Assembly: GCA_945957605.1 (NCBI GenBank)
Contig: CAMFLR010000001.1
Span: 992,001 to 1,056,000 of the forward strand
Length of the DNA: 64,000 nucleotides
From: an uncultured Isosphaeraceae bacterium
Lineage (GTDB): Bacteria > Planctomycetota > Planctomycetia > Isosphaerales > Isosphaeraceae
Direction of reading: 5' to 3'
The notes under the pieces are model-generated. The model had not been told where the DNA came from, searched no databases, and saw only the letters and a list, made by a program, of their open reading frames with translations. This document shows positions 1 to 64,000 of this stretch, in pieces (the first letter of the stretch is position 1; the number at the start of each line of letters is the position of its first letter). Both the position numbers and the translations under genes were made by a program.

Positions 1-227
1 ACTGGGCAAGTCAATTGATCGTCGCTGGCAGGTTCCTGAATCGACTCGCTCGCAGTGCCAATTAGCCCCTTGGCAATATCGCTCATTGTCTGCTTATCGG
101 CGACCTCGGCAGACGGGGCGAGGTGCTGACGGGCATGGTCGTCACAAAAGTGGTATTCGTGAGGTTTGCCGCGCTCGATATCGGTGATGTGAAATGTCGC
201 AACCTTCGCACACTTCATGCACTTCAT
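1..227 (-). CDS. McsA-like zinc-binding protein, 3' end outside window
   Basis: The first 75 codons are visible. The protein begins MKCMKCAKVATFHITDIERG and continues with KPHEYHFCDDHARQHL. The CxxC pair plus a later Cys-Asp-Asp-His matches the N-terminal zinc-binding region of McsA-like (UvrB/UvrC-motif) proteins, which in other bacteria act with arginine kinase McsB or Clp proteases; that role here is inference. The ATG at 227 sits 6 bases after GGAGGAGG, which favours it over the in-frame ATG at 233 that abuts the ribosome site. The C-terminal UVR motif expected for the family lies outside the window, so the assignment rests on the zinc region alone. Confidence 0.7.
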   Translation of the reverse strand, partial: MKCMKCAKVATFHITDIERGKPHEYHFCDDHARQHLAPSAEVADKQTMSDIAKGLIGTASESIQEPASDDQLTCP

Positions 228-564
228 CAACATCCTCCTCCATCCGGCGACGCCCGTCGGGCGAAACTTCGCCGATCTGGGCCGACACGGTGAACCTTTT
301 CTGTCGCGTCGGTCTCCGGGGGACGTGGGCTCAATTTCATTGTAATTCAGTCCACCACGCTGTCAAGCAAGCGGGACACCCGCTCCTTGCCGCGCGCAAC
401 GATCGGTTGACGCCCTTAGCCCTTGTGCCCCTTCGAGTTTGGCAGACCGGCCCCCGAGAACCGGACTAACTGTAACACTCACGCGCGGCTTGCCGGGCCG
501 CGCGCTGGGCTGGTAGAATCTTTCGGCCTCTCCTACGCACACTTTCTCGTGAGACCGACGCGCC
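228..564. other. Intergenic region between divergent genes
   Basis: This stretch separates the McsA-like gene (minus) from trpE (plus), so promoters for both must lie here. Open frames exist on both strands but are rich in Arg, Ser and Pro, with no recognisable domain, and they overlap each other. I see no convincing gene, strong terminator or repeat. Confidence 0.5.
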
Positions 565-2064
565 ATGGCCATCCACCGGCCCGCTTTTGAAGAATTTGTC
601 CGCCGCGCCGGTGATGCGCGCTTCGTTCCGGTTTATCGTCAACTCGTGGGCGACACCCTCACGCCGGTCTCAGCGTTCCGCAAGATCGAGCGCTCCGCCC
701 CCTCGTTCCTCTTCGAAAGCGTGATCGGCGGCGAAAAGGTCGGGCGATTTAGCTTGCTTGGTTCGGTGCCGTTTCTTCGATTCGAAGCACGCGGAAACCA
801 GGTGACGATCACGCCGATCGATCCGTCGGGTCCCGTCAAAACATTCGAGAGCAAAGACCCCTTCCGCGATCTCGAAACCCTGCTCGCCGATTATCGCTCG
901 GTTCACCATCCCGAGTTGCCGCGGTTCACCGGCGGCGCTGTCGGCTTCGCCGCGTATGACTCGGTTCGCTACATCGAACGCCTGCCGAACTCCCCGCCCG
1001 ACGATCGCGGCCTGCCCGACCTGTCGTTTTCGCTTTACGACCGAATGGTGATTTTTGACCACATCCGTAAGACGGTGCTCGTGGTCGCCCATGCGCGGCT
1101 AGGGGAAGGAATCGATCCTCGCGCTGCCTATGACGCCGCCTGTGCGAACGTCGACGCGCTCGCCGCGCAGCTTGCCGAACCGGATCAACCACTCTCGCTA
1201 CCCGACATCGATACGACCGGTCCGCTCACGATCAAGCCGAACTCGAACATGACGCAGGATCAGTTCGAGTCGATGGTCCTGCACTGCAAGGAATACATCA
1301 AGGCCGGCGATATTTTCCAGGTCGTCCCCAGCCAGCGGTTTCAGGTCGAAACCACCGCCAAGCCCTTCGACATTTATCGCGTGCTGCGAGTTGTGAATCC
1401 CTCACCGTTCCTCTTCTACCTCACCTTCGATGACTACCAGCTCATCGGCTGCTCGCCCGAAATCCTCGTGCGCGTCGAAGATGGACAGGTGACCGTCCGC
1501 CCCCTCGCGGGAACTCGCCGTCGCGGTAAAGACGAGGCGGAAGATGTCGCGCTCGCTGAGGAATTGCTCGCCGATCCCAAGGAACGTGCCGAGCACATCA
1601 TGCTCGTCGACCTTGGTCGCAACGACGTCGGCCGCGTCTGTGATTATGCGTCGGTCAAGCTGACCGACCTGATGACGGTCGAGCGTTATTCGCACGTCAT
1701 GCACATCACTTCGAACGTGACGGGCAAGCTCTCGGAAGGTAAGACGGCGTTCGATGCTCTTCGCGCGGGTTTGCCGGCGGGAACTGTCTCCGGCGCGCCC
1801 AAGGTTCGCGCGATGGAAGTGATCGACGAGGTCGAGCCTCAGCGACGCGGACCATACGGCGGCGCGGTGGGTTATATCGACTACACCGGAAATATGGATA
1901 CGTGCATTGCCTTGCGCACTCTTGTCCTCAAGGGGACAACCGCTTATGTTCAAGCTGGCGCAGGGATCGTTTACGACAGCGATCCGGCCGTTGAGTACGA
2001 AGAAACTGTGAACAAGGCTCGCGGCCTGCTCAAGGCGATTGAGATCGCCCAAACGCAGCTTTAA
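565..2064 (+). CDS. trpE: Anthranilate synthase component I
   Basis: It converts chorismate to anthranilate in the first committed step of tryptophan synthesis, using ammonia from a TrpG partner. At 499 residues it has the usual family length. Residues about 20-170 form the N-terminal domain, with FLFES (48-52) where the family carries its tryptophan feedback site. Residues about 230-495 are the chorismate-binding domain, with [15 protein letters not shown], the LVDLGRND block, [15 protein letters not shown] and [10 protein letters not shown]. No trpG is adjacent; the next gene is an unrelated membrane protein 39 bases downstream. Aminodeoxychorismate synthase (PabB) is the main alternative, but the N-terminal domain and the spacing of the motifs fit TrpE better. 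Confidence 0.92.
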
Positions 2065-2103
2065 GCCAGCCGCGGGTTATCTGAAAACGCCCCGGAGCGG
2101 CCG

Positions 2104-3762
2104 ATGGATCAGCGTCGAAGCTCGCTTGAAAAGATCCGCTCCGGGAATAGCGATTCGTACGAAGAACACGCGCGGCTGCGCGAGCCTGTGCGCTTGCCGA
2201 TCTCTGCGATTGGCCCCGCGCCGTGGCACAGCATCTGGTTCTTCCCGCGCCAGACGATTCGCCGCATCATCCTCGCCGATCCTACTTACGGCGTCTGGAT
2301 TCTGGCGATGTTTGTGGGGGTCAGCAAAGCATTCATTCGCGCGTCGGCGATGAACCTTGGCGACCGAGCCGAAATCACCGCAATTGTGATCGGTTGCCTC
2401 GTCATCGGCCCGCTCGCCGGCTTGCTCATGGTATATGTCGGCGGATTTCTCATCCAGCGCGCCGGCATGCTTTTCGGATCGACGAGCAAGGCGTCGCACG
2501 TGCAGGCAGCAATCGCGTGGGGCTCGATTCCCTACATCGTCATCCTCCTGCAATTCGTGCCGACGATGTGCTGGCTCGGCCAGGAAATGTTCACCTCGAG
2601 CAAGCCGAGTGTGATCACCGACAACCTACTCAGGTTCGACCTGATCACAATGCGGTTAGTCGATCTGATCTTGCTCATCGTGGGGTTCGTCCTCACCTGT
2701 GCCTGCCTCTACGAAGCGCTGAAGTTGCCGATCGGAAGATTTCTGGCCACACTCTTTCTGGGATCGATCCTATCGTTCGCTGTGTTTTTTGCATTCTCGT
2801 ATGCCGTTGGTTACACGATCATCACGACAACGACTCCCCCCACACCCAGCTTTGCACCATTCGCAGCGCCAGGCACAGTTGCAACCGCGCCGGTGCCTCC
2901 AAACAGAGCCGCCTTGGGACGTGGTGCCTCAGGATATATTGGTACGGTCAGCGATTTCTCCGATGCGTTCGCCAAGATGAAGAAGGCAGGCTACGGACTT
3001 GTCGTGAACAACGGCTTCGATGCTCTCGAAGCGCCTGTGACGTCGTTGAACATCACGCAGGAAGCGCCTGAGGAAGATGATGACGCACTCAAAGACCTCG
3101 GGAAGATGCAAGCCCTGCGTGACTTGACGATTACCCCTAGCCCAAGATCGACGGACGCGGGACGCATTTCGATCAATGCCTTGCGAGCAATTGGCACGCT
3201 CCTGAGTTTGCAATATCTCGACATATCGCGCATGAGCGTCGTCGACTCGAGTTTAACGCCACTGGGGTCGCTGCCCGAACTTGAAGAGTTGAAACTGAGC
3301 GACAACGCAAACCTTCGCGGCTCGACGCTCGAAGTGCTAAACGGTTGCCGCAAGCTTCACACACTCTGGCTCGACGGGACGGGGCTGACCGCTGAAACGT
3401 ATGTCCCCCTGAGCAAACTCACGAGAATCAAGACGCTTCACCTCGAACGCTGTGCGATCGACGACCAGGCCTTGATCAATCTCACCGGGCCGCGAAGCCT
3501 GAACAAGCTCGAATCTCTTCATTTGGGCGGAATAAAAACGATCACCGGCAAAGGCATCGCCGGACTGAGCCGGCTAAAGGGATTGACCTATCTCGACGTG
3601 AGCCGCACGAAGCTCACCGATGCCGATGTCCCCACGCTTGCGGAAATCAAGTCGCTGACGACACTCGATATCACGGGAACGGCGATCACGCCGCGGGGAA
3701 TCGAGCAGCTCGAACGAGCGCTGCCAGAATTGCAGCTCATCACAAACGGCAATAATAACTGA
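2104..3762 (+). CDS. Yip1-domain membrane protein with leucine-rich repeats (first of pair)
   Basis: The 552-residue protein has a membrane half and a repeat half. The membrane half (about 38-250) starts with the PWHSIWFFPRQTIRRII block typical of bacterial Yip1-family proteins and carries about five hydrophobic segments. A Pro/Thr-rich linker (about 245-275) follows, then leucine-rich repeats of the L..L.L..T.(L/I)...G.. kind up to the C-terminus. The likely arrangement is a membrane anchor displaying an LRR domain for protein binding; ligand and topology are unknown. The ATG lies 39 bases after trpE and could be co-transcribed with it. The next gene is a clear paralogue. Confidence 0.8.
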   Translation: MDQRRSSLEKIRSGNSDSYEEHARLREPVRLPISAIGPAPWHSIWFFPRQTIRRIILADPTYGVWILAMFVGVSKAFIRASAMNLGDRAEITAIVIGCLVIGPLAGLLMVYVGGFLIQRAGMLFGSTSKASHVQAAIAWGSIPYIVILLQFVPTMCWLGQEMFTSSKPSVITDNLLRFDLITMRLVDLILLIVGFVLTCACLYEALKLPIGRFLATLFLGSILSFAVFFAFSYAVGYTIITTTTPPTPSFAPFAAPGTVATAPVPPNRAALGRGASGYIGTVSDFSDAFAKMKKAGYGLVVNNGFDALEAPVTSLNITQEAPEEDDDALKDLGKMQALRDLTITPSPRSTDAGRISINALRAIGTLLSLQYLDISRMSVVDSSLTPLGSLPELEELKLSDNANLRGSTLEVLNGCRKLHTLWLDGTGLTAETYVPLSKLTRIKTLHLERCAIDDQALINLTGPRSLNKLESLHLGGIKTITGKGIAGLSRLKGLTYLDVSRTKLTDADVPTLAEIKSLTTLDITGTAITPRGIEQLERALPELQLITNGNNN

Positions 3763-3810
3763 CGCCTACTTGCGCAAAGCCGTTTGCATTTCTCCTGCGC
3801 GAGCCTTTTC

Positions 3811-5517
3811 ATGAAACCGAACGACATCCACGATGAAATGGCGTTCGGCGACGTCGAGTTGGTCGGCGCGCGCAGGCAGAAGTTTGGTATGAAGTCGCGC
3901 ATCCAGATTATGCCGTCTCCCTGGAGGACAATCTGGTTGCATCCCCGCGTGACGATGGCGCGAATCATCGCCATTAATCCGGGCCACGACTTGATCAAGC
4001 TGGTGATTCTTGCGGGTCTGACGAACGCACTCCTGCGAGCGAGCGGGAATCAACTCGGCGATTCTTATCCGCTGATGCACATTCTTATCGGCTGCGCGAT
4101 TTTGGGTCCCTTGATTGGGTGCATCACGGTCTATCTCGGTGGATTCTGCCTCCAGCGAGGGGCGGGGTTGTTCGGAAGTCCTGCACCGGTCTCGCACTTT
4201 CAATCGGCAATCGCGTGGGGTTCCGCTCCCATGGGATTGGTGCTCATTCTGTTCCTCGCAACGGTTTGCTTGCTTAGGCAAGAGGCGTTTGCACCCTCAA
4301 TAGCAACGGTGCTGGCCAACCCGGCGCTCGGACCAGTCATGATCGCCGAGCGCATTCTGCGGATTGCGTTTCTGGTGTGGTGTGTCGTTTTAACACTCTT
4401 GTGCCTCCGTGAAGTCTCGCAATTGAATTGGTTCAAGCTGGCGGCGGGGATGGTCGTGGGCATTTTTCTGTTCGCGGTATTCCTCCTAATGGGTGGCATC
4501 GTTCTCGTGATGCTCTTGAATTTGATGAACATCGAAACCATTTGGCTTCGACCTGCACCCCCCACAATCATCGCGACGCAGCAACCCGCGAGGCCGACAG
4601 TCGCGCCTCTTCGGCTGCCCCCTGCTACAACGCCCGTTGGTCGTGGACGAATATCTCCGAATGCGTCGTCGGATTTTCGCGACAAGTTGGGACCGGAAAT
4701 CGTCGCGCTGCTGGATCTTGGCCTTGAACTGCGCATCAACGGGAGCGTTGTCTCCGCGAAGCCACCGATCACGCGGCTCGAAATCACCCTCGCCGGAGAT
4801 CCGCCAGCGGGGACCAATCGACTCGAATCCCTCAAAGGGCTGAAAGAGATCACTTCGCTCCGGATTATTCCTGATTCAGGCTCTTCCGGCAGCAAGCGCC
4901 TTTCTCGCGCCGAGATGGCGTCGATTTGCGCTCTTCCCAAGTTGCAGCGGTTGTACCTGGGACGTTGCGGATTTGACGTTGATGCGCCACGTGAATTGCG
5001 TATGGCCAAGACGCTGGAAGAACTCGATCTCCAGGAATGCCCTCAACTCGATCTCAAGGAAATTCATCTGATCGGCAGGTTACCGAACCTCAAAAAGCTG
5101 CGACTCGACGGCACGCAGATTTCGTCGCTTCTTTTCAGCACAACAGCTTTGGGTAGATGGCCGGCGCTTCAGTACCTCTATGTTGAGAATTGCGACTGGA
5201 CCGACGTCGACATGATAAATATCGCAGGGCTGACGGGGCTCAAAGAACTTTGGATCGGCGGGAATCGGCGATTTAACGGAAAGGGGCTCGATGAGCTTCG
5301 ACTGCTAACATCGCTTCAGTTCATCAATCTATCGGGCACTTCGTGCAACGATGACGTTGTAGCGCGGATTGTCGCGTTGAAGTCGCTGCAAAATGTGAAT
5401 GTGACCGGCACAGTGATCAGCGTGCAGGGGTTTGACCTGCTTCTCAATCGAATGCCCGGGCTGACCGTCGTCCGTGATGGTAAAGCTTACAAATCGCCAC
5501 CGGCGAAAAAGCGTTGA
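3811..5517 (+). CDS. Yip1-domain membrane protein with leucine-rich repeats (second of pair)
   Basis: This is a paralogue of the preceding gene with the same order: PWRTIWLHPRVTMARII, about five membrane segments (residues roughly 45-245), a Pro/Ala-rich linker, and LRRs to the end. Shared landmarks include RAS..(Q/N)LGD, IGC..(L/I)GPL.G and the QSAIAWGS / QAAIAWGS block, so a tandem duplication followed by divergence is likely. The start is uncertain: ATG at 3811 is chosen, but an in-frame TTG lies at 3784 and another ATG at 3838. The C-terminus ends in a basic PPAKKR tail absent from the first copy. Function unknown; protein binding by the LRR part is inferred. Confidence 0.8.
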   Translation: MKPNDIHDEMAFGDVELVGARRQKFGMKSRIQIMPSPWRTIWLHPRVTMARIIAINPGHDLIKLVILAGLTNALLRASGNQLGDSYPLMHILIGCAILGPLIGCITVYLGGFCLQRGAGLFGSPAPVSHFQSAIAWGSAPMGLVLILFLATVCLLRQEAFAPSIATVLANPALGPVMIAERILRIAFLVWCVVLTLLCLREVSQLNWFKLAAGMVVGIFLFAVFLLMGGIVLVMLLNLMNIETIWLRPAPPTIIATQQPARPTVAPLRLPPATTPVGRGRISPNASSDFRDKLGPEIVALLDLGLELRINGSVVSAKPPITRLEITLAGDPPAGTNRLESLKGLKEITSLRIIPDSGSSGSKRLSRAEMASICALPKLQRLYLGRCGFDVDAPRELRMAKTLEELDLQECPQLDLKEIHLIGRLPNLKKLRLDGTQISSLLFSTTALGRWPALQYLYVENCDWTDVDMINIAGLTGLKELWIGGNRRFNGKGLDELRLLTSLQFINLSGTSCNDDVVARIVALKSLQNVNVTGTVISVQGFDLLLNRMPGLTVVRDGKAYKSPPAKKR

Positions 5518-5646
5518 GGCTAGCGATTCTGCCTAGCTTCGCGATCTTCACGTGACTTGTAGCCAGTTTCGACTCGACATAATCGCGGGAATCTTTCATG
5601 ATTCCGGCGTTGTGTTTGGCCGGGTCGAACTTTGGTTGCAAACGTA

Positions 5647-7512
5647 ATGCGAAAACGCGTTGGGCGCGTTGATACGATTGTTCCGAAAGTCGCGGCGTGG
5701 TGCGCGCTGGTCGTAGTTGTCTGCGCGACAGCGGGCTGCCACGGCATTAGCGAAACGCGCCCGGTTTTTCGCGAGCACGTCAGACGTGTAGCTGAGCGTT
5801 TCGCTGCTGCGCACGAACTGAGCGAGCCCTCCTACCAACTGCTCGAGCGACAGAATCTGCGATCGGTCGCGGAAAGCAATCCAGGCGCGGCGATCGAGCA
5901 GATTGAGGCGAATGGTGCACTTCAGACCGATCCGGCGGCGGCGCTGGCGATCGCCGAGTTGTCCCACCGAATCGGTCATCATGTTCGTCATCGCGCACCT
6001 GGCGTGGCGATGGAACGATTCCGCGACGCCGCAATTGCGTCATCCGTCGCGATCGCCAACGAGCCTCGCGACCATGTCGTGCTTGAAACTACGAGACGAA
6101 TTCATAACCAGGCGGTGAGCGATTTTCTCAGCCTGGTGATGGCGGAGGCAACGAGATCTGACCGGCCCTGGACGGCTGTTGCTCGCGAGGCTGGCGTCGA
6201 GCCGTCGGGCACGGTCGATCATCTCGACCCGCGCCGGTTTTCGTCGGTCGACCCGGCAGCGTCATTCAAGATCTCGGGCATGAACAATCGTTATTGCAAC
6301 GATGGCTTCGGTGTACCGCTCGTCGCGCTTCGGCCCGTCAATCGCGATCGTCCACGCGAGCCGATCGAGGCAATCTATCCACGGAGGCTGCGTGTCGCTG
6401 CGACCGCCGCGATGATGCCTCGGCAAACTGTCATCAGCCCAAATTGGCGCAGCGAGCCGGCTTCGCTGGTTTTGTACGACCCGTTCGTTGCGCGCACGAT
6501 TGCTCTCGGGCAGCGAACCGTGACCCTGGCGACCGATCGTACCACGCCACTCGCCGTGCAGGTCGCTCAAGGGAAGCTCGCACAACTCGCGTTTCAGGGG
6601 CTGTTCGACGCGGATCAGGCCGAGGCGAACGCTGGACTCTATGCGCTTCGCCCCTATCAGCCGGGCAAGATACCGATCGTGCTTGTGCACGGGCTTTTCT
6701 CGTCGCCCGAGGCGTGGGCGCAAACGATCAACGAACTGCAGAACGATCCTGAAATCGACGCGCGTTACCAGTTCTGGTTCTTCCTGTACCCAACTGGCAA
6801 CGTCGTGCTTCAGTCGTCGATGACGCTCCGCAACGATCTGCGCGCAACGGTCGATCGCCTCGATCCTGGGCACACCGACCCGGCGCTGTCACAGATGGTG
6901 CTCGTCGGCCACAGCATGGGCGGCTTGCTCACCAAGATGATGGTGCAGGACAGCGGAACCGCCGTCTGGGATTCACTTCTGACCGTTCCGCACGACCGGA
7001 TCGAAGCAACGCCAGCGACGCTGAACTTGCTGACATCGGCATTGATTTACGAGCGTTTGCCGTTTGTTTCACGCGTGATTTTCGTGGCAACGCCGCACCG
7101 CGGGAGCCGTTGGGGTGATCAGCTTCTCGGGCGAACGGTCTCGCGATTCATTCAGCCCGATTCGGACTTGAAGACCGCGAAGAATGAGTTGCGCGACCGT
7201 TACGGGCGCAGCATTGTCGCGCCCGGCGTCAAACTGACAAAGGCGACGAGCATCGCCAATCTCTCATATCACAACCCGATTTTGATGGCGGTTGAAGCGG
7301 TGCCAGTTCACGCGAGCGTGCCGTATCACTCGATCATCCCGCAAATCCCTGGCCTTAAAACTGACGGCGTCGTTGGCTACTCGAGTTCGACGAAGGAAGG
7401 TGCAGTTTCCGAGGTGATTGTGCCGGGAACGCACGTCGATCAGGAGAAGCCGGTGGTTACGGCGGAGATCAAACGAATTCTCCGGGAACATGCAGTGGTG
7501 TCAGGTCGATGA
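5647..7512 (+). CDS. Alpha/beta-hydrolase lipoprotein (lipase-like)
   Basis: The start at ATG 5647 gives MRKRVGRVDT, a hydrophobic stretch, and an ATAGC lipobox with the modified cysteine at residue 31, so the protein is probably an exported lipoprotein. Residues about 340-560 form the hydrolase domain: IVLVHGLFSSPEAW gives the oxyanion-hole HG, and GHSMGG gives the nucleophile Ser423; VIFVATPHRGS follows, and a late GTHVDQ could supply the catalytic His. This resembles PGAP1/lipase-type esterases acting on lipids or bulky esters. The N-terminal 300 residues have no domain I recognise. An upstream in-frame TTG (5632) is less likely as start. Confidence 0.8.
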   Translation: MRKRVGRVDTIVPKVAAWCALVVVVCATAGCHGISETRPVFREHVRRVAERFAAAHELSEPSYQLLERQNLRSVAESNPGAAIEQIEANGALQTDPAAALAIAELSHRIGHHVRHRAPGVAMERFRDAAIASSVAIANEPRDHVVLETTRRIHNQAVSDFLSLVMAEATRSDRPWTAVAREAGVEPSGTVDHLDPRRFSSVDPAASFKISGMNNRYCNDGFGVPLVALRPVNRDRPREPIEAIYPRRLRVAATAAMMPRQTVISPNWRSEPASLVLYDPFVARTIALGQRTVTLATDRTTPLAVQVAQGKLAQLAFQGLFDADQAEANAGLYALRPYQPGKIPIVLVHGLFSSPEAWAQTINELQNDPEIDARYQFWFFLYPTGNVVLQSSMTLRNDLRATVDRLDPGHTDPALSQMVLVGHSMGGLLTKMMVQDSGTAVWDSLLTVPHDRIEATPATLNLLTSALIYERLPFVSRVIFVATPHRGSRWGDQLLGRTVSRFIQPDSDLKTAKNELRDRYGRSIVAPGVKLTKATSIANLSYHNPILMAVEAVPVHASVPYHSIIPQIPGLKTDGVVGYSSSTKEGAVSEVIVPGTHVDQEKPVVTAEIKRILREHAVVSGR

Positions 7513-7522
7513 GCAACCTGGA

Positions 7523-8008
7523 TCAGAGATTGGGGAAGTAACGAGCCTTAAGGTAACCAGAGATTATCGTGCTCGAAAAGTTTGCAGCCATGACGAGAAA
7601 AAACACTGTTACTTTGCGGTCATTAAGCGTAGGGAACACTCCCAGGGCAAGCAATATCAAACCATCGAGCGCCGTCAGCGAGCCAAGCGTGAGGCCGAAC
7701 GGGGCCATGCGCACCAAAAAGAATGACGACGCAGTCCATGCAATGCCCACGACAAAAACTAGCGTGCCAAAAATCACCTTTCCTTGGTGCGTTCGAGCAT
7801 ACATCGTTATCACGAACATCACATAGATTACTGGTACGACAAAAACCAAGAATAGTACATATAGCGTCGTGGCAATCAGCGACGACGAACCCAGATACAC
7901 TCGATATCCGTCGTAAATCAGAAACAGCGAAATCGCCAGGCAACCGGCAGCAGCGAGCCAAATACTGAGACCGTCAGACGTCGCCGAGATTAACGTGAGC
8001 GACTTCAC
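7523..8008 (-). CDS. Small integral membrane protein, unknown function
   Basis: The 161-residue protein is almost entirely hydrophobic, with about five membrane segments (around 15-35, 42-65, 75-95, 105-125 and 130-150). The GTG start at 8008 is preceded by GGAGG eight bases upstream, which strongly supports it. It converges on the lipase-like gene with only 10 bases between the stops. I recognise no family and no charged catalytic residues within the membrane. Confidence 0.65.
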   Translation of the reverse strand: MKSLTLISATSDGLSIWLAAAGCLAISLFLIYDGYRVYLGSSSLIATTLYVLFLVFVVPVIYVMFVITMYARTHQGKVIFGTLVFVVGIAWTASSFFLVRMAPFGLTLGSLTALDGLILLALGVFPTLNDRKVTVFFLVMAANFSSTIISGYLKARYFPNL

Positions 8009-8087
8009 TGAGAGAGCCTCCGAGAACCTGTAACAAGGTGTTCGGCATCTCGACTCTCGTTATTCTGACAATTTCAACTGGTGAGTT

Positions 8088-8687
8088 TTACTTCACAGCG
8101 ACGCGAGTAAACACCATTTCCATGAACAGCCGCTCCTCGCCGCCAGGCTGCGACGGCAGCGAATACTGTCTATGAACAATCTTGTTGCCGTCGGGATCGA
8201 TCGAGGAAATCGTCTTCGACCGTCGCGTTTCCTTGCCGTCGGGTTCGAGCGACTTGCTGATGAGCACAATCTTCTGGCCGTCGAATTTTTCCTTGCTTTG
8301 ACGCATCGACATCCGCGTTTGTCGCGAGTCGATCCAGATGCTCGTGAATAGCCCGCTTTCGGGCTCCCACCCAATGATCCCCTGCCCTGTGCTCTTGCGG
8401 CCTGATTGTTCGAAGACGAAATCGGACTGAAGGAATCGCCCGTCCTGAATCATCTTCTGGCTGACGTGGCCGGTCGCGCGCCTGGGCTCGCCGCCGTTGG
8501 TCGGATAAATCGCACGCGCCACTTCCCACTCGCCCGCGAACCGCGCGAGGTAGGCCTGGCCGGCCCCGGGGGTCGAACGAGGCTCGACCTTGGCGAGTGG
8601 ATCGGCGGGCGATTGCGGTTTCTTCGCCGGTTCGTCCGCGCCGAGAACAAAGCTTGCCGACACGAGCAACAGGGCGAAGAACGACAT
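8088..8687 (-). CDS. Secreted DUF1579-like protein
   Basis: A signal peptide (MNRNFDSF-type start replaced here by MSFFALLLVSASFVLG) is followed by about 175 residues with the DUF1579 pattern: FAGEWEV near the start, DGRFLQSDFVFEQSG in the middle, then GWEPESGLFTSIWIDS. The family is a beta-rich fold of unknown biochemical role, common in planctomycetes and acidobacteria. ATG 8687 is chosen because it begins the signal peptide and AGGA lies about nine bases upstream; an extended frame to 8720 adds only polar residues. It is followed on the same strand's upstream side by a small basic protein. Confidence 0.75.
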   Translation of the reverse strand: MSFFALLLVSASFVLGADEPAKKPQSPADPLAKVEPRSTPGAGQAYLARFAGEWEVARAIYPTNGGEPRRATGHVSQKMIQDGRFLQSDFVFEQSGRKSTGQGIIGWEPESGLFTSIWIDSRQTRMSMRQSKEKFDGQKIVLISKSLEPDGKETRRSKTISSIDPDGNKIVHRQYSLPSQPGGEERLFMEMVFTRVAVK

Positions 8688-8735
8688 GAATCGAAATCCT
8701 TGGGCAGGAGATCGGCACAACGCGATTCGCTCGCG

Positions 8736-8978
8736 TTAGCCAGGCTTTTTGGGTTGCTTGGATGAGGTTTCTGGAAGCGGGCCGGGCTGAACGAGTCCGT
8801 GGGCAAGCTTGCTGGGCACCGTTCCAATCATGCCAGCGTTGTCGCCACGGTTCTTGTTCCGCTCGCGCGACTCTTCCGCTTTCTGATCGATGATATCCTG
8901 ACGCGCCCGGGCGATCGCGCGGGCCGTTTCATCGAGCTTGCGCTCGGGACGCTTGCTCGGGGGTTTGCGCTTGGAAAT
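8736..8978 (-). CDS. Small basic protein, possible ATT start
   Basis: An 80-residue, highly charged protein reading (M)SKRKPPSKRPERKLDETARA, with an Arg/Lys/Glu-rich helix and a Pro/Lys-rich tail. No domain is recognised. No ATG or GTG is available near the start. The best ribosome site is AGGAG at 8986-8990, seven bases before an ATT codon (8976-8978), so I place the start there; ATT is a rare initiation codon. The alternative is TTG at 9050, which would translate what looks like an upstream region and add a Cys-rich, unconserved-looking leader. Either start, or the gene itself, could be wrong. Confidence 0.45.
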   Translation of the reverse strand: MSKRKPPSKRPERKLDETARAIARARQDIIDQKAEESRERNKNRGDNAGMIGTVPSKLAHGLVQPGPLPETSSKQPKKPG

Positions 8979-9131
8979 GACTGAACTCCTGTCTGAGATT
9001 CTGAAATTGGGTTCGGCTTTTAGAATGGCGCAACCGAGGCAAAATCTCAAGGGGTAAGGAGCGGGTTGCGTTCAGCGCAATGGTCGCGATAATCGAAGCA
9101 CCAGAACCGGATGCGCCCAGAGGACTTCGCG

Positions 9132-10028
9132 ATGATCAAGCTCGGGATCGTCGACTTCGACACTAGCCACGCTGTCGAATTCACCAAACGAATCAACCAT
9201 ATCGACATCGCGGAAGATCAGTGGGTGAATGGCGCGAAGATTGTCGCCGGTGTGCCGGGTACGTCGCAGATTAGCCCCGATGTCATCGCGCCGAATACAA
9301 AGAAGCTCAAGGAATATGGCGTCGAAATCTTGAACGATCCGGCCGAGCTCTTCGGTAAGGTCGACGCCGTGCTGGTTGAAAGCGTCGATGGCAGCGTCCA
9401 TCTCGAACGGGCCATGCCCTTTCTGAAAAAGGGAATGCCGACCTACGTCGACAAGCCGTTCGCCTGTTCGCTCGCCGACGCCAAGGCGTTATTCAACGTG
9501 GCGATGGAAAAGCACATCCCGATGATGTCGAGTTCCAGTCTGCGATACGCGCCTGAGGTCGTCGCGGCGAAGGATGGAACGGGCAAAGTTGGCAAGATCA
9601 TCGGCGTCTCGACTTACGGTCCTTCGCCCACGCATCCGCGCAATCCGGGGATGTTCCATTATGGGATTCATCCCGTCGAAATGCTGTTCACGCTCATGGG
9701 TCCGGGTTGCACGCGCGTGACATGCGCGAGCGAGCCAGGCGCAGAGGTGACGACGGGAGTTTGGAAAGATGGCCGCGTGGCGTCGATTCGCGGAATTCGC
9801 GACGGTTCGGCGGCCTACGGTTTCACTCTGTTTGGATCAAAAGGCGTAGCGACGCAGGGCGTGAGCACGCAGTACATCTATCGCGAGTTGTTGAAGAAGA
9901 TTGTCACGATGTTCGAGACGCGCGAAGTGCCAATTGATCCCAGAGAAACGCTGGAGATCGTCGCGTTCATCGAATCGGCGCGACTGAGCGCTGAGGCAAA
10001 GGGTGCGCCGATGGAAATCAAGGTTTAG
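9132..10028 (+). CDS. Gfo/Idh/MocA-family oxidoreductase
   Basis: The 298-residue protein begins MIKLGIVDFDTSHAVEFTKR, then LVESVDGSVHLERAMPFLKKGMPTYVDKPFACS, which is the NAD(P)-binding and EKP-type (here DKP) segment of this family. The C-terminal half is the alpha/beta substrate domain with HYGIHPVEMLFTLMG supplying the usual His. Such enzymes oxidise or reduce sugars and related polyols; the substrate cannot be read from sequence. The classic GxGxxG is replaced by a D-F-D-T-S-H loop, a variant seen in planctomycete members. ATG 9132 is preferred to ATG 9111. The stop overlaps the next, convergent gene by 11 bases. Confidence 0.82.
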   Translation: MIKLGIVDFDTSHAVEFTKRINHIDIAEDQWVNGAKIVAGVPGTSQISPDVIAPNTKKLKEYGVEILNDPAELFGKVDAVLVESVDGSVHLERAMPFLKKGMPTYVDKPFACSLADAKALFNVAMEKHIPMMSSSSLRYAPEVVAAKDGTGKVGKIIGVSTYGPSPTHPRNPGMFHYGIHPVEMLFTLMGPGCTRVTCASEPGAEVTTGVWKDGRVASIRGIRDGSAAYGFTLFGSKGVATQGVSTQYIYRELLKKIVTMFETREVPIDPRETLEIVAFIESARLSAEAKGAPMEIKV

Positions 10029-10575
10029 GCAGCTTGTTGATCTTCTGAAGAAACTCAACGACGCCGGGATGATCCCAGCGCGCGGCCCCGGTGTCGGCAG
10101 AAACGATCATCCCATCAGGTGCGATGATGTAGGTCCGCGGAATCGCGTTTCCAGCCAGCGAGGCCGGTACATCGGTCGCGTGCAGGACGCGAATTCCCTG
10201 CATCTCTCCACGTGCGTAGTTCGCCACCTTCGAACTGGGCAATTCGTCAGTCACGCCGATGAAGACGACGGACGCGAGTTTAGGATCGGCGGCGAGCTTC
10301 GCGAGCGAAGGCATTTCGGCGCGACATGGTGGGCACCATGTCGCCCAGAAGTTGAGCAGAACCGTTTTGCCTCTGAATTCGCCGAACGAGACCGGCTTGC
10401 CGTCGGGGTCGACGAGGTTCCAGTTGTAATCGACGGCAGCCGGGAATTCAGGCGGATCGAGTGACGGTGCTCTGGATGATCCTCCGTTGAAGAAGATCAG
10501 ATACACCGCCCAGAAAATCGCGAACGCGACACCGACGTAGAGCCATGTCCGATCGTTCTTTTGCGGTTCGGTCAT
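10018..10575 (-). CDS. Membrane-anchored TlpA-type thioredoxin
   Basis: One N-terminal membrane helix (about 12-30) anchors a periplasmic thioredoxin fold. The redox motif is WATWCPPCRAEMP, and the cis-proline loop reads AIPRTYIIAPDG. TlpA/ResA proteins reduce or exchange disulfides in exported proteins. The gene lies 37 bases downstream of the fused spermidine-synthase gene on the same strand, so they may share a transcript, and its 3' end overlaps the convergent oxidoreductase gene. Alternatives within the AhpC/TSA group are less likely because of the CPPC motif and the anchor. Confidence 0.88.
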   Translation of the reverse strand: MTEPQKNDRTWLYVGVAFAIFWAVYLIFFNGGSSRAPSLDPPEFPAAVDYNWNLVDPDGKPVSFGEFRGKTVLLNFWATWCPPCRAEMPSLAKLAADPKLASVVFIGVTDELPSSKVANYARGEMQGIRVLHATDVPASLAGNAIPRTYIIAPDGMIVSADTGAARWDHPGVVEFLQKINKLPKP

Positions 10576-10612
10576 GGCTCTCTCGTCTTGCCTCAGGATT
10601 TAGCGTCGCGGG

Positions 10613-13315
10613 TTAATCGTCCGATCCACGCGTCGCGGCGACTGGTCCCAGGAGATTTTCGACCGGCGCGTAGTCGTCGGTCAAGATGATCCCGCGCGAC
10701 CGTTCGGCCACGGCCTTGACGTGCGTTTCGTCGTAAGGCTTGGGCTGGAAGAGCTTGTCCTGCAGCGTGAACTTGGGATCGTCGTCGTGCTCGCCGAGGT
10801 TGGCGATGTCGATATCGGAGTTCGACACCACGACCACGAACGTTTCACGCAGACCGCTACCGGGTGGATCATCGGTACCGAAGATCCACACGTGCTTGAA
10901 CGACTTCCGGGCTGTTTCAACCCAGGCGCCGAGGAAGCCAGTGTACTGCGCGGCCTTTTCGCGTTCGGCCTTGAGCAAACGCTCGCGGTCCGCCGGAGTG
11001 GCGTTCGGAAGCTTCTTCATCTCCCGATCGACCAACAACTCAACCTGCGCCTCGGACTCATACACGTCGATAATGTTGATCATGTATGCTCCGCCCGGGC
11101 TGAGCATGCCGGCGACCTTGTCGTTGAACTCCTTGGTCGTCAGGTGCCAGGGGACGGAGAAGTCGTTGAAGGCGTCGCCGAAAATCAGGTCGTAGCGGTT
11201 TGCTTTGCTCCGTTCCACGAATGCGCGGGCATCGCCAAGCGTCGTGACGATCCCCTTGTCAGCACCTTCGTCGTCGAGGCCAAGCGCGTTGCGGTTTGCC
11301 TTGAGAATCGCCGGATCGATTTCGGCAACGTCGGCCGTGGTGCCGGGGTATTTCATTCGAAGGTGGCGTGGGAAGGTGTAAGCACCGCCGCCGAAGAAGA
11401 GCGTTTTCAGGCCGAGATCGTCAAGCTTCTTCTTGTCGGCGTCCTTCGCTCGCGACTTCGCAACGCGGTGTGATACGAGCGCGTAGATATACTCATAGGG
11501 GTAATCAACGCGTTCGGGATGTCCCAGCGTGAAATAGCCGTGTTCGAGGTTGTCGAGCACGATCGTTCGCTTCTGGGCATCCTGATCGAGCTCGTCCGAA
11601 ACGACTTTGTTGCCGACCTTGATGAAGTAGTAGTTGCTCTCATCGACCCAGGCGGGGGGAGCGGGCGGGTCACCTTCGCCGGTCGTCTTGGTTGTTTTCG
11701 GATCGCCGCGTTCTTCGCGAATTCCGAAAACGATCCCCTGACGCTCGAGCGGACCGAAAGGAACGAACGCAATCACGCAGAGGCCGAGCGGAATGCCAGC
11801 CCAGACGGCGTGCCAGATCGAGCCGAGCACCGCCGCGGCGAGCGCGAGCGAAACGGCGATCAGCAGGATCACGCCCTTTGTGCCGATGATGTCGATCAGG
11901 AAGAAGCCGGTGATGAACGTGCCGAGGATCGAGCCGACCATGCCCCAGGCGTAAACCTGGCCGATCGCGCGGCCGGTTCGCTTGCTGGCACGAAGGCGAT
12001 CGACAGCAAGCTTCGCCACAACCGGGCTCACCGTTCCCAGCGAAACAGCGGGCAGGAAGAAGACGAGCGAGACGACGATGAGCACGCGGGACCACCAGGG
12101 GTAGCCCTTCATGACGATCGCCTGACTGAGCGCCGAGCCGCCGGCGAAGATCGCCTCTGGCGCCTCCTTGCCGCGGAGATAGCCGATCGGATTCCAGACC
12201 AGCCAGCGCGGGGAGATCTCGAAAACGAGAACCGTCAGCACGAAGAACGACGCCGCGGCGAATAGCCAGCTTGCTTGAGTTTCGCGAGTGACGCGGTCGG
12301 CAACCTTACCACCGACAAAGTTGCCAACGCTCAGGCCCGCGAGCAAAACGCCGATCACGCTCGTCCAGCCATAGATGCTCGAGCCGAGGTGATGGGTGAC
12401 GAATCGGCTCGCTGCCATCTCGAACGCCATGAACGCAAGGCTCGCAAGGAACGACAGCACCGCGAGATCACGCAGGCTGACGCCCCGTCCGGTGTCGGTC
12501 GCGAGTTCGCCCGCGGGCTCGTCGGCAATGGCCTGACGACGCGCCTGGTTCAGCCGCATGAATGCGACACCCGCGAGAGCGAGGGTTGCAGCGTGACCGA
12601 CGAGCATGAGGACGTTCAGCGGCACCCCACCGAGGTTCATGGTCGGCAGGCCGATCGAGCGCGTGAGCGGGGCGATCGAGCCGAGACCAAGAAAGAGACC
12701 CGCGACGACGCCGATGATCTTGCTCGTTTTGTCGCCGATCAACAGGCCAGCGAATGTCACCAGCGCTGCGCCGACAACCGTTACGACCACAGACACCGGC
12801 GCGTAATAAAGCAGGATGAACCCGGCGAAGAAGGTACCGACGATCGACCCGACAGCGCCCAGAGTGTAAACGTCACCAATCGCCGAGCCGGCCTTGCGCG
12901 ACTGCTCGACGGCGAGCTTGGCGACGACCGGTCCGATCATGCCGAGGAGCGTGCCGGGGATGAGGAAGTCGATGGTGACAACCGCAATCACGCGGAGGAA
13001 GGGAGCGTTAGGAATCTGAGGGATCATGCCGCCGATCGAGTTGAGCCAGAGGCAGCCAAGCGTCAGCGTCGCGCCAAACGCATAGAGCGGCCCCACGGCT
13101 TTGCGCGGGTCAACGCGGTCGGCGAGACGTCCACCCAGCACGTTGCCGAGGCAGATACCGCCGAGCATGATGCCAATCACGCTATTCCAGACGTCCAGCG
13201 AGGATCCGACGTGTCGCGCGACGAGGCGGCCCGCCACTAACTCGAGAATCATGATGCAGAGGCTGCTGAAAAACGCCAGGCTGTATGGTAGCAGGCGTGT
13301 GGCGAGGCCGTTCAT
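10613..13315 (-). CDS. Fused membrane transporter-like / spermidine synthase-like protein
   Basis: The 900-residue protein has two membrane modules and a methyltransferase-fold module. Membrane repeats (about 1-235 and 280-515) each start with an ARHVGSS / THHLGSS-type segment followed by SVIG..L.G...GN..GG..ADRV, showing internal duplication. Residues about 630-800 resemble spermidine synthase: TLFFGGGAYTFPRHL, an acidic AEIDPAIL, then GDARAFVE and DLIFGDAFND. Such fusions are frequent in planctomycetes and other bacteria. Polyamine synthesis or aminopropyl transfer to an exported substrate is possible but unproven. It is likely co-transcribed with the TlpA gene. Confidence 0.85.
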   Translation of the reverse strand: MNGLATRLLPYSLAFFSSLCIMILELVAGRLVARHVGSSLDVWNSVIGIMLGGICLGNVLGGRLADRVDPRKAVGPLYAFGATLTLGCLWLNSIGGMIPQIPNAPFLRVIAVVTIDFLIPGTLLGMIGPVVAKLAVEQSRKAGSAIGDVYTLGAVGSIVGTFFAGFILLYYAPVSVVVTVVGAALVTFAGLLIGDKTSKIIGVVAGLFLGLGSIAPLTRSIGLPTMNLGGVPLNVLMLVGHAATLALAGVAFMRLNQARRQAIADEPAGELATDTGRGVSLRDLAVLSFLASLAFMAFEMAASRFVTHHLGSSIYGWTSVIGVLLAGLSVGNFVGGKVADRVTRETQASWLFAAASFFVLTVLVFEISPRWLVWNPIGYLRGKEAPEAIFAGGSALSQAIVMKGYPWWSRVLIVVSLVFFLPAVSLGTVSPVVAKLAVDRLRASKRTGRAIGQVYAWGMVGSILGTFITGFFLIDIIGTKGVILLIAVSLALAAAVLGSIWHAVWAGIPLGLCVIAFVPFGPLERQGIVFGIREERGDPKTTKTTGEGDPPAPPAWVDESNYYFIKVGNKVVSDELDQDAQKRTIVLDNLEHGYFTLGHPERVDYPYEYIYALVSHRVAKSRAKDADKKKLDDLGLKTLFFGGGAYTFPRHLRMKYPGTTADVAEIDPAILKANRNALGLDDEGADKGIVTTLGDARAFVERSKANRYDLIFGDAFNDFSVPWHLTTKEFNDKVAGMLSPGGAYMINIIDVYESEAQVELLVDREMKKLPNATPADRERLLKAEREKAAQYTGFLGAWVETARKSFKHVWIFGTDDPPGSGLRETFVVVVSNSDIDIANLGEHDDDPKFTLQDKLFQPKPYDETHVKAVAERSRGIILTDDYAPVENLLGPVAATRGSDD

Positions 13316-13436
13316 GCGGCGAGGACTCCTCTGCGGCCGGTAGATAAAGAGGACGGAAAGTGGAAACGAACTAAGTTACCCCACATGTTGTTGCGTCACA
13401 ACGGGCCAGACTGCGCCCGGAAACCCGCGCCGCAAG

Positions 13437-13465
13437 TTGACTGAGGCGGGACCGTGTCCTACGCT
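13437..13465 (+). promoter_or_regulatory. Candidate sigma70-type promoter
   Basis: TTGACT (13437-13442) and TACGCT (13460-13465) are separated by 17 bases. The -35 matches consensus at five of six positions, the -10 at three. It lies about 45 bases upstream of the small membrane protein gene at 13513. The weak -10 keeps this tentative. Confidence 0.3.
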
Positions 13466-13512
13466 TACAAAAGGATGTGCTTGCGCTCTTTCTCGGTAAC
13501 GAGGCCACCGTG

Positions 13513-13944
13513 ATGATTGGCTCAACGCTAAAAGCCCCACATACTCAGGCTCGGCCCGAAACGACGAGCAACGCGCTGGCTCCGGAATTCGCCGTCGCCG
13601 TTGTGGTATGGTTGGGCGCGAGCCTCGGCCTGCTCTTTCAGGTGCATGCCGTTATCATTTCTTTGGCTCTTTTGCTCGTTCCAGTCGTCGCCACTGCCGC
13701 GCTCGGGCGTGCGGTCCGAACCACAATCGTGGCCGTCGCCGCGACTTTGCTCTGCGTTGGGATTTTCGCGACGGGAGCGTCGGAATCGCCAAACGTGGCG
13801 ATTCTTGTGATGGGTCTCGTCAATCTGGGTGCAATCATCGGCGCGAACTCGGCCGACCACCTGCGAGAGTCGCAAGTCGGGCCGGCCGAGAAGAGTCGCT
13901 GGAATGTCGAGGTAACGATCGCCTATCCTGCAGAGTCGAACTGA
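13513..13944 (+). CDS. Small membrane protein, unknown function
   Basis: The 143-residue protein has three clear hydrophobic segments (about 28-50, 52-85 and 90-112) and a charged C-terminal tail. ATG 13513 is chosen because GAGG lies eight bases before it; the adjacent GTG (13510) is also possible. It is divergent from the large fused protein and converges with the WD40 gene, leaving five bases between stops. No family is recognised. Confidence 0.55.
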   Translation: MIGSTLKAPHTQARPETTSNALAPEFAVAVVVWLGASLGLLFQVHAVIISLALLLVPVVATAALGRAVRTTIVAVAATLLCVGIFATGASESPNVAILVMGLVNLGAIIGANSADHLRESQVGPAEKSRWNVEVTIAYPAESN

Positions 13945-13949
13945 CCCTC

Positions 13950-15032
13950 TTAATTGTCCGACTTCTTGGTTTTCGCCTTGGTCTTGGTTCGCGCCTTGGT
14001 TTTGCTCGAACTCGTCGACGAACTTCCCCCACCTACATTCCAGACGCGAATCGTCTTATCTAAGCTCGAACCTGCGATCCGCCGGCCATCGGACGAATAC
14101 GCGAGATTCGTGATCGACTCTTCGGTCGCGCCGGTGAGATAGAGCAGACGATTGCCGGACGAAACGTCCCAAATGCTGACGGGCGCCTGATTCATCACGG
14201 CCGAGCCAGCAGTCGCGAGGTAACGCCCATCGGGCGAAAAACGCAGCGCCTTCTGCGTCGGTTCGAGCTCATCGGCGACCAAATAACCCTTCAGCTCGAA
14301 CGTCTTCAAATCCCAGAAGCCAGTTTTCGGTTTCAAGATTTCCCCGCCGTTCGCCGCCACGATCGACATCGTGGGCGAGCAAGCCACGGCGTTGAATCCG
14401 TCGAGCGGCCCGCTCCCTTCGACGTTGATTGTCTTCTTTACCGCCTTTGTGGGGATATCCCAGATAACCAGCGATTCACGGGTGATGCCGGCCATCATCT
14501 TGCTATCGCTCGCAAACGAAAACATCTGCACTGCGCCCTTATCGGCCTTGAGCGTGCCGATCAGTTGCTTCGAGCCGACGTCGAAGATCATGATCTGTGC
14601 CTGGTCGTGAAGCGCGGCGAGCAGTTTGCCGTCGGGCGAGTAGGATAGGCACAAAACGGCAAGCGATGGCTCGGTGTAAGTGTGTTCGAGCTTGCCAGTT
14701 GCGATCGAAAACAGGAACACCTTCCCGACGTGGCCCCCAACCGCAACCGACTTGCCATCGGGCGAGAACGCGACGCTGTATGACTTTGCCGGGTAATCTT
14801 CAACCTTCAGTTCAAATTTGACCTTCCGGGTCGTGAGGTCCCAGAGAAATGCCGTGTCCTCGCCGGCGCTGGCGAGGTATTTGCCATCCTTCGAAATGGC
14901 AACGCCCCGAACGTACGTTTTGTGGCCGGTCAAGACCATCGCAGGAGCCAGGGTTGGCAGTTCTTGAGCTTGGACCCAGGCGGATGAACAAAGCGTAACG
15001 AGAAGCGTGCATGCAATGGTGTGGCGTTTCAT
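13950..15032 (-). CDS. Exported WD40 beta-propeller protein
   Basis: A signal peptide (MKRHTIACTLLVTLCSSAWVQA) precedes about seven WD40-like repeats, recognisable by GVAISKDGKYLASAGEDTAF, VAFSPDGKSVAVGG, LSYSPDGKLLAAL, RFSPDGRYLATAG and LAYSSDGRRIAGSSLDKTIR followed by WNV. Seven blades would close a single propeller. It ends in a Lys/Arg/Thr/Ser tail (SSSKTKARTKTKAKTKK) that could bind acidic polymers. The propeller probably serves as a protein-binding platform in the periplasm. ATG 15032 begins the signal peptide; a longer frame upstream lacks any signal. Confidence 0.82.
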   Translation of the reverse strand: MKRHTIACTLLVTLCSSAWVQAQELPTLAPAMVLTGHKTYVRGVAISKDGKYLASAGEDTAFLWDLTTRKVKFELKVEDYPAKSYSVAFSPDGKSVAVGGHVGKVFLFSIATGKLEHTYTEPSLAVLCLSYSPDGKLLAALHDQAQIMIFDVGSKQLIGTLKADKGAVQMFSFASDSKMMAGITRESLVIWDIPTKAVKKTINVEGSGPLDGFNAVACSPTMSIVAANGGEILKPKTGFWDLKTFELKGYLVADELEPTQKALRFSPDGRYLATAGSAVMNQAPVSIWDVSSGNRLLYLTGATEESITNLAYSSDGRRIAGSSLDKTIRVWNVGGGSSSTSSSKTKARTKTKAKTKKSDN

Positions 15033-15269
15033 TGGGTGTTCTCGCTCGAGATTGGGAGGGGAAACGCACCGAATTCTATGGGAATCGAAAGTGGACTTGC
15101 CAGTCGTAAACCGCAACTGCTGCGCCGGATTCGTTGTGGATTTGGCCGCTCTCCCGTTGCCCGGCATGTGTGCTGTCTGTGATAGTAGTTGCCTCGGCGG
15201 CTCGCCTCGTCCCCGGCTTTGAGAGCGTGGGGCGGGGATTCAGAAAAACCTTCGCACGGTCCCTCATCG

Positions 15270-16205
15270 ATGATTCTCTGCGTCACGCTCAACCCGTGCC
15301 TTGACAAGACGTTGAACACACCGGACTGGAAGCCGGGCGACAATGTGCGCGGTCAGTCGGTCAGTTATGTCGTTGGAGGCAAGGGGAACAACGTTGCCCG
15401 CGCGCTCAAGCGACTCGGGCAGTCGGCGCGTCCGGTCACGTTTCTGGGTGGGCTGGTCGGAGCTCATTGCGAGTTGCTGCTCCGAGCCGTCGACGGGTTC
15501 GACCCGCTTATCGTAAAGACCGAAGCCACCAGTCGCGTCATTTCCACGATTCGCAGCGAATCAACGCCGGCGACTGCCTTCTTTGATCCAGATCCAGCCA
15601 TTTCCACAGGGGAAGCTGCACAACTCATCGAAGCCGTCGCGTCTGCGTTATCGCAAGGTGGCGTTGAAGCCCTTACGCTTTCCGGCTCGAGTCCTGCCCC
15701 GGCGACGCACGAGATCTACAGCGAATTGATCGCGCTGGGACGTGCCCGGCGCGTGCCGATTTTCCTCGACACCTACGGGCCGCCGCTCGAAGCCATTTGG
15801 GGCTTCTGGCCGGAAGTGATTCAGCTCAACCGTCGCGAAGCGGGAATCCACCTGCGCGACAATTCGCCGACTGACGCCGACGTTCTCAGCCTTCTCAAAC
15901 GCTGGGCGAGCCGCGGCGTGAAGGTCGGCCTGATCACGAACGGCGAGCATCCCGCGATTGCGATGATCGACGGTCAGGCCTATCGCGCGATGCCGCCCAA
16001 GATCAGCGCGGTGAATCCGATCGGATCGGGCGATTGCCTGCTGGCCGGCCTGGTTGATGCCCGGCTTCGTGGCCTGACGTCGGTCGAGCTGCTCAAGTTC
16101 GGCATGGGCTGCGCAGTGAACAACGCGATGGTCTGGGACGCTGGTGCGATTGACTTGGACCAGACGAATCAGTGGTCTGAGCAAGTGCAGGTCGAGGCGA
16201 TTTGA
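15270..16205 (+). CDS. PfkB-family sugar-phosphate kinase (1-phosphofructokinase type)
   Basis: The 311-residue protein starts MILCVTLNPCLDKTL, followed by the VGGKGNNVARALKRLG substrate motif of the 1-phosphofructokinase/tagatose-6-phosphate kinase branch. The C-terminal signature NPIGSGDCLLAG carries the catalytic aspartate and anion hole. It should phosphorylate a hexose phosphate with ATP; fructose-1-phosphate versus tagatose-6-phosphate cannot be decided. ATG 15270 aligns with the family N-terminus, while the frame remains open upstream to 15189. A small membrane protein gene follows after 27 bases. Confidence 0.85.
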   Translation: MILCVTLNPCLDKTLNTPDWKPGDNVRGQSVSYVVGGKGNNVARALKRLGQSARPVTFLGGLVGAHCELLLRAVDGFDPLIVKTEATSRVISTIRSESTPATAFFDPDPAISTGEAAQLIEAVASALSQGGVEALTLSGSSPAPATHEIYSELIALGRARRVPIFLDTYGPPLEAIWGFWPEVIQLNRREAGIHLRDNSPTDADVLSLLKRWASRGVKVGLITNGEHPAIAMIDGQAYRAMPPKISAVNPIGSGDCLLAGLVDARLRGLTSVELLKFGMGCAVNNAMVWDAGAIDLDQTNQWSEQVQVEAI

Positions 16206-16232
16206 TCGAGACCCGACAAGAGGAGACTGCGC

Positions 16233-16508
16233 GTGGATTGCGTGGTGGTCATTGCCGTGTCGGCGGCGATCGTGTTCGCGCGAACCGCGATCATCCAGGA
16301 ATTGAACCCGTTTCTCTGGGCCTTCCTGGCGTTCCTCGTTTACATCGGTGCGCCGATGTACATGATCTGGCGAGGGGCGGCCTGGATGGACGCCCCTTGG
16401 GTCTGGATCAGCTCGTTCGGCGGCCTTTTCGTGTTGTTCGTGGTCCAATCAATCGTTGCCGCAAACGCGAAAAGCCGCCGACGTGGTAGACCAGTAAAGC
16501 GCCGCTAA
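16233..16508 (+). CDS. Small two- or three-helix membrane protein
   Basis: The 91-residue protein has hydrophobic segments at about 2-20, 26-46 and 55-78, and ends in a strongly basic tail (AKSRRRGRPVKRR), suggesting a cytoplasmic C-terminus. The GTG start at 16233 follows AGAGGAGA by a suitable distance. It lies 27 bases after the kinase gene, probably in one transcript, and converges on the parvulin gene with a two-base gap. Function unknown. Confidence 0.6.
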   Translation: MDCVVVIAVSAAIVFARTAIIQELNPFLWAFLAFLVYIGAPMYMIWRGAAWMDAPWVWISSFGGLFVLFVVQSIVAANAKSRRRGRPVKRR

Positions 16509-16510
16509 TA

Positions 16511-18409
16511 TCAACGCGGTGGCGGCGCAGGTTGCTCGCCCGAGGTTCGAATCGCGCTCGCGTCGCCATTCGAATCACGAAGCGGCGGTACAGTACGCTT
16601 GGGCTTGCGAGCGGCCGGTTGCGGCTGGTCGAACATCGTCGTGACGACCGTGCGTGCCCGCAGGTTGTCGACGAATGCTTCGGAATGCTTCGCGAATTTT
16701 TCCTTCATGACGGTCTCCTTGATCTCGTCGGAGACCTCGTCGAACCGCGCAGGGCCGGCATCGCGCTTTTCTTCGACCTTCACGACGTAGAAGCCGCCGG
16801 GAACTTCGATCACCGTGCTCACGCCACCGTTAGGCAGGTTGGCGAGCGCTTGGTTGACTTCGGGAACGCCGAAGCCACCGGGAGCTGTTTCCCACTTGCC
16901 GCCGTCTCGCGCGCTTGAATCGTGGCTTTCCGCCTTGGCGACTGCGGCGAAATCCTCGCCTTTCTTCAATCGAACGAGGATGGCGTTGATCTTCTGCTGC
17001 GCTTCGTCGCGATTTGCGCATTTGGCGTTTTCAATCATGATCTCTCGCCAAACGACCTTCGCCGGACGATCGAATTCCTTCAAATGTTCGGTGTAATACT
17101 TCTGGCGCTCTGGAAGCGAAGCGGTGAGCTTAGACTGGATCTTTGAAAGCATGTACTCGCGTGCGAGGGTATCGAGCCGCCAATCTTCGCGAATCGCTTC
17201 GAGCGACTTCTTGTTCTCGGTAAACTTCCGCTTGAGCTCGTGAATATTCGCGCAATTGTTCATACGCAAGAGCGGCGGTAGCTCGTTTTCAACCCAGCTC
17301 TTGTCGATCGAGTCGTAAACGGATTGAAGGTTCTTCGGATCCTTGATTTGCTTTTTGATCGCCTGTACCAGAATGGTACGCGTGATGAGCTTTTCAAGCA
17401 CGTTGTCGACGATCATCTTCTGAAATCGCGGATCGCTTTTTTGCTCGGGCGGAATGTGTTCGAAAGCTTCGGCAATGTGGCGGCGGAGTTGGTCGAGTGT
17501 GATTACCTCTTCGCCAACCTTCGCCGCCTGACCTCCCTGAGTCAGCTCGTTAGCAGGGGGCCGAAATCCTTTTTGCTTCGTCGTGCCAGCCGTCTGAGTG
17601 ACGCTCGTGTCGACCGGCGCGGATTCTTGTCTCGTTTGCTGCACCGCCGAGATCGTGACGGGCGGCGGACCTTCAGTGCTCGTCACAGGCTGTGAAGCTG
17701 AAACTGTCACCGGTGGCGGACCATTGACGTTTGGCGCGGGCTGCTCGGCTGCGGCGACGGCCGGAAGCAATGGCGGCACAGCGGACAGCGGCGCGGCCTG
17801 ACTCGGCGGGACGGTCTCGACCACCGGTTTCTCAGGCGGTGCGGGAGGAGTCGCCCGAGGTGTGACTGGAAGTTGGTCGTTAGGGCCAGGTTCACCGGTC
17901 TCGGCGGCCGTTGGCGTTCGGTTGCTCGACGGCAGCGGCGATTGAACCGGCGGCTTCTTCACGTCAGTCGATAGAGGACGCGCCGATGAGGGTTCCGTCG
18001 CAGCATAAGGTGCGGGACGCGGCTGCGCGGTCTCAGCCGACTGCAAGGTCGTCGGTGCGACGGGTCGCGGCGAGCCAGGTGTTTGATTCGAATAGGGCGC
18101 AGGCCGGCCGGTTGGCAATGAAGGTGCGGGGCCAGCCGAGGGCGCCTCGGTTTGTGTTGGAGGAGCAGACGGATTTGGTTGGCCCGGCGCGGTCATCGGT
18201 CGCGGAGTCAACGTGACCGACGAGAGTTCCGCACGTTTCATCGAGCTGTCGCGCGGACTATCGGTGCGATTGATCTGATCCTTGATCGTCGGCAGGCCAT
18301 CGACCAATGCCAGCGGTTCGGGATTGGCGGCTTCGGGCATTTCCGAGCGACTAAGCGCGCAGCCCGTAACGCACAAGCACATAAACCCGGCAATGAGCCG
18401 ACGATTCAT
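16511..18409 (-). CDS. Parvulin-type peptidyl-prolyl isomerase lipoprotein (SurA/PrsA-like)
   Basis: The protein starts MNRRLIAGFMCLCVTGC, a lipoprotein signal with the lipid-bearing Cys17. A Pro/Ser/Thr-rich spacer of roughly 250 residues follows. Next is a SurA-like helical region containing EVITLDQLRRHIAEAF, then a PpiC/rotamase domain near residues 440-540 with ESHDSSARDGGKW and PGGFYVVKVEEKR. It should assist folding of exported or outer-membrane proteins. ATG 18409 is chosen because GGAG is seven bases upstream; the ATG one codon earlier is also possible. The long low-complexity linker is much longer than in typical SurA. Confidence 0.85.
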   Translation of the reverse strand: MNRRLIAGFMCLCVTGCALSRSEMPEAANPEPLALVDGLPTIKDQINRTDSPRDSSMKRAELSSVTLTPRPMTAPGQPNPSAPPTQTEAPSAGPAPSLPTGRPAPYSNQTPGSPRPVAPTTLQSAETAQPRPAPYAATEPSSARPLSTDVKKPPVQSPLPSSNRTPTAAETGEPGPNDQLPVTPRATPPAPPEKPVVETVPPSQAAPLSAVPPLLPAVAAAEQPAPNVNGPPPVTVSASQPVTSTEGPPPVTISAVQQTRQESAPVDTSVTQTAGTTKQKGFRPPANELTQGGQAAKVGEEVITLDQLRRHIAEAFEHIPPEQKSDPRFQKMIVDNVLEKLITRTILVQAIKKQIKDPKNLQSVYDSIDKSWVENELPPLLRMNNCANIHELKRKFTENKKSLEAIREDWRLDTLAREYMLSKIQSKLTASLPERQKYYTEHLKEFDRPAKVVWREIMIENAKCANRDEAQQKINAILVRLKKGEDFAAVAKAESHDSSARDGGKWETAPGGFGVPEVNQALANLPNGGVSTVIEVPGGFYVVKVEEKRDAGPARFDEVSDEIKETVMKEKFAKHSEAFVDNLRARTVVTTMFDQPQPAARKPKRTVPPLRDSNGDASAIRTSGEQPAPPPR

Positions 18410-18723
18410 CATGACGCTCCGTCCCATCCGTGGGAAAACCGCCAATTCGACAAGGCCGGGGTGCGTTGGCGAGGGTGAAGATCTAATTGCCTGGGCGAGA
18501 CGATTTCCGCGTGAACATAAGGTGCCTGGAGAGGCAGCGAGACATTAACGCCGTCGTGAATTTCTGACAAGGCGGGTTTAGACCGGCACAAACATGGAGT
18601 AGTAGCGATGGGATCTCGTCGCGACCTACGACTCTTGTCTGACGGTTCCAACTCGCTAAGATGAAAGTAAGTGAATTCGCGGTGCGCCGGACCTGAATTC
18701 CCGCTTCAGAAGGAACGACTCGC
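18410..18723. other. Intergenic region between divergent parvulin and DUF1559 genes
   Basis: No gene is convincing here. A weak promoter-like pair, TTGTCT (18635-18640) and TAAGAT (18657-18662) with 16 bases between, lies about 60 bases before the DUF1559 start on the plus strand. AAGGA lies nine bases before that start. I see no terminator or repeat. Confidence 0.35.
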
Positions 18724-19479
18724 ATGTTGAAGCGATTTGAAGATGATCCCGGATTCGATAGAACGAAACCGACACGTGGGTTCACAATTATTGAACTCAT
18801 CATCTGCGTGTTCATCGTCGCGATTCTGATCGCTCTGTTACTGCCGGCGACTCGAAGTTCTACCGAGGCGGCGAGGCGGTCTCAGTGCGTCAATAATCTC
18901 AAGCAAATTGGGTTGGCTTTTTACAACTACAATTCCACTCACGGAGGATTGCCGCCGGAGTATACGGCGGATGTGGATCGCGGTCCGCTTCAAAGCTGGC
19001 GCACGCTGATCTTGCCCTTCGACGAGCAACGTGAACTATATGAGACGATTGATCTCACCAAGCCGTGGAACGACCCTGCGAACTCGACCGCTTTCAAGGC
19101 GCGTATCTTGTCGTTTCAATGTCCCAGCATAACGCTCGCCGACAATTTGACGACCTATCTGGCAACCGTCGGCCCGAATTGCTGCCTGATGCCGAACAGG
19201 CCGCGACCGTTAGATGAGATTACCGACGGCCAGAGCAACACGCTGATTGTCATCGAAGCGCTCAACGAAAACGCCGCACCGTGGATGTCGCCGTCCGACG
19301 CTGATGAGACGATGTTTCTCAGTTTCGGGCCGAGCAAAAAGTTTTCACATTCGGGTGGTTGGAATGTGCTCTTCGTCGATGGCACCGTGCGTTTCCTGAA
19401 AGGCAATCTCGTGCCCGAAACGCGTAAAGCGCTGATGTCAGTTTCGGGTAATGAAAAGCTTTCTTCCGACAGCTACTAA
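18724..19479 (+). CDS. DUF1559 pilin-like protein (N-methylated prepilin signal)
   Basis: The 251-residue protein has the prepilin cleavage site RGFTIIELIICVFIVAIL around residues 19-36, followed by LLLPATRSSTEAARRSQCVNNLKQIG, the hallmark of DUF1559. The C-terminus has SGGWNVLFVDGTVRFLK, equivalent to the family's H-x9-DG motif, here with Ser-Gly-Gly replacing His. These proteins are expanded in planctomycetes and are thought to form or decorate pseudopilus-like envelope structures. It is the first of a four-gene run on the plus strand with a TlpA-like protein, a second DUF1559 protein and an SMR transporter. Confidence 0.88.
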   Translation: MLKRFEDDPGFDRTKPTRGFTIIELIICVFIVAILIALLLPATRSSTEAARRSQCVNNLKQIGLAFYNYNSTHGGLPPEYTADVDRGPLQSWRTLILPFDEQRELYETIDLTKPWNDPANSTAFKARILSFQCPSITLADNLTTYLATVGPNCCLMPNRPRPLDEITDGQSNTLIVIEALNENAAPWMSPSDADETMFLSFGPSKKFSHSGGWNVLFVDGTVRFLKGNLVPETRKALMSVSGNEKLSSDSY

Positions 19480-19582
19480 TCGGCACAGTAGCAGGACTTG
19501 GCAGGCGCCCGTTCTGATATCTGGCGTCGCTGGCATTTTGCAGACTGAACGTGGCCAACGATCACAGTCAAAGAGGCGATCG

Positions 19583-21160
19583 ATGTTCAGAGACCGGCGC
19601 GCGTTGGTGATGAGTCTGATCGTGCTTGGCTGTTTTCAGGCGATCGCCCGAGCGGAGGACGAAGCCAGCGATCTGATCGCGAAATTAAAGACATCACTCG
19701 CCGCCATCGAGACCGCACAAGGGACGTATCGCACATATTTCTCAGCCAAGACGCCAGGTGACAATTCGATCGAGCCTGGCGGTAAGCCCATTCCTGATGC
19801 GATTCGCGGGCCGGACGATCTTGTGCTCTATTCAGAATTCGACTGGGCCTGGCAGGCCTTGCCCTATCGCGAGGCAATTGACGGCAAATGGGGATATGTG
19901 CACGAGAATCGGATGGTCTACACACCAACTGCGTTCTTCTTCGACGGTGCGACGCTCCGTACGTTCAATCGTGATAGCAAGTCCGGGCTGGTCAAGCCGC
20001 TTGATGAAACGTTCAAGACCTGGAGAAATCCACTGCGACTCATCGGCATTGGATTTGGGCTCGAGCCTCGCCGCAACCTCGACACGCTATTGACCGGCGC
20101 GAGGCTCATTTCTCTTCCGGATACGCCAGTGCATCTCAAGGTGCTGCGAAATGAGTATCGAGATTATGGGCAGGATCTCGAGCTGACGGTCTGGATCGAT
20201 ACGACACATGGCCACTTGCCGCGTCGGATCGAGGTCAAGGAAAAGGCACGCCGTTTCATCACCTGGCGCATCGTAAACGATGATATTCACGAGGCAGCGC
20301 CAAACGTCTGGATGTCTTTCCGCGGGAATGAAACGGGTTTTTACGTCGCCGATTTCCGACTTCCCGCGGGTATGACGAAGGATCGTCTCAAATCGCTTGA
20401 TCCGAAAGAGATTGCGGCGGTACTCGCGAAGTCTGAGGTCATTGTCGGGACACTTGGTTTAGGGACGCAAACCTGGATCGTCGACCCTCGAAATTTGCGT
20501 CTCAATCAACCGTTGCTGCGCGAGCGATTCGTTCTGAACTATCCCGAAGGTTCGCGACTCTTCGACACAACTCATGAGCCGCCTCTGCAATATTCCTTCA
20601 AAGCCAACCGGACACCGGTCGAGTGGCGTGAGATTGTGGAAAATGGAAGGCTCAACGCGCAGAAAGAGAAAGAGCGTCGGGATGCACATGCGGCGCTCAT
20701 CGGTCAACCCGCGCATGAGTTTTCGGCGGACTCGGTCTGGATCAATAGCCCGCCGTTGAAGATCTCCGACCTGTCAGGAAAGCTGGTGCTGCTCGACTTC
20801 TGGGCCGAGTGGTGCGGTCCCTGCCGCAATGATTTACCGGGACTCGCTGAGTTGCATCAGAAACGTAATGAGACCGGAATTACAATCATCGGCGTGCATC
20901 CGATCGGCAGCGAACGGGCTGCCATCGACAAGGTGATCGGCGAGTTCCATCTCGGCTATCCGATCGTGATCGATACCCCAGCCGCGAACGGTGGTCACAG
21001 TTGGGGAACGCTTTTCAACCATTACGCGGTGAGTGGCATTCCTCACGCGGTGCTGCTGGACCGGCAAGGTAAAATTGTTGTGTCCGGCGCGCCTGGGGAA
21101 GTCTTTGCGAGAGCTCGCCGGATGGCCGCGGAAAAGCCTGCCGAGGTTCAATCGAGATAG
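19583..21160 (+). CDS. Exported protein with C-terminal TlpA thioredoxin domain
   Basis: The 525-residue protein has a signal peptide (MFRDRRALVMSLIVLGCFQA), a central beta-rich region of about 330 residues, and a C-terminal thioredoxin domain (about 385-520). The redox site is DFWAEWCGPCRNDLPGL, with GIPHAVLLDRQGK as the cis-proline loop. The central part resembles LolA-like or DUF1571-like folds by its SEFDWAWQALPYREAIDG and VWIDTTHGHLPRRIEV strands, but this is inference. AGAGG lies six bases before ATG 19583. Lying between two DUF1559 genes, it may handle their cysteines, several of which are conserved in both. Confidence 0.82.
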   Translation: MFRDRRALVMSLIVLGCFQAIARAEDEASDLIAKLKTSLAAIETAQGTYRTYFSAKTPGDNSIEPGGKPIPDAIRGPDDLVLYSEFDWAWQALPYREAIDGKWGYVHENRMVYTPTAFFFDGATLRTFNRDSKSGLVKPLDETFKTWRNPLRLIGIGFGLEPRRNLDTLLTGARLISLPDTPVHLKVLRNEYRDYGQDLELTVWIDTTHGHLPRRIEVKEKARRFITWRIVNDDIHEAAPNVWMSFRGNETGFYVADFRLPAGMTKDRLKSLDPKEIAAVLAKSEVIVGTLGLGTQTWIVDPRNLRLNQPLLRERFVLNYPEGSRLFDTTHEPPLQYSFKANRTPVEWREIVENGRLNAQKEKERRDAHAALIGQPAHEFSADSVWINSPPLKISDLSGKLVLLDFWAEWCGPCRNDLPGLAELHQKRNETGITIIGVHPIGSERAAIDKVIGEFHLGYPIVIDTPAANGGHSWGTLFNHYAVSGIPHAVLLDRQGKIVVSGAPGEVFARARRMAAEKPAEVQSR

Positions 21161-21198
21161 GTGAAGTTGGTGGTCGCGTTAAATCGGGGTCGACTCGT

Positions 21199-21963
21199 AT
21201 GTACACGCAATCTACAGAGGATCCGGAATTCAACGAGGCGGCAAAGCCCAGGCCGCAACGATGGCGCCGGATTGTCCAGGTCTTGATGGCACTCGCGGTT
21301 GTCCTCGTGCTGATCGGCCTGTTTATACCCGCCACGCGAAGCGCGAGACGCCCTGCCCGTCGAATTCAGTGTGCGAGCATCTTGAGGCAGATCGGAGGCG
21401 GGTTGCGTGCTTACGCCCAGACTTACGGCGCGCTGCCGCCAGCCTACACGACCGATGCGAACGGAAAGCCGCTGCACAGTTGGCGCACGCTGATTCTGCC
21501 TTTCATTGATGCGTCGGAGCTTTACGAAACGATCGATCTCACCAAACCGTGGGATGATCCGGTGAACGCCAAGGCGTTTAAGACCACGATCGGATTGTTT
21601 CATTGTCCGGAAACAAATGCTCCCCCGAACACCACAACCTTCCTTGCGGTCAGCGGCGCGAATTGTTGCTTCAATCCGACCAAGGCGCGACGTCTGGCTG
21701 AAATTGCGGACGGTGAGAGCGCCACACTGATGCTCATAGAAGTCAGCGACGAACATGCAGTCCCCTGGATGGCGCCCGTTGACGCGAGTGAATCTCTGGT
21801 GCTAAATCTTGGATCAATCAAGGATCAACTTCACGGTGGAGGCTTCAACGCCTGTTTTGTCGACGGCGCGGTGAAGTTTATGAATTCCACCATAGACACC
21901 GAAGTGCTACGCAAGTTGATGACGATCGCCGGGAATGATCCACTCGGCTCCGACGATTACTAA
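21199..21963 (+). CDS. DUF1559-like protein with degenerate prepilin N-terminus
   Basis: This 254-residue protein is a close relative of the one at 18724: both share SWRTLILPF, ELYETIDLTKPW(N/D)DP, NCC and the FVDG..(R/K)F end. It differs at the N-terminus, where the prepilin motif GFTIIE is replaced by RWRRIVQVLMALAVVLVLIG, an ordinary membrane anchor, followed by LFIPATRSARRPARRIQC. It may therefore stay in the membrane instead of being processed into a fibre. It follows the TlpA-like gene by 38 bases and precedes the SMR gene by 16, so co-transcription is likely. Confidence 0.8.
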   Translation: MYTQSTEDPEFNEAAKPRPQRWRRIVQVLMALAVVLVLIGLFIPATRSARRPARRIQCASILRQIGGGLRAYAQTYGALPPAYTTDANGKPLHSWRTLILPFIDASELYETIDLTKPWDDPVNAKAFKTTIGLFHCPETNAPPNTTTFLAVSGANCCFNPTKARRLAEIADGESATLMLIEVSDEHAVPWMAPVDASESLVLNLGSIKDQLHGGGFNACFVDGAVKFMNSTIDTEVLRKLMTIAGNDPLGSDDY

Positions 21964-21979
21964 CCAGAAGACAGTGTCC

Positions 21980-22321
21980 ATGCCCAAACCCTCTCCCTAT
22001 CTAATTCTGCTCGGTGCCGTGCTTTCCGAAGTCGCCGCGACATCAGCCTTGAAGGCCAGCGAACGGTTTACCAAACCGCTTCCAAGCGCGTTCGTGATTC
22101 TCGGTTACGGAGTCGCCTTCTGGCTTCTCTCGCTCACGCTCGACCGAATTCCGACAGGCGTTGCTTACGCCATATGGTCGGGTTTGGGCGTGGTACTGAT
22201 CGCAGTCTTGAGCCGCGTTTTTTACGGGCAACGGCTCGACACTCCAGCGATCCTCGGCCTTGGGTTGATTCTCGCGGGAGTGCTTGTCATCAACTTGTTT
22301 TCGAAGACCGTCGCCCACTGA
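21980..22321 (+). CDS. Small multidrug resistance (SMR) family transporter
   Basis: The 113-residue protein has four membrane helices. The first carries the key LSEVAATSALKASE with Glu17, equivalent to EmrE Glu14, and the third has VAYAIWSGLG, both SMR signatures. It should be a dimeric proton-coupled exporter of cationic compounds, or a guanidinium exporter; the subtype is not settled. ATG 21980 gives the standard family length. The 3' end overlaps the convergent DUF2306 gene by 32 bases. Confidence 0.88.
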   Translation: MPKPSPYLILLGAVLSEVAATSALKASERFTKPLPSAFVILGYGVAFWLLSLTLDRIPTGVAYAIWSGLGVVLIAVLSRVFYGQRLDTPAILGLGLILAGVLVINLFSKTVAH

Positions 22322-22964
22322 CGCCTGACCATCGTGATTGCAAACGCGAGGCGATTTCGAACACGGCCAGCGGCAGGATCCAGCTCAGCCAGATTGCCAG
22401 CGGATCGAACCACGAAGCGGTGAACTTCATGACGGTCCCGAAACCGCCGAACACGCGAAGCACAACAGCCGAGCACAACAGAAGAAAACATCGCCACATC
22501 CAGCGACGATGATCTGAGAAACGTCGCTGGATAGCAGACCTGGTGCCAAGCGCGGCAGTAGTTGCTGTCGCGATTGCGAGAATCGCCAGACCAATTCCGC
22601 CAACGGGCCCCGCCGCTGCGTAATAGGCCATCCAAAGGCCGCTGGGTGTGAGCAACAGTAAGATAGAGGCGACCTGGAACCATCCCAGATAACGATGCCA
22701 CGGCGGAAATTTACCGCCCGATGCGGTGACGACCAGGATCAAACCCGCAACGAGCGTAATTGGTCCCGACGCGATGTGCGTGTAAAACGCCCAGCGATAT
22801 GGTCCCCCAAAATGGCCTTCGCGGCCTCGTAAAAAGTCGGACGAGAAGTTGGGCGGAAGGTAATTGCGATAGTTGATGACGACGCTCGCCGTCACCTTTA
22901 AAACGAGCACGACCGCCATCATCGCCAGCAGTTGTCCCAGAGATTTCGGGAGCAACCTGCGCAC
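22290..22964 (-). CDS. DUF2306-like integral membrane protein
   Basis: The 224-residue protein has about six membrane helices. Conserved-looking features are FYTHIASGPITLVAG and WHRYLGW in the middle, and RRFSDHRRWMWRCF later, with histidines placed as in DUF2306 proteins. The role of that family is unknown. Its start lies three bases after the mfd stop, so it is probably translated from the same transcript. Its 3' end overlaps the convergent SMR gene. Confidence 0.75.
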   Translation of the reverse strand: MRRLLPKSLGQLLAMMAVVLVLKVTASVVINYRNYLPPNFSSDFLRGREGHFGGPYRWAFYTHIASGPITLVAGLILVVTASGGKFPPWHRYLGWFQVASILLLLTPSGLWMAYYAAAGPVGGIGLAILAIATATTAALGTRSAIQRRFSDHRRWMWRCFLLLCSAVVLRVFGGFGTVMKFTASWFDPLAIWLSWILPLAVFEIASRLQSRWSGVSGRRSSKTS

Positions 22965-22967
22965 GAC

Positions 22968-25900
22968 TTACCCCCCTGCCCGATCGCCGAGCAGCGTTTT
23001 CAGCAAGCCGGCCACGACCGCACCTTTCGGATTCTTTTCTTCGAGCGGAATGTAGGCGGTGCGATCGTCGACCACGCGGAGCCAGCCGGGATTTTGCTTC
23101 GAGAGCGTTTCGATTTTTCGCGCACTGCGATAGGTGAGCACGATATATTCGTGTTCGACGTGCATGCGCGACAGGTTCCACTTTTCGGCCAAGATTCGGA
23201 GTTCGGCTTCGATCAATAAATTCTCGGCTGGCGCAGGCAATGCTCCGAAGCGATCAAGTAGTTCTTGCCGAAAATCTTTGAGCCGATCGAGCCTGCGGAT
23301 TCGTCCTAGCCGACGATAGAGTTCCACCTTGAGACGATGTCCCGGCACATATTCGCGCGGCAAGTACGCTCGCCAGGAAAGTTCGATTGAACAATCATAC
23401 GCACCCTTATCGGGCTGACGCGTCAGCGAGCGCACCGCTGCTTCGAGCAGGCTGCAATAGAGCTCGTAACCGACGCTCTCAATATGCCCTGATTGCTCTG
23501 CGCCAAGAATATTACCGGCGCCGCGGATTTCGAGGTCGCGGAGAGCGATCTTGAATCCCGCCCCAAGCTCCTTGAACTCCTCGATCGCCTTCAGTCGCTT
23601 CACAGCGTTGGGAGTGACGGGGCGCTCTGATTCGAGCAGCAGATACGCATACGCACGATGCTTGTAGCGCCCCACGCGGCCGCGAAGCTGGTGCAAGTCG
23701 GCGAGGCCGTATTTATCAGCCTCGTTGATGAAAATCGTGTTGACGTTGGGGATGTCGAGACCGGATTCGATGATCGTCGTCGCAAGCAGAATGTCCGCTT
23801 CGCGACGGAGGAACTTGAGCATCGTTTTTTCGAGCGCTTCGCCACCCATCTGGCCGTGAGCGATGACGATTCGGGCTTCGGGAACAATTGCCTGGATGCG
23901 GTCGGCAATAGAGCGAATGTCGTGCACGCGATTGTGGACGAAGTAGACCTGACCGTCGCGATTTAGCTCGCGATGAATGGCGCGTTTGACGGTCTCTTCA
24001 TCGAAACGAAGGATGCGGGTTTCAATTGCCTTGCGATCTGGCGGCGGCGTTTCGAGATTGGAAATGTCGCGAATTCCGAGCAGGCTCATATGCAGCGTGC
24101 GCGGAATCGGCGTCGCGGAGAGGGTGAGGATATCAACCGTTGCGCGGAGCGATTTGAGCCATTCCTTGTCTTCGACGCCGAATCGCTGTTCTTCGTCGAT
24201 GACAATCAACCCAAGATCTTTGAATGTAACGTCTTTTTGAACCAGACGATGTGTTCCGATGAGAATATCAACTGTCCCCTCAGCGGTTCGTTTTAGAGCA
24301 TCTTTGATTTCGGACTTGGGTCGGAAGCGATTGACGACCTCGATCGTGAACGGAAACTCGGCCATTCGTTGAGAGAAGCTGCGATGATGCTGCTCGGCGA
24401 GAATGGTCGTTGGCACGAGTACGGCAACTTGCTTTCCGGCATCGACCGCTTTGAAGGCCGCGCGCATGGCGACTTCGGTTTTGCCGTAACCGACGTCGCC
24501 GCAGACGAGGCGATCCATCGGTCGCGACTGCGCCATGTCGCCCTTGATCGACTCGATCGCCGAGAGTTGGTCGGGGGTTTCCTCGTAGGGGAACGCGGCC
24601 TCGAACTCGGTCATCCAGTGGCTATCTTCGGCGGGATAAGCGATTCCCGGCTTGCTGGCGCGGGCGGCTTGGATGTCGATCAGTTCGGCGGCGAGGTCGA
24701 CGACCGCCTCGGCCACGCGTTTCTTGCGTTTTTCCCAGGCTGAACCGCCGATTTTTGAGAGAGGTGGATCTCCCTTGCCACCGCCGACGTACTTCTGCAC
24801 GAGGTCGATCTTGGCGATTGGCACGAACATTTTCGTGCCTTCCGCGAATTCGAGCAGCAGCGTTTCCTCACCATGCTCGGCCGACTTATCGACCAGCGTC
24901 AGCCCACGATAGCGGGCGATTCCGTGGTTGATATGAACAACCAGGTCGCCTTCGTTGAGGTCGAGAAAGCTGTCGATCGCGCGGGTTTCATAGCGCCGGC
25001 GCGCGACCGTACGGCGGACATCGGTTCGCGCGAACAGTTCGTGATCGCCGATCACAAGTGTTTGTGCATCGATCATATGAAAACCGGCGCGAACGCGGCC
25101 GACTGTCAGTTCGAGCCGACCAGATCGCGCAATTTCGGTGTCGCGAAACACCTCACGGAGCCGTTCAACTTCGCCTTCGTTGTGACAGGCAATCAACACG
25201 CGATCTTTTCCCGCCGCGCCATCGAGTTCGGCCTTCACCTTGGCCAGTTCGCCCGAGAACCGCTCGATGCTTTCCACCCGCAGGTTGCAGGTTGTTTCGA
25301 GCGTACTGGCGACAAGTGTCGAGAGCGTGACCGATGGGAATTTCACCAAACGCGCAAACGCGGCCTCGACCGTCACGACACCCGACTTGTCGTCGAGGCG
25401 GCCCAGGTAGTGGCGGCCCTCTTCGCGGAGATCTGTTGGTTCGTTGAGGACGACCCAGCTACCGCTGGGAAGATAGTCGGTGAGATGCCCAAGGTCGGCC
25501 GCGTCGTCGAGTGACCATTCCGGCGCACCGGTGAGAATCGCTTCGGATTGCTGGCCGTGTGATCGCTGCGATTCGGGGTCGAACGGGCGAATCGATTCGA
25601 CGTCGTCGCCGAAGAACTCAATGCGCACGGGTTCGAGTGCGTCGATGGGAAAGACGTCCATCAAGCCGCCGCGCATGCTGAACTCGCCCGCGACTTCGAC
25701 GACGTCCACGCGCGTCATCCCGCGATCGACGAGCCAGCTTGCGAGTTCCTCGACCGCGATCGTGTCGCCGACGCGGATTTTTCGCACGCCGCGTTCGATC
25801 ACTTCGGGTCGAGGAACGGGCTGAAGGATCGCTTGAAAGGGAGCGACGATCACCCGAGGCGGCGTGTCGGATCGCAAAGAGCGCAGCACTCGGAGACGAC

Positions 25901-26249
25901 GGCCATAAACTTCGTCGCCGGCGACAACTTCGCGCGGGTGGCGATCCCAGGCGGGAAAGACATCGGGAGCGATTCCGGAAAATGTTGCGACGTCGTCGCG
26001 GTAGTCGTCGAGATCACCGACGTGCGCGAGCACGATGAGCAGTGTTTTTTCGGCGTGAAGTGCGAGCGCACCGGCGGCGAGCGGGCCGGCGGATCCCCAG
26101 GCGCCGTCGATCGTGCCACTTCGCCCGGCGTTGAGCGCGGCGACGAGTTCGGGGAACCGCTCGGCGCGCTGGATCTGGCGCGTAAGTTCCTTCAAACCCC
26201 GCCCGGTTTGGCCAGGTGTCGCGGTTGACGGCTTCCGGGTGCTGCTCAT
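22968..26249 (-). CDS. mfd: Transcription-repair coupling factor
   Basis: Mfd removes RNA polymerase stalled at DNA damage and recruits UvrABC. The 1093-residue protein has the full domain order: UvrB-like N-terminal part (about 35-330), RNA-polymerase-interacting domain near 390-460 with GDLVVHINHGIARYRGL, and the helicase core with Walker A GDVGYGKTEVA, the DEEQ box VIDEEQRFGV, and motif VI QLRGRVGRYKHRAYAYLL. The C-terminal TRCF domain ends near residue 1080. It lies 33 bases after the double receiver-like gene and just before the DUF2306 gene on the same strand. Confidence 0.97.
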   Translation of the reverse strand: MSSTRKPSTATPGQTGRGLKELTRQIQRAERFPELVAALNAGRSGTIDGAWGSAGPLAAGALALHAEKTLLIVLAHVGDLDDYRDDVATFSGIAPDVFPAWDRHPREVVAGDEVYGRRLRVLRSLRSDTPPRVIVAPFQAILQPVPRPEVIERGVRKIRVGDTIAVEELASWLVDRGMTRVDVVEVAGEFSMRGGLMDVFPIDALEPVRIEFFGDDVESIRPFDPESQRSHGQQSEAILTGAPEWSLDDAADLGHLTDYLPSGSWVVLNEPTDLREEGRHYLGRLDDKSGVVTVEAAFARLVKFPSVTLSTLVASTLETTCNLRVESIERFSGELAKVKAELDGAAGKDRVLIACHNEGEVERLREVFRDTEIARSGRLELTVGRVRAGFHMIDAQTLVIGDHELFARTDVRRTVARRRYETRAIDSFLDLNEGDLVVHINHGIARYRGLTLVDKSAEHGEETLLLEFAEGTKMFVPIAKIDLVQKYVGGGKGDPPLSKIGGSAWEKRKKRVAEAVVDLAAELIDIQAARASKPGIAYPAEDSHWMTEFEAAFPYEETPDQLSAIESIKGDMAQSRPMDRLVCGDVGYGKTEVAMRAAFKAVDAGKQVAVLVPTTILAEQHHRSFSQRMAEFPFTIEVVNRFRPKSEIKDALKRTAEGTVDILIGTHRLVQKDVTFKDLGLIVIDEEQRFGVEDKEWLKSLRATVDILTLSATPIPRTLHMSLLGIRDISNLETPPPDRKAIETRILRFDEETVKRAIHRELNRDGQVYFVHNRVHDIRSIADRIQAIVPEARIVIAHGQMGGEALEKTMLKFLRREADILLATTIIESGLDIPNVNTIFINEADKYGLADLHQLRGRVGRYKHRAYAYLLLESERPVTPNAVKRLKAIEEFKELGAGFKIALRDLEIRGAGNILGAEQSGHIESVGYELYCSLLEAAVRSLTRQPDKGAYDCSIELSWRAYLPREYVPGHRLKVELYRRLGRIRRLDRLKDFRQELLDRFGALPAPAENLLIEAELRILAEKWNLSRMHVEHEYIVLTYRSARKIETLSKQNPGWLRVVDDRTAYIPLEEKNPKGAVVAGLLKTLLGDRAGG

Positions 26250-26282
26250 GAGGGGCTCGACGGTGAATTTCGCGGGTCGGAC

Positions 26283-27095
26283 TCAGTCGAGGCTGGGAGT
26301 CCGGGAAGCCGCCTCAAGGGACGACCGAGGGAGCGGAGGCAACGCGTGCGCCTGGTCTGCACGCCGCGGTTGTCTCGGAAATTGGGCCGCAAGGCGGTCG
26401 AGCACGTGAATCAGGTCATCGAGGTCGCACGGCCATTCCAGACACACTTCAGCGCCGGCGGCGCGGGCTCGGGCGACGTTGACACGATCCGCGAAACCGA
26501 GCAGTGCGATCACGCGCGCACTCTTCGCCAGCACAGACAACCGATCGCCCCAGTTCGGCTCCAAAACCGGACAATCGTAGATCGCCAGGCTATTCGGCGG
26601 CAAGACTGCGCGATCGTCTCTACGTTCCACGAGATAACCCGCACTCAGACAGACGTCGGCCAGCAGCGAACGGACGTCGTGCATCCCGCTGACGACCTGC
26701 ACGAGCGGCCGAGGGACATCGCGTCGTTCGGAAACAGGCGAAATCCAACGGTCAATTGTTTCGCTGGCAGTCGCTTCCGGCAAGACCGCGTCAAAATGGC
26801 GCGACCAGCGGACGATATCGTCGTGCCGGGCGTGCGGACCGAGGCAGAGGATCACTCGTGTGGGAGAGTCTCCGCGACTCCGCAAGCGAGAGATGCGCTG
26901 GATGTCGAGCGCGGTGAGAATTGGCCGGTGAAGAACGACCAATTCGGGCGTAAGATCTTCGGTGGCCCAGCTTTCCGGCATTTCAGCCGGACAACTTCGG
27001 CGTTCGAACGAGGCGGGAAGGCGATCGGCGATCGCGACGACCCATGGGTCGCCCAGATCACCGACAAACCAAGCGGGCCGCCCCTGTTCCGCCAT
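26283..27095 (-). CDS. Tandem degenerate receiver-like protein
   Basis: The 270-residue protein appears to contain two receiver-like alpha/beta domains (about 5-120 and 125-245). The second is clearer: AIYDCPVL has Asp at the phosphoacceptor position, then VIALLGFADRVNVARARAAG, then WPCDLDDLIHVLDRL. In the first, LVVLHRPIL has His where Asp is expected. No output domain is present; the tail is basic and Pro-rich. It could be a pseudo-receiver adaptor. ATG 27095 follows GGAG by seven bases. It precedes mfd by 33 bases, so they are likely co-transcribed. Confidence 0.6.
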   Translation of the reverse strand: MAEQGRPAWFVGDLGDPWVVAIADRLPASFERRSCPAEMPESWATEDLTPELVVLHRPILTALDIQRISRLRSRGDSPTRVILCLGPHARHDDIVRWSRHFDAVLPEATASETIDRWISPVSERRDVPRPLVQVVSGMHDVRSLLADVCLSAGYLVERRDDRAVLPPNSLAIYDCPVLEPNWGDRLSVLAKSARVIALLGFADRVNVARARAAGAEVCLEWPCDLDDLIHVLDRLAAQFPRQPRRADQAHALPPLPRSSLEAASRTPSLD

Positions 27096-27185
27096 GTTCA
27101 CGCTCCGCCGCAATTGACACGGAATCCGGCGGACGCTAGCAGATTGAGCCATTTTGGGCAAGCGAGATCGCGAAGACTTCGCCTG

Positions 27186-28700
27186 TTACTTGCCCAGGCT
27201 GATGACCTCGACAAGCTTTGCCCGAGTCGGCGTTTGCCAGAGATGGAACGGCATGCTCGTGCTGACAATCGTTGGCCGCCCTTTGAGAGCGGAGGCGGGA
27301 ACAACCGGCCCGAGTGCGGCGAACCGCTCGACGTCGCGCGTGTTGAGGACGGGAGCGGCTGACTTGAGCACGGCAACCGCCGCAGTTACGAACGCCGCCG
27401 CGACTGATGAACCCGAAACTGTTTCGCCGTCGCTAAAGATCGCGCGCGAATCATTCACAATTGCTTCAGGTTTGACCCGTTTTACCCCGAGACGGCCGAT
27501 GGACGACGCAGGATCGGAATCGCCGACGGTGATCACGCCCGGGTTGTCGGCCGGGGGATAAAGCTCGCCATTGAGGGATGCGTCGAGAAAGACAAACGCC
27601 TCGCGTTCTGCGTTCGTGCCGGCGAGTTTGTAATACTCGCGGTCAGGATTGACGAGAATTCGCACATCATCATTTTTTGAGAACAAGCCACGTTTCACTT
27701 TGACGCGAATCTTGTAGCCGTAATCAGGGTCGGAGGGAACGTCGAGGCTGGCGGGCAAGTTCTGCAGGACGATCCGCTCGCGAGGGTTAAGCGTTTCCTC
27801 AGGTCGGGGCGGAGTCGACAACGACGTCACCTGCACCTTTTCACCCGACGCAATCCGCCGGCCAGCGCCGTCTTCGACGTAAATGTCGAGGTCGCGATCC
27901 GTGCCAGCGTCCTCGTCGTCGCGGTAGTCGTTCCAGGTGAGCGTGATGTTGACGTTGTTACCAGCGGCGCGGTTTCTAAAGCGGAGCGCTGCAATATCGC
28001 CGGTGTTGCGAAGCTTGAGAAAGCCGTCGTTAAGTACCTGGATCGGACCGTGGTAAACGCGCCGGCCGTAGTTTCCGGCAGCGTTGATCCAGATGATTTT
28101 CGCCGCGAGTGCCTCGTCCACAACGTGGTTGATCGGCCCTGCGCCGTCTCCCGATCCGCCGCCTTCGAATGAGTTTGCAAACAGGACGATATCGACGCGT
28201 TGCTCGATCGCAAACCGAACCGCGCGACGGAGCATGGTCGGGCCGTTCGCATTGAGCAGGTAGAGATTGGGACCATCGGAACGAAATCCGGTGACCGCCC
28301 AGATTGCTCGCGCCATGATTCGGCCGTGGCGATTCTTGGGCTCGAATGGCTTACGAAACTCTGGATCGCCGAGGTCGAACTTGCGGACGAAGTCAGGGTC
28401 GTAGTGTTCGACGATTTCCGTGGATGCGGGGAGATCGCCAGGCGGAGAAGTCGAGGCGTCGAAGCCGTAATCGAGCACGGCGATCTTCACGGCGGCGAGT
28501 CGCGGGGCGCTTTCATAAGTTGGCGTGATCCCTAGCGCCTGGCGGACCGCCGTGGCGTTCGTCATTTTGACGGGATCGACCAATGCACGCGGCCCAGAGG
28601 TTTGCGCGTTGGAGTTCTGAGCCGTACTCAGAATCACACCGACACAAACAACCAGGCCGTAAGCGTTTTCAATCCAACGGACGCGTTGAGTTCGGCTCAC
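27186..28700 (-). CDS. Exported subtilase-like (S8) serine protease
   Basis: The GTG start overlaps the preceding gene's stop as GTGA. The 504-residue protein has a hydrophobic signal segment (about 13-26). The S8 triad is visible: Asp77 in AVLDYGFD, His125 in RHGRIMA, and Ser432 in SGSSVAAAF, with oxyanion Asn210 in INAAGNYG. Between Asn210 and Ser432 lies a roughly 150-residue beta-rich insert (about 235-380) resembling a bacterial pre-peptidase domain, including DLDIYVEDGAG. The catalytic motif reads GSS instead of the usual GTS. Being coupled to the Gly-rich protein gene, it may process or cross-handle that product; this is inference. Confidence 0.8.
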   Translation of the reverse strand: MSRTQRVRWIENAYGLVVCVGVILSTAQNSNAQTSGPRALVDPVKMTNATAVRQALGITPTYESAPRLAAVKIAVLDYGFDASTSPPGDLPASTEIVEHYDPDFVRKFDLGDPEFRKPFEPKNRHGRIMARAIWAVTGFRSDGPNLYLLNANGPTMLRRAVRFAIEQRVDIVLFANSFEGGGSGDGAGPINHVVDEALAAKIIWINAAGNYGRRVYHGPIQVLNDGFLKLRNTGDIAALRFRNRAAGNNVNITLTWNDYRDDEDAGTDRDLDIYVEDGAGRRIASGEKVQVTSLSTPPRPEETLNPRERIVLQNLPASLDVPSDPDYGYKIRVKVKRGLFSKNDDVRILVNPDREYYKLAGTNAEREAFVFLDASLNGELYPPADNPGVITVGDSDPASSIGRLGVKRVKPEAIVNDSRAIFSDGETVSGSSVAAAFVTAAVAVLKSAAPVLNTRDVERFAALGPVVPASALKGRPTIVSTSMPFHLWQTPTRAKLVEVISLGK

Positions 28701-29383
28701 CAGTAGTAGCGCCGACCGAAGCAGCCAAACGGTCGAGCATAGGCCACCGTGACCGCCGGGTAACCAACTCCACCATAATAGCCGCCGTAGCCGCCACCAT
28801 ATCCACCGTAGCCGTAGCCTCCATACCCACCATAGCCACCGTACCCGCCATAGCCGATGCTCGAGTAGCCGTAGGAAGGATAGCCGCCGTAGCCGTATCC
28901 ATAACCGTAATAAGGATATCCGTAGCCATAGCCGAGGCCGTATCCCAACCCGTAGCCGAGGCCCAGGCCAAAGCCATATCCACCCCAACCGCCGCCCCAT
29001 CCTCCCCAACCGCGATTCCAACCACCACCCCAGCCACCCCAGCCGCGATTCCAACCGCCGCCCCATCCGCCAATGTGACCACCACCCCAACCACCGCCGA
29101 AGCCGCCACCGTGGAAGCCTCCGCCGAAACCGCCGCCATGGAAGCCGCCACCGTGAAATCCGCCTCCGTGGGCCGATTGAACAGGGCTTTCCGCATCAAG
29201 TTCTGAGGGGGCTTGATTTGCTAATGACTTCGCGTCAGTTGTGATCGCGAAGGGGATTTTCGGGGGGTCGAGAACTGAGTGCGAGGCGGATGACTTCGAG
29301 CCAAACTCGTTATCCAGCTCTCCCGCATAGGCGGGCCCGGCGACGAGCGCCAGAACTGCCAGCCAGCCGATGGAGCGGATCAT
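28697..29383 (-). CDS. Secreted Gly/Trp/Tyr-rich repeat protein
   Basis: The 228-residue protein has a signal peptide (MIRSIGWLAVLALVAGPAYA), an ordinary acidic stretch (21-70), then about 140 residues of low-complexity repeats. These run from GGGFHG units (73-97), through GWNRGWGGWGG units repeated twice (110-131), to GYG/GYGG units (135-207), and end with a short CFGRRYYW tail. Such sequences form flexible or adhesive structural proteins in other organisms. AAAGGAG lies seven bases before ATG 29383. Its stop overlaps the subtilase GTG start. The antisense strand is also open because of the repeat, but I regard that as an artefact. Confidence 0.8.
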   Translation of the reverse strand: MIRSIGWLAVLALVAGPAYAGELDNEFGSKSSASHSVLDPPKIPFAITTDAKSLANQAPSELDAESPVQSAHGGGFHGGGFHGGGFGGGFHGGGFGGGWGGGHIGGWGGGWNRGWGGWGGGWNRGWGGWGGGWGGYGFGLGLGYGLGYGLGYGYGYPYYGYGYGYGGYPSYGYSSIGYGGYGGYGGYGGYGYGGYGGGYGGYYGGVGYPAVTVAYARPFGCFGRRYYW

Positions 29384-29443
29384 GGGGAAACTCCTTTGAG
29401 GTCCAATCTCGGGCGTCGATGCTTGCTCAATCCATTTTACGTG

Positions 29444-29479
29444 CGAATCGGGGCTCTGCGATGGCTGAACCCCGATTCG
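29444..29479. repeat. 10-bp perfect inverted repeat between two genes
   Basis: CGAATCGGGG (29444-29453) and CCCCGATTCG (29470-29479) are perfectly complementary, with 16 bases between. It lies after the DUF1559 stop and about 60 bases before the Gly-rich gene start, both minus strand. There is no T run on either side, so a rho-independent terminator is weakly supported; an RNA-processing or stability hairpin is also possible. Confidence 0.5.
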
Positions 29480-29515
29480 GCGGATTTTCCTGACATTTCC
29501 GAGCCGGTCGCTCAA

Positions 29516-30448
29516 TCAAAACGACGATGCGTCGATCACTTCGCCGCCCGATCGTGTCGACAGAAAGCTGAAGATGCGCGGGCTGATCGACTCCTTGATG
29601 AACCGCACCGAGCCATCGCAGAACAGGAAGTTGCAACCGCCTGCGTGCAGGCTCCAGAAGTCGTCGGCCCCTGCCCCCTTGTAGTTGGGGACATCAACCC
29701 AGCGCTGATTCGGCGATGGGCCGGTATGGCCCAGAACAAGCACATTGGCGGTTTCGCAGTCTTGAATCGTCCAGGTCGGCTTCGTGCAAACGCGCGAAGC
29801 CGGCACCACGCCCACCCAGGTCGCATCGGCGACGTTTCGCGAACGCTCGCCGACCATCAGCGTCGTACTCGAACCGTCGGTCACATCGCGCAGGCCGATT
29901 CGGCTGTTGCGATAGAAAATGCCATTATTCGACGACGGAAATTCTTCAGGCTCGAGCTGGCCGGCTGAACCAAGATATTGACCGGGCGAAAGATCGGAAA
30001 TGAGCACTGTTCCACTGGTATTCGAGAGGCTTACGGGCCCTGTTCCGACCGAGCTGGGGCAAAGGTAGACGTTCAACGTGGTGGTGCGTGCGGTTCGTGA
30101 GGCGGGATCGGTGATTTGCAGGCTGAAATTCACCGAGTTGAAGACGCTGACCTGTTCGATCTGGTTGAGCAGCATCGTCCCCCAGCCCCAGCCTGGGCCG
30201 GTTTCGGGGCTGTTATCGACCGGTGCCACGGTACCAGTGATATAGCCGGGCGGGAAAGTGTCAAGCGACTGGTGATAGTTGTGCATTCCCAGGCCGAGTT
30301 GCTTCAAATTGTTCGTGCACGAGGCGCGTCGAGCGGCCTCGCGCGCAGCCTGAACGGCGGGCAGCAACAGGGCAATCAAAATCGCGATGATCGCGATCAC
30401 CACGAGCAATTCAATCAGCGTAAATCCGCGCGTACGAGTGCGAGACAT
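29516..30448 (-). CDS. DUF1559 pilin-like protein, canonical
   Basis: The 310-residue protein is a textbook DUF1559 member: [20 protein letters not shown] prepilin signal at residues 8-27, then [27 protein letters not shown], and the C-terminal H-x9-DG motif [16 protein letters not shown]. The mature form should carry an N-methyl-Phe helix and be assembled by a type II/IV-like machinery. GGAG lies about nine bases before ATG 30448. It is followed on the same strand by the Gly-rich and subtilase genes after a 132-base gap holding an inverted repeat. Confidence 0.93.
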
Positions 30449-30512
30449 GGGGCAATGCTCCGATATCCGTGAAAAGAAGGAAATAACGACAACGAAAGGC
30501 TCGTTGCGATTC

Positions 30513-30866
30513 CTAAATCACGAATGTCTGAAGCAAGCTAAGTCTGCGAGCCCGCGAAATTGCGCCGCTGGGTCGCGGAAGCGGCTCGATCCAGGTGCGG
30601 GAGAGCGGCGGCGCTAGGTCTAACGCCAGGTCGAACGTGAAATCGCACGGCGTGAGGGCGAGCAAGTGATCGTCAACATCGACGACGCTCTTCACGCTCA
30701 TCGCATGCAAGTCGCCACAGGGACAGGGCGATTCGACAGGGTCGATGACGCCTGGGTCAGCCTGTTCGGTCAGCGATGCCGCAAGCTCATCGGCCCCGCA
30801 CTCGATTTGCGCGAGTGGGGACAAAAAGATCGCGAGCAAGCAAACCAGCCGCCAGGCCGCCGACAT
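30513..30866 (-). CDS. Small exported protein, unknown
   Basis: The 117-residue protein has a likely signal peptide ([20 protein letters not shown]) with cleavage before or near CGADE. It has a short Cys cluster, [11 protein letters not shown], in the middle and a hydrophobic-basic C-terminus. GAGGTG five bases before ATG 30866 supports the start. No family is recognised. It is divergent from the zinc-finger-like gene at 30970. Confidence 0.5.
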
Positions 30867-30969
30867 CGCTTCACCTCGTTCCGCGTTTCGGATAGACTCC
30901 CACAAATCTAAGGCAACCGGCACGATGCCGTCAAATGAAGTTACGGCCGCGAACCATAAAATCAGGCTC

Positions 30970-31254
30970 ATGAATCCGATCGATTTCCACTACCGACCGA
31001 TCTGCTCTGCCCCTGGTTGCCAGAACCCGGCGGCGTACAAGGTTGCGGCATCGTGGAGCGATGGGACGAGCTGGGAATTGAAGAATTACGGTCTTGCCTG
31101 CGAAGAACATCGGGCCACTCAGCTCGCGCGGGGTAAGGCGAACCGCCAGGCGCTCATCCTGGGCGATGGTGAAGTGGTAGGACAGGTCGGCCTGTTCGAG
31201 CTTCACGCCAACGTCCGCGACGCAGCGTTGAAACGCCTGATCGACCAAACCTGA
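30970..31254 (+). CDS. Small Cys/His zinc-binding-like protein
   Basis: The 94-residue protein reads MNPIDFHYRPICSAPGCQNP and later NYGLACEEHRATQLARG. The CxxxxC plus CxxH spacing suggests one zinc site. No known domain is identified. Only a weak AGG precedes the ATG, and a promoter-like CATAAA sits about ten bases before it, so translation from a very short leader is possible. It lies upstream of the heparinase-like gene with 45 bases between, so a shared transcript is possible. Confidence 0.6.
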   Translation: MNPIDFHYRPICSAPGCQNPAAYKVAASWSDGTSWELKNYGLACEEHRATQLARGKANRQALILGDGEVVGQVGLFELHANVRDAALKRLIDQT

Positions 31255-31299
31255 GTCTCTCAGCCGATCAATCCGAACGGGATGGGACGGACCCCAACC

Positions 31300-34071
31300 A
31301 TGTCGCATCTGATGCGCGTCTTGCTATTGATCGCAATGATTTGCCTGGCCGGAAACATCCAGGCCGCCGATCCGCTCGCAGTCCCGGCGCCCCCGCGCGG
31401 ACCGGGCGTATTTGGTCAGTTCACACTTCCTGACGCCTGGGAAGCGCGATTCTGGGACGACGCCGATACCAAGGCGTTGCTCAAGCTTGATGCAAAAGCG
31501 CTGGCGGCGCTCGTGCCGGTTCAAGCCGGTCTGCGATTCTGCCGCTGCCCGGCCTGTGACGCCGACGAAGCGGCTGACCCGCTGATCTGGTCGGCGACGA
31601 AGCCCGAATCGCTCACCTGCAGCCGGTGCGGGCAGTCGTTTCCCAACGAAAAAATCCCCGAGAAAAAAGACAAGAAAGTCCCCGAGGACACCGTCGAAGT
31701 CCTAGCGGGAAAGACGCATCACTACCCGTATCATCAGGTCGCTGAAGACGCGCGAAAGTACCCCGACGAAAGACTCTACCTCGACGCCAAACGCGATTAC
31801 GAAACCCGCGAAGCCCTGGCGAAAGCCGCGCTTTACGCTGCGGTCCGGTTTCACGAACGAAAGCAAACGAAGCCAGATCCCGCGCTAGCTCGGTTCGCGG
31901 CAATCATCATCCTCCGATTCGCGCAGGTTTATCCGGCTTACGCCACGCACTTTGACCAGCCGAATCAGCCCAAATTTCTCCAGCCGGCGAATCTGAAGCC
32001 GCCCTATCGCCGGGCCTATCGGACGGGCAAGTGGGAATGGGTGGCGAGCCTTGATGTACCGCTCAACCTAGTCACAGCTTATGCGTTGATTCGCGACGAA
32101 CCAGTGTGGGATGAGATTGGCAAGTTGCTCGCCGATCCCAACCCGCGCCGCACGATCGAGCACGGCTTTTTTCGCGCTTCGGCGGAGTTCGTGCGACTTC
32201 AGCCCGAAGAGTTCGATGAGATGTCGCTGCAAGCGTATCGCGGCTTGTTCGCGGTCGGGCGATTGCTCGAGGATCCGCAACTTCTCGCCGAGGCTCAAGT
32301 GCGGCTCACGCAGTTCGCCGAGCGGGCGTTCTATCACGATGGTTACTGGCGTGATGGTAATGCGATTGCGCACCGGCGCATCGTCGAGCAACTCGACGGC
32401 TGGATCGAACGCCTCGCACGCGGTGAGCCCGAGCCGGCCGAAGTGATGGGGCTGGGCGCAACGGGCCGTCCGGCGACTACGCTCGCCAACGCGCTACCGA
32501 TGATTGAACTCATTCGGCAAGCGCAGGCCGGCCAGCTCGAAAACTCCGTCGCACCCGAGGTCGTTCAAACCACCTGGCCGACGCTCGCGAACAACGGCAA
32601 GAGCCGCCGGCCGGTGTTGCTTGGCGGAGTCGGTGTGGCGCGGCTTTCGGTCGGCGACGATGCCAATGGCCTCGACATCGAGCTGCGTGGAACCGGAAAT
32701 CTCGGCTCCCCCCACTATCAGCGTCAGGCACTGCGGATGAGCGTTGCCGGCAAGACGGTGCTCGACGACCTCGATGACCTGCCGCCGACGCACGACGGCT
32801 GGGATCTGGCGACGCCAAGTCACAACACGGTTGTTGTTGATGGGTTGAATCAGCGCGAGAATCCGATCGCCGCGCGTCAGCCTGCAAGCGGTGGCGAGTT
32901 CCTCTACTTCGCCGCCGATCCCGATTTTCAAGCCGTTGCGCTCGACGACCCCGGCGCCTATCCCCGCTCGACCTCGCGTTACCGCCAGATTGTCGTCGCC
33001 GCGGCAGGAAAGTCGATGCGCTATGGTGTGAGCGTGTTTCAGGTTCATGGCGGCTTGCAGCACGACCAGCTCTTTCACGGTCCGACCGGTGCCATTCCGC
33101 GTTGGCGGACCTCGACGCCAATCGCACCCGGGCCTGAATCGCTCCTGCCGCACAACGTGCCGTACGTCCCCAATCTCAAAGCCGAGGACGGCCGCTGGTT
33201 CGTTCAGGCTTATGGCGAGTTCAGGCGCGTTCTCGAAGGACGCGCGACCACGCCGCTCACCGCAACGCTCGACGCTCCCACTCGTCCTGGAGTGCGTTTG
33301 CACGTCCTCGGTGACATGCCAGTGAACGTTCTCTCGGCACTGACTCCCGACCCGACGCGGACCACTCCGCCCGAGGCTGCGGCCGAGGCGGATGAGGGAC
33401 GCCCCTCGCTCATTCTTCGTCGCCGATCGCCGGCGGGAAGCACGCTTTCATCAACATTCGTCACCGTTTTTGAGCCGATCGCCCCTGGCGTTGCGCCATT
33501 GGTGCGAGTCGGCCGCGTTGCGTCGTCTGCGGACGTGGTTGTGCTTTATATTGAGTCACCCGAGGGCGGCGAGCATCTGGTCGTGAATCTGCGCCCGGGG
33601 CGCGAAATCAGCGCACGCCTGGCCGACGATCGCGTTGCCACGACTGACGGGCTCGTTTTGCGAATCGGCCCGAGCGGACTGCAACTCGCTGGCGGAACTC
33701 ACGCGAGCTGTGGCGGCAGCCAGATTCGCCAGGAACGGCTGACTGGCGCCATTGTTGGTGTAAGCCGCGCCACGGGCGAGGGAACGCGCGGTTGGTTCGA
33801 GGTCGAAGGCCCTGCCGATCAGTTCACTGGTCTCGACGGCCGTGAGATTCTCATTCGCCATGGCGATGGGCCGATTCATGGCTGGACGATTCAGGGGGTC
33901 GAGATTGTTGGCCCGAAGCGCGTGAAGGTCTACGTGCGTGAGGAGCCGGGATTCTTGATCGATCCGGCGACTGGAACCGCTCGCTATTATCAGTTCCCGC
34001 GCCAAATTCAGTCCGGGCCGCACCAGTACACGATCTGCCGGATCTCTCGCGAATTCGCGATCGCACGTTGA
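31300..34071 (+). CDS. Exported heparinase II/III-like protein
   Basis: The roughly 923-residue protein has a signal peptide (MSHLMRVLLLIAMICLAGNI then QAAD). Near residues 75-115 it has two Cys pairs, CRCPACDADE and TCSRCGQSF, forming a likely zinc ribbon. An alpha/alpha toroid-like region (about 130-370) contains HYPYHQ and FDEMSLQAYRGLFAVGR, and a C-terminal beta-sandwich region contains SHNTVVVDGLNQRE as in heparinase II/III-type polysaccharide lyases. The substrate would be an acidic glycan, but this is inferred. Start choice among ATG 31282, 31300 and 31312 is open; none has a strong ribosome site. Confidence 0.75.
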   Translation: MSHLMRVLLLIAMICLAGNIQAADPLAVPAPPRGPGVFGQFTLPDAWEARFWDDADTKALLKLDAKALAALVPVQAGLRFCRCPACDADEAADPLIWSATKPESLTCSRCGQSFPNEKIPEKKDKKVPEDTVEVLAGKTHHYPYHQVAEDARKYPDERLYLDAKRDYETREALAKAALYAAVRFHERKQTKPDPALARFAAIIILRFAQVYPAYATHFDQPNQPKFLQPANLKPPYRRAYRTGKWEWVASLDVPLNLVTAYALIRDEPVWDEIGKLLADPNPRRTIEHGFFRASAEFVRLQPEEFDEMSLQAYRGLFAVGRLLEDPQLLAEAQVRLTQFAERAFYHDGYWRDGNAIAHRRIVEQLDGWIERLARGEPEPAEVMGLGATGRPATTLANALPMIELIRQAQAGQLENSVAPEVVQTTWPTLANNGKSRRPVLLGGVGVARLSVGDDANGLDIELRGTGNLGSPHYQRQALRMSVAGKTVLDDLDDLPPTHDGWDLATPSHNTVVVDGLNQRENPIAARQPASGGEFLYFAADPDFQAVALDDPGAYPRSTSRYRQIVVAAAGKSMRYGVSVFQVHGGLQHDQLFHGPTGAIPRWRTSTPIAPGPESLLPHNVPYVPNLKAEDGRWFVQAYGEFRRVLEGRATTPLTATLDAPTRPGVRLHVLGDMPVNVLSALTPDPTRTTPPEAAAEADEGRPSLILRRRSPAGSTLSSTFVTVFEPIAPGVAPLVRVGRVASSADVVVLYIESPEGGEHLVVNLRPGREISARLADDRVATTDGLVLRIGPSGLQLAGGTHASCGGSQIRQERLTGAIVGVSRATGEGTRGWFEVEGPADQFTGLDGREILIRHGDGPIHGWTIQGVEIVGPKRVKVYVREEPGFLIDPATGTARYYQFPRQIQSGPHQYTICRISREFAIAR

Positions 34072-34107
34072 TTTTTTGCAACACCAAAAAATACCCGACG
34101 CAGATAC

Positions 34108-34135
34108 TTGACATGCATGAACGAAAGGGTATCCT
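34108..34135 (+). promoter_or_regulatory. Candidate sigma70-type promoter
   Basis: TTGACA (34108-34113, perfect -35) is followed after 16 bases by TATCCT (34130-34135, four of six). It lies 37 bases after the heparinase stop, in a region without a convincing gene, and just upstream of two hairpins ending in a T run. Confidence 0.5.
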
Positions 34136-34141
34136 ACGTGT

Positions 34142-34265
34142 GTCGTCTGGTAACGCGTCTCTTGAACGCCTCTCCCTTTCGACCGAGGCATCGGCCTCGT
34201 TCATTCGCTCTATTTCGATACGCCCCGCCGCTCCGGTATCCTGGACGGCGGGGTTATTGTTTTTC
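34142..34265 (+). ncRNA. Candidate small RNA between promoter and terminator
   Basis: Transcription from the promoter just upstream would start near 34142. The segment holds a 6-bp tetraloop hairpin, CGAGGC (34184-34189) and GCCTCG (34194-34199), and ends at a strong rho-independent terminator. The expected product is about 120 bases. Open frames here are short and unlike known proteins. It could instead be the leader of the downstream gene or simply the heparinase terminator region; expression evidence is lacking. Confidence 0.35.
34224..34265 (+). terminator. Rho-independent terminator
   Basis: CCCCGCCG (34224-34231) pairs with CGGCGGGG (34247-34254) in a perfect 8-bp GC stem, with a 15-base loop and the T-rich tail TTATTGTTTTT. 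It terminates either the heparinase transcript or the candidate small RNA. Confidence 0.75.
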
Positions 34266-34300
34266 TGAGCGCAAGCTTTTCACCATCGCCGGGCCGATAC

Positions 34301-34951
34301 ATGACGTCGCGCTGGACCGGAAGTGGGCCAGATTTCGAGCTGGCTTGGGGTAATCAAGTCTGGCGCCTGGAGCTTGGCAATCCGCGGCCGGGTCTCATTG
34401 AGACATCGAGCAATTCCGGGCCACTTCTGTCGCTGCATGCGGTTACCGATCCCGCGCGGGTCGATCGCGTCGCTTTTGCTCCGGGCGCGCTGCAGAGCTA
34501 CGAGGCACGATTCGACTTCGTCGAGGCCCTCTACATCCCCGCTGGATGGCACTCGCTTCGTGTCCGTGCCCGCTGGATCGCCCCGAGCACGGCACTCGAC
34601 ACGCTCGACCTCGAAGTGCAACTTCAGGCCGACACGGTCGATGAATTGCAGTCCGTCGGCGTGTCCATTCTTAGCATGATCATTAATCCGGCCCGGCCGG
34701 CAAAGCACGTCTTGCTATCAACCGCCGCGACGCGCCATTACCTGCAGATGAGTCATCCCGACGACACATGCGGTGATGATTCCGTTTCGAGTGAAGGTGC
34801 CGAGACGTCACTGTTTGGCTACGATCTTGAGCGTGGCGTAGTGCTCCGCGGCCGGCTGCGCGGGGTCTCGCTTTCGAGCGAGCCGACCGCCGAATTTGTG
34901 ACGCAACAACTTGAAGAGTTTATTGCGGCTCCGCCGCCTCTCGGTCCATAA
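34301..34951 (+). CDS. Hypothetical protein, probably beta-rich
   Basis: The 216-residue protein has no signal peptide and no family I recognise. It is rich in Leu, Val and charged residues in an alternating pattern typical of beta-strands, for example SLRVRARWIAPSTALDTLDL and VQLQADTVDELQSVG. It starts 35 bases after a terminator and has only a weak ribosome site. Its position between a heparinase-like and a GH15-like gene suggests a carbohydrate-related role, but nothing in the sequence proves it. Confidence 0.6.
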   Translation: MTSRWTGSGPDFELAWGNQVWRLELGNPRPGLIETSSNSGPLLSLHAVTDPARVDRVAFAPGALQSYEARFDFVEALYIPAGWHSLRVRARWIAPSTALDTLDLEVQLQADTVDELQSVGVSILSMIINPARPAKHVLLSTAATRHYLQMSHPDDTCGDDSVSSEGAETSLFGYDLERGVVLRGRLRGVSLSSEPTAEFVTQQLEEFIAAPPPLGP

Positions 34952-35010
34952 GTTATTGCAGTAATATATTGCTTCGATGCGAATTCATTGAGTGCTGCTG
35001 AGACGACTTG

Positions 35011-35415
35011 ATGAAAGTCGACGCCATTCTCGACGAGATCCGGCCAACGCTTAAGCATAGTTGCAATGTTGCATTGCTCGAATTCCTTGACTCTTTCGCG
35101 CAACGCCGGCGGATCAACATCGGGGGCCGCCAATACATCCGGTTTGTGGGCCGGGCCGATTCAATGTATCTGCCGGTTCGTAAGGAGCGCACTCGCGGCT
35201 CTGGTTTCCGCTGTTCTGATGCGATACAGGAGTTCTACATCGCGTTCGACGGCTTACGCGAATCTCGTCCTGGCGTCAGCGGAAGTTTTGTTCGGCGCAA
35301 CGACGTAAAGACGGTGGCCCAAGAGTTCGACCGTGATCGCTTCCCGACGATCGGCCGTCATGCAAATTGTTCGATCATCTTCTCTGCAACAAATGGCGAT
35401 CAATTAATTCAATAG
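35011..35415 (+). CDS. Doubtful hypothetical protein
   Basis: A 134-residue frame, MKVDAILDEIRPTLKHS, continues with an Arg-rich middle and a RFPTIGRHANCSIIFS end. The opposite strand is open over part of the same region. Nothing matches a known family, and the surrounding sequence (34952-35664) is less GC-biased than its neighbours, so this may be decaying sequence. If it is not a gene, this whole stretch is intergenic with no other feature I can see. Confidence 0.3.
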   Translation: MKVDAILDEIRPTLKHSCNVALLEFLDSFAQRRRINIGGRQYIRFVGRADSMYLPVRKERTRGSGFRCSDAIQEFYIAFDGLRESRPGVSGSFVRRNDVKTVAQEFDRDRFPTIGRHANCSIIFSATNGDQLIQ

Positions 35416-35664
35416 AAAGATGGATCGATCGCATGGTGCGTCTTGAGCGAAGACAAAGTAAAGCGAGCGGCTGCTGACTTCTCTGCGCTGATCACAAAGT
35501 ACACTTCTTTTAGGTCTGTCGGTGACGGGCATCCGTTCGATTCATACGGTCGATGACGCGATGCACCTAACAATTCGCACCATCAAATCTAGGTGGCCGG
35601 AGTTTGGTAAGACGTCCCTTGTGTTGTGACCAGCCCAAGAGCGATCAGTTCCTGGGTCGATTCC

Positions 35665-38406
35665 TTATCCCCATGCCCACTCCGCCTGCGTTGTTCCTTC
35701 GGGCAGCGTAACCATCCACTTCACTCGCCCCGAGCCAGCTTGGAATTGTGGCGGAGGGCCGACGATGTTGCCGTGCCAGGGGCCGAGTTCGGTAAGCCCG
35801 GGACAGGTGACGTCTACCTCGAGCAAAACTGGGCAATTCAACTTCGCCGACACGCCCAATCGATGCACCGATCCGCCAACCGGGCGATCGAGACGGAACG
35901 CGACGTCGCCACAGGGGAATTTCTGGTTCAGTCCAATCGACGGCCATGAATTGGGCAATGCGGGAGAGAGTCTCAAGCGACGCGCGGGGGCGTTGTATTC
36001 GAGACCCGGGAAGTCGAGCATCGTTTCGATGAGGCTCGCGTGCAGTTCCCACACGCCGTTCGATGCCAGCGGCGAGTAGCGTGGAAGTTCGCCCGAACGC
36101 GGAGCCGATCGCAGCGCGAGCCCGAGTGAGCCGATCCGATTCAGGATTGCGTCGAGCATGGCGACTGCAAGATTCCAGTGGCGCCCTTCGCCGGTCTCGC
36201 GTCCCAGTCGCACAAGGTAGCGCGACATCCAGAGTGTCGCGAGGCTCGAAACGTCGAGCGAATGAATTTCACTGGGTGCCACCGAGTTCTGCTGACGCTT
36301 CGGATCAGGCGACCAGATGGTGAGCAAGTTGGGTTCGCTCGGCTTGACGTTGTGCCCGAAAATCCCCTCGGCGCAGCGGAAGATGTTGATCTGACTGGCG
36401 TCCAGCAGCCCGAACGGAACCACCAAACCGAGAAGGCTGATGTCGTAAGCAGCGGATCGGTCGAGCAGGAAAGCTGGGTTGTCGGTCCACTGGCCGCGGA
36501 GCGTCGAAAGATAGCGGGCCTCGTAGAACCGCCCGGTGTCAGGGTCGATCATCCCGGGGCCGCTGCGATCGACCGGCTCGCGCATGATCCCTTCGTGCCA
36601 GATCCGGTCGGCGAAGTCAGACCAGCGCGACGCCGAGGCATCGTGATTGACGGCAAACGCAAGCCGTGCAGCAGCACGCAGTCCCGCGACGACGCTTGCG
36701 TTCGAGTAGAGAAACGCGCCAAAACGGCTGTCCCAGACGCCGGCTGAACTGATGAGTGACAGCTCTTCGATCAGCTTGAGACCTGGATGGCCCGAAACTC
36801 CCATGCAGACGTTCGCCGAGCGCTCGATCAGCGGCCAGTGCCGCGCGACGAAATCGAGATCGCCCGTGCGTTCGTAATACTGCTCCATCCGCCAGGGGAC
36901 CATCGCGGTCGGGTCGACAGCTGGAGTTTCCCACTCGGGATAACCATCAATTGTGTATTTTTGGAATAAATAGGCATATGAACCCTTATGCCCTTTCACT
37001 GATCCTAGCCAGTCGAACGCCGCGCGGCTGAGGTCGGCGTGGTTGATGCGTTCGAATGCGCTCGCGGTCGAAAGTGCATTGCGGGGCCAGCAATAAGCAC
37101 TCAAACCACGGTCGAATCCCGCGGCGATTGCGCCGTTTTCTGCGTCGGCATGAAGTGCGGCGGCGAGTGCCGAACGCCGCAGGCTGACGGCATAAGTCGG
37201 CTTGGGAAAATGGATGTTTGGAATCGGCTCGATGTAAGTATCCCACTCCTGCGCGGTCGCTTGCTCAACCTGATCGAGATCGACCGAGCGAAACCACTCA
37301 AGTGCAGGTTTGAGCCAGTGCTCGAAGGTTCCCGCGTCGCCACGCCAGCCGGTGAACGCGCCGCTGACGAGCAAATCGACGACGATTGATTGTCCGGCGG
37401 GAACATGGAGCGGACGGTGGAGAATCGCCTCGTTACTGCCGGTCGGCTCACATTCGGTTTGACCGCGATCATCGAACGCGACAGCGAATTCAACGGTCGC
37501 ATCACGCGCGAGTTTTCGGTTTGTGTGGCCGTGGCCGCGATTCGTGGCGAGCAGCGCCCGCCCTTCGTCTTTCCAACTCAAACCGGGCTCGCCGATTCCG
37601 CCGTTGACCTCGCTTTGAATGAACACAGCGAACGATGTGTTCAAATCAGTGGCGCCGTCGTTGATGATTCGGAATCGCTTGATGTATTGCCCGGGTGACT
37701 CGGTTCCACCGACCGTTTTGGGCAGGCTTGAACCCATCGCCACAAGGTCGGTGATGAGCACGCGAAGCGGGCCACTCCGCCAGCTTAGCTCGGTTACGAG
37801 CAGGTTCGTTGCCCCCTGGTAGTGCTGAAACACCTGCCAGGCGAGGCGTTCGCTGAACCAATCGAGACGGTGGCGTACGGCGAGGCCGCCGATGATCGCG
37901 CGGAAATGCGCGCGGCTTTGCGGTAGATCGCCTTCAGCAGGGCGAACGTCGGAATGAAGTCCCACGGTTGGGAAGTAAATGTCCTGCGTCGAGCCGCGGC
38001 CGTCGACGCGCACCGTCATTTCGCGATTGCCGACGAACCCTTCGTGCCCGACGCCGACGATCTCAGGCGTTTCGCGACGATCGGGAAGATTCGCACGGAC
38101 GACGGTGTCCTGAAACGGGCTATAAACGAGATTGCCGTTCTGGACTCGTGCCACCGACCGATAGTGCAGCCGCGCACCGACCGCTTGCGGCGGAATCGGC
38201 ACGTGCCAGTGGCTATTCACGCCACGATTCTCGGTCCAGTAAGCTGGGAGTGGGCCAAGAGTTATGTCATCGGCCGTGAGTTCGAGCCAGACCTCCTGCC
38301 CCTCTTCGATAGGGTGAGTACCCAGCACGACGGTGCACCATCCGCCTGCGCGGACGGGTCCACCATTCCGGCCTTTGGCGGCCGTTTCGATCCAGGTCGA
38401 CTCCAT
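35665..38406 (-). CDS. GH15 glucoamylase-like protein
   Basis: The 913-residue protein has an N-terminal beta-sandwich region (about 1-370) and a C-terminal alpha/alpha barrel (about 400-870). The barrel carries GFDRGLSAYCWPRNALSTA near residue 435, YLFQKYTIDGYPEW, and SSAGVWDSRFGAFLYSNASV near residue 556. These correspond to blocks of GH15 glucoamylases, which cleave alpha-glucosidic bonds. Two positions look altered: WPRN where WPRD is usual, and W-D where a Trp-Glu carries the general acid. There is no signal peptide, so it may act in the cytoplasm. It diverges from the sugar isomerase gene. Confidence 0.78.
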   Translation of the reverse strand: MESTWIETAAKGRNGGPVRAGGWCTVVLGTHPIEEGQEVWLELTADDITLGPLPAYWTENRGVNSHWHVPIPPQAVGARLHYRSVARVQNGNLVYSPFQDTVVRANLPDRRETPEIVGVGHEGFVGNREMTVRVDGRGSTQDIYFPTVGLHSDVRPAEGDLPQSRAHFRAIIGGLAVRHRLDWFSERLAWQVFQHYQGATNLLVTELSWRSGPLRVLITDLVAMGSSLPKTVGGTESPGQYIKRFRIINDGATDLNTSFAVFIQSEVNGGIGEPGLSWKDEGRALLATNRGHGHTNRKLARDATVEFAVAFDDRGQTECEPTGSNEAILHRPLHVPAGQSIVVDLLVSGAFTGWRGDAGTFEHWLKPALEWFRSVDLDQVEQATAQEWDTYIEPIPNIHFPKPTYAVSLRRSALAAALHADAENGAIAAGFDRGLSAYCWPRNALSTASAFERINHADLSRAAFDWLGSVKGHKGSYAYLFQKYTIDGYPEWETPAVDPTAMVPWRMEQYYERTGDLDFVARHWPLIERSANVCMGVSGHPGLKLIEELSLISSAGVWDSRFGAFLYSNASVVAGLRAAARLAFAVNHDASASRWSDFADRIWHEGIMREPVDRSGPGMIDPDTGRFYEARYLSTLRGQWTDNPAFLLDRSAAYDISLLGLVVPFGLLDASQINIFRCAEGIFGHNVKPSEPNLLTIWSPDPKRQQNSVAPSEIHSLDVSSLATLWMSRYLVRLGRETGEGRHWNLAVAMLDAILNRIGSLGLALRSAPRSGELPRYSPLASNGVWELHASLIETMLDFPGLEYNAPARRLRLSPALPNSWPSIGLNQKFPCGDVAFRLDRPVGGSVHRLGVSAKLNCPVLLEVDVTCPGLTELGPWHGNIVGPPPQFQAGSGRVKWMVTLPEGTTQAEWAWG

Positions 38407-38547
38407 GAACGCCTCACCCGATGACCAACTGCCGCAAAACGGCTACACTCGCCCGGCCCCGCACCCGATTGTCAGGCCTGAGTCGGCCCGCGCCAAGGGG
38501 CGCGACACCGACGAGGCATGAGCCGCCGTTGCAATGGTCAAATCCGG

Positions 38548-39414
38548 ATGTTCACGAGCTTTAATGCCCGCGCTGTCGGCCTGTCGCTCTCAGCGCACGA
38601 AACGATCGAAATCGCCGCAGCGACAGGGTTTGAAGGCGTCGACCTGCTCGTCCGCGACCTCACCGAAGCCCGCGAGCCAGTCGCTGCGCTAAAGAAGCGC
38701 ATGAACGATCTGGGCCTGAAACCCGGCGCCTTTCCACTGCCAGTAAACTGGCGTGGCGGTGACACGGTCTTTCAGCGCGATCTTCAAGCGCTCGCACCAC
38801 TTGCCGACGCCGCCGCAGAGTTCGGCCTGCTACGGACCGGTACGTGGGTTACGCCCGAAATTCCCGAGAGCCTCAATAGCGTTCAGCAGTGCGTCGACTG
38901 GCACGTCGAAAGACTTGGTGCAATTGCCGAACTGCTCGCACAACGTTCGATCAGGCTTGGCCTCGAGGTAATTGGCCCGGCGAAATCGCGGACAGGACGA
39001 ACGCCGCGTTTCATCACAACTCTGACCGAACTTGCCCCCATTCTCGACCCACTTGCCTCGCTTTACCCCAACGTTGGTGTGCTCTTCGACACCTTCCATC
39101 TCTATGCGGCCGACGAACCACTCGAATCCGCACTGGCAGCCAGTGCGAATCGAATCGTTTGGGTTCACGTTGCCGACCTACCCGCCGGCGCATCTGGCGT
39201 CCACAGCGAGATCGATGACCCCGTGCGCGGACTCCCAGGCAACAACGGCGCGGTGCAGAACGCAACCGCGCTAAGCCGTCTTCGCGAATCTGGTTATACC
39301 GGTCCGGTCACTGCCGAACCGCTGACACAATGTCGAACGCTTGGCGGAAAAACTCCGCGAGAAGTCGCCCAACTGGTGCGAAACTCTTTGGCAGCCGTCT
39401 GGCCGCGTGGCTGA
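38548..39414 (+). CDS. Sugar phosphate isomerase/epimerase-like TIM-barrel protein
   Basis: The 288-residue protein belongs to the xylose-isomerase-like (AP endonuclase family 2) TIM barrels. Landmarks include GFEGVDLLVRDL near the start, LGLEVIGP, NVGVLFDTFHLY and NRIVWVHVADLP, placing acidic and His metal ligands at strand ends. It would isomerise or epimerise a sugar; the substrate is unknown. ATG 38548 matches the family N-terminus, but ATG 38518 in frame is also possible. It is convergent with csrA, 16 bases apart. Confidence 0.78.
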   Translation: MFTSFNARAVGLSLSAHETIEIAAATGFEGVDLLVRDLTEAREPVAALKKRMNDLGLKPGAFPLPVNWRGGDTVFQRDLQALAPLADAAAEFGLLRTGTWVTPEIPESLNSVQQCVDWHVERLGAIAELLAQRSIRLGLEVIGPAKSRTGRTPRFITTLTELAPILDPLASLYPNVGVLFDTFHLYAADEPLESALAASANRIVWVHVADLPAGASGVHSEIDDPVRGLPGNNGAVQNATALSRLRESGYTGPVTAEPLTQCRTLGGKTPREVAQLVRNSLAAVWPRG

Positions 39415-39430
39415 TCCATCAAACTCGGTG

Positions 39431-39622
39431 TTAGTGTGCGGCGACCGAAGCGAAGCTCGGGTCGGCAGTGCGGCCCGGCGCGATCTCTTCGCGGAAAACC
39501 GCAACGTCCGGCGGTGCTTCGATGCCGATCCGCACCTGATTGCGGTCGACCTTCACGACCGTCAGCACCACATTGTCACCGATGAGAATCTTCTCTCCCA
39601 ACTTCCGGCTCAAGACGAGCAT
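39431..39622 (-). CDS. csrA: Carbon storage regulator
   Basis: The 63-residue protein begins [16 protein letters not shown] and carries [17 protein letters not shown], with the RNA-contacting Arg44 in place. CsrA is a dimeric RNA-binding protein that recognises GGA motifs in hairpin loops, usually blocking ribosome binding on target mRNAs. GAGGTG lies four bases before the ATG. The leader carries a GGA-containing hairpin, described separately, suggesting self-control. Confidence 0.96.
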
Positions 39623-39653
39623 CGCTCACCTCAACTCAGTGAAGTAGAACTCG

Positions 39654-39667
39654 GGGAATCCCTTCCC
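39654..39667 (-). promoter_or_regulatory. Candidate CsrA-binding hairpin in csrA leader
   Basis: Read on the minus strand, GGGAA, loop GGGA, TTCCC forms a 5-bp hairpin with GGA in its loop, the classic CsrA target. It sits 32 bases before the csrA start. Three further GGA triplets lie directly upstream of it (near 39671-39684), so multiple dimers could bind. Confidence 0.5.
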
Positions 39668-39791
39668 ACGTCCGTTCCGTTCCGGGCGTGGTTCGCCGCA
39701 GAAGAGATGCACGTCGCGTGCCAGATCCAATCGTAAAACTTGAACGATTTTCTAAATCACATCCAGATAAGGCTTTAGGATTCTCGCGATC

Positions 39792-39819
39792 TTTACATGC
39801 CCTGCCGTTCACCTGTCAA
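39792..39819 (-). promoter_or_regulatory. Candidate csrA promoter
   Basis: On the minus strand TTGACA (39819-39814) is a perfect -35 and TGTAAA (39797-39792) a four-of-six -10, 16 bases apart. The predicted start near 39785 would leave a leader of about 160 bases before csrA, containing the GGA hairpin. The region 39623-39962 holds no other gene. Confidence 0.45.
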
Positions 39820-39962
39820 ACTGTACTTTCGACCACTCATTTCACTGCCATTTTGTAAGAAGGGAACTGTGGGTAACACTTTCCGGGCGAATCGCGAAGC
39901 AATTCTTGCAAGCATGCGTGCATTTTTTACAGGTTTTGTGGTGGATCGAGGCGGCAGAAAGC

Positions 39963-40562
39963 TCAGGTGGGATTGAGCGTTTTGTGGCGATCGTGAATGA
40001 GACCGTACACTTCTTCCCATGTGCCGGCGCGAGGGCCGCTGATATCGCGATTCGTGCTATTCGCGAAGCAAATGGTGTACTGTCCCTTTTGTCTCAAATT
40101 ATGGATATTCGTCGGGCTATCCTCGATATAAATGTCTGCGCCAACGGCATCTTTGTCTTTCATGAAGCAAAGATCCCAGTAGGGAATGCCATTCGAGTCG
40201 AGCCAGTTGATCGTCTGCGAAACCGCGGCGCCATGAAAGTATTGGATGAACAAGCGATGCGTGATAATGCGAATCCGAACGCCTTCGTTTGAAAGCTTGC
40301 GGAGATACTTACGTGTCCCGGGAATCATTGGAGTCGACTTGAACAGGTCGCGCTGGGTGACGGCGAAGCGATGAAGGCTTTCGTACTGAGCATGCGAGGT
40401 AATTCCCCACTCGCTCAGGCCGTAAGAGACCTCGACGGGCAAGTCATTAATGTGACACTCGAACCACTCGGCAGCAATCTCGCGCATCCTTGCGTAGAAG
40501 TCTGCGCACACGCCGTCAAGGTCGACGCCAACAATAAGTCCGTTTAGATTCCCGTCGTTCAT
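39963..40562 (-). CDS. 5'(3')-deoxyribonucleotidase-like HAD phosphatase
   Basis: The 199-residue protein starts [22 protein letters not shown], where DLDGV carries the nucleophile and general acid of the HAD superfamily. RIRIITHR is motif II and YIEDSPTNI resembles motif [17 protein letters not shown] gives the Lys of motif III. This pattern fits the NT5C family, which dephosphorylates (deoxy)nucleoside monophosphates. The gene follows aroE by 31 bases on the same strand, so they are probably co-transcribed. Confidence 0.8.
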
Positions 40563-40593
40563 CGCTCGCCACCCTTCTGTCACTATTTTGACA

Positions 40594-41451
40594 TCAAGCG
40601 CTGAAAACATCCTCGAGCGCCTGGCGCATGACCTCGGGCTTTGGTTCTTGGCCCGTCCAGAGGCGAATGCCAATGACTCCTTGGTTCACTAACATCCCTA
40701 GGCCGTCGAGCACGACGCAACCGCGCGACTCGGCGTCACGAATCAAGCGAGTGCGCGGCGGGTTGGGAATGACATCGCTCACGATGAGCCCCGGACGGAA
40801 TGAGGTGACGTCCACCGCCACTCGAGCGTCGACATCGGGGAATAGACCAATCGACGTCGCGTTGACCAGCAAGTCAGTTGTGGAAGGAACAGCAACGTCT
40901 CCCGTCCAGGGCTGGAAGTCGGTCGGCACGCCAGTTTGTTGCGTGACGTGCGCTGCCAGTGCTTCGCCGGTTTTCGCAGTGCGATTTACGATCGTGAGCC
41001 GCGAGGCCCCCGCGAGCGCCAGCTCGACAGCAATCGCCCGCGCGGCTCCCCCTGCTCCGAGGATGAGGGCCGAGAGCCCCTTCGGATCGCGCACCTCGGA
41101 CACGGAAGTGACGAACCCTTTGCCGTCGGTGTTATCACCGATGAGTTTGCCGTCGCGATGAATCACGCAGTTGACCGCGCCAATCGCCTTCGCCGCGGGG
41201 CTAAGTTCGTCGAGAAACTCAATCACCTTGATCTTATGCGGAATCGTGCAATTGAACCCGCGCCAGCCCATGGCCCGTGCGCCACGAACGGCGTCGCCGA
41301 GACGATCGGGATGAACTTCGACGGTCAGGTAGCGCCAGGCGAGTCCCATGTCGGCGAAGGCGGGCTCGATCATCGCCTGGGTGGGATTCTCGGCCACCGG
41401 GTATCCAAAAACGCCAACGAGTTCCTGCTTGAACGAGCGCGGAGTCGACAT
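40594..41451 (-). CDS. aroE: Shikimate dehydrogenase
   Basis: It reduces 3-dehydroshikimate with NADPH in the aromatic amino acid pathway. The 285-residue protein has [19 protein letters not shown] near the N-terminus, catalytic Lys73 in CTIPHKI, Asp109 in DNTDGKGF, the nucleotide loop [16 protein letters not shown], and a C-terminal GLGMLVNQG block. ATG 41451 follows AAGG by six bases and gives the standard length. It lies far from trpE, and a deoxynucleotidase gene follows closely. Confidence 0.93.
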
Positions 41452-41561
41452 GATTTGCCTTGGTATCAAGATCGGAAATTACGACGCTGCCTCACGAGGT
41501 TCGACGACGATACCGAGGCGAACCACGCGAGGCAATCAGGATGAATCGCGTTCAATTACAA

Positions 41562-42608
41562 TCATTTCTCTTTGCGAGGCTCTTCAGCCTTCTCATCCTC
41601 GTCTTTTTCCATGGTCCCCGTGATCTGGCCGTGGTCGTTAATTGCGGTGGCGGAGACGAAATTGGGCCCGCCTTCGGTGAGAATCCGCAGGCGGCCGTTT
41701 TCATAAACGAATGCATGCGGCCCGGTTTTCGACCCGTGCGGGCCGTCGATCATCCCCACGATCGTCCCCATGTTGTTCACACCAAGTGCTTCAGACCGTT
41801 CGTAACCAGCCGGCTTGTCGAGGAGTTTCATCCCATCGCTATTTGACCAGGTAACAGCGTGAGTTCGGCCGTCGCCCGTCGACCTTATTCCGACCACCAG
41901 CCCCGCGCGATTCACGCCGCGGGGGATCATCGAGCCAGGCTCGCCGATGATTCGTCGTTCCCACCGACCCTGCCCGTCTTGCTTCCAGAGACACGGAAGC
42001 GCCCCTTCAGTTGCGGCGAAGAGCTTGCCGTCGTCGCTCAGCGCAATGCTCTGCGACCCAAGGTGCTGACTCTCGGGCAAGGCGGAAACCTTCCAGTTCT
42101 CGCCGTCGCGATCCCAGACGCACGCCCTGAGCGTCCCATCGCCAATGGAGAAGCCGCCGACGCGCTTGCCGTCGCGCGTGATTGCGCTCGCGAACGAGGC
42201 CCAGTCGCCAGGCAACACGCCGAGGCCGAGAATGCCTCGCTTTTCGTCCCAGACAAACGCCTGGTTCTGCAGCATGATTCGGACGCCGGGACGCATGGGT
42301 TTGCTCACGCGACCGGTCACCAGGCCATCGTCGCTAATTCCTGCGGGAAACGTTGCGGTGTAGCCGTTCAAGAGCGGCAGCGTGACGATGTGTTTGCCCG
42401 AAGCGAAAATCGGTTCCTGGTTGACCACGCCCTGGTAAAACTTGTCATCTCGCCACTCGAAACCGGCGATGTCGCCTTTGTTATTGATCGCGGTGGCGAT
42501 GATCCCATCGTCCTTGGGAGCCACGACGCGATATTTCGGCGCTGGATCATCCGCGGCGATCAATGTCAGGGCAACGACAGGCAAAACGGAACGCAAGAAT
42601 TGCTGCAT
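41562..42608 (-). CDS. Exported HAF-repeat protein
   Basis: A signal peptide (MQQFLRSVLPVVALTLIAA) precedes about 320 residues with repeats of the type ATAINNKGDIAGF, PAGISDDGLVTGR, RGVNRAGLVVGIR, LGVNNMGTIVGMI and ATAINDHGQITGT. These correspond to the HAF extracellular repeat and probably fold as a beta-propeller. The C-terminus is acidic and Lys-rich (KDEDEKAEEPRKEK). Its function is unknown; such proteins are common among exported planctomycete proteins. Confidence 0.8.
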   Translation of the reverse strand: MQQFLRSVLPVVALTLIAADDPAPKYRVVAPKDDGIIATAINNKGDIAGFEWRDDKFYQGVVNQEPIFASGKHIVTLPLLNGYTATFPAGISDDGLVTGRVSKPMRPGVRIMLQNQAFVWDEKRGILGLGVLPGDWASFASAITRDGKRVGGFSIGDGTLRACVWDRDGENWKVSALPESQHLGSQSIALSDDGKLFAATEGALPCLWKQDGQGRWERRIIGEPGSMIPRGVNRAGLVVGIRSTGDGRTHAVTWSNSDGMKLLDKPAGYERSEALGVNNMGTIVGMIDGPHGSKTGPHAFVYENGRLRILTEGGPNFVSATAINDHGQITGTMEKDEDEKAEEPRKEK

Positions 42609-42700
42609 GAGACCGCTCCACCTTCAGACACTGCGCATCGCCAGTCGGCGTCGTTGCAACGCGACACAGCGTGAAGTATCCGACGCGGCGCGCACTGGCG

Positions 42701-44170
42701 TCAAGCAGAAGCTCGATGTGGGGTTTGATTGTTGGGCGCCAGCTTCGGACTCGAGAATAATGGTCGATGGATACAATTCACAATTTTACTTATCAATGGA
42801 TTCGGCGAGTTGATCTTCTGCCTTTGGATCCGGAGCCAGGAAACCACGCCGCTCCCTATCCGATGACCTGTGAATACCGACACCGCAAAGAAAACTGATG
42901 AGGGCAAGAACGCGATCACCAAGACTGGGCAGAAATACTCGGGAAAAATGAACACATCTGTCATTAGCCCAAGAACGATTGGTGGAAGAGATTGCAAAAG
43001 GCAAAACATTCCGCCGAATTGGCCCACAAGTAATCCGACCATTTCGCCAATTGGCAACCAGGCAACGTCGTCTGGATGGTACCAACGCTCGGCATTTCGA
43101 CAAAGCAACCACTCGCCAAGCAGACCACCGGCGAAGATCGATCCAATCACCACCCCGAAAGCCCCAAGCATCACCAATAGGGGATGGCGAAGTTCCCCAT
43201 GCGAGTTGATACCTGCGATCAAGATGCTCGCGATTGCAACGAGCCCGAAGGAAAAGCCAATGATTCCTCCCTGGATGCTTCCAAACCCCCTGGCGTAAAT
43301 CCGGCACCTTTGCCGGAAACATTCCAAACCTGGCACGACTGGAATGGGCACCAAACTCGCAGGAGATGGGCTGGTAAGCACTTGATAAACTTCACGCGCA
43401 ATGCGGAACGCATCGACTCGCTGCTCGGCAGAGAGAGCCGTACGATGCGCAATCAACAGCCATCCGTCGCAAGACTGAATCTCGCAATCGGGAATTCGAC
43501 TGATTGCCTCAAGCCGGTGGACGAGAAAGAAAGAGCGAAGTTCGTCCTCGGTCGAAGGCGAAGGGTGTTTTCGGCTCTTATAGCACGGGATGACTTGAAA
43601 CGTGCGGTTGAAGGCTGTGACAGCGTGGCATGTCCGCTCATCACCTTCCGGAGCGAAACTCAGGTGAGCGCACAAGCTTCGTCGCGGCAAGCGAGGAATA
43701 ATACGAGCGAGGCAGTTGAACGAAGGAAGCTTTGGACCACGAAAAAGGATGACTGTCTTCAATTGCTGACTTGTTGCGCAAGACGGCTTGGCGTCGAACA
43801 TCTCAACTGTGGCACCCTCGAATTCACCGCGAAATCGTTGTTCGCCATGAATGTAAGCAACGAAAAAACCAAGCGGCGGACGATCCTTCGTTGGGATTTT
43901 GAACGGCGCGGGGTCGAACGTCATGCCAAGTTCGGCTGCGATTGCCGGAAAACTCGCTCGCGTTTGTTCGTAACGACGAACACTGCGCCGCCAGATCGCC
44001 AGCACCGTCAGCGCGATTGATTCGCACACCGAGGCGCCCGCGATTGCCCACCAGTAGAGACAATTACCCTGTCCCCGCGCCGCGATGCAAACACCAGCGC
44101 CGTACGCTCCCCCAATGAGAGCGACAAGAACGAGAATCGGCACAATCCAGATGTAGGTTCGAGCGCGCAC
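42701..44170 (-). CDS. Membrane protein of unrecognised family (paralogue B)
   Basis: The 489-residue protein has two N-terminal membrane helices (about 7-28 and 40-60), a soluble domain (about 65-290), and about four C-terminal helices (about 305-330, 340-360, 385-415 and 420-445). The soluble domain contains ELRSFFLVHRLEAISRIPDC, then WLLIAHRTALSAEQRVDAFR, matching the equivalent part of the neighbouring gene at 44265. The architecture recalls DUF3137-like proteins but I cannot confirm this. A GTG codon is used as start. The two genes are 94 bases apart and probably arose by duplication. Confidence 0.65.
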   Translation of the reverse strand: MRARTYIWIVPILVLVALIGGAYGAGVCIAARGQGNCLYWWAIAGASVCESIALTVLAIWRRSVRRYEQTRASFPAIAAELGMTFDPAPFKIPTKDRPPLGFFVAYIHGEQRFRGEFEGATVEMFDAKPSCATSQQLKTVILFRGPKLPSFNCLARIIPRLPRRSLCAHLSFAPEGDERTCHAVTAFNRTFQVIPCYKSRKHPSPSTEDELRSFFLVHRLEAISRIPDCEIQSCDGWLLIAHRTALSAEQRVDAFRIAREVYQVLTSPSPASLVPIPVVPGLECFRQRCRIYARGFGSIQGGIIGFSFGLVAIASILIAGINSHGELRHPLLVMLGAFGVVIGSIFAGGLLGEWLLCRNAERWYHPDDVAWLPIGEMVGLLVGQFGGMFCLLQSLPPIVLGLMTDVFIFPEYFCPVLVIAFLPSSVFFAVSVFTGHRIGSGVVSWLRIQRQKINSPNPLISKIVNCIHRPLFSSPKLAPNNQTPHRASA

Positions 44171-44264
44171 CGCGAGACACGCCTCTCAATCACGACGCTT
44201 GGCGTCGCTGCTTCGAGGAAGATTCGTCGAACGCTTCGATTTATTGGTGGACGAGCGGATTCGT

Positions 44265-45665
44265 TCAAAGGTCCGTTTCGACGAGCAGCGTCTGCTGTTT
44301 GGCCAAGGCCTTGCGTTTGCCAAGTCGATAGCCCAACGCTCCACCACCAACGAGAAGACCAATACAGGGCGCGAAGAAAAGAATTGGCTCCAGCCAGGGG
44401 ATGTTCAGGCGTGGCAGCGGGAGCAAGTGGACGACGAACACGACCAACATACCGCTGGTCCATCCCAGAAACGCGCCGACAAACATCCAGGCCGGATCGA
44501 CTTTCGCGCGCGGAGGTCCCTTGGGGTCGCTCGGTCGATAAGTGCGATCTGCATAGCGCCGGGAAATCTTCGATCCGATCGCGCCGCCAAGAATCGTTCC
44601 GGCAAGTACCGCAAAGGGATGGGCTGCAAATAGCCCGTTCAGGGGCCCGTTGATCGCACCTTGGCGAAAGAAACCGGCAATCATGATGATCGTGAACACG
44701 AAGAACGTGCCGACGAAGCCGACGAATGCTCCTGCGATCTTGCCGACGGTGCCGATCGACAGGCGGTGCTTCTGCTGCTCCAATCCCATCCCAGGCAATG
44801 AAGGAATCGGCGACGATTCGGGCGAAACGGGCGCGGCGAGGGTTCGAAAGAGCCCCTCTGCACTGCACCAAAGACCGACGCGTTCGCTCGGCGGCAAAAT
44901 CGACCGGCACGCGAGCACCAGCGATCCACCGTGCGACTGGATGTACCAGTTTGGGCTATTCGCCAGACCGTCCAGTCGCGGTGCGACGAAAAATGAGCGG
45001 ATCTGTTTCTCGACCGCCACGTCGAACATCGTTTCATCGTGATCGAGCAATGTCAGTTGATAGGCCGCGTCGAAACGTGCCACTGCACTTCGCGTGAGAC
45101 TGTCTGTGTCGGTCACGTCGAAGCTCATCGCTGGAGTCACCGACCGCTGAGGAATCGTCGATCGCAATTTGGGCAAACAGACGAACGCGGGAAATCCGGT
45201 CTCGTGAATAACAATCACCGTCCAGCGGGAAACCGTCGTGTTCTCCCCCGCGCGGTCGGTACACGTCAGGTCAAACATCTCGGCTGGGCAGCCGTCGATC
45301 GTCTTGCGGAAGCGGTTTGCGCACTTCGTCCAGTTTTTAAAGAGCGGAACTTTGGGACGAGATTCAGCAGGCACGTCGACCGCGCCGAGTTCGATCTCAG
45401 CGTCTAATTCCTCGGCCGCTTGCGAGAGTTCTTCCCGAATGAGTCTCTGCTTCCGTTGTTTGATCAAAACAACGAGCGACGCAATCAGACCGCCAATGGC
45501 CGCAAACGTCAGAGGCGAATCAAGCGGCGGGCCGAGACCGGCGTGAAATCGCTTTCCATTAATTGCGATCAAACCGCTGAGGAAGCCCCAAAGCACCCCG
45601 CCCAGCACCGCCCCTACAGCCGCAGCAGAATAGACGATCCACCGACGGAACCGAGGATTGCTCAC
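44265..45665 (-). CDS. Membrane protein of unrecognised family (paralogue A)
   Basis: This 466-residue protein has the same plan as its neighbour: two N-terminal membrane helices (about 10-32 and 48-66), a coiled or acidic linker, a soluble domain (about 100-290), then about four helices, with Gly-rich packing motifs (GTILGGAIGSK, GLLVGGGALGYRLGK). The shared core reads IRSFFVAPRLDGLANSPNW, then LVLACRSILPPSERVGLW. The GTG start at 45665 follows GGGAG by eight bases. Function unknown; the conserved soluble domain may be a ligand or partner sensor. Confidence 0.68.
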   Translation of the reverse strand: MSNPRFRRWIVYSAAAVGAVLGGVLWGFLSGLIAINGKRFHAGLGPPLDSPLTFAAIGGLIASLVVLIKQRKQRLIREELSQAAEELDAEIELGAVDVPAESRPKVPLFKNWTKCANRFRKTIDGCPAEMFDLTCTDRAGENTTVSRWTVIVIHETGFPAFVCLPKLRSTIPQRSVTPAMSFDVTDTDSLTRSAVARFDAAYQLTLLDHDETMFDVAVEKQIRSFFVAPRLDGLANSPNWYIQSHGGSLVLACRSILPPSERVGLWCSAEGLFRTLAAPVSPESSPIPSLPGMGLEQQKHRLSIGTVGKIAGAFVGFVGTFFVFTIIMIAGFFRQGAINGPLNGLFAAHPFAVLAGTILGGAIGSKISRRYADRTYRPSDPKGPPRAKVDPAWMFVGAFLGWTSGMLVVFVVHLLPLPRLNIPWLEPILFFAPCIGLLVGGGALGYRLGKRKALAKQQTLLVETDL

Positions 45666-45754
45666 GAGGAAGTCTCCCGTGATCGCCAGTTGGAATGCGG
45701 CGCCATGTTGCGTGAGTATGTTCGTCGATCACTGTTACTTGTTGGATCAAACGA

Positions 45755-46459
45755 TCACAACGACATGAGCTTCAGCGGCCGGAAGCCAATCGCATCGGAC
45801 GCGACGCAGTGATATCGCACTGTGCCAACCACCCCCTGAACTGCCGTCGACCACTGCGACTCGGCGTGAAGATGGCCGTAGACGCACGCGGTGACGCGAT
45901 TACTTTCGAGCAACTCGACGCATTTGCTCGGCCGCATCCGCTGGTCAAATGGCGGATAGTGCCAGAGCACAACGAGCGGCTCGCTGGATTCGCGCAATGC
46001 GTGAGCAGCTTCAAGCGCATTTGTGAGCGCGGCGACCTCGGTTTCTTCAGCCTTGCGATCGGCGTCGGTCGATTCGTCGCGTACGACGGCCGCGCCGCGC
46101 ACGCCGCAGATGACTACACCGTTTGCTTTCAACGCATCGCCTTGTACAGCTCGCATCGATCGGCGGAGCATCGGGCGGATGGCTTCAACCTTATTCCACC
46201 AGCGGTCATGATTCCCGGGACTGAGCACTTTTGTGCCGGGGAGGCGGTCGATCCAAGTAAGGTCGGGCTGCAAATCGCGATGATTCGCAGCCATCGAAAT
46301 ATCGCCCGGGATGAGTATCAGATCGTCGCGCTGGACGACGGTACGCCATTCGGCTTCGATCTTGTCGGCGTGGTCGCGCCAGCGCGCAGCGTAGCGTTCG
46401 CGGCGGTCGGGCCGTGCAAAGGAGAGATGAAGGTCGGCGATGCCCCAGACAGTCGCCAT
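45755..46459 (-). CDS. Metallophosphoesterase
   Basis: The 234-residue protein has the calcineurin-like metal motifs: DLHLSF near the start, PGDIS, GNHDRWW and the late GHLH, plus WHYPPF. It should hydrolyse phosphomono- or diesters with a two-metal centre; the substrate is unknown. The ATG overlaps the stop of the upstream metallo-beta-lactamase-fold gene by one base (TGATG), so the pair is translationally coupled. Confidence 0.85.
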   Translation of the reverse strand: MATVWGIADLHLSFARPDRRERYAARWRDHADKIEAEWRTVVQRDDLILIPGDISMAANHRDLQPDLTWIDRLPGTKVLSPGNHDRWWNKVEAIRPMLRRSMRAVQGDALKANGVVICGVRGAAVVRDESTDADRKAEETEVAALTNALEAAHALRESSEPLVVLWHYPPFDQRMRPSKCVELLESNRVTACVYGHLHAESQWSTAVQGVVGTVRYHCVASDAIGFRPLKLMSL

Positions 46460-47124
46460 CAACGCCGCTCGGGCTTGATCCGCACGAACGGATTGTTGAT
46501 TTTTTCCTCACCCACGGTTGTCGGCGGACCATGCCCTGGCCAGACGACCGTCCCATCTGGCAAGCTATAAAGGTGCTGCCGGATTCCGGCGAAAAGCTGC
46601 GGGCCGTTACCGCCCAGGTCTGTGCGTCCTACCGAACCGGCAAAAAGCACGTCGCCACCGAGAACGAATGGCGGGTCGAACTCGTCAAACACATAGACCA
46701 CCGAGCCTGGGCTATGGCCGGGGATCTCGCGCGCCTCGAACGAGAAACCTGCAAGCTGGAGTCGCTCTCCATGAGCCACAACGCGATCGGCGGCCGGACT
46801 GACAAGCGGCACGCCCATCGATGCGCTGAGGTTCGCGGCGGGGTCGGTCAGCAGATGCGTTTCGTTGACGCCAATCACCAGGGGCGCATCGGGATATTTC
46901 TGCTTGGCGTTCGCGTTGCCGGCGATGTGGTCGACGTGGCCGTGAGTGTTGAGGATCGCGGCGACGCTCAGGCCGTTCTTTTCGAGGACCCGGATGATCG
47001 ACCCGAAGTCAAATCCCGGGTCGACGACAAGTGCGTCGGTCCGCCCCTGCTTCCAGACGATGTACGAGTTTTCTTCGAACGGCGCGGAGACGACCGTTTC
47101 GATTTGATACGACAATTCCGACAT
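46459..47124 (-). CDS. Metallo-beta-lactamase-fold hydrolase (glyoxalase II-like)
   Basis: The 221-residue protein has the metal motif NTHGHVDHIAGN, then EIPGHSPGSVVYVF, GGDVLFAGSVGRTDL and WPGHGPPTTVGEEKINNPF, which match the glyoxalase II/YcbL subgroup of hydroxyacyl-thioester hydrolases. The cysteine-free active site argues against a persulfide dioxygenase. Its stop is coupled to the metallophosphoesterase start. It could act on thioesters such as S-lactoylglutathione or related conjugates; the substrate is unproven. Confidence 0.85.
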   Translation of the reverse strand: MSELSYQIETVVSAPFEENSYIVWKQGRTDALVVDPGFDFGSIIRVLEKNGLSVAAILNTHGHVDHIAGNANAKQKYPDAPLVIGVNETHLLTDPAANLSASMGVPLVSPAADRVVAHGERLQLAGFSFEAREIPGHSPGSVVYVFDEFDPPFVLGGDVLFAGSVGRTDLGGNGPQLFAGIRQHLYSLPDGTVVWPGHGPPTTVGEEKINNPFVRIKPERR

Positions 47125-47563
47125 CCCGGCCCCCCTCGGACAGGTCTCTTACGCCCAGCGCGAGCGATACGATTGTTCCATCCTGTCCGCGCGGTCCTCT
47201 GTCTTGCAAGCGGAGTTCAGGAGGGCTCAAGCCGTCCTAAGGTAATTCCGAAGATGGGACGTGCGGGATTTCGCAACTTCTGCGCCTGGCGTTACAAATC
47301 GCAGCGCCGGCATGCATGCCAATTCGACGTGCATCCAAGTCACTTCACGCTCGCAACCGTTTCGAAAACGGTCTCGGCCTGCAAGTTGCAGTGTGATACA
47401 ACCATCGCGCACGTCGCGTCTCTCACCCGCACTCGAAATCAGGACATCCGTGAGTTCGCAGCCTTTGATGGCAGTTGCAGGATAGTGATCGATCCCTCAG
47501 GGATGTTCCACCTCTACTGTGCCGACCACTCCCCCGGTGGTCGCTTTCGATAAGGTCAGCTCC
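47125..47563. other. Intergenic region with 7-bp inverted repeat
   Basis: No gene is convincing between the divergent metallohydrolase pair and the DUF1571 gene. ACCGTTT (47356-47362) and AAACGGT (47366-47372) form a short palindrome that could be an operator; its function is unknown. Promoters for both sides should lie here. Confidence 0.35.
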
Positions 47564-48619
47564 ATGAAGATCGACGCGAAGGACCAGGGGCGCCGTAGAA
47601 TCCCGCGATGGGTCTACGCGCTGACGGTCGGGCTGGCGCTGATGGCAACGGCCACGATTGTTTTCAAGAACGCAAGCTTCTCCGACCGCAAGTTCCACTG
47701 GAACGCCGCGGATGACGACGGAATGACGGTCGCCGAGACCGAACCGCCGATCGTTGATGAAGATGACGATGATGACCACGCGACCAACACCTCCAGCACC
47801 ACGGCCACCACGGCAAACACCACGAGCGAGCGCAAGGGGAAGACGATCCTCATGTCGCTGGGCTCGAGCACCTCGCCGGTTTCCGCGCCCGCGGTAACGC
47901 GGACTCTCCCCGCCGCCAAGCCAACGACTGAAGAGTTGATCGCTCGCGCCAAACGGGAACTTTCGGCATGTCGGGAGCGGTACGCGGCGATTCGCGACTA
48001 CACGTGCGTCTTTCACAAGCACGAGCGGATCGACGGCAAAATGTCACAACCGCACGTGATGCTGATGAAGGCCCGCGCCGACGCGATTTACTTCAGGTTC
48101 CATCAGCCGAACAAGGGACGCGAAGCGATTTACGTCCCGACAAAGCACGAGGGCAAAATCGTAGCGCACGAGCCCGGCATGCTTCGGCTCGTCGCAGGAA
48201 CGATGTACCTCGACCCGCGTGGCACGATGGCGATGGAAGAGAACCGTCACCCGATCAGCGAGGCCGGCATCGGCAAGATGATCGAAACCATCACCGAACG
48301 CTGGAATGTGGAACTCGACCCCCTCGAAGCAAAGGTGGAGTTCCACCCGCACATCAAGGTGGGCGACCGCGTCTGCCGGATGGTGGCGACGATTCACCCC
48401 ACCCGGCAGCCCTCGTTCCTCTTCCATAAGGTGAAGCTATTCATCGACCAAGAGCACGGCCTGCCGATTCGCTTCGAAGCCTACGACTGGCCCAAGACTC
48501 CCGGCGCCGAGCCTGACCTGATGGAAGAGTACACGTTCTCGGATTTGAAGATCGATTCCGGCCTCACTGACCGTGACTTCGATCCCAAGAATCCGCAGTA
48601 TTCGTACGGCCGATTCTGA
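47564..48619 (+). CDS. DUF1571-like anchored protein
   Basis: The 351-residue protein has one N-terminal membrane segment (about 15-34), a low-complexity Asp/Thr/Ser-rich linker (about 45-120), and a domain (about 125-345) with YTCVFHKHERIDGK, then YLDPRGTMAMEENRHPISEAG and PIRFEAYDWPK, typical of DUF1571. The fold is probably LolA-like and may bind lipid or hydrophobic partners in the envelope; this is inferred. ATG 47564 follows AAGG by eight bases. A strong hairpin lies after the stop. Confidence 0.82.
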   Translation: MKIDAKDQGRRRIPRWVYALTVGLALMATATIVFKNASFSDRKFHWNAADDDGMTVAETEPPIVDEDDDDDHATNTSSTTATTANTTSERKGKTILMSLGSSTSPVSAPAVTRTLPAAKPTTEELIARAKRELSACRERYAAIRDYTCVFHKHERIDGKMSQPHVMLMKARADAIYFRFHQPNKGREAIYVPTKHEGKIVAHEPGMLRLVAGTMYLDPRGTMAMEENRHPISEAGIGKMIETITERWNVELDPLEAKVEFHPHIKVGDRVCRMVATIHPTRQPSFLFHKVKLFIDQEHGLPIRFEAYDWPKTPGAEPDLMEEYTFSDLKIDSGLTDRDFDPKNPQYSYGRF

Positions 48620-48652
48620 TTCAGGCGAACGGACGGGCAATCAACCTTATTC

Positions 48653-48698
48653 TTTGCCTCGCGCAATGCTTCCAGCATTGCGCGAGGCAAATTGTATT
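48653..48698 (+). terminator. 17-bp hairpin terminator
   Basis: A perfect 17-bp stem, left arm 48653-48669 and right arm 48675-48691, has a five-base TTCCA loop, followed by TTGTATTTT. It ends the DUF1571 gene and, given its length, may also act for the convergent kinase gene. Confidence 0.8.
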
Positions 48699-48844
48699 TT
48701 GGTGAGAGTGTAGGCGCAAATGTTCATTCTGTTTTGTAAGAACGAGAGCGATTCTGATGATCGATGTGGAGACTACGGTCGATGCTATAAATCGAAACGA
48801 AGCCGCTTTGGCTAGAAGACTTTCATGGTTGACTTCAAGCTTCG

Positions 48845-51800
48845 TCAACGATCCCACAGCGTGGTACGGATTCGTACCAAAGCATCACTGCCCCCGCTGA
48901 AGAGTCTCTCTCCGTCCGGACTGAAGACAACACCCGACAAGTCGTTCGCGCCTTGGTTACGAAACGAAATGATGGGCTGGCCGGATTGGACGTCCCACAC
49001 TTTCAACATTCCATCGACTCCACCGCAACTGGCGATACGTTCACCGTCCGGACTGAAGACCGCGCGCTGGACTCCGCCCTTGTGTCCACGCATGCAACGC
49101 AGTTCCTTTCCGCTTTGAAAGTCCCAGATCCTCACGGTCGAGTCACCGCCGGCGGTTACCACCTTTTTACCATCGGGACTGAAGACGGCACTCCAAACAT
49201 CAAATTCGTGGCCGACAAGACTACGGAGCTGCGCTCCGGTAGCGGCATCCCACACCCTCGCCGTCGCATCTCGAGCCGCGCTCAAAATATATTTGCCATC
49301 GGGGCTGTAAGTCACGCCGTAAACGTCGTTGGAGTGGCCTTTGAGAGTGAGAATAAGCTCACCTGTCTCAACGTCCGAGACCCGTAACGTGTCATCCCTG
49401 CTACCACTGGCAATCTGTTTTCCGTCAGGGCTGAAGGCAACACACTGCGCCAATTCGGTGAACTTCGTAACCGTACGTATGAATCGTCCGTCCAATGCAT
49501 TCCAAATACCAATCGTCCCGTTCCAACTGCTGGTAGCCAAAAGCTTGCCATCGGGACTGAACCGCACACTCGAAGCGGCACTCGAGTGTCCGAGGCTCAG
49601 TCGCTCTCGGTTGTCGGTCAGATCCCAAACCTTTGCGATTCCGTCCGCGCTGGCGGTGGCGAGACGCTTGCCATCTGGCGAGAGCGCCACGTCAAATACC
49701 GAATTAACATGACCGCGCAGAACGGTCACAGCTTTGTCGACATTGGCTTCCCATACCTTGATCGTGTCGTCGCTCGAAGCGCTGTAGATCTGGTTCCCGT
49801 CAGCGTTGAAGGTGACCCATCGGACGATTTTACTATGGCCCAAAATCGTCCGAAGCAGCCTTCCAGATTCGACGTCCCAGGACTTTATCGTCAGATCTTC
49901 ACCGCCGCTGACGATCCGCTTACTGTCCGGGCTAAAGTTAACACACCATACGTAAGCATTGTGGCCCAAGAGTGTGCGGCGGGGCTGGCCATTCTTTGCA
50001 TCCCAAACGACGATTCTCCCGTCAAGACTGCAAGTTGCTATTAGCTTGCCGTCCGGACTGAACACGACGTGACTGACAAACCGGCCATGCCCTTTAAGGT
50101 TGTACAATTGTTCGCCTGTTTTAGCATCCCAGATTTGTACTTCCTGCGGGTTTCCCCAAATCCCCCAATCTCCGCGGGCTGTGGCGATGCGTAAGCCGTC
50201 CGGGCTAAAAGCCACACACCGAATCATCTGCTGGGGGCCACGAAGAGTGAGCAATTCAGAGCCGGTTTTGGCGTCCCACAACTTTGCCGTGTGGTCGGAA
50301 CCTGCGGTTAAGATGCGCGAGCCGTCCGGGCTAAATGCTGCAGTGAACAGTTCACTTTTGTCGTGCTTGAGACGCAGCTCTACTTGTTTCGTTTGAACGT
50401 TCCACACTCTCAGCGAAAATTCGTCCTTCTCCGCCGAACTCGCGATGCGAGCACCATCGGGGCTAAACGCAACGCAGAGAATTTTACCTGTCTGAACGGG
50501 AGAGGATGCAATGATCTCCCCGGTCTGCGAATTCCAAACTTTTATGACGTTGCCCTCGGCGGGAGCAGCGATGTGCTTCCCGTCGGGAGTCATCGACACA
50601 GTCTTCATGTCGCCGCGCGTAACCGCGTTCCACTCGCGCAGGTAGGCATGGCACAATTGGTTGACATGTCCCCATTCCCATCGACGCTGCGCCGGATTGG
50701 TTTCCTTGAGCAGAGCTTGCGCCCGCACGATATTTGCGTCCTGCCACTCCCTATGTGCCAGATCGATTTGACGTATGTAGTCGAGGCGAGCAAGTTCGCC
50801 GCGCGCCGTTTCTGCTACCTGTTGGGCTTGCTCAGCTTGACCTCGTGCCTGCTCGGCTTGAACGCGCAAGCGGTCGATCGTCTGAGCCATGCGCTCTTGT
50901 TGATCGGCGCGTTTTCTTTCTTGGCGTTCCCTGTCAACGGCGTCCGCCAACAAAACACCCGCGATGGCGACGGTTAACAGAATTGCTGATGCGGCCGCCG
51001 CAGTGCCCACGGCAACCCTATGGCGACGCACCCACCGTACCGCTTTCGTGGTCCATGGCTCGGTGTACGCGGCCACGGGCTCGTCAGCCAGCCAATGCTC
51101 AATGTCTTCCGCAAGATCGCGAGGACCTGGGTAGCGATCCTCAGGCCTGTTCGACATCGCTTTCAGGCAAATTGCCTCAAGTGCCGGCGGCACATCAGGC
51201 TTCTTCTGGCGAGGCGTGGGGAAATCACCTTGCTGCACTTCTTGCAGCACCTTGCCAATGTCACCGCTCGTGAACGGCGGGAGTCCTGTCAGTACGCTGT
51301 AAAGAGTGGCCCCCAGGCTATACACGTCGCTCGCGGGACCAAGCAGCTCGAGATGGCCGGCCGCCTGCTCCGGGCTCATAAACTGTGGCGTTCCCATCGC
51401 CGAGCCGGCCACAGTTTGAGCCGTACCGCTCAGAACGGAGGGGCGTAAGGGCTTTTCTTCGAGAGGCAGCGTTGCATCGTCCGCCGTCAACGCCTTGGCC
51501 AGCCCCCAATCGACGACCAACGTCTCGCCATATTTCCCCAGCATGATATTGCCGGGTTTGAGGTCGCGGTGCAAAACACCACGGCTGTGAGCGTAGGCGA
51601 TTGCATTGCAAACATCTAAGAACCGGCCGAGAAGCTTGCGAAATTCGACAGCCCGTTCGCCGGGATCGCGCTCGGCGTTGTCTGCTCTATGGAAACGCTC
51701 CAAGGCATCCTTGAGGCTGTCTCCCCGGATGAAACGCATCGCGTAATACGGCCGGCCGTCAGCATAAGTGCCTAGCCCATAAACGGGGACGATGCCCGGA

Positions 51801-52450
51801 TGTTCCAGTCCGCCGGTGATCTCCGCCTCGAGAAGGAAGCGAGAACGGCTGTCCGGGTCATCGGCATGGCGGTCCTGAATCTCTTTGAGGGCGACCTCTC
51901 GGCGAAGTTCCTCGTCGATCGCCACAGACACCTGCCCAAGCCCGCCCTTTGCATGTAGTCGCAAGAAACGATAACGCAATCCCGGCGAATTCGCAGAACC
52001 CGACGTTAAGTTGACAGGGGCCCTAAAGCCTTGGCCAGGGATCGAACGGGTGGCGCTGGGATCGTCCCATATCGCGAGCGGGGCGACACGCGTCAAGCTG
52101 GCCTGCACGTCCGGGTCCGCAATCGTCCGCAAATCTTCGTATCCAGCGCCCTGCGTGTTAAGCGTCGCGAGGCTCGAAACGGCGCTCTCAGAATGCCGTT
52201 GCAAACGATTTTGTACCAAAGCGAGAAGGAGTGCCTGTTCCTCGGGTCCCAGCCCGCTTTGACGGTGGAGAATCTCGCCGAGCGGCGTTTGTTTTTCGAG
52301 CGTCCATGCGTTCATTCCCTCGATAAGCTGTTTATGGGTGATGAAGTTCAACTGCAAAGCCAAAATGCCGAACAGCAAATTGTGGTCAGCTATGTCAGGT
52401 ACCACGGGCGACTCCCGGTTGAACTCGGCGCGGACGAAGTCTGATAGCAT
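48845..52450 (-). CDS. Membrane Ser/Thr protein kinase with 14 WD40 repeats
   Basis: The 1201-residue protein has a helical N-terminal part (1-155), then a Hanks-type kinase (about 158-455): KGGLGQV loop, Lys189 in VALKEI, HRDLKPGNIM with Asp296, and DWG (314-316) in place of the usual DFG. A membrane helix at about 478-502 precedes a coiled coil (505-565), and 14 WD40 repeats fill about 610-1195, enough for two seven-bladed propellers. The kinase is cytoplasmic and the propellers probably periplasmic sensors. This layout is characteristic of planctomycete signalling proteins. Confidence 0.93.
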   Translation of the reverse strand: MLSDFVRAEFNRESPVVPDIADHNLLFGILALQLNFITHKQLIEGMNAWTLEKQTPLGEILHRQSGLGPEEQALLLALVQNRLQRHSESAVSSLATLNTQGAGYEDLRTIADPDVQASLTRVAPLAIWDDPSATRSIPGQGFRAPVNLTSGSANSPGLRYRFLRLHAKGGLGQVSVAIDEELRREVALKEIQDRHADDPDSRSRFLLEAEITGGLEHPGIVPVYGLGTYADGRPYYAMRFIRGDSLKDALERFHRADNAERDPGERAVEFRKLLGRFLDVCNAIAYAHSRGVLHRDLKPGNIMLGKYGETLVVDWGLAKALTADDATLPLEEKPLRPSVLSGTAQTVAGSAMGTPQFMSPEQAAGHLELLGPASDVYSLGATLYSVLTGLPPFTSGDIGKVLQEVQQGDFPTPRQKKPDVPPALEAICLKAMSNRPEDRYPGPRDLAEDIEHWLADEPVAAYTEPWTTKAVRWVRRHRVAVGTAAAASAILLTVAIAGVLLADAVDRERQERKRADQQERMAQTIDRLRVQAEQARGQAEQAQQVAETARGELARLDYIRQIDLAHREWQDANIVRAQALLKETNPAQRRWEWGHVNQLCHAYLREWNAVTRGDMKTVSMTPDGKHIAAPAEGNVIKVWNSQTGEIIASSPVQTGKILCVAFSPDGARIASSAEKDEFSLRVWNVQTKQVELRLKHDKSELFTAAFSPDGSRILTAGSDHTAKLWDAKTGSELLTLRGPQQMIRCVAFSPDGLRIATARGDWGIWGNPQEVQIWDAKTGEQLYNLKGHGRFVSHVVFSPDGKLIATCSLDGRIVVWDAKNGQPRRTLLGHNAYVWCVNFSPDSKRIVSGGEDLTIKSWDVESGRLLRTILGHSKIVRWVTFNADGNQIYSASSDDTIKVWEANVDKAVTVLRGHVNSVFDVALSPDGKRLATASADGIAKVWDLTDNRERLSLGHSSAASSVRFSPDGKLLATSSWNGTIGIWNALDGRFIRTVTKFTELAQCVAFSPDGKQIASGSRDDTLRVSDVETGELILTLKGHSNDVYGVTYSPDGKYILSAARDATARVWDAATGAQLRSLVGHEFDVWSAVFSPDGKKVVTAGGDSTVRIWDFQSGKELRCMRGHKGGVQRAVFSPDGERIASCGGVDGMLKVWDVQSGQPIISFRNQGANDLSGVVFSPDGERLFSGGSDALVRIRTTLWDR

Positions 52451-53215
52451 AAGCGGAGTGCAGATTCGGATGCGTAAGAGCGTAGCATCCTTTGCTGCGA
52501 TTCGTAAGCACGGACGTGGCTGTTACGTCTGTTAGGATCCGGCGTCACAGTTTCGTTCGCGACTCCGGTCACACCAATACGGTCAAGCCGACTGTCACGC
52601 GGTATCGTGCGCATCTGGTTCCGCAATTCGGCGTTCGCCGCCGGCAAGGCTCGCGAGTCTGAACTCCTGCTTTAGAAAAACCGCATCAACTGGGCCGATT
52701 TCCGCGGTCTCTTGTGGCAAAAAGATCCAAATCCGCCTTGACACGAACGCCGCGCAACCGGGGGTTTGGCAAATCGTCTGCAGCGGCGGATTAATCGCCA
52801 CGACCCTAACGATTCGACCTATTCGAGCCGATAGAAAGGTGTGGGAAAAAGACCTGCACCTCGCCTTTGTGGCCGAAGTCGCGCAGAGGATGAACGCAAG
52901 TCTTTTTCCGGTCCGCGTCATCGGCATTGCGGGGTCTGATCTGGCGAGTTTTTGAGAGCGACCGGCGAAAGAAGCGACCTTGGCATGGACCGGGTGCTTC
53001 GCTAGAATCCGCCACGCTTCGACGGAAACGGGTCGCGACCGGCCAAACTGGCTTGCGACGCACTCGAAACCGGCTCGAACGCGCTCTCCTGCCTCGTCGC
53101 TCCTGCTTGCCGCCTGTATGTCGTTGCACTGACGCGGGCCAATGACCTGATCGGCTGCCCAACGGAATGGGGCTTGGCCGTCGTCCGTCACGATCGATCC
53201 ATGGAAGGAGGCTCG
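52451..53215. other. Long intergenic region with 10-bp inverted repeat
   Basis: This is the longest gene-free stretch. Open frames on both strands here are Arg-rich and lack recognisable domains. GGAAAAAGAC (52844-52853) and GTCTTTTTCC (52900-52909) are perfect inverted repeats with 46 bases between; without a T run this is not a clear terminator. It separates the divergent kinase and rimI genes, so promoters for both should lie here. Confidence 0.4.
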
Positions 53216-53749
53216 ATGAGCACGGTCCCCATCTCCACCAAGGCCCCGGTCCGCGTCCATATCCGCTGGATGATCCGACGCGACATGCCCGAGGTCTTGG
53301 CCATCGAGCACACGAGCTTTGATTTCCCCTGGTGCGAGGAAGAATTCCTCCGCGTCCTTCGCCAGCGGAATTGCATCGGCATGGTGGCCGAGCTCGGCGA
53401 GCAAGTCGTCGGATTCATGATTTACGAGCTGCACAAGAACAAGCTGCACGTGCTCAACTTCGCCACCCACCCCGAATATCGTCGTCAGGGGATCGGCCGA
53501 CAGATGATGAGCAAGCTGGTCGCGAAGCTTTCGAGCCATCGCCGCACGAAGATTGTGCTGCACGTCCGCGAAACCAACCTCGCAGGTCAGCTCTTCTACC
53601 GGGCCGTAGGATTCAAGGCGGTCGAGGTCGTTCGCGAGCACTTCGCCGATACCGGTGAAGACGGTTACCTTTTGCAGTATCTCTTCGACGAATCAATCGT
53701 TGAGGAGCCGGTCGCGATCGATCACATGGGCAACGCGCTCGAGAACTGA
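53216..53749 (+). CDS. rimI: Ribosomal protein S18 alanine N-acetyltransferase
   Basis: The 177-residue GNAT protein has the RimI-type start IRWMIRRDMPEVLAIEHTSF, the acetyl-CoA loop EYRRQGIGRQMM, and VRETNLAGQLFYRAVGFK. RimI acetylates the N-terminal alanine of ribosomal protein S18. AAGGAGG just before ATG 53216 supports the start. The C-terminus is about 25 residues longer than usual. Another GNAT specificity cannot be excluded, since RimI-like enzymes are hard to separate by eye. Confidence 0.82.
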   Translation: MSTVPISTKAPVRVHIRWMIRRDMPEVLAIEHTSFDFPWCEEEFLRVLRQRNCIGMVAELGEQVVGFMIYELHKNKLHVLNFATHPEYRRQGIGRQMMSKLVAKLSSHRRTKIVLHVRETNLAGQLFYRAVGFKAVEVVREHFADTGEDGYLLQYLFDESIVEEPVAIDHMGNALEN

Positions 53750-53913
53750 ACGCGTTCGCAAAAGCGATTCAAAACAAAATAGGCCAGTCACTGGGAACGT
53801 CCGGTGGCTGGCTTCTTTCGTTTTTCAGGTGATCCCTCGCGGCTTTCGGGCCTGGTATGCTGGCGTTCCTCGTCTGTTCCTCTCCGAACGGTCGCCAACC
53901 AGGACGAGCCCTC

Positions 53914-55491
53914 ATGCCACGCTACTCGCTGCAATTTTCGGCCGCCATTCTTTTTATCGCCTCGCAGGCACTCGCCCAGATCCAAGCCAAACCCAGCGAT
54001 GCCGTGGAGCAGGCAACAACGCTTGCGAGACAAGGCAACTTTGACCGAGCCCTTGAGGTTCTCGATAAGGCCATCCGCGAAAACCCCAAGAACAGTGCCG
54101 CGCGGCTATTGCTCGGACAAATCCTCCAGTTCGACGGCCAACCGGATAAGGCTGTCGCGACTTGGGAAGCCGGCCTCACCAACGAGTTGACTGACGTCCC
54201 GCTACTTGTGGCGGTTGGCGAAGTTCGCTTGCGCCAGGCACAAGACGGGCCGACGGTTGCTTATCGCCGTGGCACAATCTCGGTCCAGCCCAACCAAAAC
54301 GGCGCCGGCGAAGAAATATTCAAGACGGAGAGGCTCGCAAACGCAGTCACCGCTTACGAAAAAGCGCGCAAGCTTTCACCGAAAGACGCCGAAATCGCCC
54401 AGTCGCTCGCGTCGGCCTATTCCCAACAGAAGAAGTCAAACGCTGCGATCGCCGTCTGGAATGATCTGATTAAGGCCGAGCCGAAAAATGGCCTGTATCA
54501 TCAACGGCTTGGCGAGGAGTTGAACGCCTCAGGAAAGGCAGCCGATGCGATTGCCGAACTCGAAGCAGCAGTGTCGCTCAATCCCCGCCTCGCAAGCGTC
54601 TATTCGACTCTCGCTGAGATTTTCAAAACCAAAGGAGAGGCGTCAAAGGCCGCGGGTTTACAAAAGAAAGCCGATTTTTACAGTGCTCTTCCCGGCTTTT
54701 CCAAACTGACGTACTCCGACGAAAACATGGCTACGCTTTCGAAGTTGCACGATGCGAGTACGTTGAAGCAATTGCTCGATGACTCGTCTGACCGCTCGAT
54801 CGAATTTCTTGCGACCCTTTGCTGGCAGCATCCGCACGATAGCAACGAAACCAAGGCTTTCGACGCACTCGAAGCCCGAGGCGCACGGACTACACCGATT
54901 CTTCAGGATTTGCTTAAGGGTGCGGGAAGCACGTGCACGGTGCGGAGCACTTCACGAATTCTGGCGCGTCGAAAATCGCCGGGGATGCTTGATTTCCTTG
55001 TCGCTCGTCTTGGCGGAGATCTAAGAGGCTTCGGGATGGAAATGGATATCGCAGGTTCGCTCGATGAACTCGGCGATCCTGGCGCCGTCGAACATCTTGC
55101 CCATGTGATTGCGCCAGACGCGCCTGGCGCAGGAGAACGAGCCGATCTGATGCAAGACTACGCGAGCGCACGAGCACGTGCCGCTCTCGCGCTCGGACGG
55201 TTCAACACGCCAGAGTCCATCGCCGCGCTCGAGCGTGGAACCAAAGATCCTCTGCTCAAGCCGTTCTGCCTTGCCGCGCTTTACCGCATTTCCAGATCGC
55301 CAAAACATCTCGATAGCCTTGACGCCCTGTTCAAAGACGATCCCGGTTACCCGGGCTACCTCGTCAGTAACTACTTTGTCACCATGGTCGGCGACGAGCG
55401 ATCAAAGGCTCTTGCGGAGAAGTGGCGCAAGCTGCTCGAAGCAAAACACGCAGCCGACGAAGCGGCCAGCAAAGCCAAGACCAAGCCATGA
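53914..55491 (+). CDS. Exported TPR protein
   Basis: A signal peptide (MPRYSLQFSAAILFIASQAL) precedes about six TPR units in residues 25-250, such as ALEVLDKAIRENPKNSAARL and AIAELEAAVSLNPRLASVYS. The C-terminal half (about 290-510) is helical with HEAT-like pairs, including GDPGAVEHLAHV and NTPESIAALERGTKDPLLKP. It is likely a scaffold for protein-protein binding. ATG 53914 begins the signal peptide; longer in-frame starts exist but give no signal. The next gene follows after 35 bases. Confidence 0.78.
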   Translation: MPRYSLQFSAAILFIASQALAQIQAKPSDAVEQATTLARQGNFDRALEVLDKAIRENPKNSAARLLLGQILQFDGQPDKAVATWEAGLTNELTDVPLLVAVGEVRLRQAQDGPTVAYRRGTISVQPNQNGAGEEIFKTERLANAVTAYEKARKLSPKDAEIAQSLASAYSQQKKSNAAIAVWNDLIKAEPKNGLYHQRLGEELNASGKAADAIAELEAAVSLNPRLASVYSTLAEIFKTKGEASKAAGLQKKADFYSALPGFSKLTYSDENMATLSKLHDASTLKQLLDDSSDRSIEFLATLCWQHPHDSNETKAFDALEARGARTTPILQDLLKGAGSTCTVRSTSRILARRKSPGMLDFLVARLGGDLRGFGMEMDIAGSLDELGDPGAVEHLAHVIAPDAPGAGERADLMQDYASARARAALALGRFNTPESIAALERGTKDPLLKPFCLAALYRISRSPKHLDSLDALFKDDPGYPGYLVSNYFVTMVGDERSKALAEKWRKLLEAKHAADEAASKAKTKP

Positions 55492-55526
55492 TAATCCTGC
55501 GAACAACGCACACGAGGAGCGCACCT

Positions 55527-57242
55527 ATGCCGCGATTGATCCGCATTCTTATTTTCACGTCATTATTCGGCGTGACCTTCGTTTCGCGTTCTCTTGCACA
55601 AGCGCCTCCCACGCCGGAGAGCAAAGGCGGATGGAAAACGCTCCTTCCTGCAAGCGGCGAGCCCAGCCAGGCGGAAAAAGCCGCAATCACGAAGCATGGC
55701 ATCAACTACGACAAGCTCAAGCTCGCGTGGGACTACAACGACGCCACCTCCGACGGCGCAACAGGCCTGATCGTCATCCACAAAGGTGTGATCGTCGGCG
55801 AGTGGTATCGCGGCGGTGACAAGAACACAACTTACAACATCTATTCGAGCTCGAAGGCATACACGAGCATGGCGTACGGCCTGCTGCTCGCCGAGTCGAA
55901 GAAAGTCGCGCTCGATACCAAGGTTTACACCCACGAATTGCTGCCCGAAGGCTTTCCATTGAGCGATCCGCGCAAAGCGGATATCACTGTGCAACATCTG
56001 CTACAAATGGCGTCGGGGATTGGCCCAGACGCTTTGAAAACCGAGGTCGAGCCATTTGAAATCGCATTGGGGATGACGGACAAATCTCCGTTCGCACTTC
56101 TCAAGTCCCCACCTGGCGACAAGTTCTTCTATAGCAATGCCGGAGTCGCTCATCTGGTGCTGCTGTTCCCGAAATTCGCAGGCAAGGATCTGTTTCCTTA
56201 CTTGAAGGAACGGGTGTTCGACAAGGTTGGCATGGAGAAGATTTCGTGGAATCAAATCGGCGGGCAGGAAGGCAAGCTTGGTCCGCTGAGTCAGGGATAT
56301 AGCGGCATTATGACCACCCCGCGCGAACATGCGCGATACTGTTTCCTCGCACTACACAAGGGAAAATGGAGCAACGAACAGGTTGTGCCCGAGTCGTATT
56401 ACGACTTCGCCTGGACGCCCAGCAAGGCGAACGCAAGCTATGGAGCACAGTGGTGGCTCCACGCCCGTCACAAGTTCGCACCTGCTGATTTCGTCTCGAC
56501 GCAGGGTGCATACAACAACTGCGGATATGTGCTTCCCAGCCGCGATTTGATTTTCGTACGACTCGGAAACGGCCAGAAATTCACTGATAAGGATTTCGAC
56601 CAGCATCTCGTCGCCAAGGTGCTGGACGCCCTCCCCTCCCCCTTTGAGAAGTGGGAAAAGGAGATCGGCGCTTATGAAGCGGCTGACAAGAAGTCGATGC
56701 CGCCGAGCGGCGGGATCGTGTTTATCGGATCATCAAGCACGCGACTCTGGAAAACGCTCGCGCAAGATTTTCCCGATCATAAGGTGATCAATCGCGGCTT
56801 CGGCGGTTCGCAGATTATCGACTCGGTCCACTTTGCCGATCGCGTCGTCATTCCTTATGCGCCGAAGCTGATCATCTTGCAAGCCGGCGGCAACGACATC
56901 AACGCCCGGAAGTCGCCCGAAACAGTTCTCGACGATTTCAGGGCGTTCGTCAGCACCGTTCGCGCCAAGTTGCCTGACACGCGGATCGCCTTCTTCGCGG
57001 TAACGCCCTCAGGTTCGCGATGGTCGCAGCGAGAAAAGCAGCAGAAGGCGAACGCGCTCATAAAGGCCTATGTCGCAACAGAAAAGAATGTCGACTTCAT
57101 CCCGCTTTGGGACGAATTCCTCGGCGCCGATGGTCAGCCACGCGCCGAGTTGTTCGTTGCTGATCGGTTGCACAACAATGCCGAAGGGTACAAGATTCGC
57201 GCGAAGGCTGTGCGCGAATACCTCCAGTCGACCGGCCAATAA
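55527..57242 (+). CDS. Exported beta-lactamase-like / SGNH hydrolase fusion
   Basis: The 571-residue protein has a signal peptide (MPRLIRILIFTSLFGVTFVS) and two hydrolase domains. The first (about 60-370) is a class C beta-lactamase/DD-peptidase fold with the SSSK motif at 107-110 and YSN at 202-204. The second (about 395-568) is SGNH/GDSL type: Ser402 in IGSSS, GFGGS near 424-428, GGND with Asn456, and Asp546/His549 in VADRLHNN. It could hydrolyse both a peptide or lactam and an ester on one cell-wall or glycan substrate. GAGGAG precedes ATG 55527. It is likely co-transcribed with the TPR gene. Confidence 0.85.
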   Translation: MPRLIRILIFTSLFGVTFVSRSLAQAPPTPESKGGWKTLLPASGEPSQAEKAAITKHGINYDKLKLAWDYNDATSDGATGLIVIHKGVIVGEWYRGGDKNTTYNIYSSSKAYTSMAYGLLLAESKKVALDTKVYTHELLPEGFPLSDPRKADITVQHLLQMASGIGPDALKTEVEPFEIALGMTDKSPFALLKSPPGDKFFYSNAGVAHLVLLFPKFAGKDLFPYLKERVFDKVGMEKISWNQIGGQEGKLGPLSQGYSGIMTTPREHARYCFLALHKGKWSNEQVVPESYYDFAWTPSKANASYGAQWWLHARHKFAPADFVSTQGAYNNCGYVLPSRDLIFVRLGNGQKFTDKDFDQHLVAKVLDALPSPFEKWEKEIGAYEAADKKSMPPSGGIVFIGSSSTRLWKTLAQDFPDHKVINRGFGGSQIIDSVHFADRVVIPYAPKLIILQAGGNDINARKSPETVLDDFRAFVSTVRAKLPDTRIAFFAVTPSGSRWSQREKQQKANALIKAYVATEKNVDFIPLWDEFLGADGQPRAELFVADRLHNNAEGYKIRAKAVREYLQSTGQ

Positions 57243-57300
57243 TGCGATCGAAGCGCGGGTGTTCGAGTCAAACGCCCGCGCTTCGCTTGTTCATGCTCGA

Positions 57301-58083
57301 TCAGGAAATCGCGTCGAGCGAGACCACGAATAACAGGTCGGAATTGGCGGGGATTGAGCCCGTTGCCGTTGATCCGTAGCCCTGGGCAGCGGGAATCGAG
57401 ATGATTCTCGTCTCGCCGACCGTCATCCCTTGTATACCTTCGTCGAAGCCGGGAATTACCTGGCTCGCACCAAGTTGGAAGCTAAACGGCGCACCGCCGT
57501 GACTGTTCGACATGTCGAACACCTGGCCGGTTGACGCCAGGTAACCGGTGTAGCGTACGCTGGCTGTCTGGCCGGATTGAATCGCCGCACCGCTGCCCTG
57601 GGCGACGGTCGCCACATCGACACCGTTCGCGAGCGTCGTGAACTTGGGTACGCCGATGGTGAACGCCTTGCTCGCGCTACTCTTCGCGAAGCCGGCACTC
57701 GGCACGAACTGGGCCGTCACCTTATATTTGCCGAAAAACACGTCCTGCCCGCCCGCGCCGTAGGGCAACGTGTAGGTGGCAATGCTCTTGCCGCCAGTCG
57801 AGGCCGTAACGGGAACGGTTGCCACCACTTGACCGTGATCGACAATATTCACATTGCCCTGCGGCGCGCCGGCCCTGGCGTTCCCCTTGACGACCACGTT
57901 GAAGACGATCGGCTGTGCGAGCGTGCCCGACGTGACGGAAAGGGTCGTGCGTGTCGCGACGTGTTTCGCCGCTGCCACATGCGCAGTCGCACTAGCGGGG
58001 CTAGCCGAAAGGACAACGCGAGTCTCCAGCGCTTCGTTCACAAACGAAATCGCCGGGGAGAATTGATAACGTCGCTTGGTCAT
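57301..58083 (-). CDS. Exported FKBP-type peptidyl-prolyl isomerase with Ig-like domain
   Basis: The 260-residue protein has the planctomycete N-terminal motif ALETRVVLSA (about 18-27), an Ig-like domain (about 40-150), and a C-terminal FKBP domain (about 155-260). The FKBP part has VRYTGYLASTGQVFD, FQLGASQVIPGFDEGIQGM, GETRIISIPAAQGYG and NSDLLFVVSLD, preserving most of the FKBP active-site residues. It should catalyse proline isomerisation in secreted proteins. The LExR-type motif suggests export by a planctomycete-specific route. Confidence 0.85.
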   Translation of the reverse strand: MTKRRYQFSPAISFVNEALETRVVLSASPASATAHVAAAKHVATRTTLSVTSGTLAQPIVFNVVVKGNARAGAPQGNVNIVDHGQVVATVPVTASTGGKSIATYTLPYGAGGQDVFFGKYKVTAQFVPSAGFAKSSASKAFTIGVPKFTTLANGVDVATVAQGSGAAIQSGQTASVRYTGYLASTGQVFDMSNSHGGAPFSFQLGASQVIPGFDEGIQGMTVGETRIISIPAAQGYGSTATGSIPANSDLLFVVSLDAIS

Positions 58084-58538
58084 AACATCATCCCTGCGAG
58101 ACAACCCTTCAGAGTCGATCCCTGACTCCGAACCCTCAAAACGCAACCCGCACGCTGCAAGCAGTTGCGGGTCCTCGCCGTTGGCCGTGCGGCCAGGTTG
58201 TGGGTGCGTCTTGGCTCAAATCTCGCGGCGACGGGAAAGCGAACGTCCAACCGAACTACGCAACGTCCCAGGTGAAAGGCGCGCGAAAGTATACTCAGAG
58301 TCTCGATTTTCGGAACCCGAGTCTGAGAGTTCGAAGTTGCGGTAGAATCCGGCCTGAACTTGAGTCTTTTTCCTCTCGCATTGAAAGTTTGCAACCAGCC
58401 CGAGGCAGTGCCACGAGGGGGTGCCGCGCGCGAGTGCGCCATCAGAATTTGTCGCACAAAAATTCGGGCTCGCGGCAGCCAACATGAGCCCGCGCTGTAC
58501 GGACCGAGTGATCCGGCGAAAGTGACGGCTCCGGCGGC
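58084..58538. other. Intergenic region, no convincing gene
   Basis: It lies between two minus-strand genes. A minus-strand TATACT (58293-58288) could be a -10 element for the FKBP gene but has a poor -35. Short frames in several phases overlap each other without known domains. No clear terminator is seen. Confidence 0.35.
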
Positions 58539-59186
58539 TCACTGGCCGTGGATGAACCCGCGGAGGTGATGGCTGTAGTAGTAGAACGGGTCCATCCTGA
58601 GATGCGTGTTGGGCAACGCACGCAGGTCCGACAACACCGCAGATTCGTCAGTCCAATATTGAAGGTTCTCGTCGACAGTGACCCCGGCCGACTGGGCGAT
58701 GGCTTTCAGGTCGGCGATGACTTGATCGACCTTGGATTGAGGATCGTCAATCCCCAATTTTTTGAGATCCGCCGTGATGATATCTTCCTTATTGGCCCAT
58801 TGCGACGCACTGAAACCGCTCTCGATGAAGCCGTAGTCGATTCGGTACACGATGTCGAAGCGGACCAACGACGCTTTCGATGCGGAATTCACGTAGTAGG
58901 CCACTGGTTTCTGCGGTACACCCAGGGCTCGAAAGTCTTGGGCCAGCGTGTAAACCTCGGATTTCGTGACTTGCGAGTCGAATTGCACTTGGACCACGTC
59001 GATCCTCAGCTTCGTGAAATCATGCTTCAAGCGGTCAATCTCGACATTGTGAACAACCTCGGCAGAGGGGTGCGGCATGCGGTCCGCGTGTCCGTCATGG
59101 TTGGCGGCGACAGAGAGGAGACGCCGCCCCTCAAGATTTTCGATGGAAAGGGGCATCGGTCGTCTTCGGCCGGTAGGGGACATCAT
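58539..59186 (-). CDS. Exported protein with LExR-type motif, unknown function
   Basis: The 215-residue protein carries PLSIENLEGRRLLSV near residues 12-26, the same kind of N-terminal motif as the neighbouring FKBP gene. The remaining part is mixed alpha/beta, with VRFDIVYRIDYGFIESGFSA in the middle and a His/Tyr-rich C-terminus (FYYYSHHLRGFIHG). No family is recognised. GAGGG five bases before ATG 59186 supports the start; the adjacent ATG one codon later is possible. The opposite strand also remains open for 230 codons, which I treat as a shadow. Confidence 0.6.
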   Translation of the reverse strand: MMSPTGRRRPMPLSIENLEGRRLLSVAANHDGHADRMPHPSAEVVHNVEIDRLKHDFTKLRIDVVQVQFDSQVTKSEVYTLAQDFRALGVPQKPVAYYVNSASKASLVRFDIVYRIDYGFIESGFSASQWANKEDIITADLKKLGIDDPQSKVDQVIADLKAIAQSAGVTVDENLQYWTDESAVLSDLRALPNTHLRMDPFYYYSHHLRGFIHGQ

Positions 59187-59524
59187 TCGATCCCTCAAAT
59201 TCGATCCTGCTACAGTTTTTCCGTGAGGGCATGTTGCTGACATTCAGTATTTGAAATGCTTTAGCGCACATACCGCCCAGAGAATCTTTTCGGCCCAAGC
59301 GCATCGACAGATAATGATTTCCTATCGTTAGGGACGAGGTATTTGCTGGTCTGGCAGCTTATCGGAAGAAGGGCGGCTGTGCGGGTTCCGCGAGCAAGCG
59401 CGGCTCGGTTCGAGCGCGGGTCTTGCAATTGAACAGTATAATCACCGCTGTTGGAGCCCCGTCTTCGGGCGGAAAATCAATCCTGCCGGCTGAAGCCGGT
59501 ACTCCAATCCCGGAGCCCCGCGCC
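59187..59524. other. Intergenic region between divergent genes
   Basis: No gene or strong signal is seen. The plus-strand frame is open from 59423 but its first 34 codons are not needed for the downstream protein, whose GTG start has a good ribosome site. Promoters for both sides should lie here. Confidence 0.35.
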
Positions 59525-60415
59525 GTGCGCTTTCGCCCTTCACAGATGATGCTCGCCGTTTCTAGCGTGCTGCTCGTGCTCTTCGTCGCCGCCCAATGGC
59601 TTGGAGTCGCTCGCCCTGCTCCATTCGATCCCAACGTCGTTCTCATTCTGCTTTCGCTCGCGGTAATCGCCAGCTTCGTCGCGCCTTGGTTAAGCGACGT
59701 AGAAAAACGCTTCGCCGACGATCGCCGCAACCTCCTCGAACGCCTGGAACAAATCGGCCGCTCGTTCGCGACGACCAGCACCGCCCCGCCGACAGCCACA
59801 TCACCTCCCGAGTCGCAGGTCGACCTCTCTGAAGTGGCGACTGCGATCAAGGAAGGACGCTGGCGCGATGCGCAGAACGTCCTCGACGATCACGTCGAAC
59901 ATCCTGATGCGTCAAAACTTACGGCCAGGCTTCAGGCTGCGCGCGAATCGTCTTCGACTAGCCTTCTCGCACAACTCGAGGCAGCGAAGCAGGTTAGCGA
60001 CGCGCCTCGCGTGCTCGAAATTCGCGATCAGCTCGCCGAGACCATGGACGCCGAGCCGTTGCGGACGCTCGACGAAGACCTGGGCCGGTGGTTCATGCCC
60101 GTGATGATGAAGCGGCTTCGGACGGGCTCGGTTGGCCCTGAAGTGGCCGACCTGGCGATGCGCGTCGCCGAGCGATTGGGGCATACGCGCGAAGGAGCGA
60201 GCCTGCGGGCTTCGTTACCGACTCTACGCCGAAGTGCAGGCCAGTGCCCGCGCTGCCTCAAGCCCTATCGCGGCATCGCGGATGCATGTCCGGAATGTCT
60301 GAGTGTACCCGCGGTCACTTCCGCGCCGCCTGGTAGCGATGCCGAGGTGGAAGAAGTGGAAAAATTGACGCGACCGGAAGAGAGCCCGTTCATCGACCTT
60401 GATGAAGACCAGTAA
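59525..60415 (+). CDS. Membrane protein with C-terminal zinc ribbon
   Basis: The 296-residue protein has two membrane helices (about 8-27 and 36-55), a helical, charged middle (about 60-240) with DVEKRFADDRRNLLERLEQI, and a zinc ribbon CPRCLKPYRGIADACPEC near 240-257, then an acidic tail. It may be an anchored adaptor. The GTG at 59525 is preferred because GGAG lies eight bases before it. No family is recognised. The beta-propeller gene follows after 153 bases. Confidence 0.68.
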   Translation: MRFRPSQMMLAVSSVLLVLFVAAQWLGVARPAPFDPNVVLILLSLAVIASFVAPWLSDVEKRFADDRRNLLERLEQIGRSFATTSTAPPTATSPPESQVDLSEVATAIKEGRWRDAQNVLDDHVEHPDASKLTARLQAARESSSTSLLAQLEAAKQVSDAPRVLEIRDQLAETMDAEPLRTLDEDLGRWFMPVMMKRLRTGSVGPEVADLAMRVAERLGHTREGASLRASLPTLRRSAGQCPRCLKPYRGIADACPECLSVPAVTSAPPGSDAEVEEVEKLTRPEESPFIDLDEDQ

Positions 60416-60568
60416 TTGTGCCGGATCGTCCGACTTTCGCGGAATATCCCCAAGTTCCCGAATGCCCCAACTTGACGAGACAAGGACTGTCGGCAAGGAT
60501 GGTTGAAGTCCTGTCTCTCCATTCAGACAGACCTTCCCGTCCGCGCCGGCAATGGAAAGGATCGGGCC

Positions 60569-61897
60569 ATGACCCGTCGTTTGATCTTCGTTTGGGTCGG
60601 ATTGGTCATCGGGGCCAGCGCCGCCCAGGCCCAGATTCCGTTCAGCAAGAACATGGTGCCCACGCGCACCACGCTCGCCCGACTGGGGCTAGAGCGGAAC
60701 TGGTACAACGTGATCCCGCTTGCCGGCGGCGCCGAGCAAGTTGCTGAAATCAGCATCGACCTGGACATGGTCTTTGCTCAGACGAACCAGGCGAACTTCC
60801 ACGCGTTCGATTCCGAGTCGGGCCGCCACCTCTGGACCGCCAACCTGGGCGTCCACTCAGTTGACGCCCACCCGGCCTCGGCCAACGCGACGACCGTCTT
60901 CGTCACCAACTCGAACATGCTGTTCGCGATCGACCGTAAGACCGGTCTGATCAACTGGAAGCGTCAACTCTCGACGCTCGCCGGCGGTTCGACCGCCTGC
61001 GACGACATGCGAGTTTGGGTCGGCACTCTCGACGGCAAGATCAACACATACAAGGCGGCAGACGGCGGCGAACTCTGGTCGGCTCAAACGCGCGGTGAAG
61101 TGACGTCACGCCCGCACCCGGCCGAGCATGTGGTCGCGGTCGCCAGCCAGGACGGCCGCGTTTATATCTATCGCGCTGAGTTCAATACGCCGCTGATGAC
61201 CTGGGCAGCTCGTGGTCCTATCACGGCTCCGCTCGGCGCTTACAGCACGCGCACGCTGCTGGTCCCCTCGCAGGACAAGAGCCTGTACGCGATCGACCTC
61301 TTCACCGGCGAGACGAAGTGGGTCTTCGCGAGCGGTTCGCCGATCAATCAGGAGCCGCTGGTTTCGGGCGAGGACGTTTACATCGTCAACACGGCCGGCA
61401 ATCTCTCGCGCATCAACGGCAAGTCGGGTGCGGAGCAGTGGACGATCTCGACCCTCGGTGGCCCGCTTCTCGGCGTCACTGCGAAGCGCGTCTACCTTGA
61501 GTCGCGTGATGGTGACCTGTTCATTGTCGATCGCAACACTGGTCACATGCTCTTCGACCCGCGTGCGACGCACGAACGAGCTGGACTCAACATTCGCGAC
61601 TTCCAGCTCGGCCCAACGAATCGTCTGAACGACCGCATTTATATCGCGAGCAAAAACGGGATGCTGGTTTGCCTCCGCGAATCAGGTGCGATCAAACCTG
61701 TTCCGCTCCGCGACCCCAAGGAAAAGCCGTTCGGATATATTCCTCCTGAAGGCATTCCCGAAGACCAGCCGCCGGCCCCCACTCCGCCCCCGAGCGACGC
61801 TCCCAAGGCGGAAGACAAGGAAAAGGCCGACGCTGCCGCCGAACCAAAGGAAGACGCCCCCGCCAAGAAAGAACAAGGCGCGGACGAGCCCAAGTAA
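60569..61897 (+). CDS. Exported PQQ-type beta-propeller protein (BamB-like)
   Basis: A signal peptide (MTRRLIFVWVGLVIGASAAQ) precedes about seven PQQ-like blades, with repeats such as HAFDSESGRHLWTANLG, FAIDRKTGLINWKRQL, TYKAADGGELWSAQT, YAIDLFTGETKWVFASG and RINGKSGAEQWTIST. A Pro/Lys/Glu/Asp-rich tail follows (about 400-442). BamB-type propellers help insert outer-membrane proteins, but this family also includes quinoproteins; quinone ligands are not evident here. AAGGA lies eight bases before ATG 60569. A strong terminator follows the stop. Confidence 0.82.
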   Translation: MTRRLIFVWVGLVIGASAAQAQIPFSKNMVPTRTTLARLGLERNWYNVIPLAGGAEQVAEISIDLDMVFAQTNQANFHAFDSESGRHLWTANLGVHSVDAHPASANATTVFVTNSNMLFAIDRKTGLINWKRQLSTLAGGSTACDDMRVWVGTLDGKINTYKAADGGELWSAQTRGEVTSRPHPAEHVVAVASQDGRVYIYRAEFNTPLMTWAARGPITAPLGAYSTRTLLVPSQDKSLYAIDLFTGETKWVFASGSPINQEPLVSGEDVYIVNTAGNLSRINGKSGAEQWTISTLGGPLLGVTAKRVYLESRDGDLFIVDRNTGHMLFDPRATHERAGLNIRDFQLGPTNRLNDRIYIASKNGMLVCLRESGAIKPVPLRDPKEKPFGYIPPEGIPEDQPPAPTPPPSDAPKAEDKEKADAAAEPKEDAPAKKEQGADEPK

Positions 61898-61922
61898 ATC
61901 GTTTCTGACTCGCATATTCAGG

Positions 61923-61969
61923 AAACCGGCGGGTAGTCGATCCTTTCGACGCCCGCCGGTTTTCTTTTT
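61923..61969 (+). terminator. Rho-independent terminator
   Basis: AAACCGGCGGG (61923-61933) pairs with CCCGCCGGTTT (61952-61962), with a small inner stem GTCG/CGAC, followed by TTTTCTTTTT. It ends the beta-propeller gene. Confidence 0.9.
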
Positions 61970-61997
61970 GCCCGTCAGTCTGTCGACGCATAACCCG

Positions 61998-62026
61998 ATG
62001 ACGCGGCGGCTTCAAATTGTCATAAT
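61998..62026 (+). promoter_or_regulatory. Candidate purH promoter
   Basis: ATGACG (61998-62003) and CATAAT (62021-62026) are 17 bases apart, matching consensus at four and five positions. Transcription would begin near 62033, just before a terminator-like hairpin in the purH leader. Confidence 0.4.
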
Positions 62027-62040
62027 GGGAAACGTGGCTG

Positions 62041-62075
62041 GTCGGGTGGTTCACATCCACCCGACTTTCTTTTTT
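62041..62075 (+). terminator. Leader terminator before purH
   Basis: GTCGGGTGG (62041-62049) pairs with CCACCCGAC (62057-62065) across a seven-base loop, followed directly by TTTCTTTTTT. It lies only 30 bases before the purH start, with no room for a promoter after it, so purH messages must read through it. It may work as an attenuator. Confidence 0.7.
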
Positions 62076-62105
62076 GGGTCGCCTTGAAATCGAGGAAATG
62101 CAGCG

Positions 62106-63695
62106 ATGGAAGATGTCCTCCCGATCCGCCGTGCTCTGCTGAGCGTGTCGGACAAGCGGGGCTTGCTGGAACTTGCCGGTGCGCTGGCTGCGCGCGGCGT
62201 ACACCTGCTGGCGAGCGGCGGCACCAAAACCGCCCTGGAAAATGCCGGCCTCGCGGTGACTGAAGTTTCAAGCTACACCGGCCAGCCGGAAATTCTTGGC
62301 GGACGCGTCAAAACTCTGCATCCCAAGCTGCACGGCGGCATCCTCGCCCGCCGCGACCTCGCCGAAGACCTCGCCGCACTCGAAGCGCAGGGCATCGAGC
62401 CGATCGACCTCGTTGTCGTGAATCTTTACCCGTTCGAAGCCACCATCGCCAAGCCAAACGTCACTTTTGAAGACGCCGTCGAAAACATCGACATCGGCGG
62501 TCCCAGCTTGATCCGAGGCGCGGCCAAGAACCATCCGTTCGTCGCCGTCCTCACCGATCCCGATCAGTATCAAACGTTGCTCGATCAACTCGCCAGCAAC
62601 GGTGGCACCACGCTCGCCTTCCGGCGCGACCTCGCACGCGCCGTCTTCGAGCAAACAGCCCGCTACGATCGGATGATCGCCGACTACCTCACGAAAACGC
62701 TTGCAACCGACACCGACGCCGAGTTCCCGCCGACGATCTCGCCGACCTTCGTCCGTCGCAACGTTCTCCGCTATGGCGAGAATCCGCACCAACGCGCCGC
62801 GGTTTACGCCGAGCCCAAACCTGTCGGGCCGAACCTGCTCACCGCGAAGATCCGCCACGGCAAGGAACTCTCCTACAACAACCTCCTAGACCTCGACAGT
62901 GCTCTGCGAATCGCCCGCATGTTCGCCGAACCGGCAGGCGTCGTGCTCAAGCACAACAACCCTTGCGGCGCTGCGACCGCAAGCACCATTTCCGAAGCCT
63001 TCGAACTCGCCTACGAAGGCGATCCCGTGAGTGCGTTCGGCGGAATCGTCGGCCTCAATCGCATCGTCGACCGCGCCACGGCCGAACGCCTTTGCGTCCC
63101 CGGCAGATTCATCGAAGCGATCGTCGCACCGGGATTCGACGACGAAGCCTTCGCGCTTCTCACCACCAAACCAAGCTGGAAAAACAGCGTCCGCCTGCTC
63201 GACCTCGGCGAGCCGCTCAGTCCCAACAGTTCGCCGGTCGGCTTCGACTTCCGGCGCATCGAAGGCGGCTTGCTGCTACAGGATTGGGATCAAGTCGAAC
63301 CCGAGCCCTCCAAAGGCAAAATCGCCACGCGCAGAGAGCCGACGACTCAGGAACGCGTGGGGCTCGACTTCGCCTGGCGCATTTGCCAGTCGGTCAAGTC
63401 GAACGCGATCGTCCTGGCGCGAGGTACGCAACTCGTGGGCGTGGGCGCGGGCCAGATGAGCCGGCTTGATTCGGTGAAGATCGCCGTCGAAAAGGCGGGC
63501 GACCGAGCCAAGGGCGCGGTGCTCGCCTCCGACGCATTCTTCCCGTTCCGCGACGGCCCGGACGTCGCGGCCAAGGCTGGTGTCACCGCGATCATTCAGC
63601 CCGGCGGTTCAAAGCGCGATGACGAAACGATTACTGCATGCGATGAGCAGAATCTCGCGATGATCCTCACGGGCCGCCGCCACTTCCGCCATTGA
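62106..63695 (+). CDS. purH: Bifunctional AICAR transformylase / IMP cyclohydrolase
   Basis: It catalyses the last two steps of IMP synthesis: formyl transfer to AICAR and ring closure. The 529-residue protein has the cyclohydrolase domain first (about 8-150, with LLSVSDKRGLLELA, SGGTKTALE and GGRVKTLHPKLHGG) and the transformylase domain next (about 210-529), including the KHNNPCGAA active-site motif, EAFELAYEGDPVSAFGG and SDAFFPFRDG near the end. GAGGA lies about nine bases before ATG 62106. It is preceded by a leader hairpin and followed by a strong terminator. Confidence 0.97.
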   Translation: MEDVLPIRRALLSVSDKRGLLELAGALAARGVHLLASGGTKTALENAGLAVTEVSSYTGQPEILGGRVKTLHPKLHGGILARRDLAEDLAALEAQGIEPIDLVVVNLYPFEATIAKPNVTFEDAVENIDIGGPSLIRGAAKNHPFVAVLTDPDQYQTLLDQLASNGGTTLAFRRDLARAVFEQTARYDRMIADYLTKTLATDTDAEFPPTISPTFVRRNVLRYGENPHQRAAVYAEPKPVGPNLLTAKIRHGKELSYNNLLDLDSALRIARMFAEPAGVVLKHNNPCGAATASTISEAFELAYEGDPVSAFGGIVGLNRIVDRATAERLCVPGRFIEAIVAPGFDDEAFALLTTKPSWKNSVRLLDLGEPLSPNSSPVGFDFRRIEGGLLLQDWDQVEPEPSKGKIATRREPTTQERVGLDFAWRICQSVKSNAIVLARGTQLVGVGAGQMSRLDSVKIAVEKAGDRAKGAVLASDAFFPFRDGPDVAAKAGVTAIIQPGGSKRDDETITACDEQNLAMILTGRRHFRH

Positions 63696-63724
63696 TTTGA
63701 AAGTTTGCTTGAATGCGAGATTCG

Positions 63725-63761
63725 AAGCGCCCCGGAATGAACTTCCGGGGCGCTTTCGTTG
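63725..63761 (+). terminator. Rho-independent terminator after purH
   Basis: A perfect 13-bp stem (left arm 63725-63737, right arm 63743-63755) with a TGAAC loop, followed by a modest T-rich tail, lies 29 bases after the purH stop. The neighbouring gene on the minus strand converges, so the hairpin may serve both directions. Confidence 0.85.
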
Positions 63762-63774
63762 TTGCGCAATGAGA

Positions 63775-64000
63775 TCAGCCCGCCATATCGCGGCCCGACA
63801 GGCGATCTTCGATGTCGAGACGCAGACCTCGCACGAGATTCGAATACGAAATGAATAAAACGAGTGCGAATATGCCGATCGCGAGAGCCGCCAGCCCAAG
63901 GAGTCCGGCGCCACCGGCGTTTGCATTGCCAGGCCCACCCGCGACGACGCCCAGCAGTCCGATCATCACCACAATGAACGAAATCCAGGCGCAAATCGAA
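63775..64000 (-). CDS. Membrane protein, 5' end outside window
   Basis: The C-terminal 74 residues are visible. They include two hydrophobic segments, the first around WISFIVVMIGLLGVVAG and the second around LLGLAALAIGIFALVLFISY, joined by a Gly/Asn-rich loop. A short polar tail (RGLRLDIEDRLSGRDMAG) is likely cytoplasmic. The reading frame is open to the window edge, so more of the protein precedes it. No family is recognised. Confidence 0.6.
   Translation of the reverse strand, partial: SICAWISFIVVMIGLLGVVAGGPGNANAGGAGLLGLAALAIGIFALVLFISYSNLVRGLRLDIEDRLSGRDMAG

Follow-up and report, generated by a model that had tools for sequence, protein, structure and literature searches.

A secreted protein with a Gly/Trp/Tyr-rich tail and the subtilase encoded next to it form a conserved two-part module that occurs in three phyla (Planctomycetota, Verrucomicrobiota, and Bdellovibrionota) and is apparently undescribed. 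We regard the partnership of the two proteins as practically certain, and the best explanation of the whole is probably a dedicated extracytoplasmic processing protease and its partner.

The gene pair and the partner protein

The window analyzed is a stretch of 64,000 nucleotides from an uncultured Isosphaeraceae bacterium, whose genome assembly comprises 8.8 Mb in 33 contigs. Both genes lie on the minus strand. The gene of the partner, here called the ELD-box protein (28697..29383; ATG at 29383 and TGA at 28697-28699), is preceded by a Shine-Dalgarno sequence (AAGGAG, 29391..29396) 7 nt upstream of its start codon, and its orthologues adjoin the subtilase gene in other genomes. The product of 228 amino acids starts with a predicted signal peptide (residues 1 to 20, AYA|GELD, 29324..29383), recognized in the sequence and in alignments A1 and A4, with the cleavage site placed by inspection. 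The mature protein would begin with box 1 (GELDNE, 29306..29323, within AYA|GELDNEFG), in which E22 and D24 are invariant in alignments A3 and A4. A linker leads to box 2, SELDAESPVQSAH (29168..29206), which is internal and is followed immediately by a tail of 156 residues (28700..29167) with GGGFHG, GWNRGWGGWGG, and GYGG repeats, an aromatic last residue, and no hydrophobic helix. The signal peptide and the Gly-rich repeats had been pointed out in the preliminary description, which put the latter at 140 residues; both are present, the repeats spanning about 156. Directly upstream of the pair is a prepilin-like gene (29516-30448, minus strand), with a product whose N-terminal start we take to be typical of planctomycete DUF1559 proteins.

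The partner had zero matches in Pfam or NCBIfam, none of the NCBIfam precursor models recognized it, and 16 of its relatives gave only weak and inconsistent matches in the same libraries (best E value, 0.0045). On sequence grounds, it represents a new family of secreted low-complexity proteins with a common architecture: a signal peptide and box 1 (“ELDxE”), then a linker, box 2 ([ST]ELDxES[PS]TQAW in condensed form), and a tail rich in Gly, Tyr, Trp, His, and Asn. The residues G, Y, W, F, H, and R account for 46 to 84% of the tails of the relatives, and the composition ranges from Gly-rich to Tyr/Asn-rich to Gln/Pro-rich.

The subtilase gene (27186..28700, with GTG at 28700 and its stop at 27186) encodes 504 amino acids, including a signal peptide. 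As previously noted, its start codon overlaps the stop codon of the partner gene as GTGA (28697..28700). The overlap is forced, since a terminal TGG (Trp) codon, as in the partner, always yields GTGA together with a TGA stop, and it is clearly repeated in only one relative (L013), the gaps of the other planctomycete relatives being 26 to 141 nt. Since the GTG in the window has no Shine-Dalgarno sequence of its own, translational coupling is locally plausible, yet it is no family trait. Thus, the earlier statement that the two proteins are made together may apply to the window but does not carry over to the relatives, and coupling as a defining feature is ruled out by the usual gaps and by the forced spelling. 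Conservation had been looked for in the overlap and the repeats; these turned out to be the variable part, while the two acidic ELD boxes are the conserved one.

Co-occurrence in Planctomycetota

Among 99 genomes searched, comprising the window’s own and its relatives, 12 (the window’s own included) carried the subtilase, the other 11 copies having 46 to 62% identity. The nearest relatives come from an Isosphaeraceae MAG, Singulisphaera acidiphila, and Singulisphaera sp. GP187, which places the window in Isosphaeraceae (Planctomycetota). Wherever sequence upstream of the subtilase gene was available at these loci, it contained a gene for a secreted Gly-rich protein. These genes have two boxes in common, one (ELDxE) following the signal peptide and the other (SELDxE) preceding the tail. 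At one locus (L014), the assembly is broken inside the repeats, so that the partner frame is open to the contig end and the subtilase appears 245 nt into another contig.

At the family level, both genes were found in the identical 10 of 45 genomes, with one weak additional match (E value, 0.006). Across the class, in which genomes are not independent samples, the subtilase clade (profile E value of ≤1e-30) and the partner N-terminus (profile E value of ≤2e-18) occurred in the identical 22 of 398 genomes, and the other 376 had neither. The next-best matches of the partner profile in other genomes of the class were noise-like (E value of 1.7e-4 or worse). Nearly all planctomycetes have one partner per subtilase, a count that is a lower bound, part of the first-look candidates having been scored. 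One genome (G025) has two partners for its single subtilase of this kind; the second ELD-box Gly-rich protein (L032:1120-1782, minus strand) is encoded away from the pair. In one member of the Gemmataceae (L065), partner and subtilase are on separate contigs with unrelated neighbors, and both are still in the genome. The preliminary description had held that the pairing would be accidental if homologues of the subtilase were usually unlinked to such genes. Instead, we found linkage in Isosphaeraceae, Gemmataceae, a third planctomycete family (f8), Verrucomicrobiota, and Bdellovibrionota, along with co-occurrence in 22 of 22 genomes.

Distribution in Verrucomicrobiota and Bdellovibrionota

A wider scan covering genomes of 84,980 species recovered relatives of the subtilase beyond the family in Gemmataceae, Verrucomicrobiota, and Bdellovibrionota, most of them with a secreted protein bearing both boxes directly upstream. 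In a tree of 52 subtilases, the sequences that have a partner formed one clade (42 rows, 100/100 support); the four genomes with outgroup subtilases that were searched (Bipolaricaulota, Latescibacteria, and others) lacked any partner. From 42 partners of the three phyla, gathered by hand and leaving out the more divergent boxes of L089 and L090, we derived the box 2 consensus [S/D/T]-E-L-D-x-[E/T/D]-[S/T]-[P/S]-T-[Q/E]-[A/S]-[W/H/Y/F], in which E and D are invariant. Among the individual partners, that of L078 has TSELDNEASTQAWW and Gly/Trp/Tyr repeats, those of L081 and L083 have DEMDQ..STPQW and Tyr/Arg/Pro-rich tails, those of L080, L082, and L090 have Tyr-rich tails, and that of L089 has a Gln/Pro-rich tail. 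The partners from Bdellovibrionota and Verrucomicrobiota have an additional middle segment that is absent from the planctomycete partners and is predicted to form a small beta-beta-alpha-beta domain (pLDDT of 80 to 90), for which no fold match was found.

In five loci of one Bdellovibrionales group (L071, L072, L073, L075, and L076), the partner gene is ca. 1 kb away and on the opposite strand. Between the two is a small lipoprotein gene (MMKQIVQWLVVGLILSCGG...) that is always directly upstream of the subtilase. The Oligoflexales-type branch has exactly one clade subtilase per genome, and six of the seven genomes examined encode two to four scattered box 2 partner proteins per subtilase, the weakest of these matches being uncertain (G764; E values of 1e-4 to 0.003). 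No partner was found in G762 (L088) or in two other genomes in which the locus is cut by a contig end. Five Oligoflexales-type subtilases (L085, L086, L087, L091, and L092) directly follow a small FmdB-like zinc-ribbon gene (MPIYEYLCExC...), with no ELD partner there.

The two proteins also share their export route. Of 23 pairs inspected, 18 have plain signal peptides on both proteins and 5 have lipoprotein signals on both, two calls being made by eye (LAAAC of the L089 protease, missed by the pattern, as lipoprotein and LIAC of L082 as plain). The lipobox pairs belong to the Oligoflexales-type branch, and plain signal peptides are found on both proteins elsewhere. An all-against-all comparison of 33 neighborhoods revealed no gene family beyond the pair that is common across phyla. 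A conserved larger operon is therefore ruled out, the intervening lipoprotein gene being confined to the one Bdellovibrionales group.

Active site and fold of the subtilase

The product matches the Peptidase_S8 profile (PF00082) with 35.1 bits against a cutoff of 21.8 (E value, 1.2e-8), and the assignment to S8 agrees with its orthologues and with the Asp/His/Ser triad and oxyanion Asn. His125 (28326..28328) and the oxyanion-hole Asn210 (28071..28073) are invariant in 44 of 44 rows of the alignment, Ser432 in GSS(x)AAA (27405..27407) is present wherever a row covers that column (L090 ends before it), and Asp77 (28470..28472) is kept in nearly all relatives. Judging from these residues, the active site is intact. 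The Asp is replaced by Glu in L081 (5581-8112) and L083 (5857-8277) and by Gly in L090 (5902-7008), all three of which still have an ELD partner gene directly upstream; some members may therefore do without proteolysis.

Only about 45 residues separate the signal peptide site from Asp77, which leaves no room for an I9-type propeptide or prodomain. Between Asn210 and Ser432, 222 residues apart, the AlphaFold model (12-sequence alignment; mean pLDDT of 75 and pTM of 0.77) places a beta-strand-rich insertion (27552..28061, limits approximate). The best PDB fold matches of the model were CspB, CspC, and CspA, a resemblance rather than membership given whole-chain TM-scores of 0.39 to 0.46.

The subtilase of the window is fast evolving, with an end branch of 0.64 versus 0.18 in its genus-mate, and has lost conserved residues beside the catalytic Ser (GSSVAAAFVT versus GSSNAAAYVAG). 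A Peptidase_S8 search of the window’s genome missed it, although hmmscan scores it above the cutoff; genome counts of Peptidase_S8 are therefore lower bounds. As a single ELD partner was found in the whole genome, none is left for its other S8 genes.

Proposed function and alternative explanations

We propose that the two genes encode a dedicated secreted protease-substrate module. Both proteins would leave the cytoplasm via the Sec route, with box 1 placed at the N-terminus of the mature partner and box 2 (SELDxES[PS]TQAW-like) immediately ahead of the tail. The propeptide-less subtilase, with its predicted beta-barrel insertion, would recognize the ELD motif and cleave near box 2, which would free or mature the tail outside the cytoplasm, and the released tail may assemble into surface or extracellular material. 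That the partner is the substrate and box 2 the recognition and probable cut site is suggested by their joint presence and export, by the conserved motif preceding a variable tail, and by the several partners per protease; the function of the tail we infer from its composition, which would suit a self-associating surface or extracellular material. Direct cleavage of the partner by the subtilase is the likelier outcome, with some reserve because box 1 repeats the motif and because the catalytic Asp is gone from a small number of members. Indeed, the likeness of box 1 to box 2 means that ELD may be a binding element and not a cutting site. The matched substrate-protease pair proposed earlier holds as regards the pairing; its key feature is not the repeats, and its cleavage step is less secure. 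The fibre or adhesive layer suggested along with it is neither favored nor excluded by the gene neighborhood.

The partner might instead regulate the protease, its ELD boxes and middle domain binding, inhibiting, or chaperoning a subtilase that has no room for a propeptide and whose true substrate lies elsewhere. The well-predicted middle domain would fit such a role, and a precedent is PopC-PopD of Myxococcus xanthus, in which a subtilisin-like protease is held by a dedicated partner (PMC6434023). However, PopC lacks a signal peptide and its secretion is inhibited by PopD, whereas here both proteins carry signal peptides and the partner has a repeat tail. The middle domain is missing in planctomycetes, no I9 or inhibitor family was detected, and several partners per protease with long, freely varying aromatic tails suit substrates better than inhibitors, so that we consider regulation unlikely. 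A trans-acting propeptide was rejected, the middle domain of Bdellovibrionota and Verrucomicrobiota having no fold match and no planctomycete counterpart. It is more doubtful still that the two proteins are parts of one surface structure, with the subtilase acting as a pseudoprotease-like binder or scaffold (as CspC and CspA) that holds the aromatic-tailed partner at the envelope. The three members without the catalytic Asp, a fold most like that of CspB and of the pseudoproteases CspA and CspC, and the agreement of export type in every inspected pair are in line with this, but conservation of His, Asn, and Ser is otherwise strict across the three phyla, which would not be expected of a scaffold.

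Further from the proposed processing, the tail could be a bacteriocin-like or RiPP precursor from which the subtilase removes a leader ending at box 2, as might be suggested by the conserved, leader-like N-terminus and by a variable core in which repeats such as WNR and GYGG occur. Unlike in RiPP systems such as Gly-rich radical-SAM peptides, the pair has no modifying enzyme or transporter as a conserved neighbor across phyla, the Sec or lipoprotein signal of the partner differs from typical RiPP leaders, and the tails are long and repetitive; a bioactive peptide is thus quite improbable. A GrrA-like Gly-rich radical-SAM peptide in particular was ruled out, as neither a family match nor a conserved maturase in the vicinity turned up. 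Secreted proteins rich in Gly are nothing unusual among bacteria, and gene order within a family could be plain inheritance, but adjacency in the window by accident or slow gene-order decay is scarcely credible for a pair that is common to three phyla, co-occurs without exception in 398 genomes, and is still complete after unlinking; accidental adjacency is refuted by the co-occurrence.

Comparison with known systems

The module resembles GlyGly-CTERM/rhombosortase, PEP-CTERM/exosortase, LPXTG/sortase, and MYXO-CTERM/myxosortase in that a short tag on exported proteins goes with one dedicated enzyme. Tag/enzyme systems such as rhombosortase and exosortase were paired by co-occurrence, and the genes are adjacent where a genome has a single target (PMC3237569). 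As in those systems, tag and enzyme are present or absent together (22/22 versus 0/376 in the class and 6 of 7 Oligoflexales-type genomes), and one enzyme may have many targets (2 to 4 partners per subtilase in six Oligoflexales-type genomes). In contrast, the place of the sortase or intramembrane protease is taken here by a subtilase that lacks membrane helices, and the tag does not consist of a C-terminal motif, transmembrane helix, and basic end triad but lies mid-protein, a box like it being found where the mature protein begins.

With CspB, CspA, and CspC of Clostridium spores, the subtilase shares the S8 fold, an apparent insertion of a beta-barrel in the catalytic domain, and the altered catalytic residues of some members. 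The jelly-roll insertion of Csp proteins has been described as unique to that family, and they retain a prodomain locked on the active site (PMC6636752); here the prodomain is absent, identity is very low (12 to 16%), and hosts and partner differ. Compared with typical Peptidase_S8 members (PF00082), catalytic motifs and fold are alike, whereas GSSxAAA replaces GTSxAxP around the Ser, a beta-strand domain is inserted, the propeptide is lacking, and there is an ELD partner.

In the collection of papers searched, queries on the motif, on planctomycete Gly-rich/subtilase pairs, and on Gly-rich precursor systems returned nothing relevant, and neither these papers nor the family libraries describe the partner or the pair. 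A tag with a dedicated protease is a known kind of system, while a subtilase class with an ELD tag appears to be new. We see an even chance that Planctomycetota, Verrucomicrobiota, and Bdellovibrionota possess here a tag-and-protease system not described before. In it, a subtilase with an inserted beta-barrel and no propeptide, either soluble or anchored by a lipid, would read an internal ELDxES[PS]TQAW and release aromatic/Gly-rich tails that assemble outside the cytoplasm, sometimes from several targets.

Implications

A whole clade of uncharacterized secreted subtilases from three phyla has now been assigned a dedicated partner and a candidate recognition motif, and a new family of exported low-complexity proteins, absent from current libraries, has been named. 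If true, the proposed processing would set a soluble protease beside the enzymes of the sortase-like tag systems, and it would be easily accessible to experiment in strains available in culture, among them Singulisphaera acidiphila, Limnoglobus roseus, and Zavarzinella formosa.

Follow-up and report, generated by a model that had tools for sequence, protein, structure and literature searches.

Decoy RNAs of the CsrB/RsmZ type titrate CsrA/RsmA through repeated sites. Such decoys are named in a passage of PMC4063720, which describes CrcZ of Pseudomonas aeruginosa, a decoy RNA with repeated motifs and an RpoN-dependent promoter. In Caulobacter crescentus, according to PMC12559287, the non-coding RNA CrfA inactivates the small RNAs SisA-D by base pairing, with a nutrient signal involved. 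A candidate structured RNA from Planctomycetes, the Rhodopirellula-1 motif, is recorded for Proteobacteria as well and classed as cis-regulatory in PMC2864571. The passage of PMC12316311 that deals with sigma54-dependent csrA in Pirellula mentions no small RNAs. No planctomycete small RNA was described in the titles and abstract openings of the literature searched, and the core strings given below occurred in no paper text searched, most subscription journals lying outside both searches.

Here we describe RNA1, a conserved, structured, non-coding transcription unit, in a window of 64,000 nt from an uncultured Isosphaeraceae bacterium and in its relatives.

A conserved, structured and non-coding transcription unit

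The initial annotation had proposed a candidate small RNA of about 120 bases, on the basis of a promoter with a perfect -35 box followed by a stable tetraloop hairpin and a strong terminator. All of these parts are present (Table 1). The -35 box is TTGACA (34108-34113) and the -10 box TATCCT (34130-34135), separated by a spacer of 16 nt; judging by the -10 box and a conserved GTCG, transcription would start at 34142. In the window, P1 is made of GUCG/CGAC plus the pair 34149-34176, its three inner pairs being broken, and the terminator is a GC-rich stem-loop followed by TTATTGTTTTT.

Table 1. Features of the RNA1 locus in the window
Feature	Position	Strand	Evidence
RNA1 promoter	34108..34135	+	consensus scan; TTGAC in register in 18/19 aligned family loci
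RNA1, predicted transcript of ~120 nt, ends inferred	34142..34264	+	fold z -4.71; conserved structure; model R1
P1 helix, 34142-34149 with 34176-34183	34142..34183	+	6/8 pairs change on both sides (16 sequences)
P2 tetraloop hairpin, CGAGGC-AUCG-GCCUCG	34184..34199	+	all cells of its 6 pairs are paired; two-sided changes in 3
Linker, place of the class-wide core	34200..34221	+	degenerate in the window: at most 11/18 core positions
P3 intrinsic terminator with T-tract	34222..34264	+	16 pairs, 10 with two-sided changes
Gene D, 216-aa beta-sandwich protein	34301..34951	+	often 3' of RNA1 in relatives: 24/31 family loci, 60/90 class D places

The annotation had itself cautioned that this alone might be due to chance and had called the combination suggestive. 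Between 33000 and 35500, the scan returned one promoter-like site against a shuffle mean of 0.7 and four terminator-like sites against 2.5 in shuffles; being at chance level, these matches are uninformative by themselves. Fold and conservation go beyond chance. The 124 nt from 34142 to 34265 fold at -50.3 kcal/mol versus -34.4 +/- 3.4 (z = -4.71), a value equalled by none of 200 shuffles.

Conservation in related genomes, which the annotation had named as a check, was indeed found. A DNA search of 59 genomes matched 11, the window genome included; the sister species is 73% identical across ~115 nt (E = 1.8e-8), and the matches elsewhere are short stretches. The aligned family loci represent one RNA, with the TTGAC box, a TA-type -10 box, a start near GTCG, the hairpin, a pyrimidine-rich linker and the terminator. 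All three helices covary among 16 aligned RNAs: standard pairs occupy 94.4% of 478 pair cells versus 86.5% in shuffles (0/500), and a control in which the partners were slid gave 30-47% pairing (maximum 46.6%). Model R1, seeded with 16 loci (L018, L020 and L022 excluded), matched 40 of the 45 genomes of the family (E <= 0.01). One R1 place below 1e-14 exists in each of 31 family genomes, 16 of these strong loci being the seed of R1 itself. Together, fold and conserved parts support the view that this stretch of the window is a conserved small RNA or leader. Further, weaker RNA1-like matches lie elsewhere in some Isosphaeraceae (G030:C202, L115; G016:C183, L119; G018:C170, L122; G019:C3, L116; G031:C135, L118).

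The upstream gene (31282-34071), labelled heparinase in the annotation, stops 37 nt 5' of the -35 box. Taken with the chance level of the consensus scan, this proximity would agree with the possibility, already raised in the annotation, that the hairpin belongs only to the 3' end of the heparinase mRNA, or else with a chance promoter and terminator and no RNA gene. Against this stand the covarying helices and a conserved promoter that lies 3' of the stop codon; moreover, of the 31 strong loci, 14 have a homologue of the upstream gene whose end lies no more than 250 nt 5' of RNA1, and the other 17 have none at that position. We consider the absence of an RNA gene very improbable. The gene labelled heparinase matched no Pfam family; its residues 88-134 gave a zinc-binding match in NCBIfam that was below cut-off.

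It is hardly credible that the stretch encodes a short protein. Open reading frames of 66 codons (34068-34268) and 81 codons (34108-34353) do cross it. They have no Pfam match, RNA1 lengths in relatives cover all three values modulo 3, the reading frame slips along the alignment of the window genome with its sister species, and stops are present in relatives. By frame and stop analysis and the absent Pfam match, RNA1 is non-coding, in line with the annotation, which had seen no plausible protein gene here. Rfam 15 gave no matches at gathering threshold in the window and none at E <= 5 in 34060-34310; on the 16 relative RNA1 loci its matches lay only outside the RNA and below gathering, and the 6S RNA family was not matched.

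The class-wide core and a second RNA complementary to it

In most relatives the linker position is occupied by a nearly invariant core, GCCUCUUCUCUGUUCCGGCCCC, that runs into the terminator: its first part is unpaired and its last bases form the terminator 5' arm. Within the family, the core is intact (at least 17/18 positions) in 21 of the 31 loci and degenerate (at most 12/18) in 10, among which are both genomes of the window's genus.

In most relatives, GGCCTCTTCTCTGTTCCGGCC precedes the terminator. A scan of contigs for this string matched at least 120 stretches, of which 80 were examined; all are titled planctomycete except L145, titled only 'bacterium'. Of 79 informative contigs, 77 have a stem with a T-rich tail directly 3' of the core, recognised by script in 70 and by eye in 7. 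L146, L193 and L252 were set aside as 21-mer matches without terminator, and the stretch of L172 is cut off. A promoter-like pair was found within 180 nt 5' of the core in 53/69 loci versus 1/69 control stretches; the distance from the -10 end to the core was 8-21 nt in 15 loci and 40-145 nt in 38. The short arrangements include those of Gemmataceae, where RNA1 is ~65 nt long, the locus being reduced to promoter, core and terminator, and where the first G of the core is variable. Of 248 Planctomycetia genomes, 141 matched model R2 (core plus terminator), usually at a single place and at four at most, 7 of the 141 being weak matches in family f2. The terminator next to the core covaries among the class loci as well. 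The exact 21-mer occurred in 9 of 392 phylum genomes drawn, namely 8 Planctomycetia and G095, in which it lacks a terminator. By sequence and conservation, RNA1 is a short discrete unit that has a promoter and an intrinsic terminator of its own.

Two side observations concern this wider set. In genus g305 (L293 and L294) the core is three bases shorter, GCCTCTTTGTTCCGG. In the Pirellulales-type loci L125-L203, RNA1 usually has a divergent gene upstream; these genes form one family with 40 members, which by its motif resembles an inositol monophosphatase.

A search for the complement of the core uncovered a second conserved RNA, RNA2, in Pirellulaceae, Gemmataceae and related families. The complement ACAGAGAAGAGG occurred in 60/60 RNA1 genomes at RNA1 itself, and it recurred at a second place in two genera of Pirellulaceae and in individual genomes from other families. 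The stretch around that second place is mostly without long reading frames, starts with TTGGCACG-N4-TTGC and ends in an intrinsic terminator. We take its TGGCAC-N5-TTGC-like start to be a sigma54-type promoter motif. RNA2 complements both core halves, GCCUCUUC and CCGGCCCC, the latter of which includes the terminator 5' arm. Pirellulales-type RNA2s carry 2-4 AGAGG sites in 14/14 cases versus 0.2-0.5 in shuffles; the Gemmataceae type has one complementary site in 19/20.

The promoter-linked RNA2 pattern was present in 46/248 genomes (3 of the 46 in f2) versus 5 matches of the reversed control. From these, 11 places lacking the GGGGC[CT]GG block or a second site were dropped as probable chance (G448, G544, G610, G461, G566, G564, G504, G037, G604:C314, G520:C180 and G581:C1:4288381); three genomes of genus g304 (L391-L393), with a sigma54-like promoter and GAAGAGG and no such block, were also taken as not RNA2. 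A promoter-free pattern gave a raw 158/248, which is no evidence alone, as the opposite strand of RNA1 matches it and the reversed control matches many GC-rich genomes. Its Gemmataceae sites mostly read GGGGCTGGAACAGAAGAGGC. Twenty sites were picked among the matches listed, being non-self Gemmataceae (f3) sites, new to the promoter-linked search, with a middle resembling the complement of the core; all 20 carry 8-10 of the 10 TGGCAC-N5-TTGC positions 50-86 nt upstream, at a shuffle frequency of 0 to 0.046. At the level of sequence, expression of RNA2 is thus under separate control. Nine of the 20 align across ~200 nt. In Gemmataceae RNA2s (L458-L468), more conserved hairpins lie 3' of the complementary site, one of them having GGA within its loop.

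RNA2 therefore combines a sigma54-type promoter with complementarity to the core. Against the core, 34 RNA2s gave duplex energies between -36 and -50 kcal/mol (z between -4.2 and -10.6), computed with a fixed consensus core in place of each genome's own RNA1 and partly circular, because RNA2 had been found by complementarity. RNA1 is present in 57 of 60 RNA2 genomes and 104 of the 248 have neither, an odds ratio of 23.5 that ignores phylogeny and includes calls by eye; the 60 comprise 38 promoter-linked genomes (by eye), the 20 promoter-free ones, G536, and G041, whose site lacks the GGGGC[CT]GG block. By the patterns used, 84 RNA1-positive genomes had no RNA2. None was found in the window genome with either pattern, nor in any of 32 genomes of the window's family with the promoter-linked one; a looser pattern matched 13/38 genomes there versus 24/38 for the reversed control. 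A search for a partner compensating the three-base core loss in g305 was negative: the sole non-self copy of the expected complement (G538:C32) is without a sigma54-type promoter.

With gathering and permissive thresholds, Rfam gave no credible family for the RNA1 and RNA2 loci. A microRNA match at L475 (E = 1.7e-5) was rejected as an inverted repeat beyond RNA2; at L471 two small-RNA matches below gathering (E = 0.36 and 0.44) overlap the RNA2 stretch.

The roles of the two RNAs might also be the reverse, with RNA2 as regulator (such as a decoy for CsrA or a regulator of mRNAs) and RNA1 as its antagonist, or both might bind a common protein. GGA lies in predicted hairpin loops of 18/20 Gemmataceae-type RNA2s (0.2-0.6 per shuffled sequence), which usually have one complementary site, and a sigma54-dependent csrA is described for a Pirellula strain in the passage of PMC12316311. 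The GGA excess is absent from the 14 Pirellulales-type RNA2s examined, with their multiple AGAGG sites, and the match of RNA2 to the whole core, as its near-exact complement, argues for pairing between the two RNAs. We therefore regard these role assignments as quite improbable.

Gene D and a possible leader function

Gene D starts 36 nt past the T-tract, so RNA1 may also be a terminated leader. D was present in 91/248 class genomes, none of them Gemmataceae (f3); G313, a weak match with internal stops, was dropped. Ninety D places were examined, using part of the R2 matches (most f3 rows omitted) and seven R1 places: in 60, RNA1 lies immediately 5' of D in the same orientation; in 7, the two are separated, in some cases on short contigs; and 23 have no RNA1 match. 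Upstream of 20 of the latter, which were fetched, the best core-like match covered 11-14 of 21 positions. The D of the window is homologous to that of the Pirellulales-type loci (hmmsearch E = 7.7e-16); no Pfam or NCBIfam model matches it above cut-off. Its predicted structure (pLDDT 92.4) is a beta-sandwich resembling galactose mutarotase and glycoside hydrolase domains, with 7vqo (Z = 15.7, rmsd 2.9, 191 aligned) as top match and 3mwx (Z = 13.6, rmsd 3.0, 185 aligned) also matching; such a shared predicted fold shows no function. The family consists of small galactose-mutarotase-like proteins in which E, G, V and R residues and one C-terminal L are invariant. On the minus strand, a 913-aa protein (35665-38406) resembles oligosaccharide amylase/glucoamylase models below curated cut-offs, and a homologue of it lies near RNA1 in 16/31 family stretches.

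Among 34 D-adjacent contig loci, the gap between terminator and D (21-288 nt) could be searched in 21, because 13 of the called D starts precede the terminator end. A sigma70-like promoter was found in 1 of the 21 gaps, so that D is probably transcribed by reading through the RNA1 terminator. Together with the frequency of D as next gene (Table 1) and the survival of the 5' domain beyond the core in the window's genus, this would agree with RNA1 being mainly a terminated 5' leader, or attenuator, of D, in which binding of a protein, metabolite or RNA sets read-through. However, RNA1 is not bound to one downstream gene. It is whole in G010 and G027, where D is missing and the match to a convergent gene stops 139 nt downstream, and it is kept without D in Gemmataceae, reduced there to promoter, core and terminator; the 23 D places without an RNA1 match tell against a leader too. 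RNA1 thus does not lie directly upstream of a regulated gene throughout, as a riboswitch or attenuator would, and with the upstream homologue in 14/31 and D in 24/31 loci it is strictly tied to neither neighbour. We think it unlikely that RNA1 is mainly a leader, and prefer a base-pairing RNA that often doubles as one.

Proposed mechanism and comparison with known systems

The matching complementary second RNA in many relatives suggests an old RNA switch. The model that we favour, with moderate confidence, is of RNA1 as a base-pairing small RNA and RNA2 as its sigma54-driven sponge, RNA1 often being also the terminated leader of D. Both RNAs would be expressed and would pair in the cell as follows: (i) most members of the RNA1 family would exert their effect by pairing of the core GCCUCUUCUCUGUUCCGGCCCC, (ii) their targets would presumably be mRNAs with purine-rich, ribosome-binding-site-like stretches, (iii) RNA2, with its sigma54-type promoter and one to four complementary sites, would titrate RNA1, (iv) a sigma54 signal would thereby raise RNA2 and relieve RNA1-repressed targets and (v) where D adjoins, it would be transcribed by read-through of the RNA1 terminator. 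Titration of RNA1 under a sigma54 signal fits the presence of several sites per Pirellulales RNA2 and of a different sigma factor.

A further proposal, which we hold to be doubtful, is that the sigma54-driven RNA2 captures RNA1 and, its GGGGC[CU]GG block pairing with CCGGCCCC, acts in trans on nascent RNA1 to open its terminator. If this were true, a second, separate RNA would bring about antitermination at loci with D, and the same pairing would silence or destroy RNA1 at loci lacking D.

For the window copy, the sponge model would be carried over from relatives. Its genus has kept the 5' domain, promoter, terminator and D, and the core has drifted; RNA1 there probably lacks the common pairing function and would serve mainly as leader of D or act on other targets. 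Since the core is degenerate in the window, the pairing role of the family may not hold for this copy, for which the conserved 5' domain and the short distance to D favour a leader role. The window's genus (core lost), the Isosphaeraceae (partner seemingly absent) and the Gemmataceae (D absent) serve as natural experiments for telling a leader function from functions in trans. A mostly single-copy RNA whose core is nearly unchanged across the class, together with a pairing RNA under another sigma factor, offers a handle on planctomycete post-transcriptional control.

The RNA2 model resembles CrfA, as described in the paper cited above, in that one RNA inactivates a small RNA by pairing. It differs in that CrfA belongs to another phylum and is one sponge for four sibling RNAs, whereas here there is usually one RNA1 and an RNA2 with 1-4 sites and a sigma54-type promoter. 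The Rhodopirellula-1 motif and RNA1 are both planctomycete structured-RNA candidates; the former differs in its published description, as cis-regulatory and recorded for Proteobacteria too. RNA2 would share titration by repeated sites with decoys of the CsrB/RsmZ type, which bind CsrA/RsmA, unlike RNA2, whose Pirellulales type has no GGA excess. With CrcZ, as presented in the passage on it, RNA2 has in common repeated motifs and RpoN/sigma54-type control; the A-rich repeats of CrcZ capture the protein Hfq, whereas those of RNA2 complement a small RNA.
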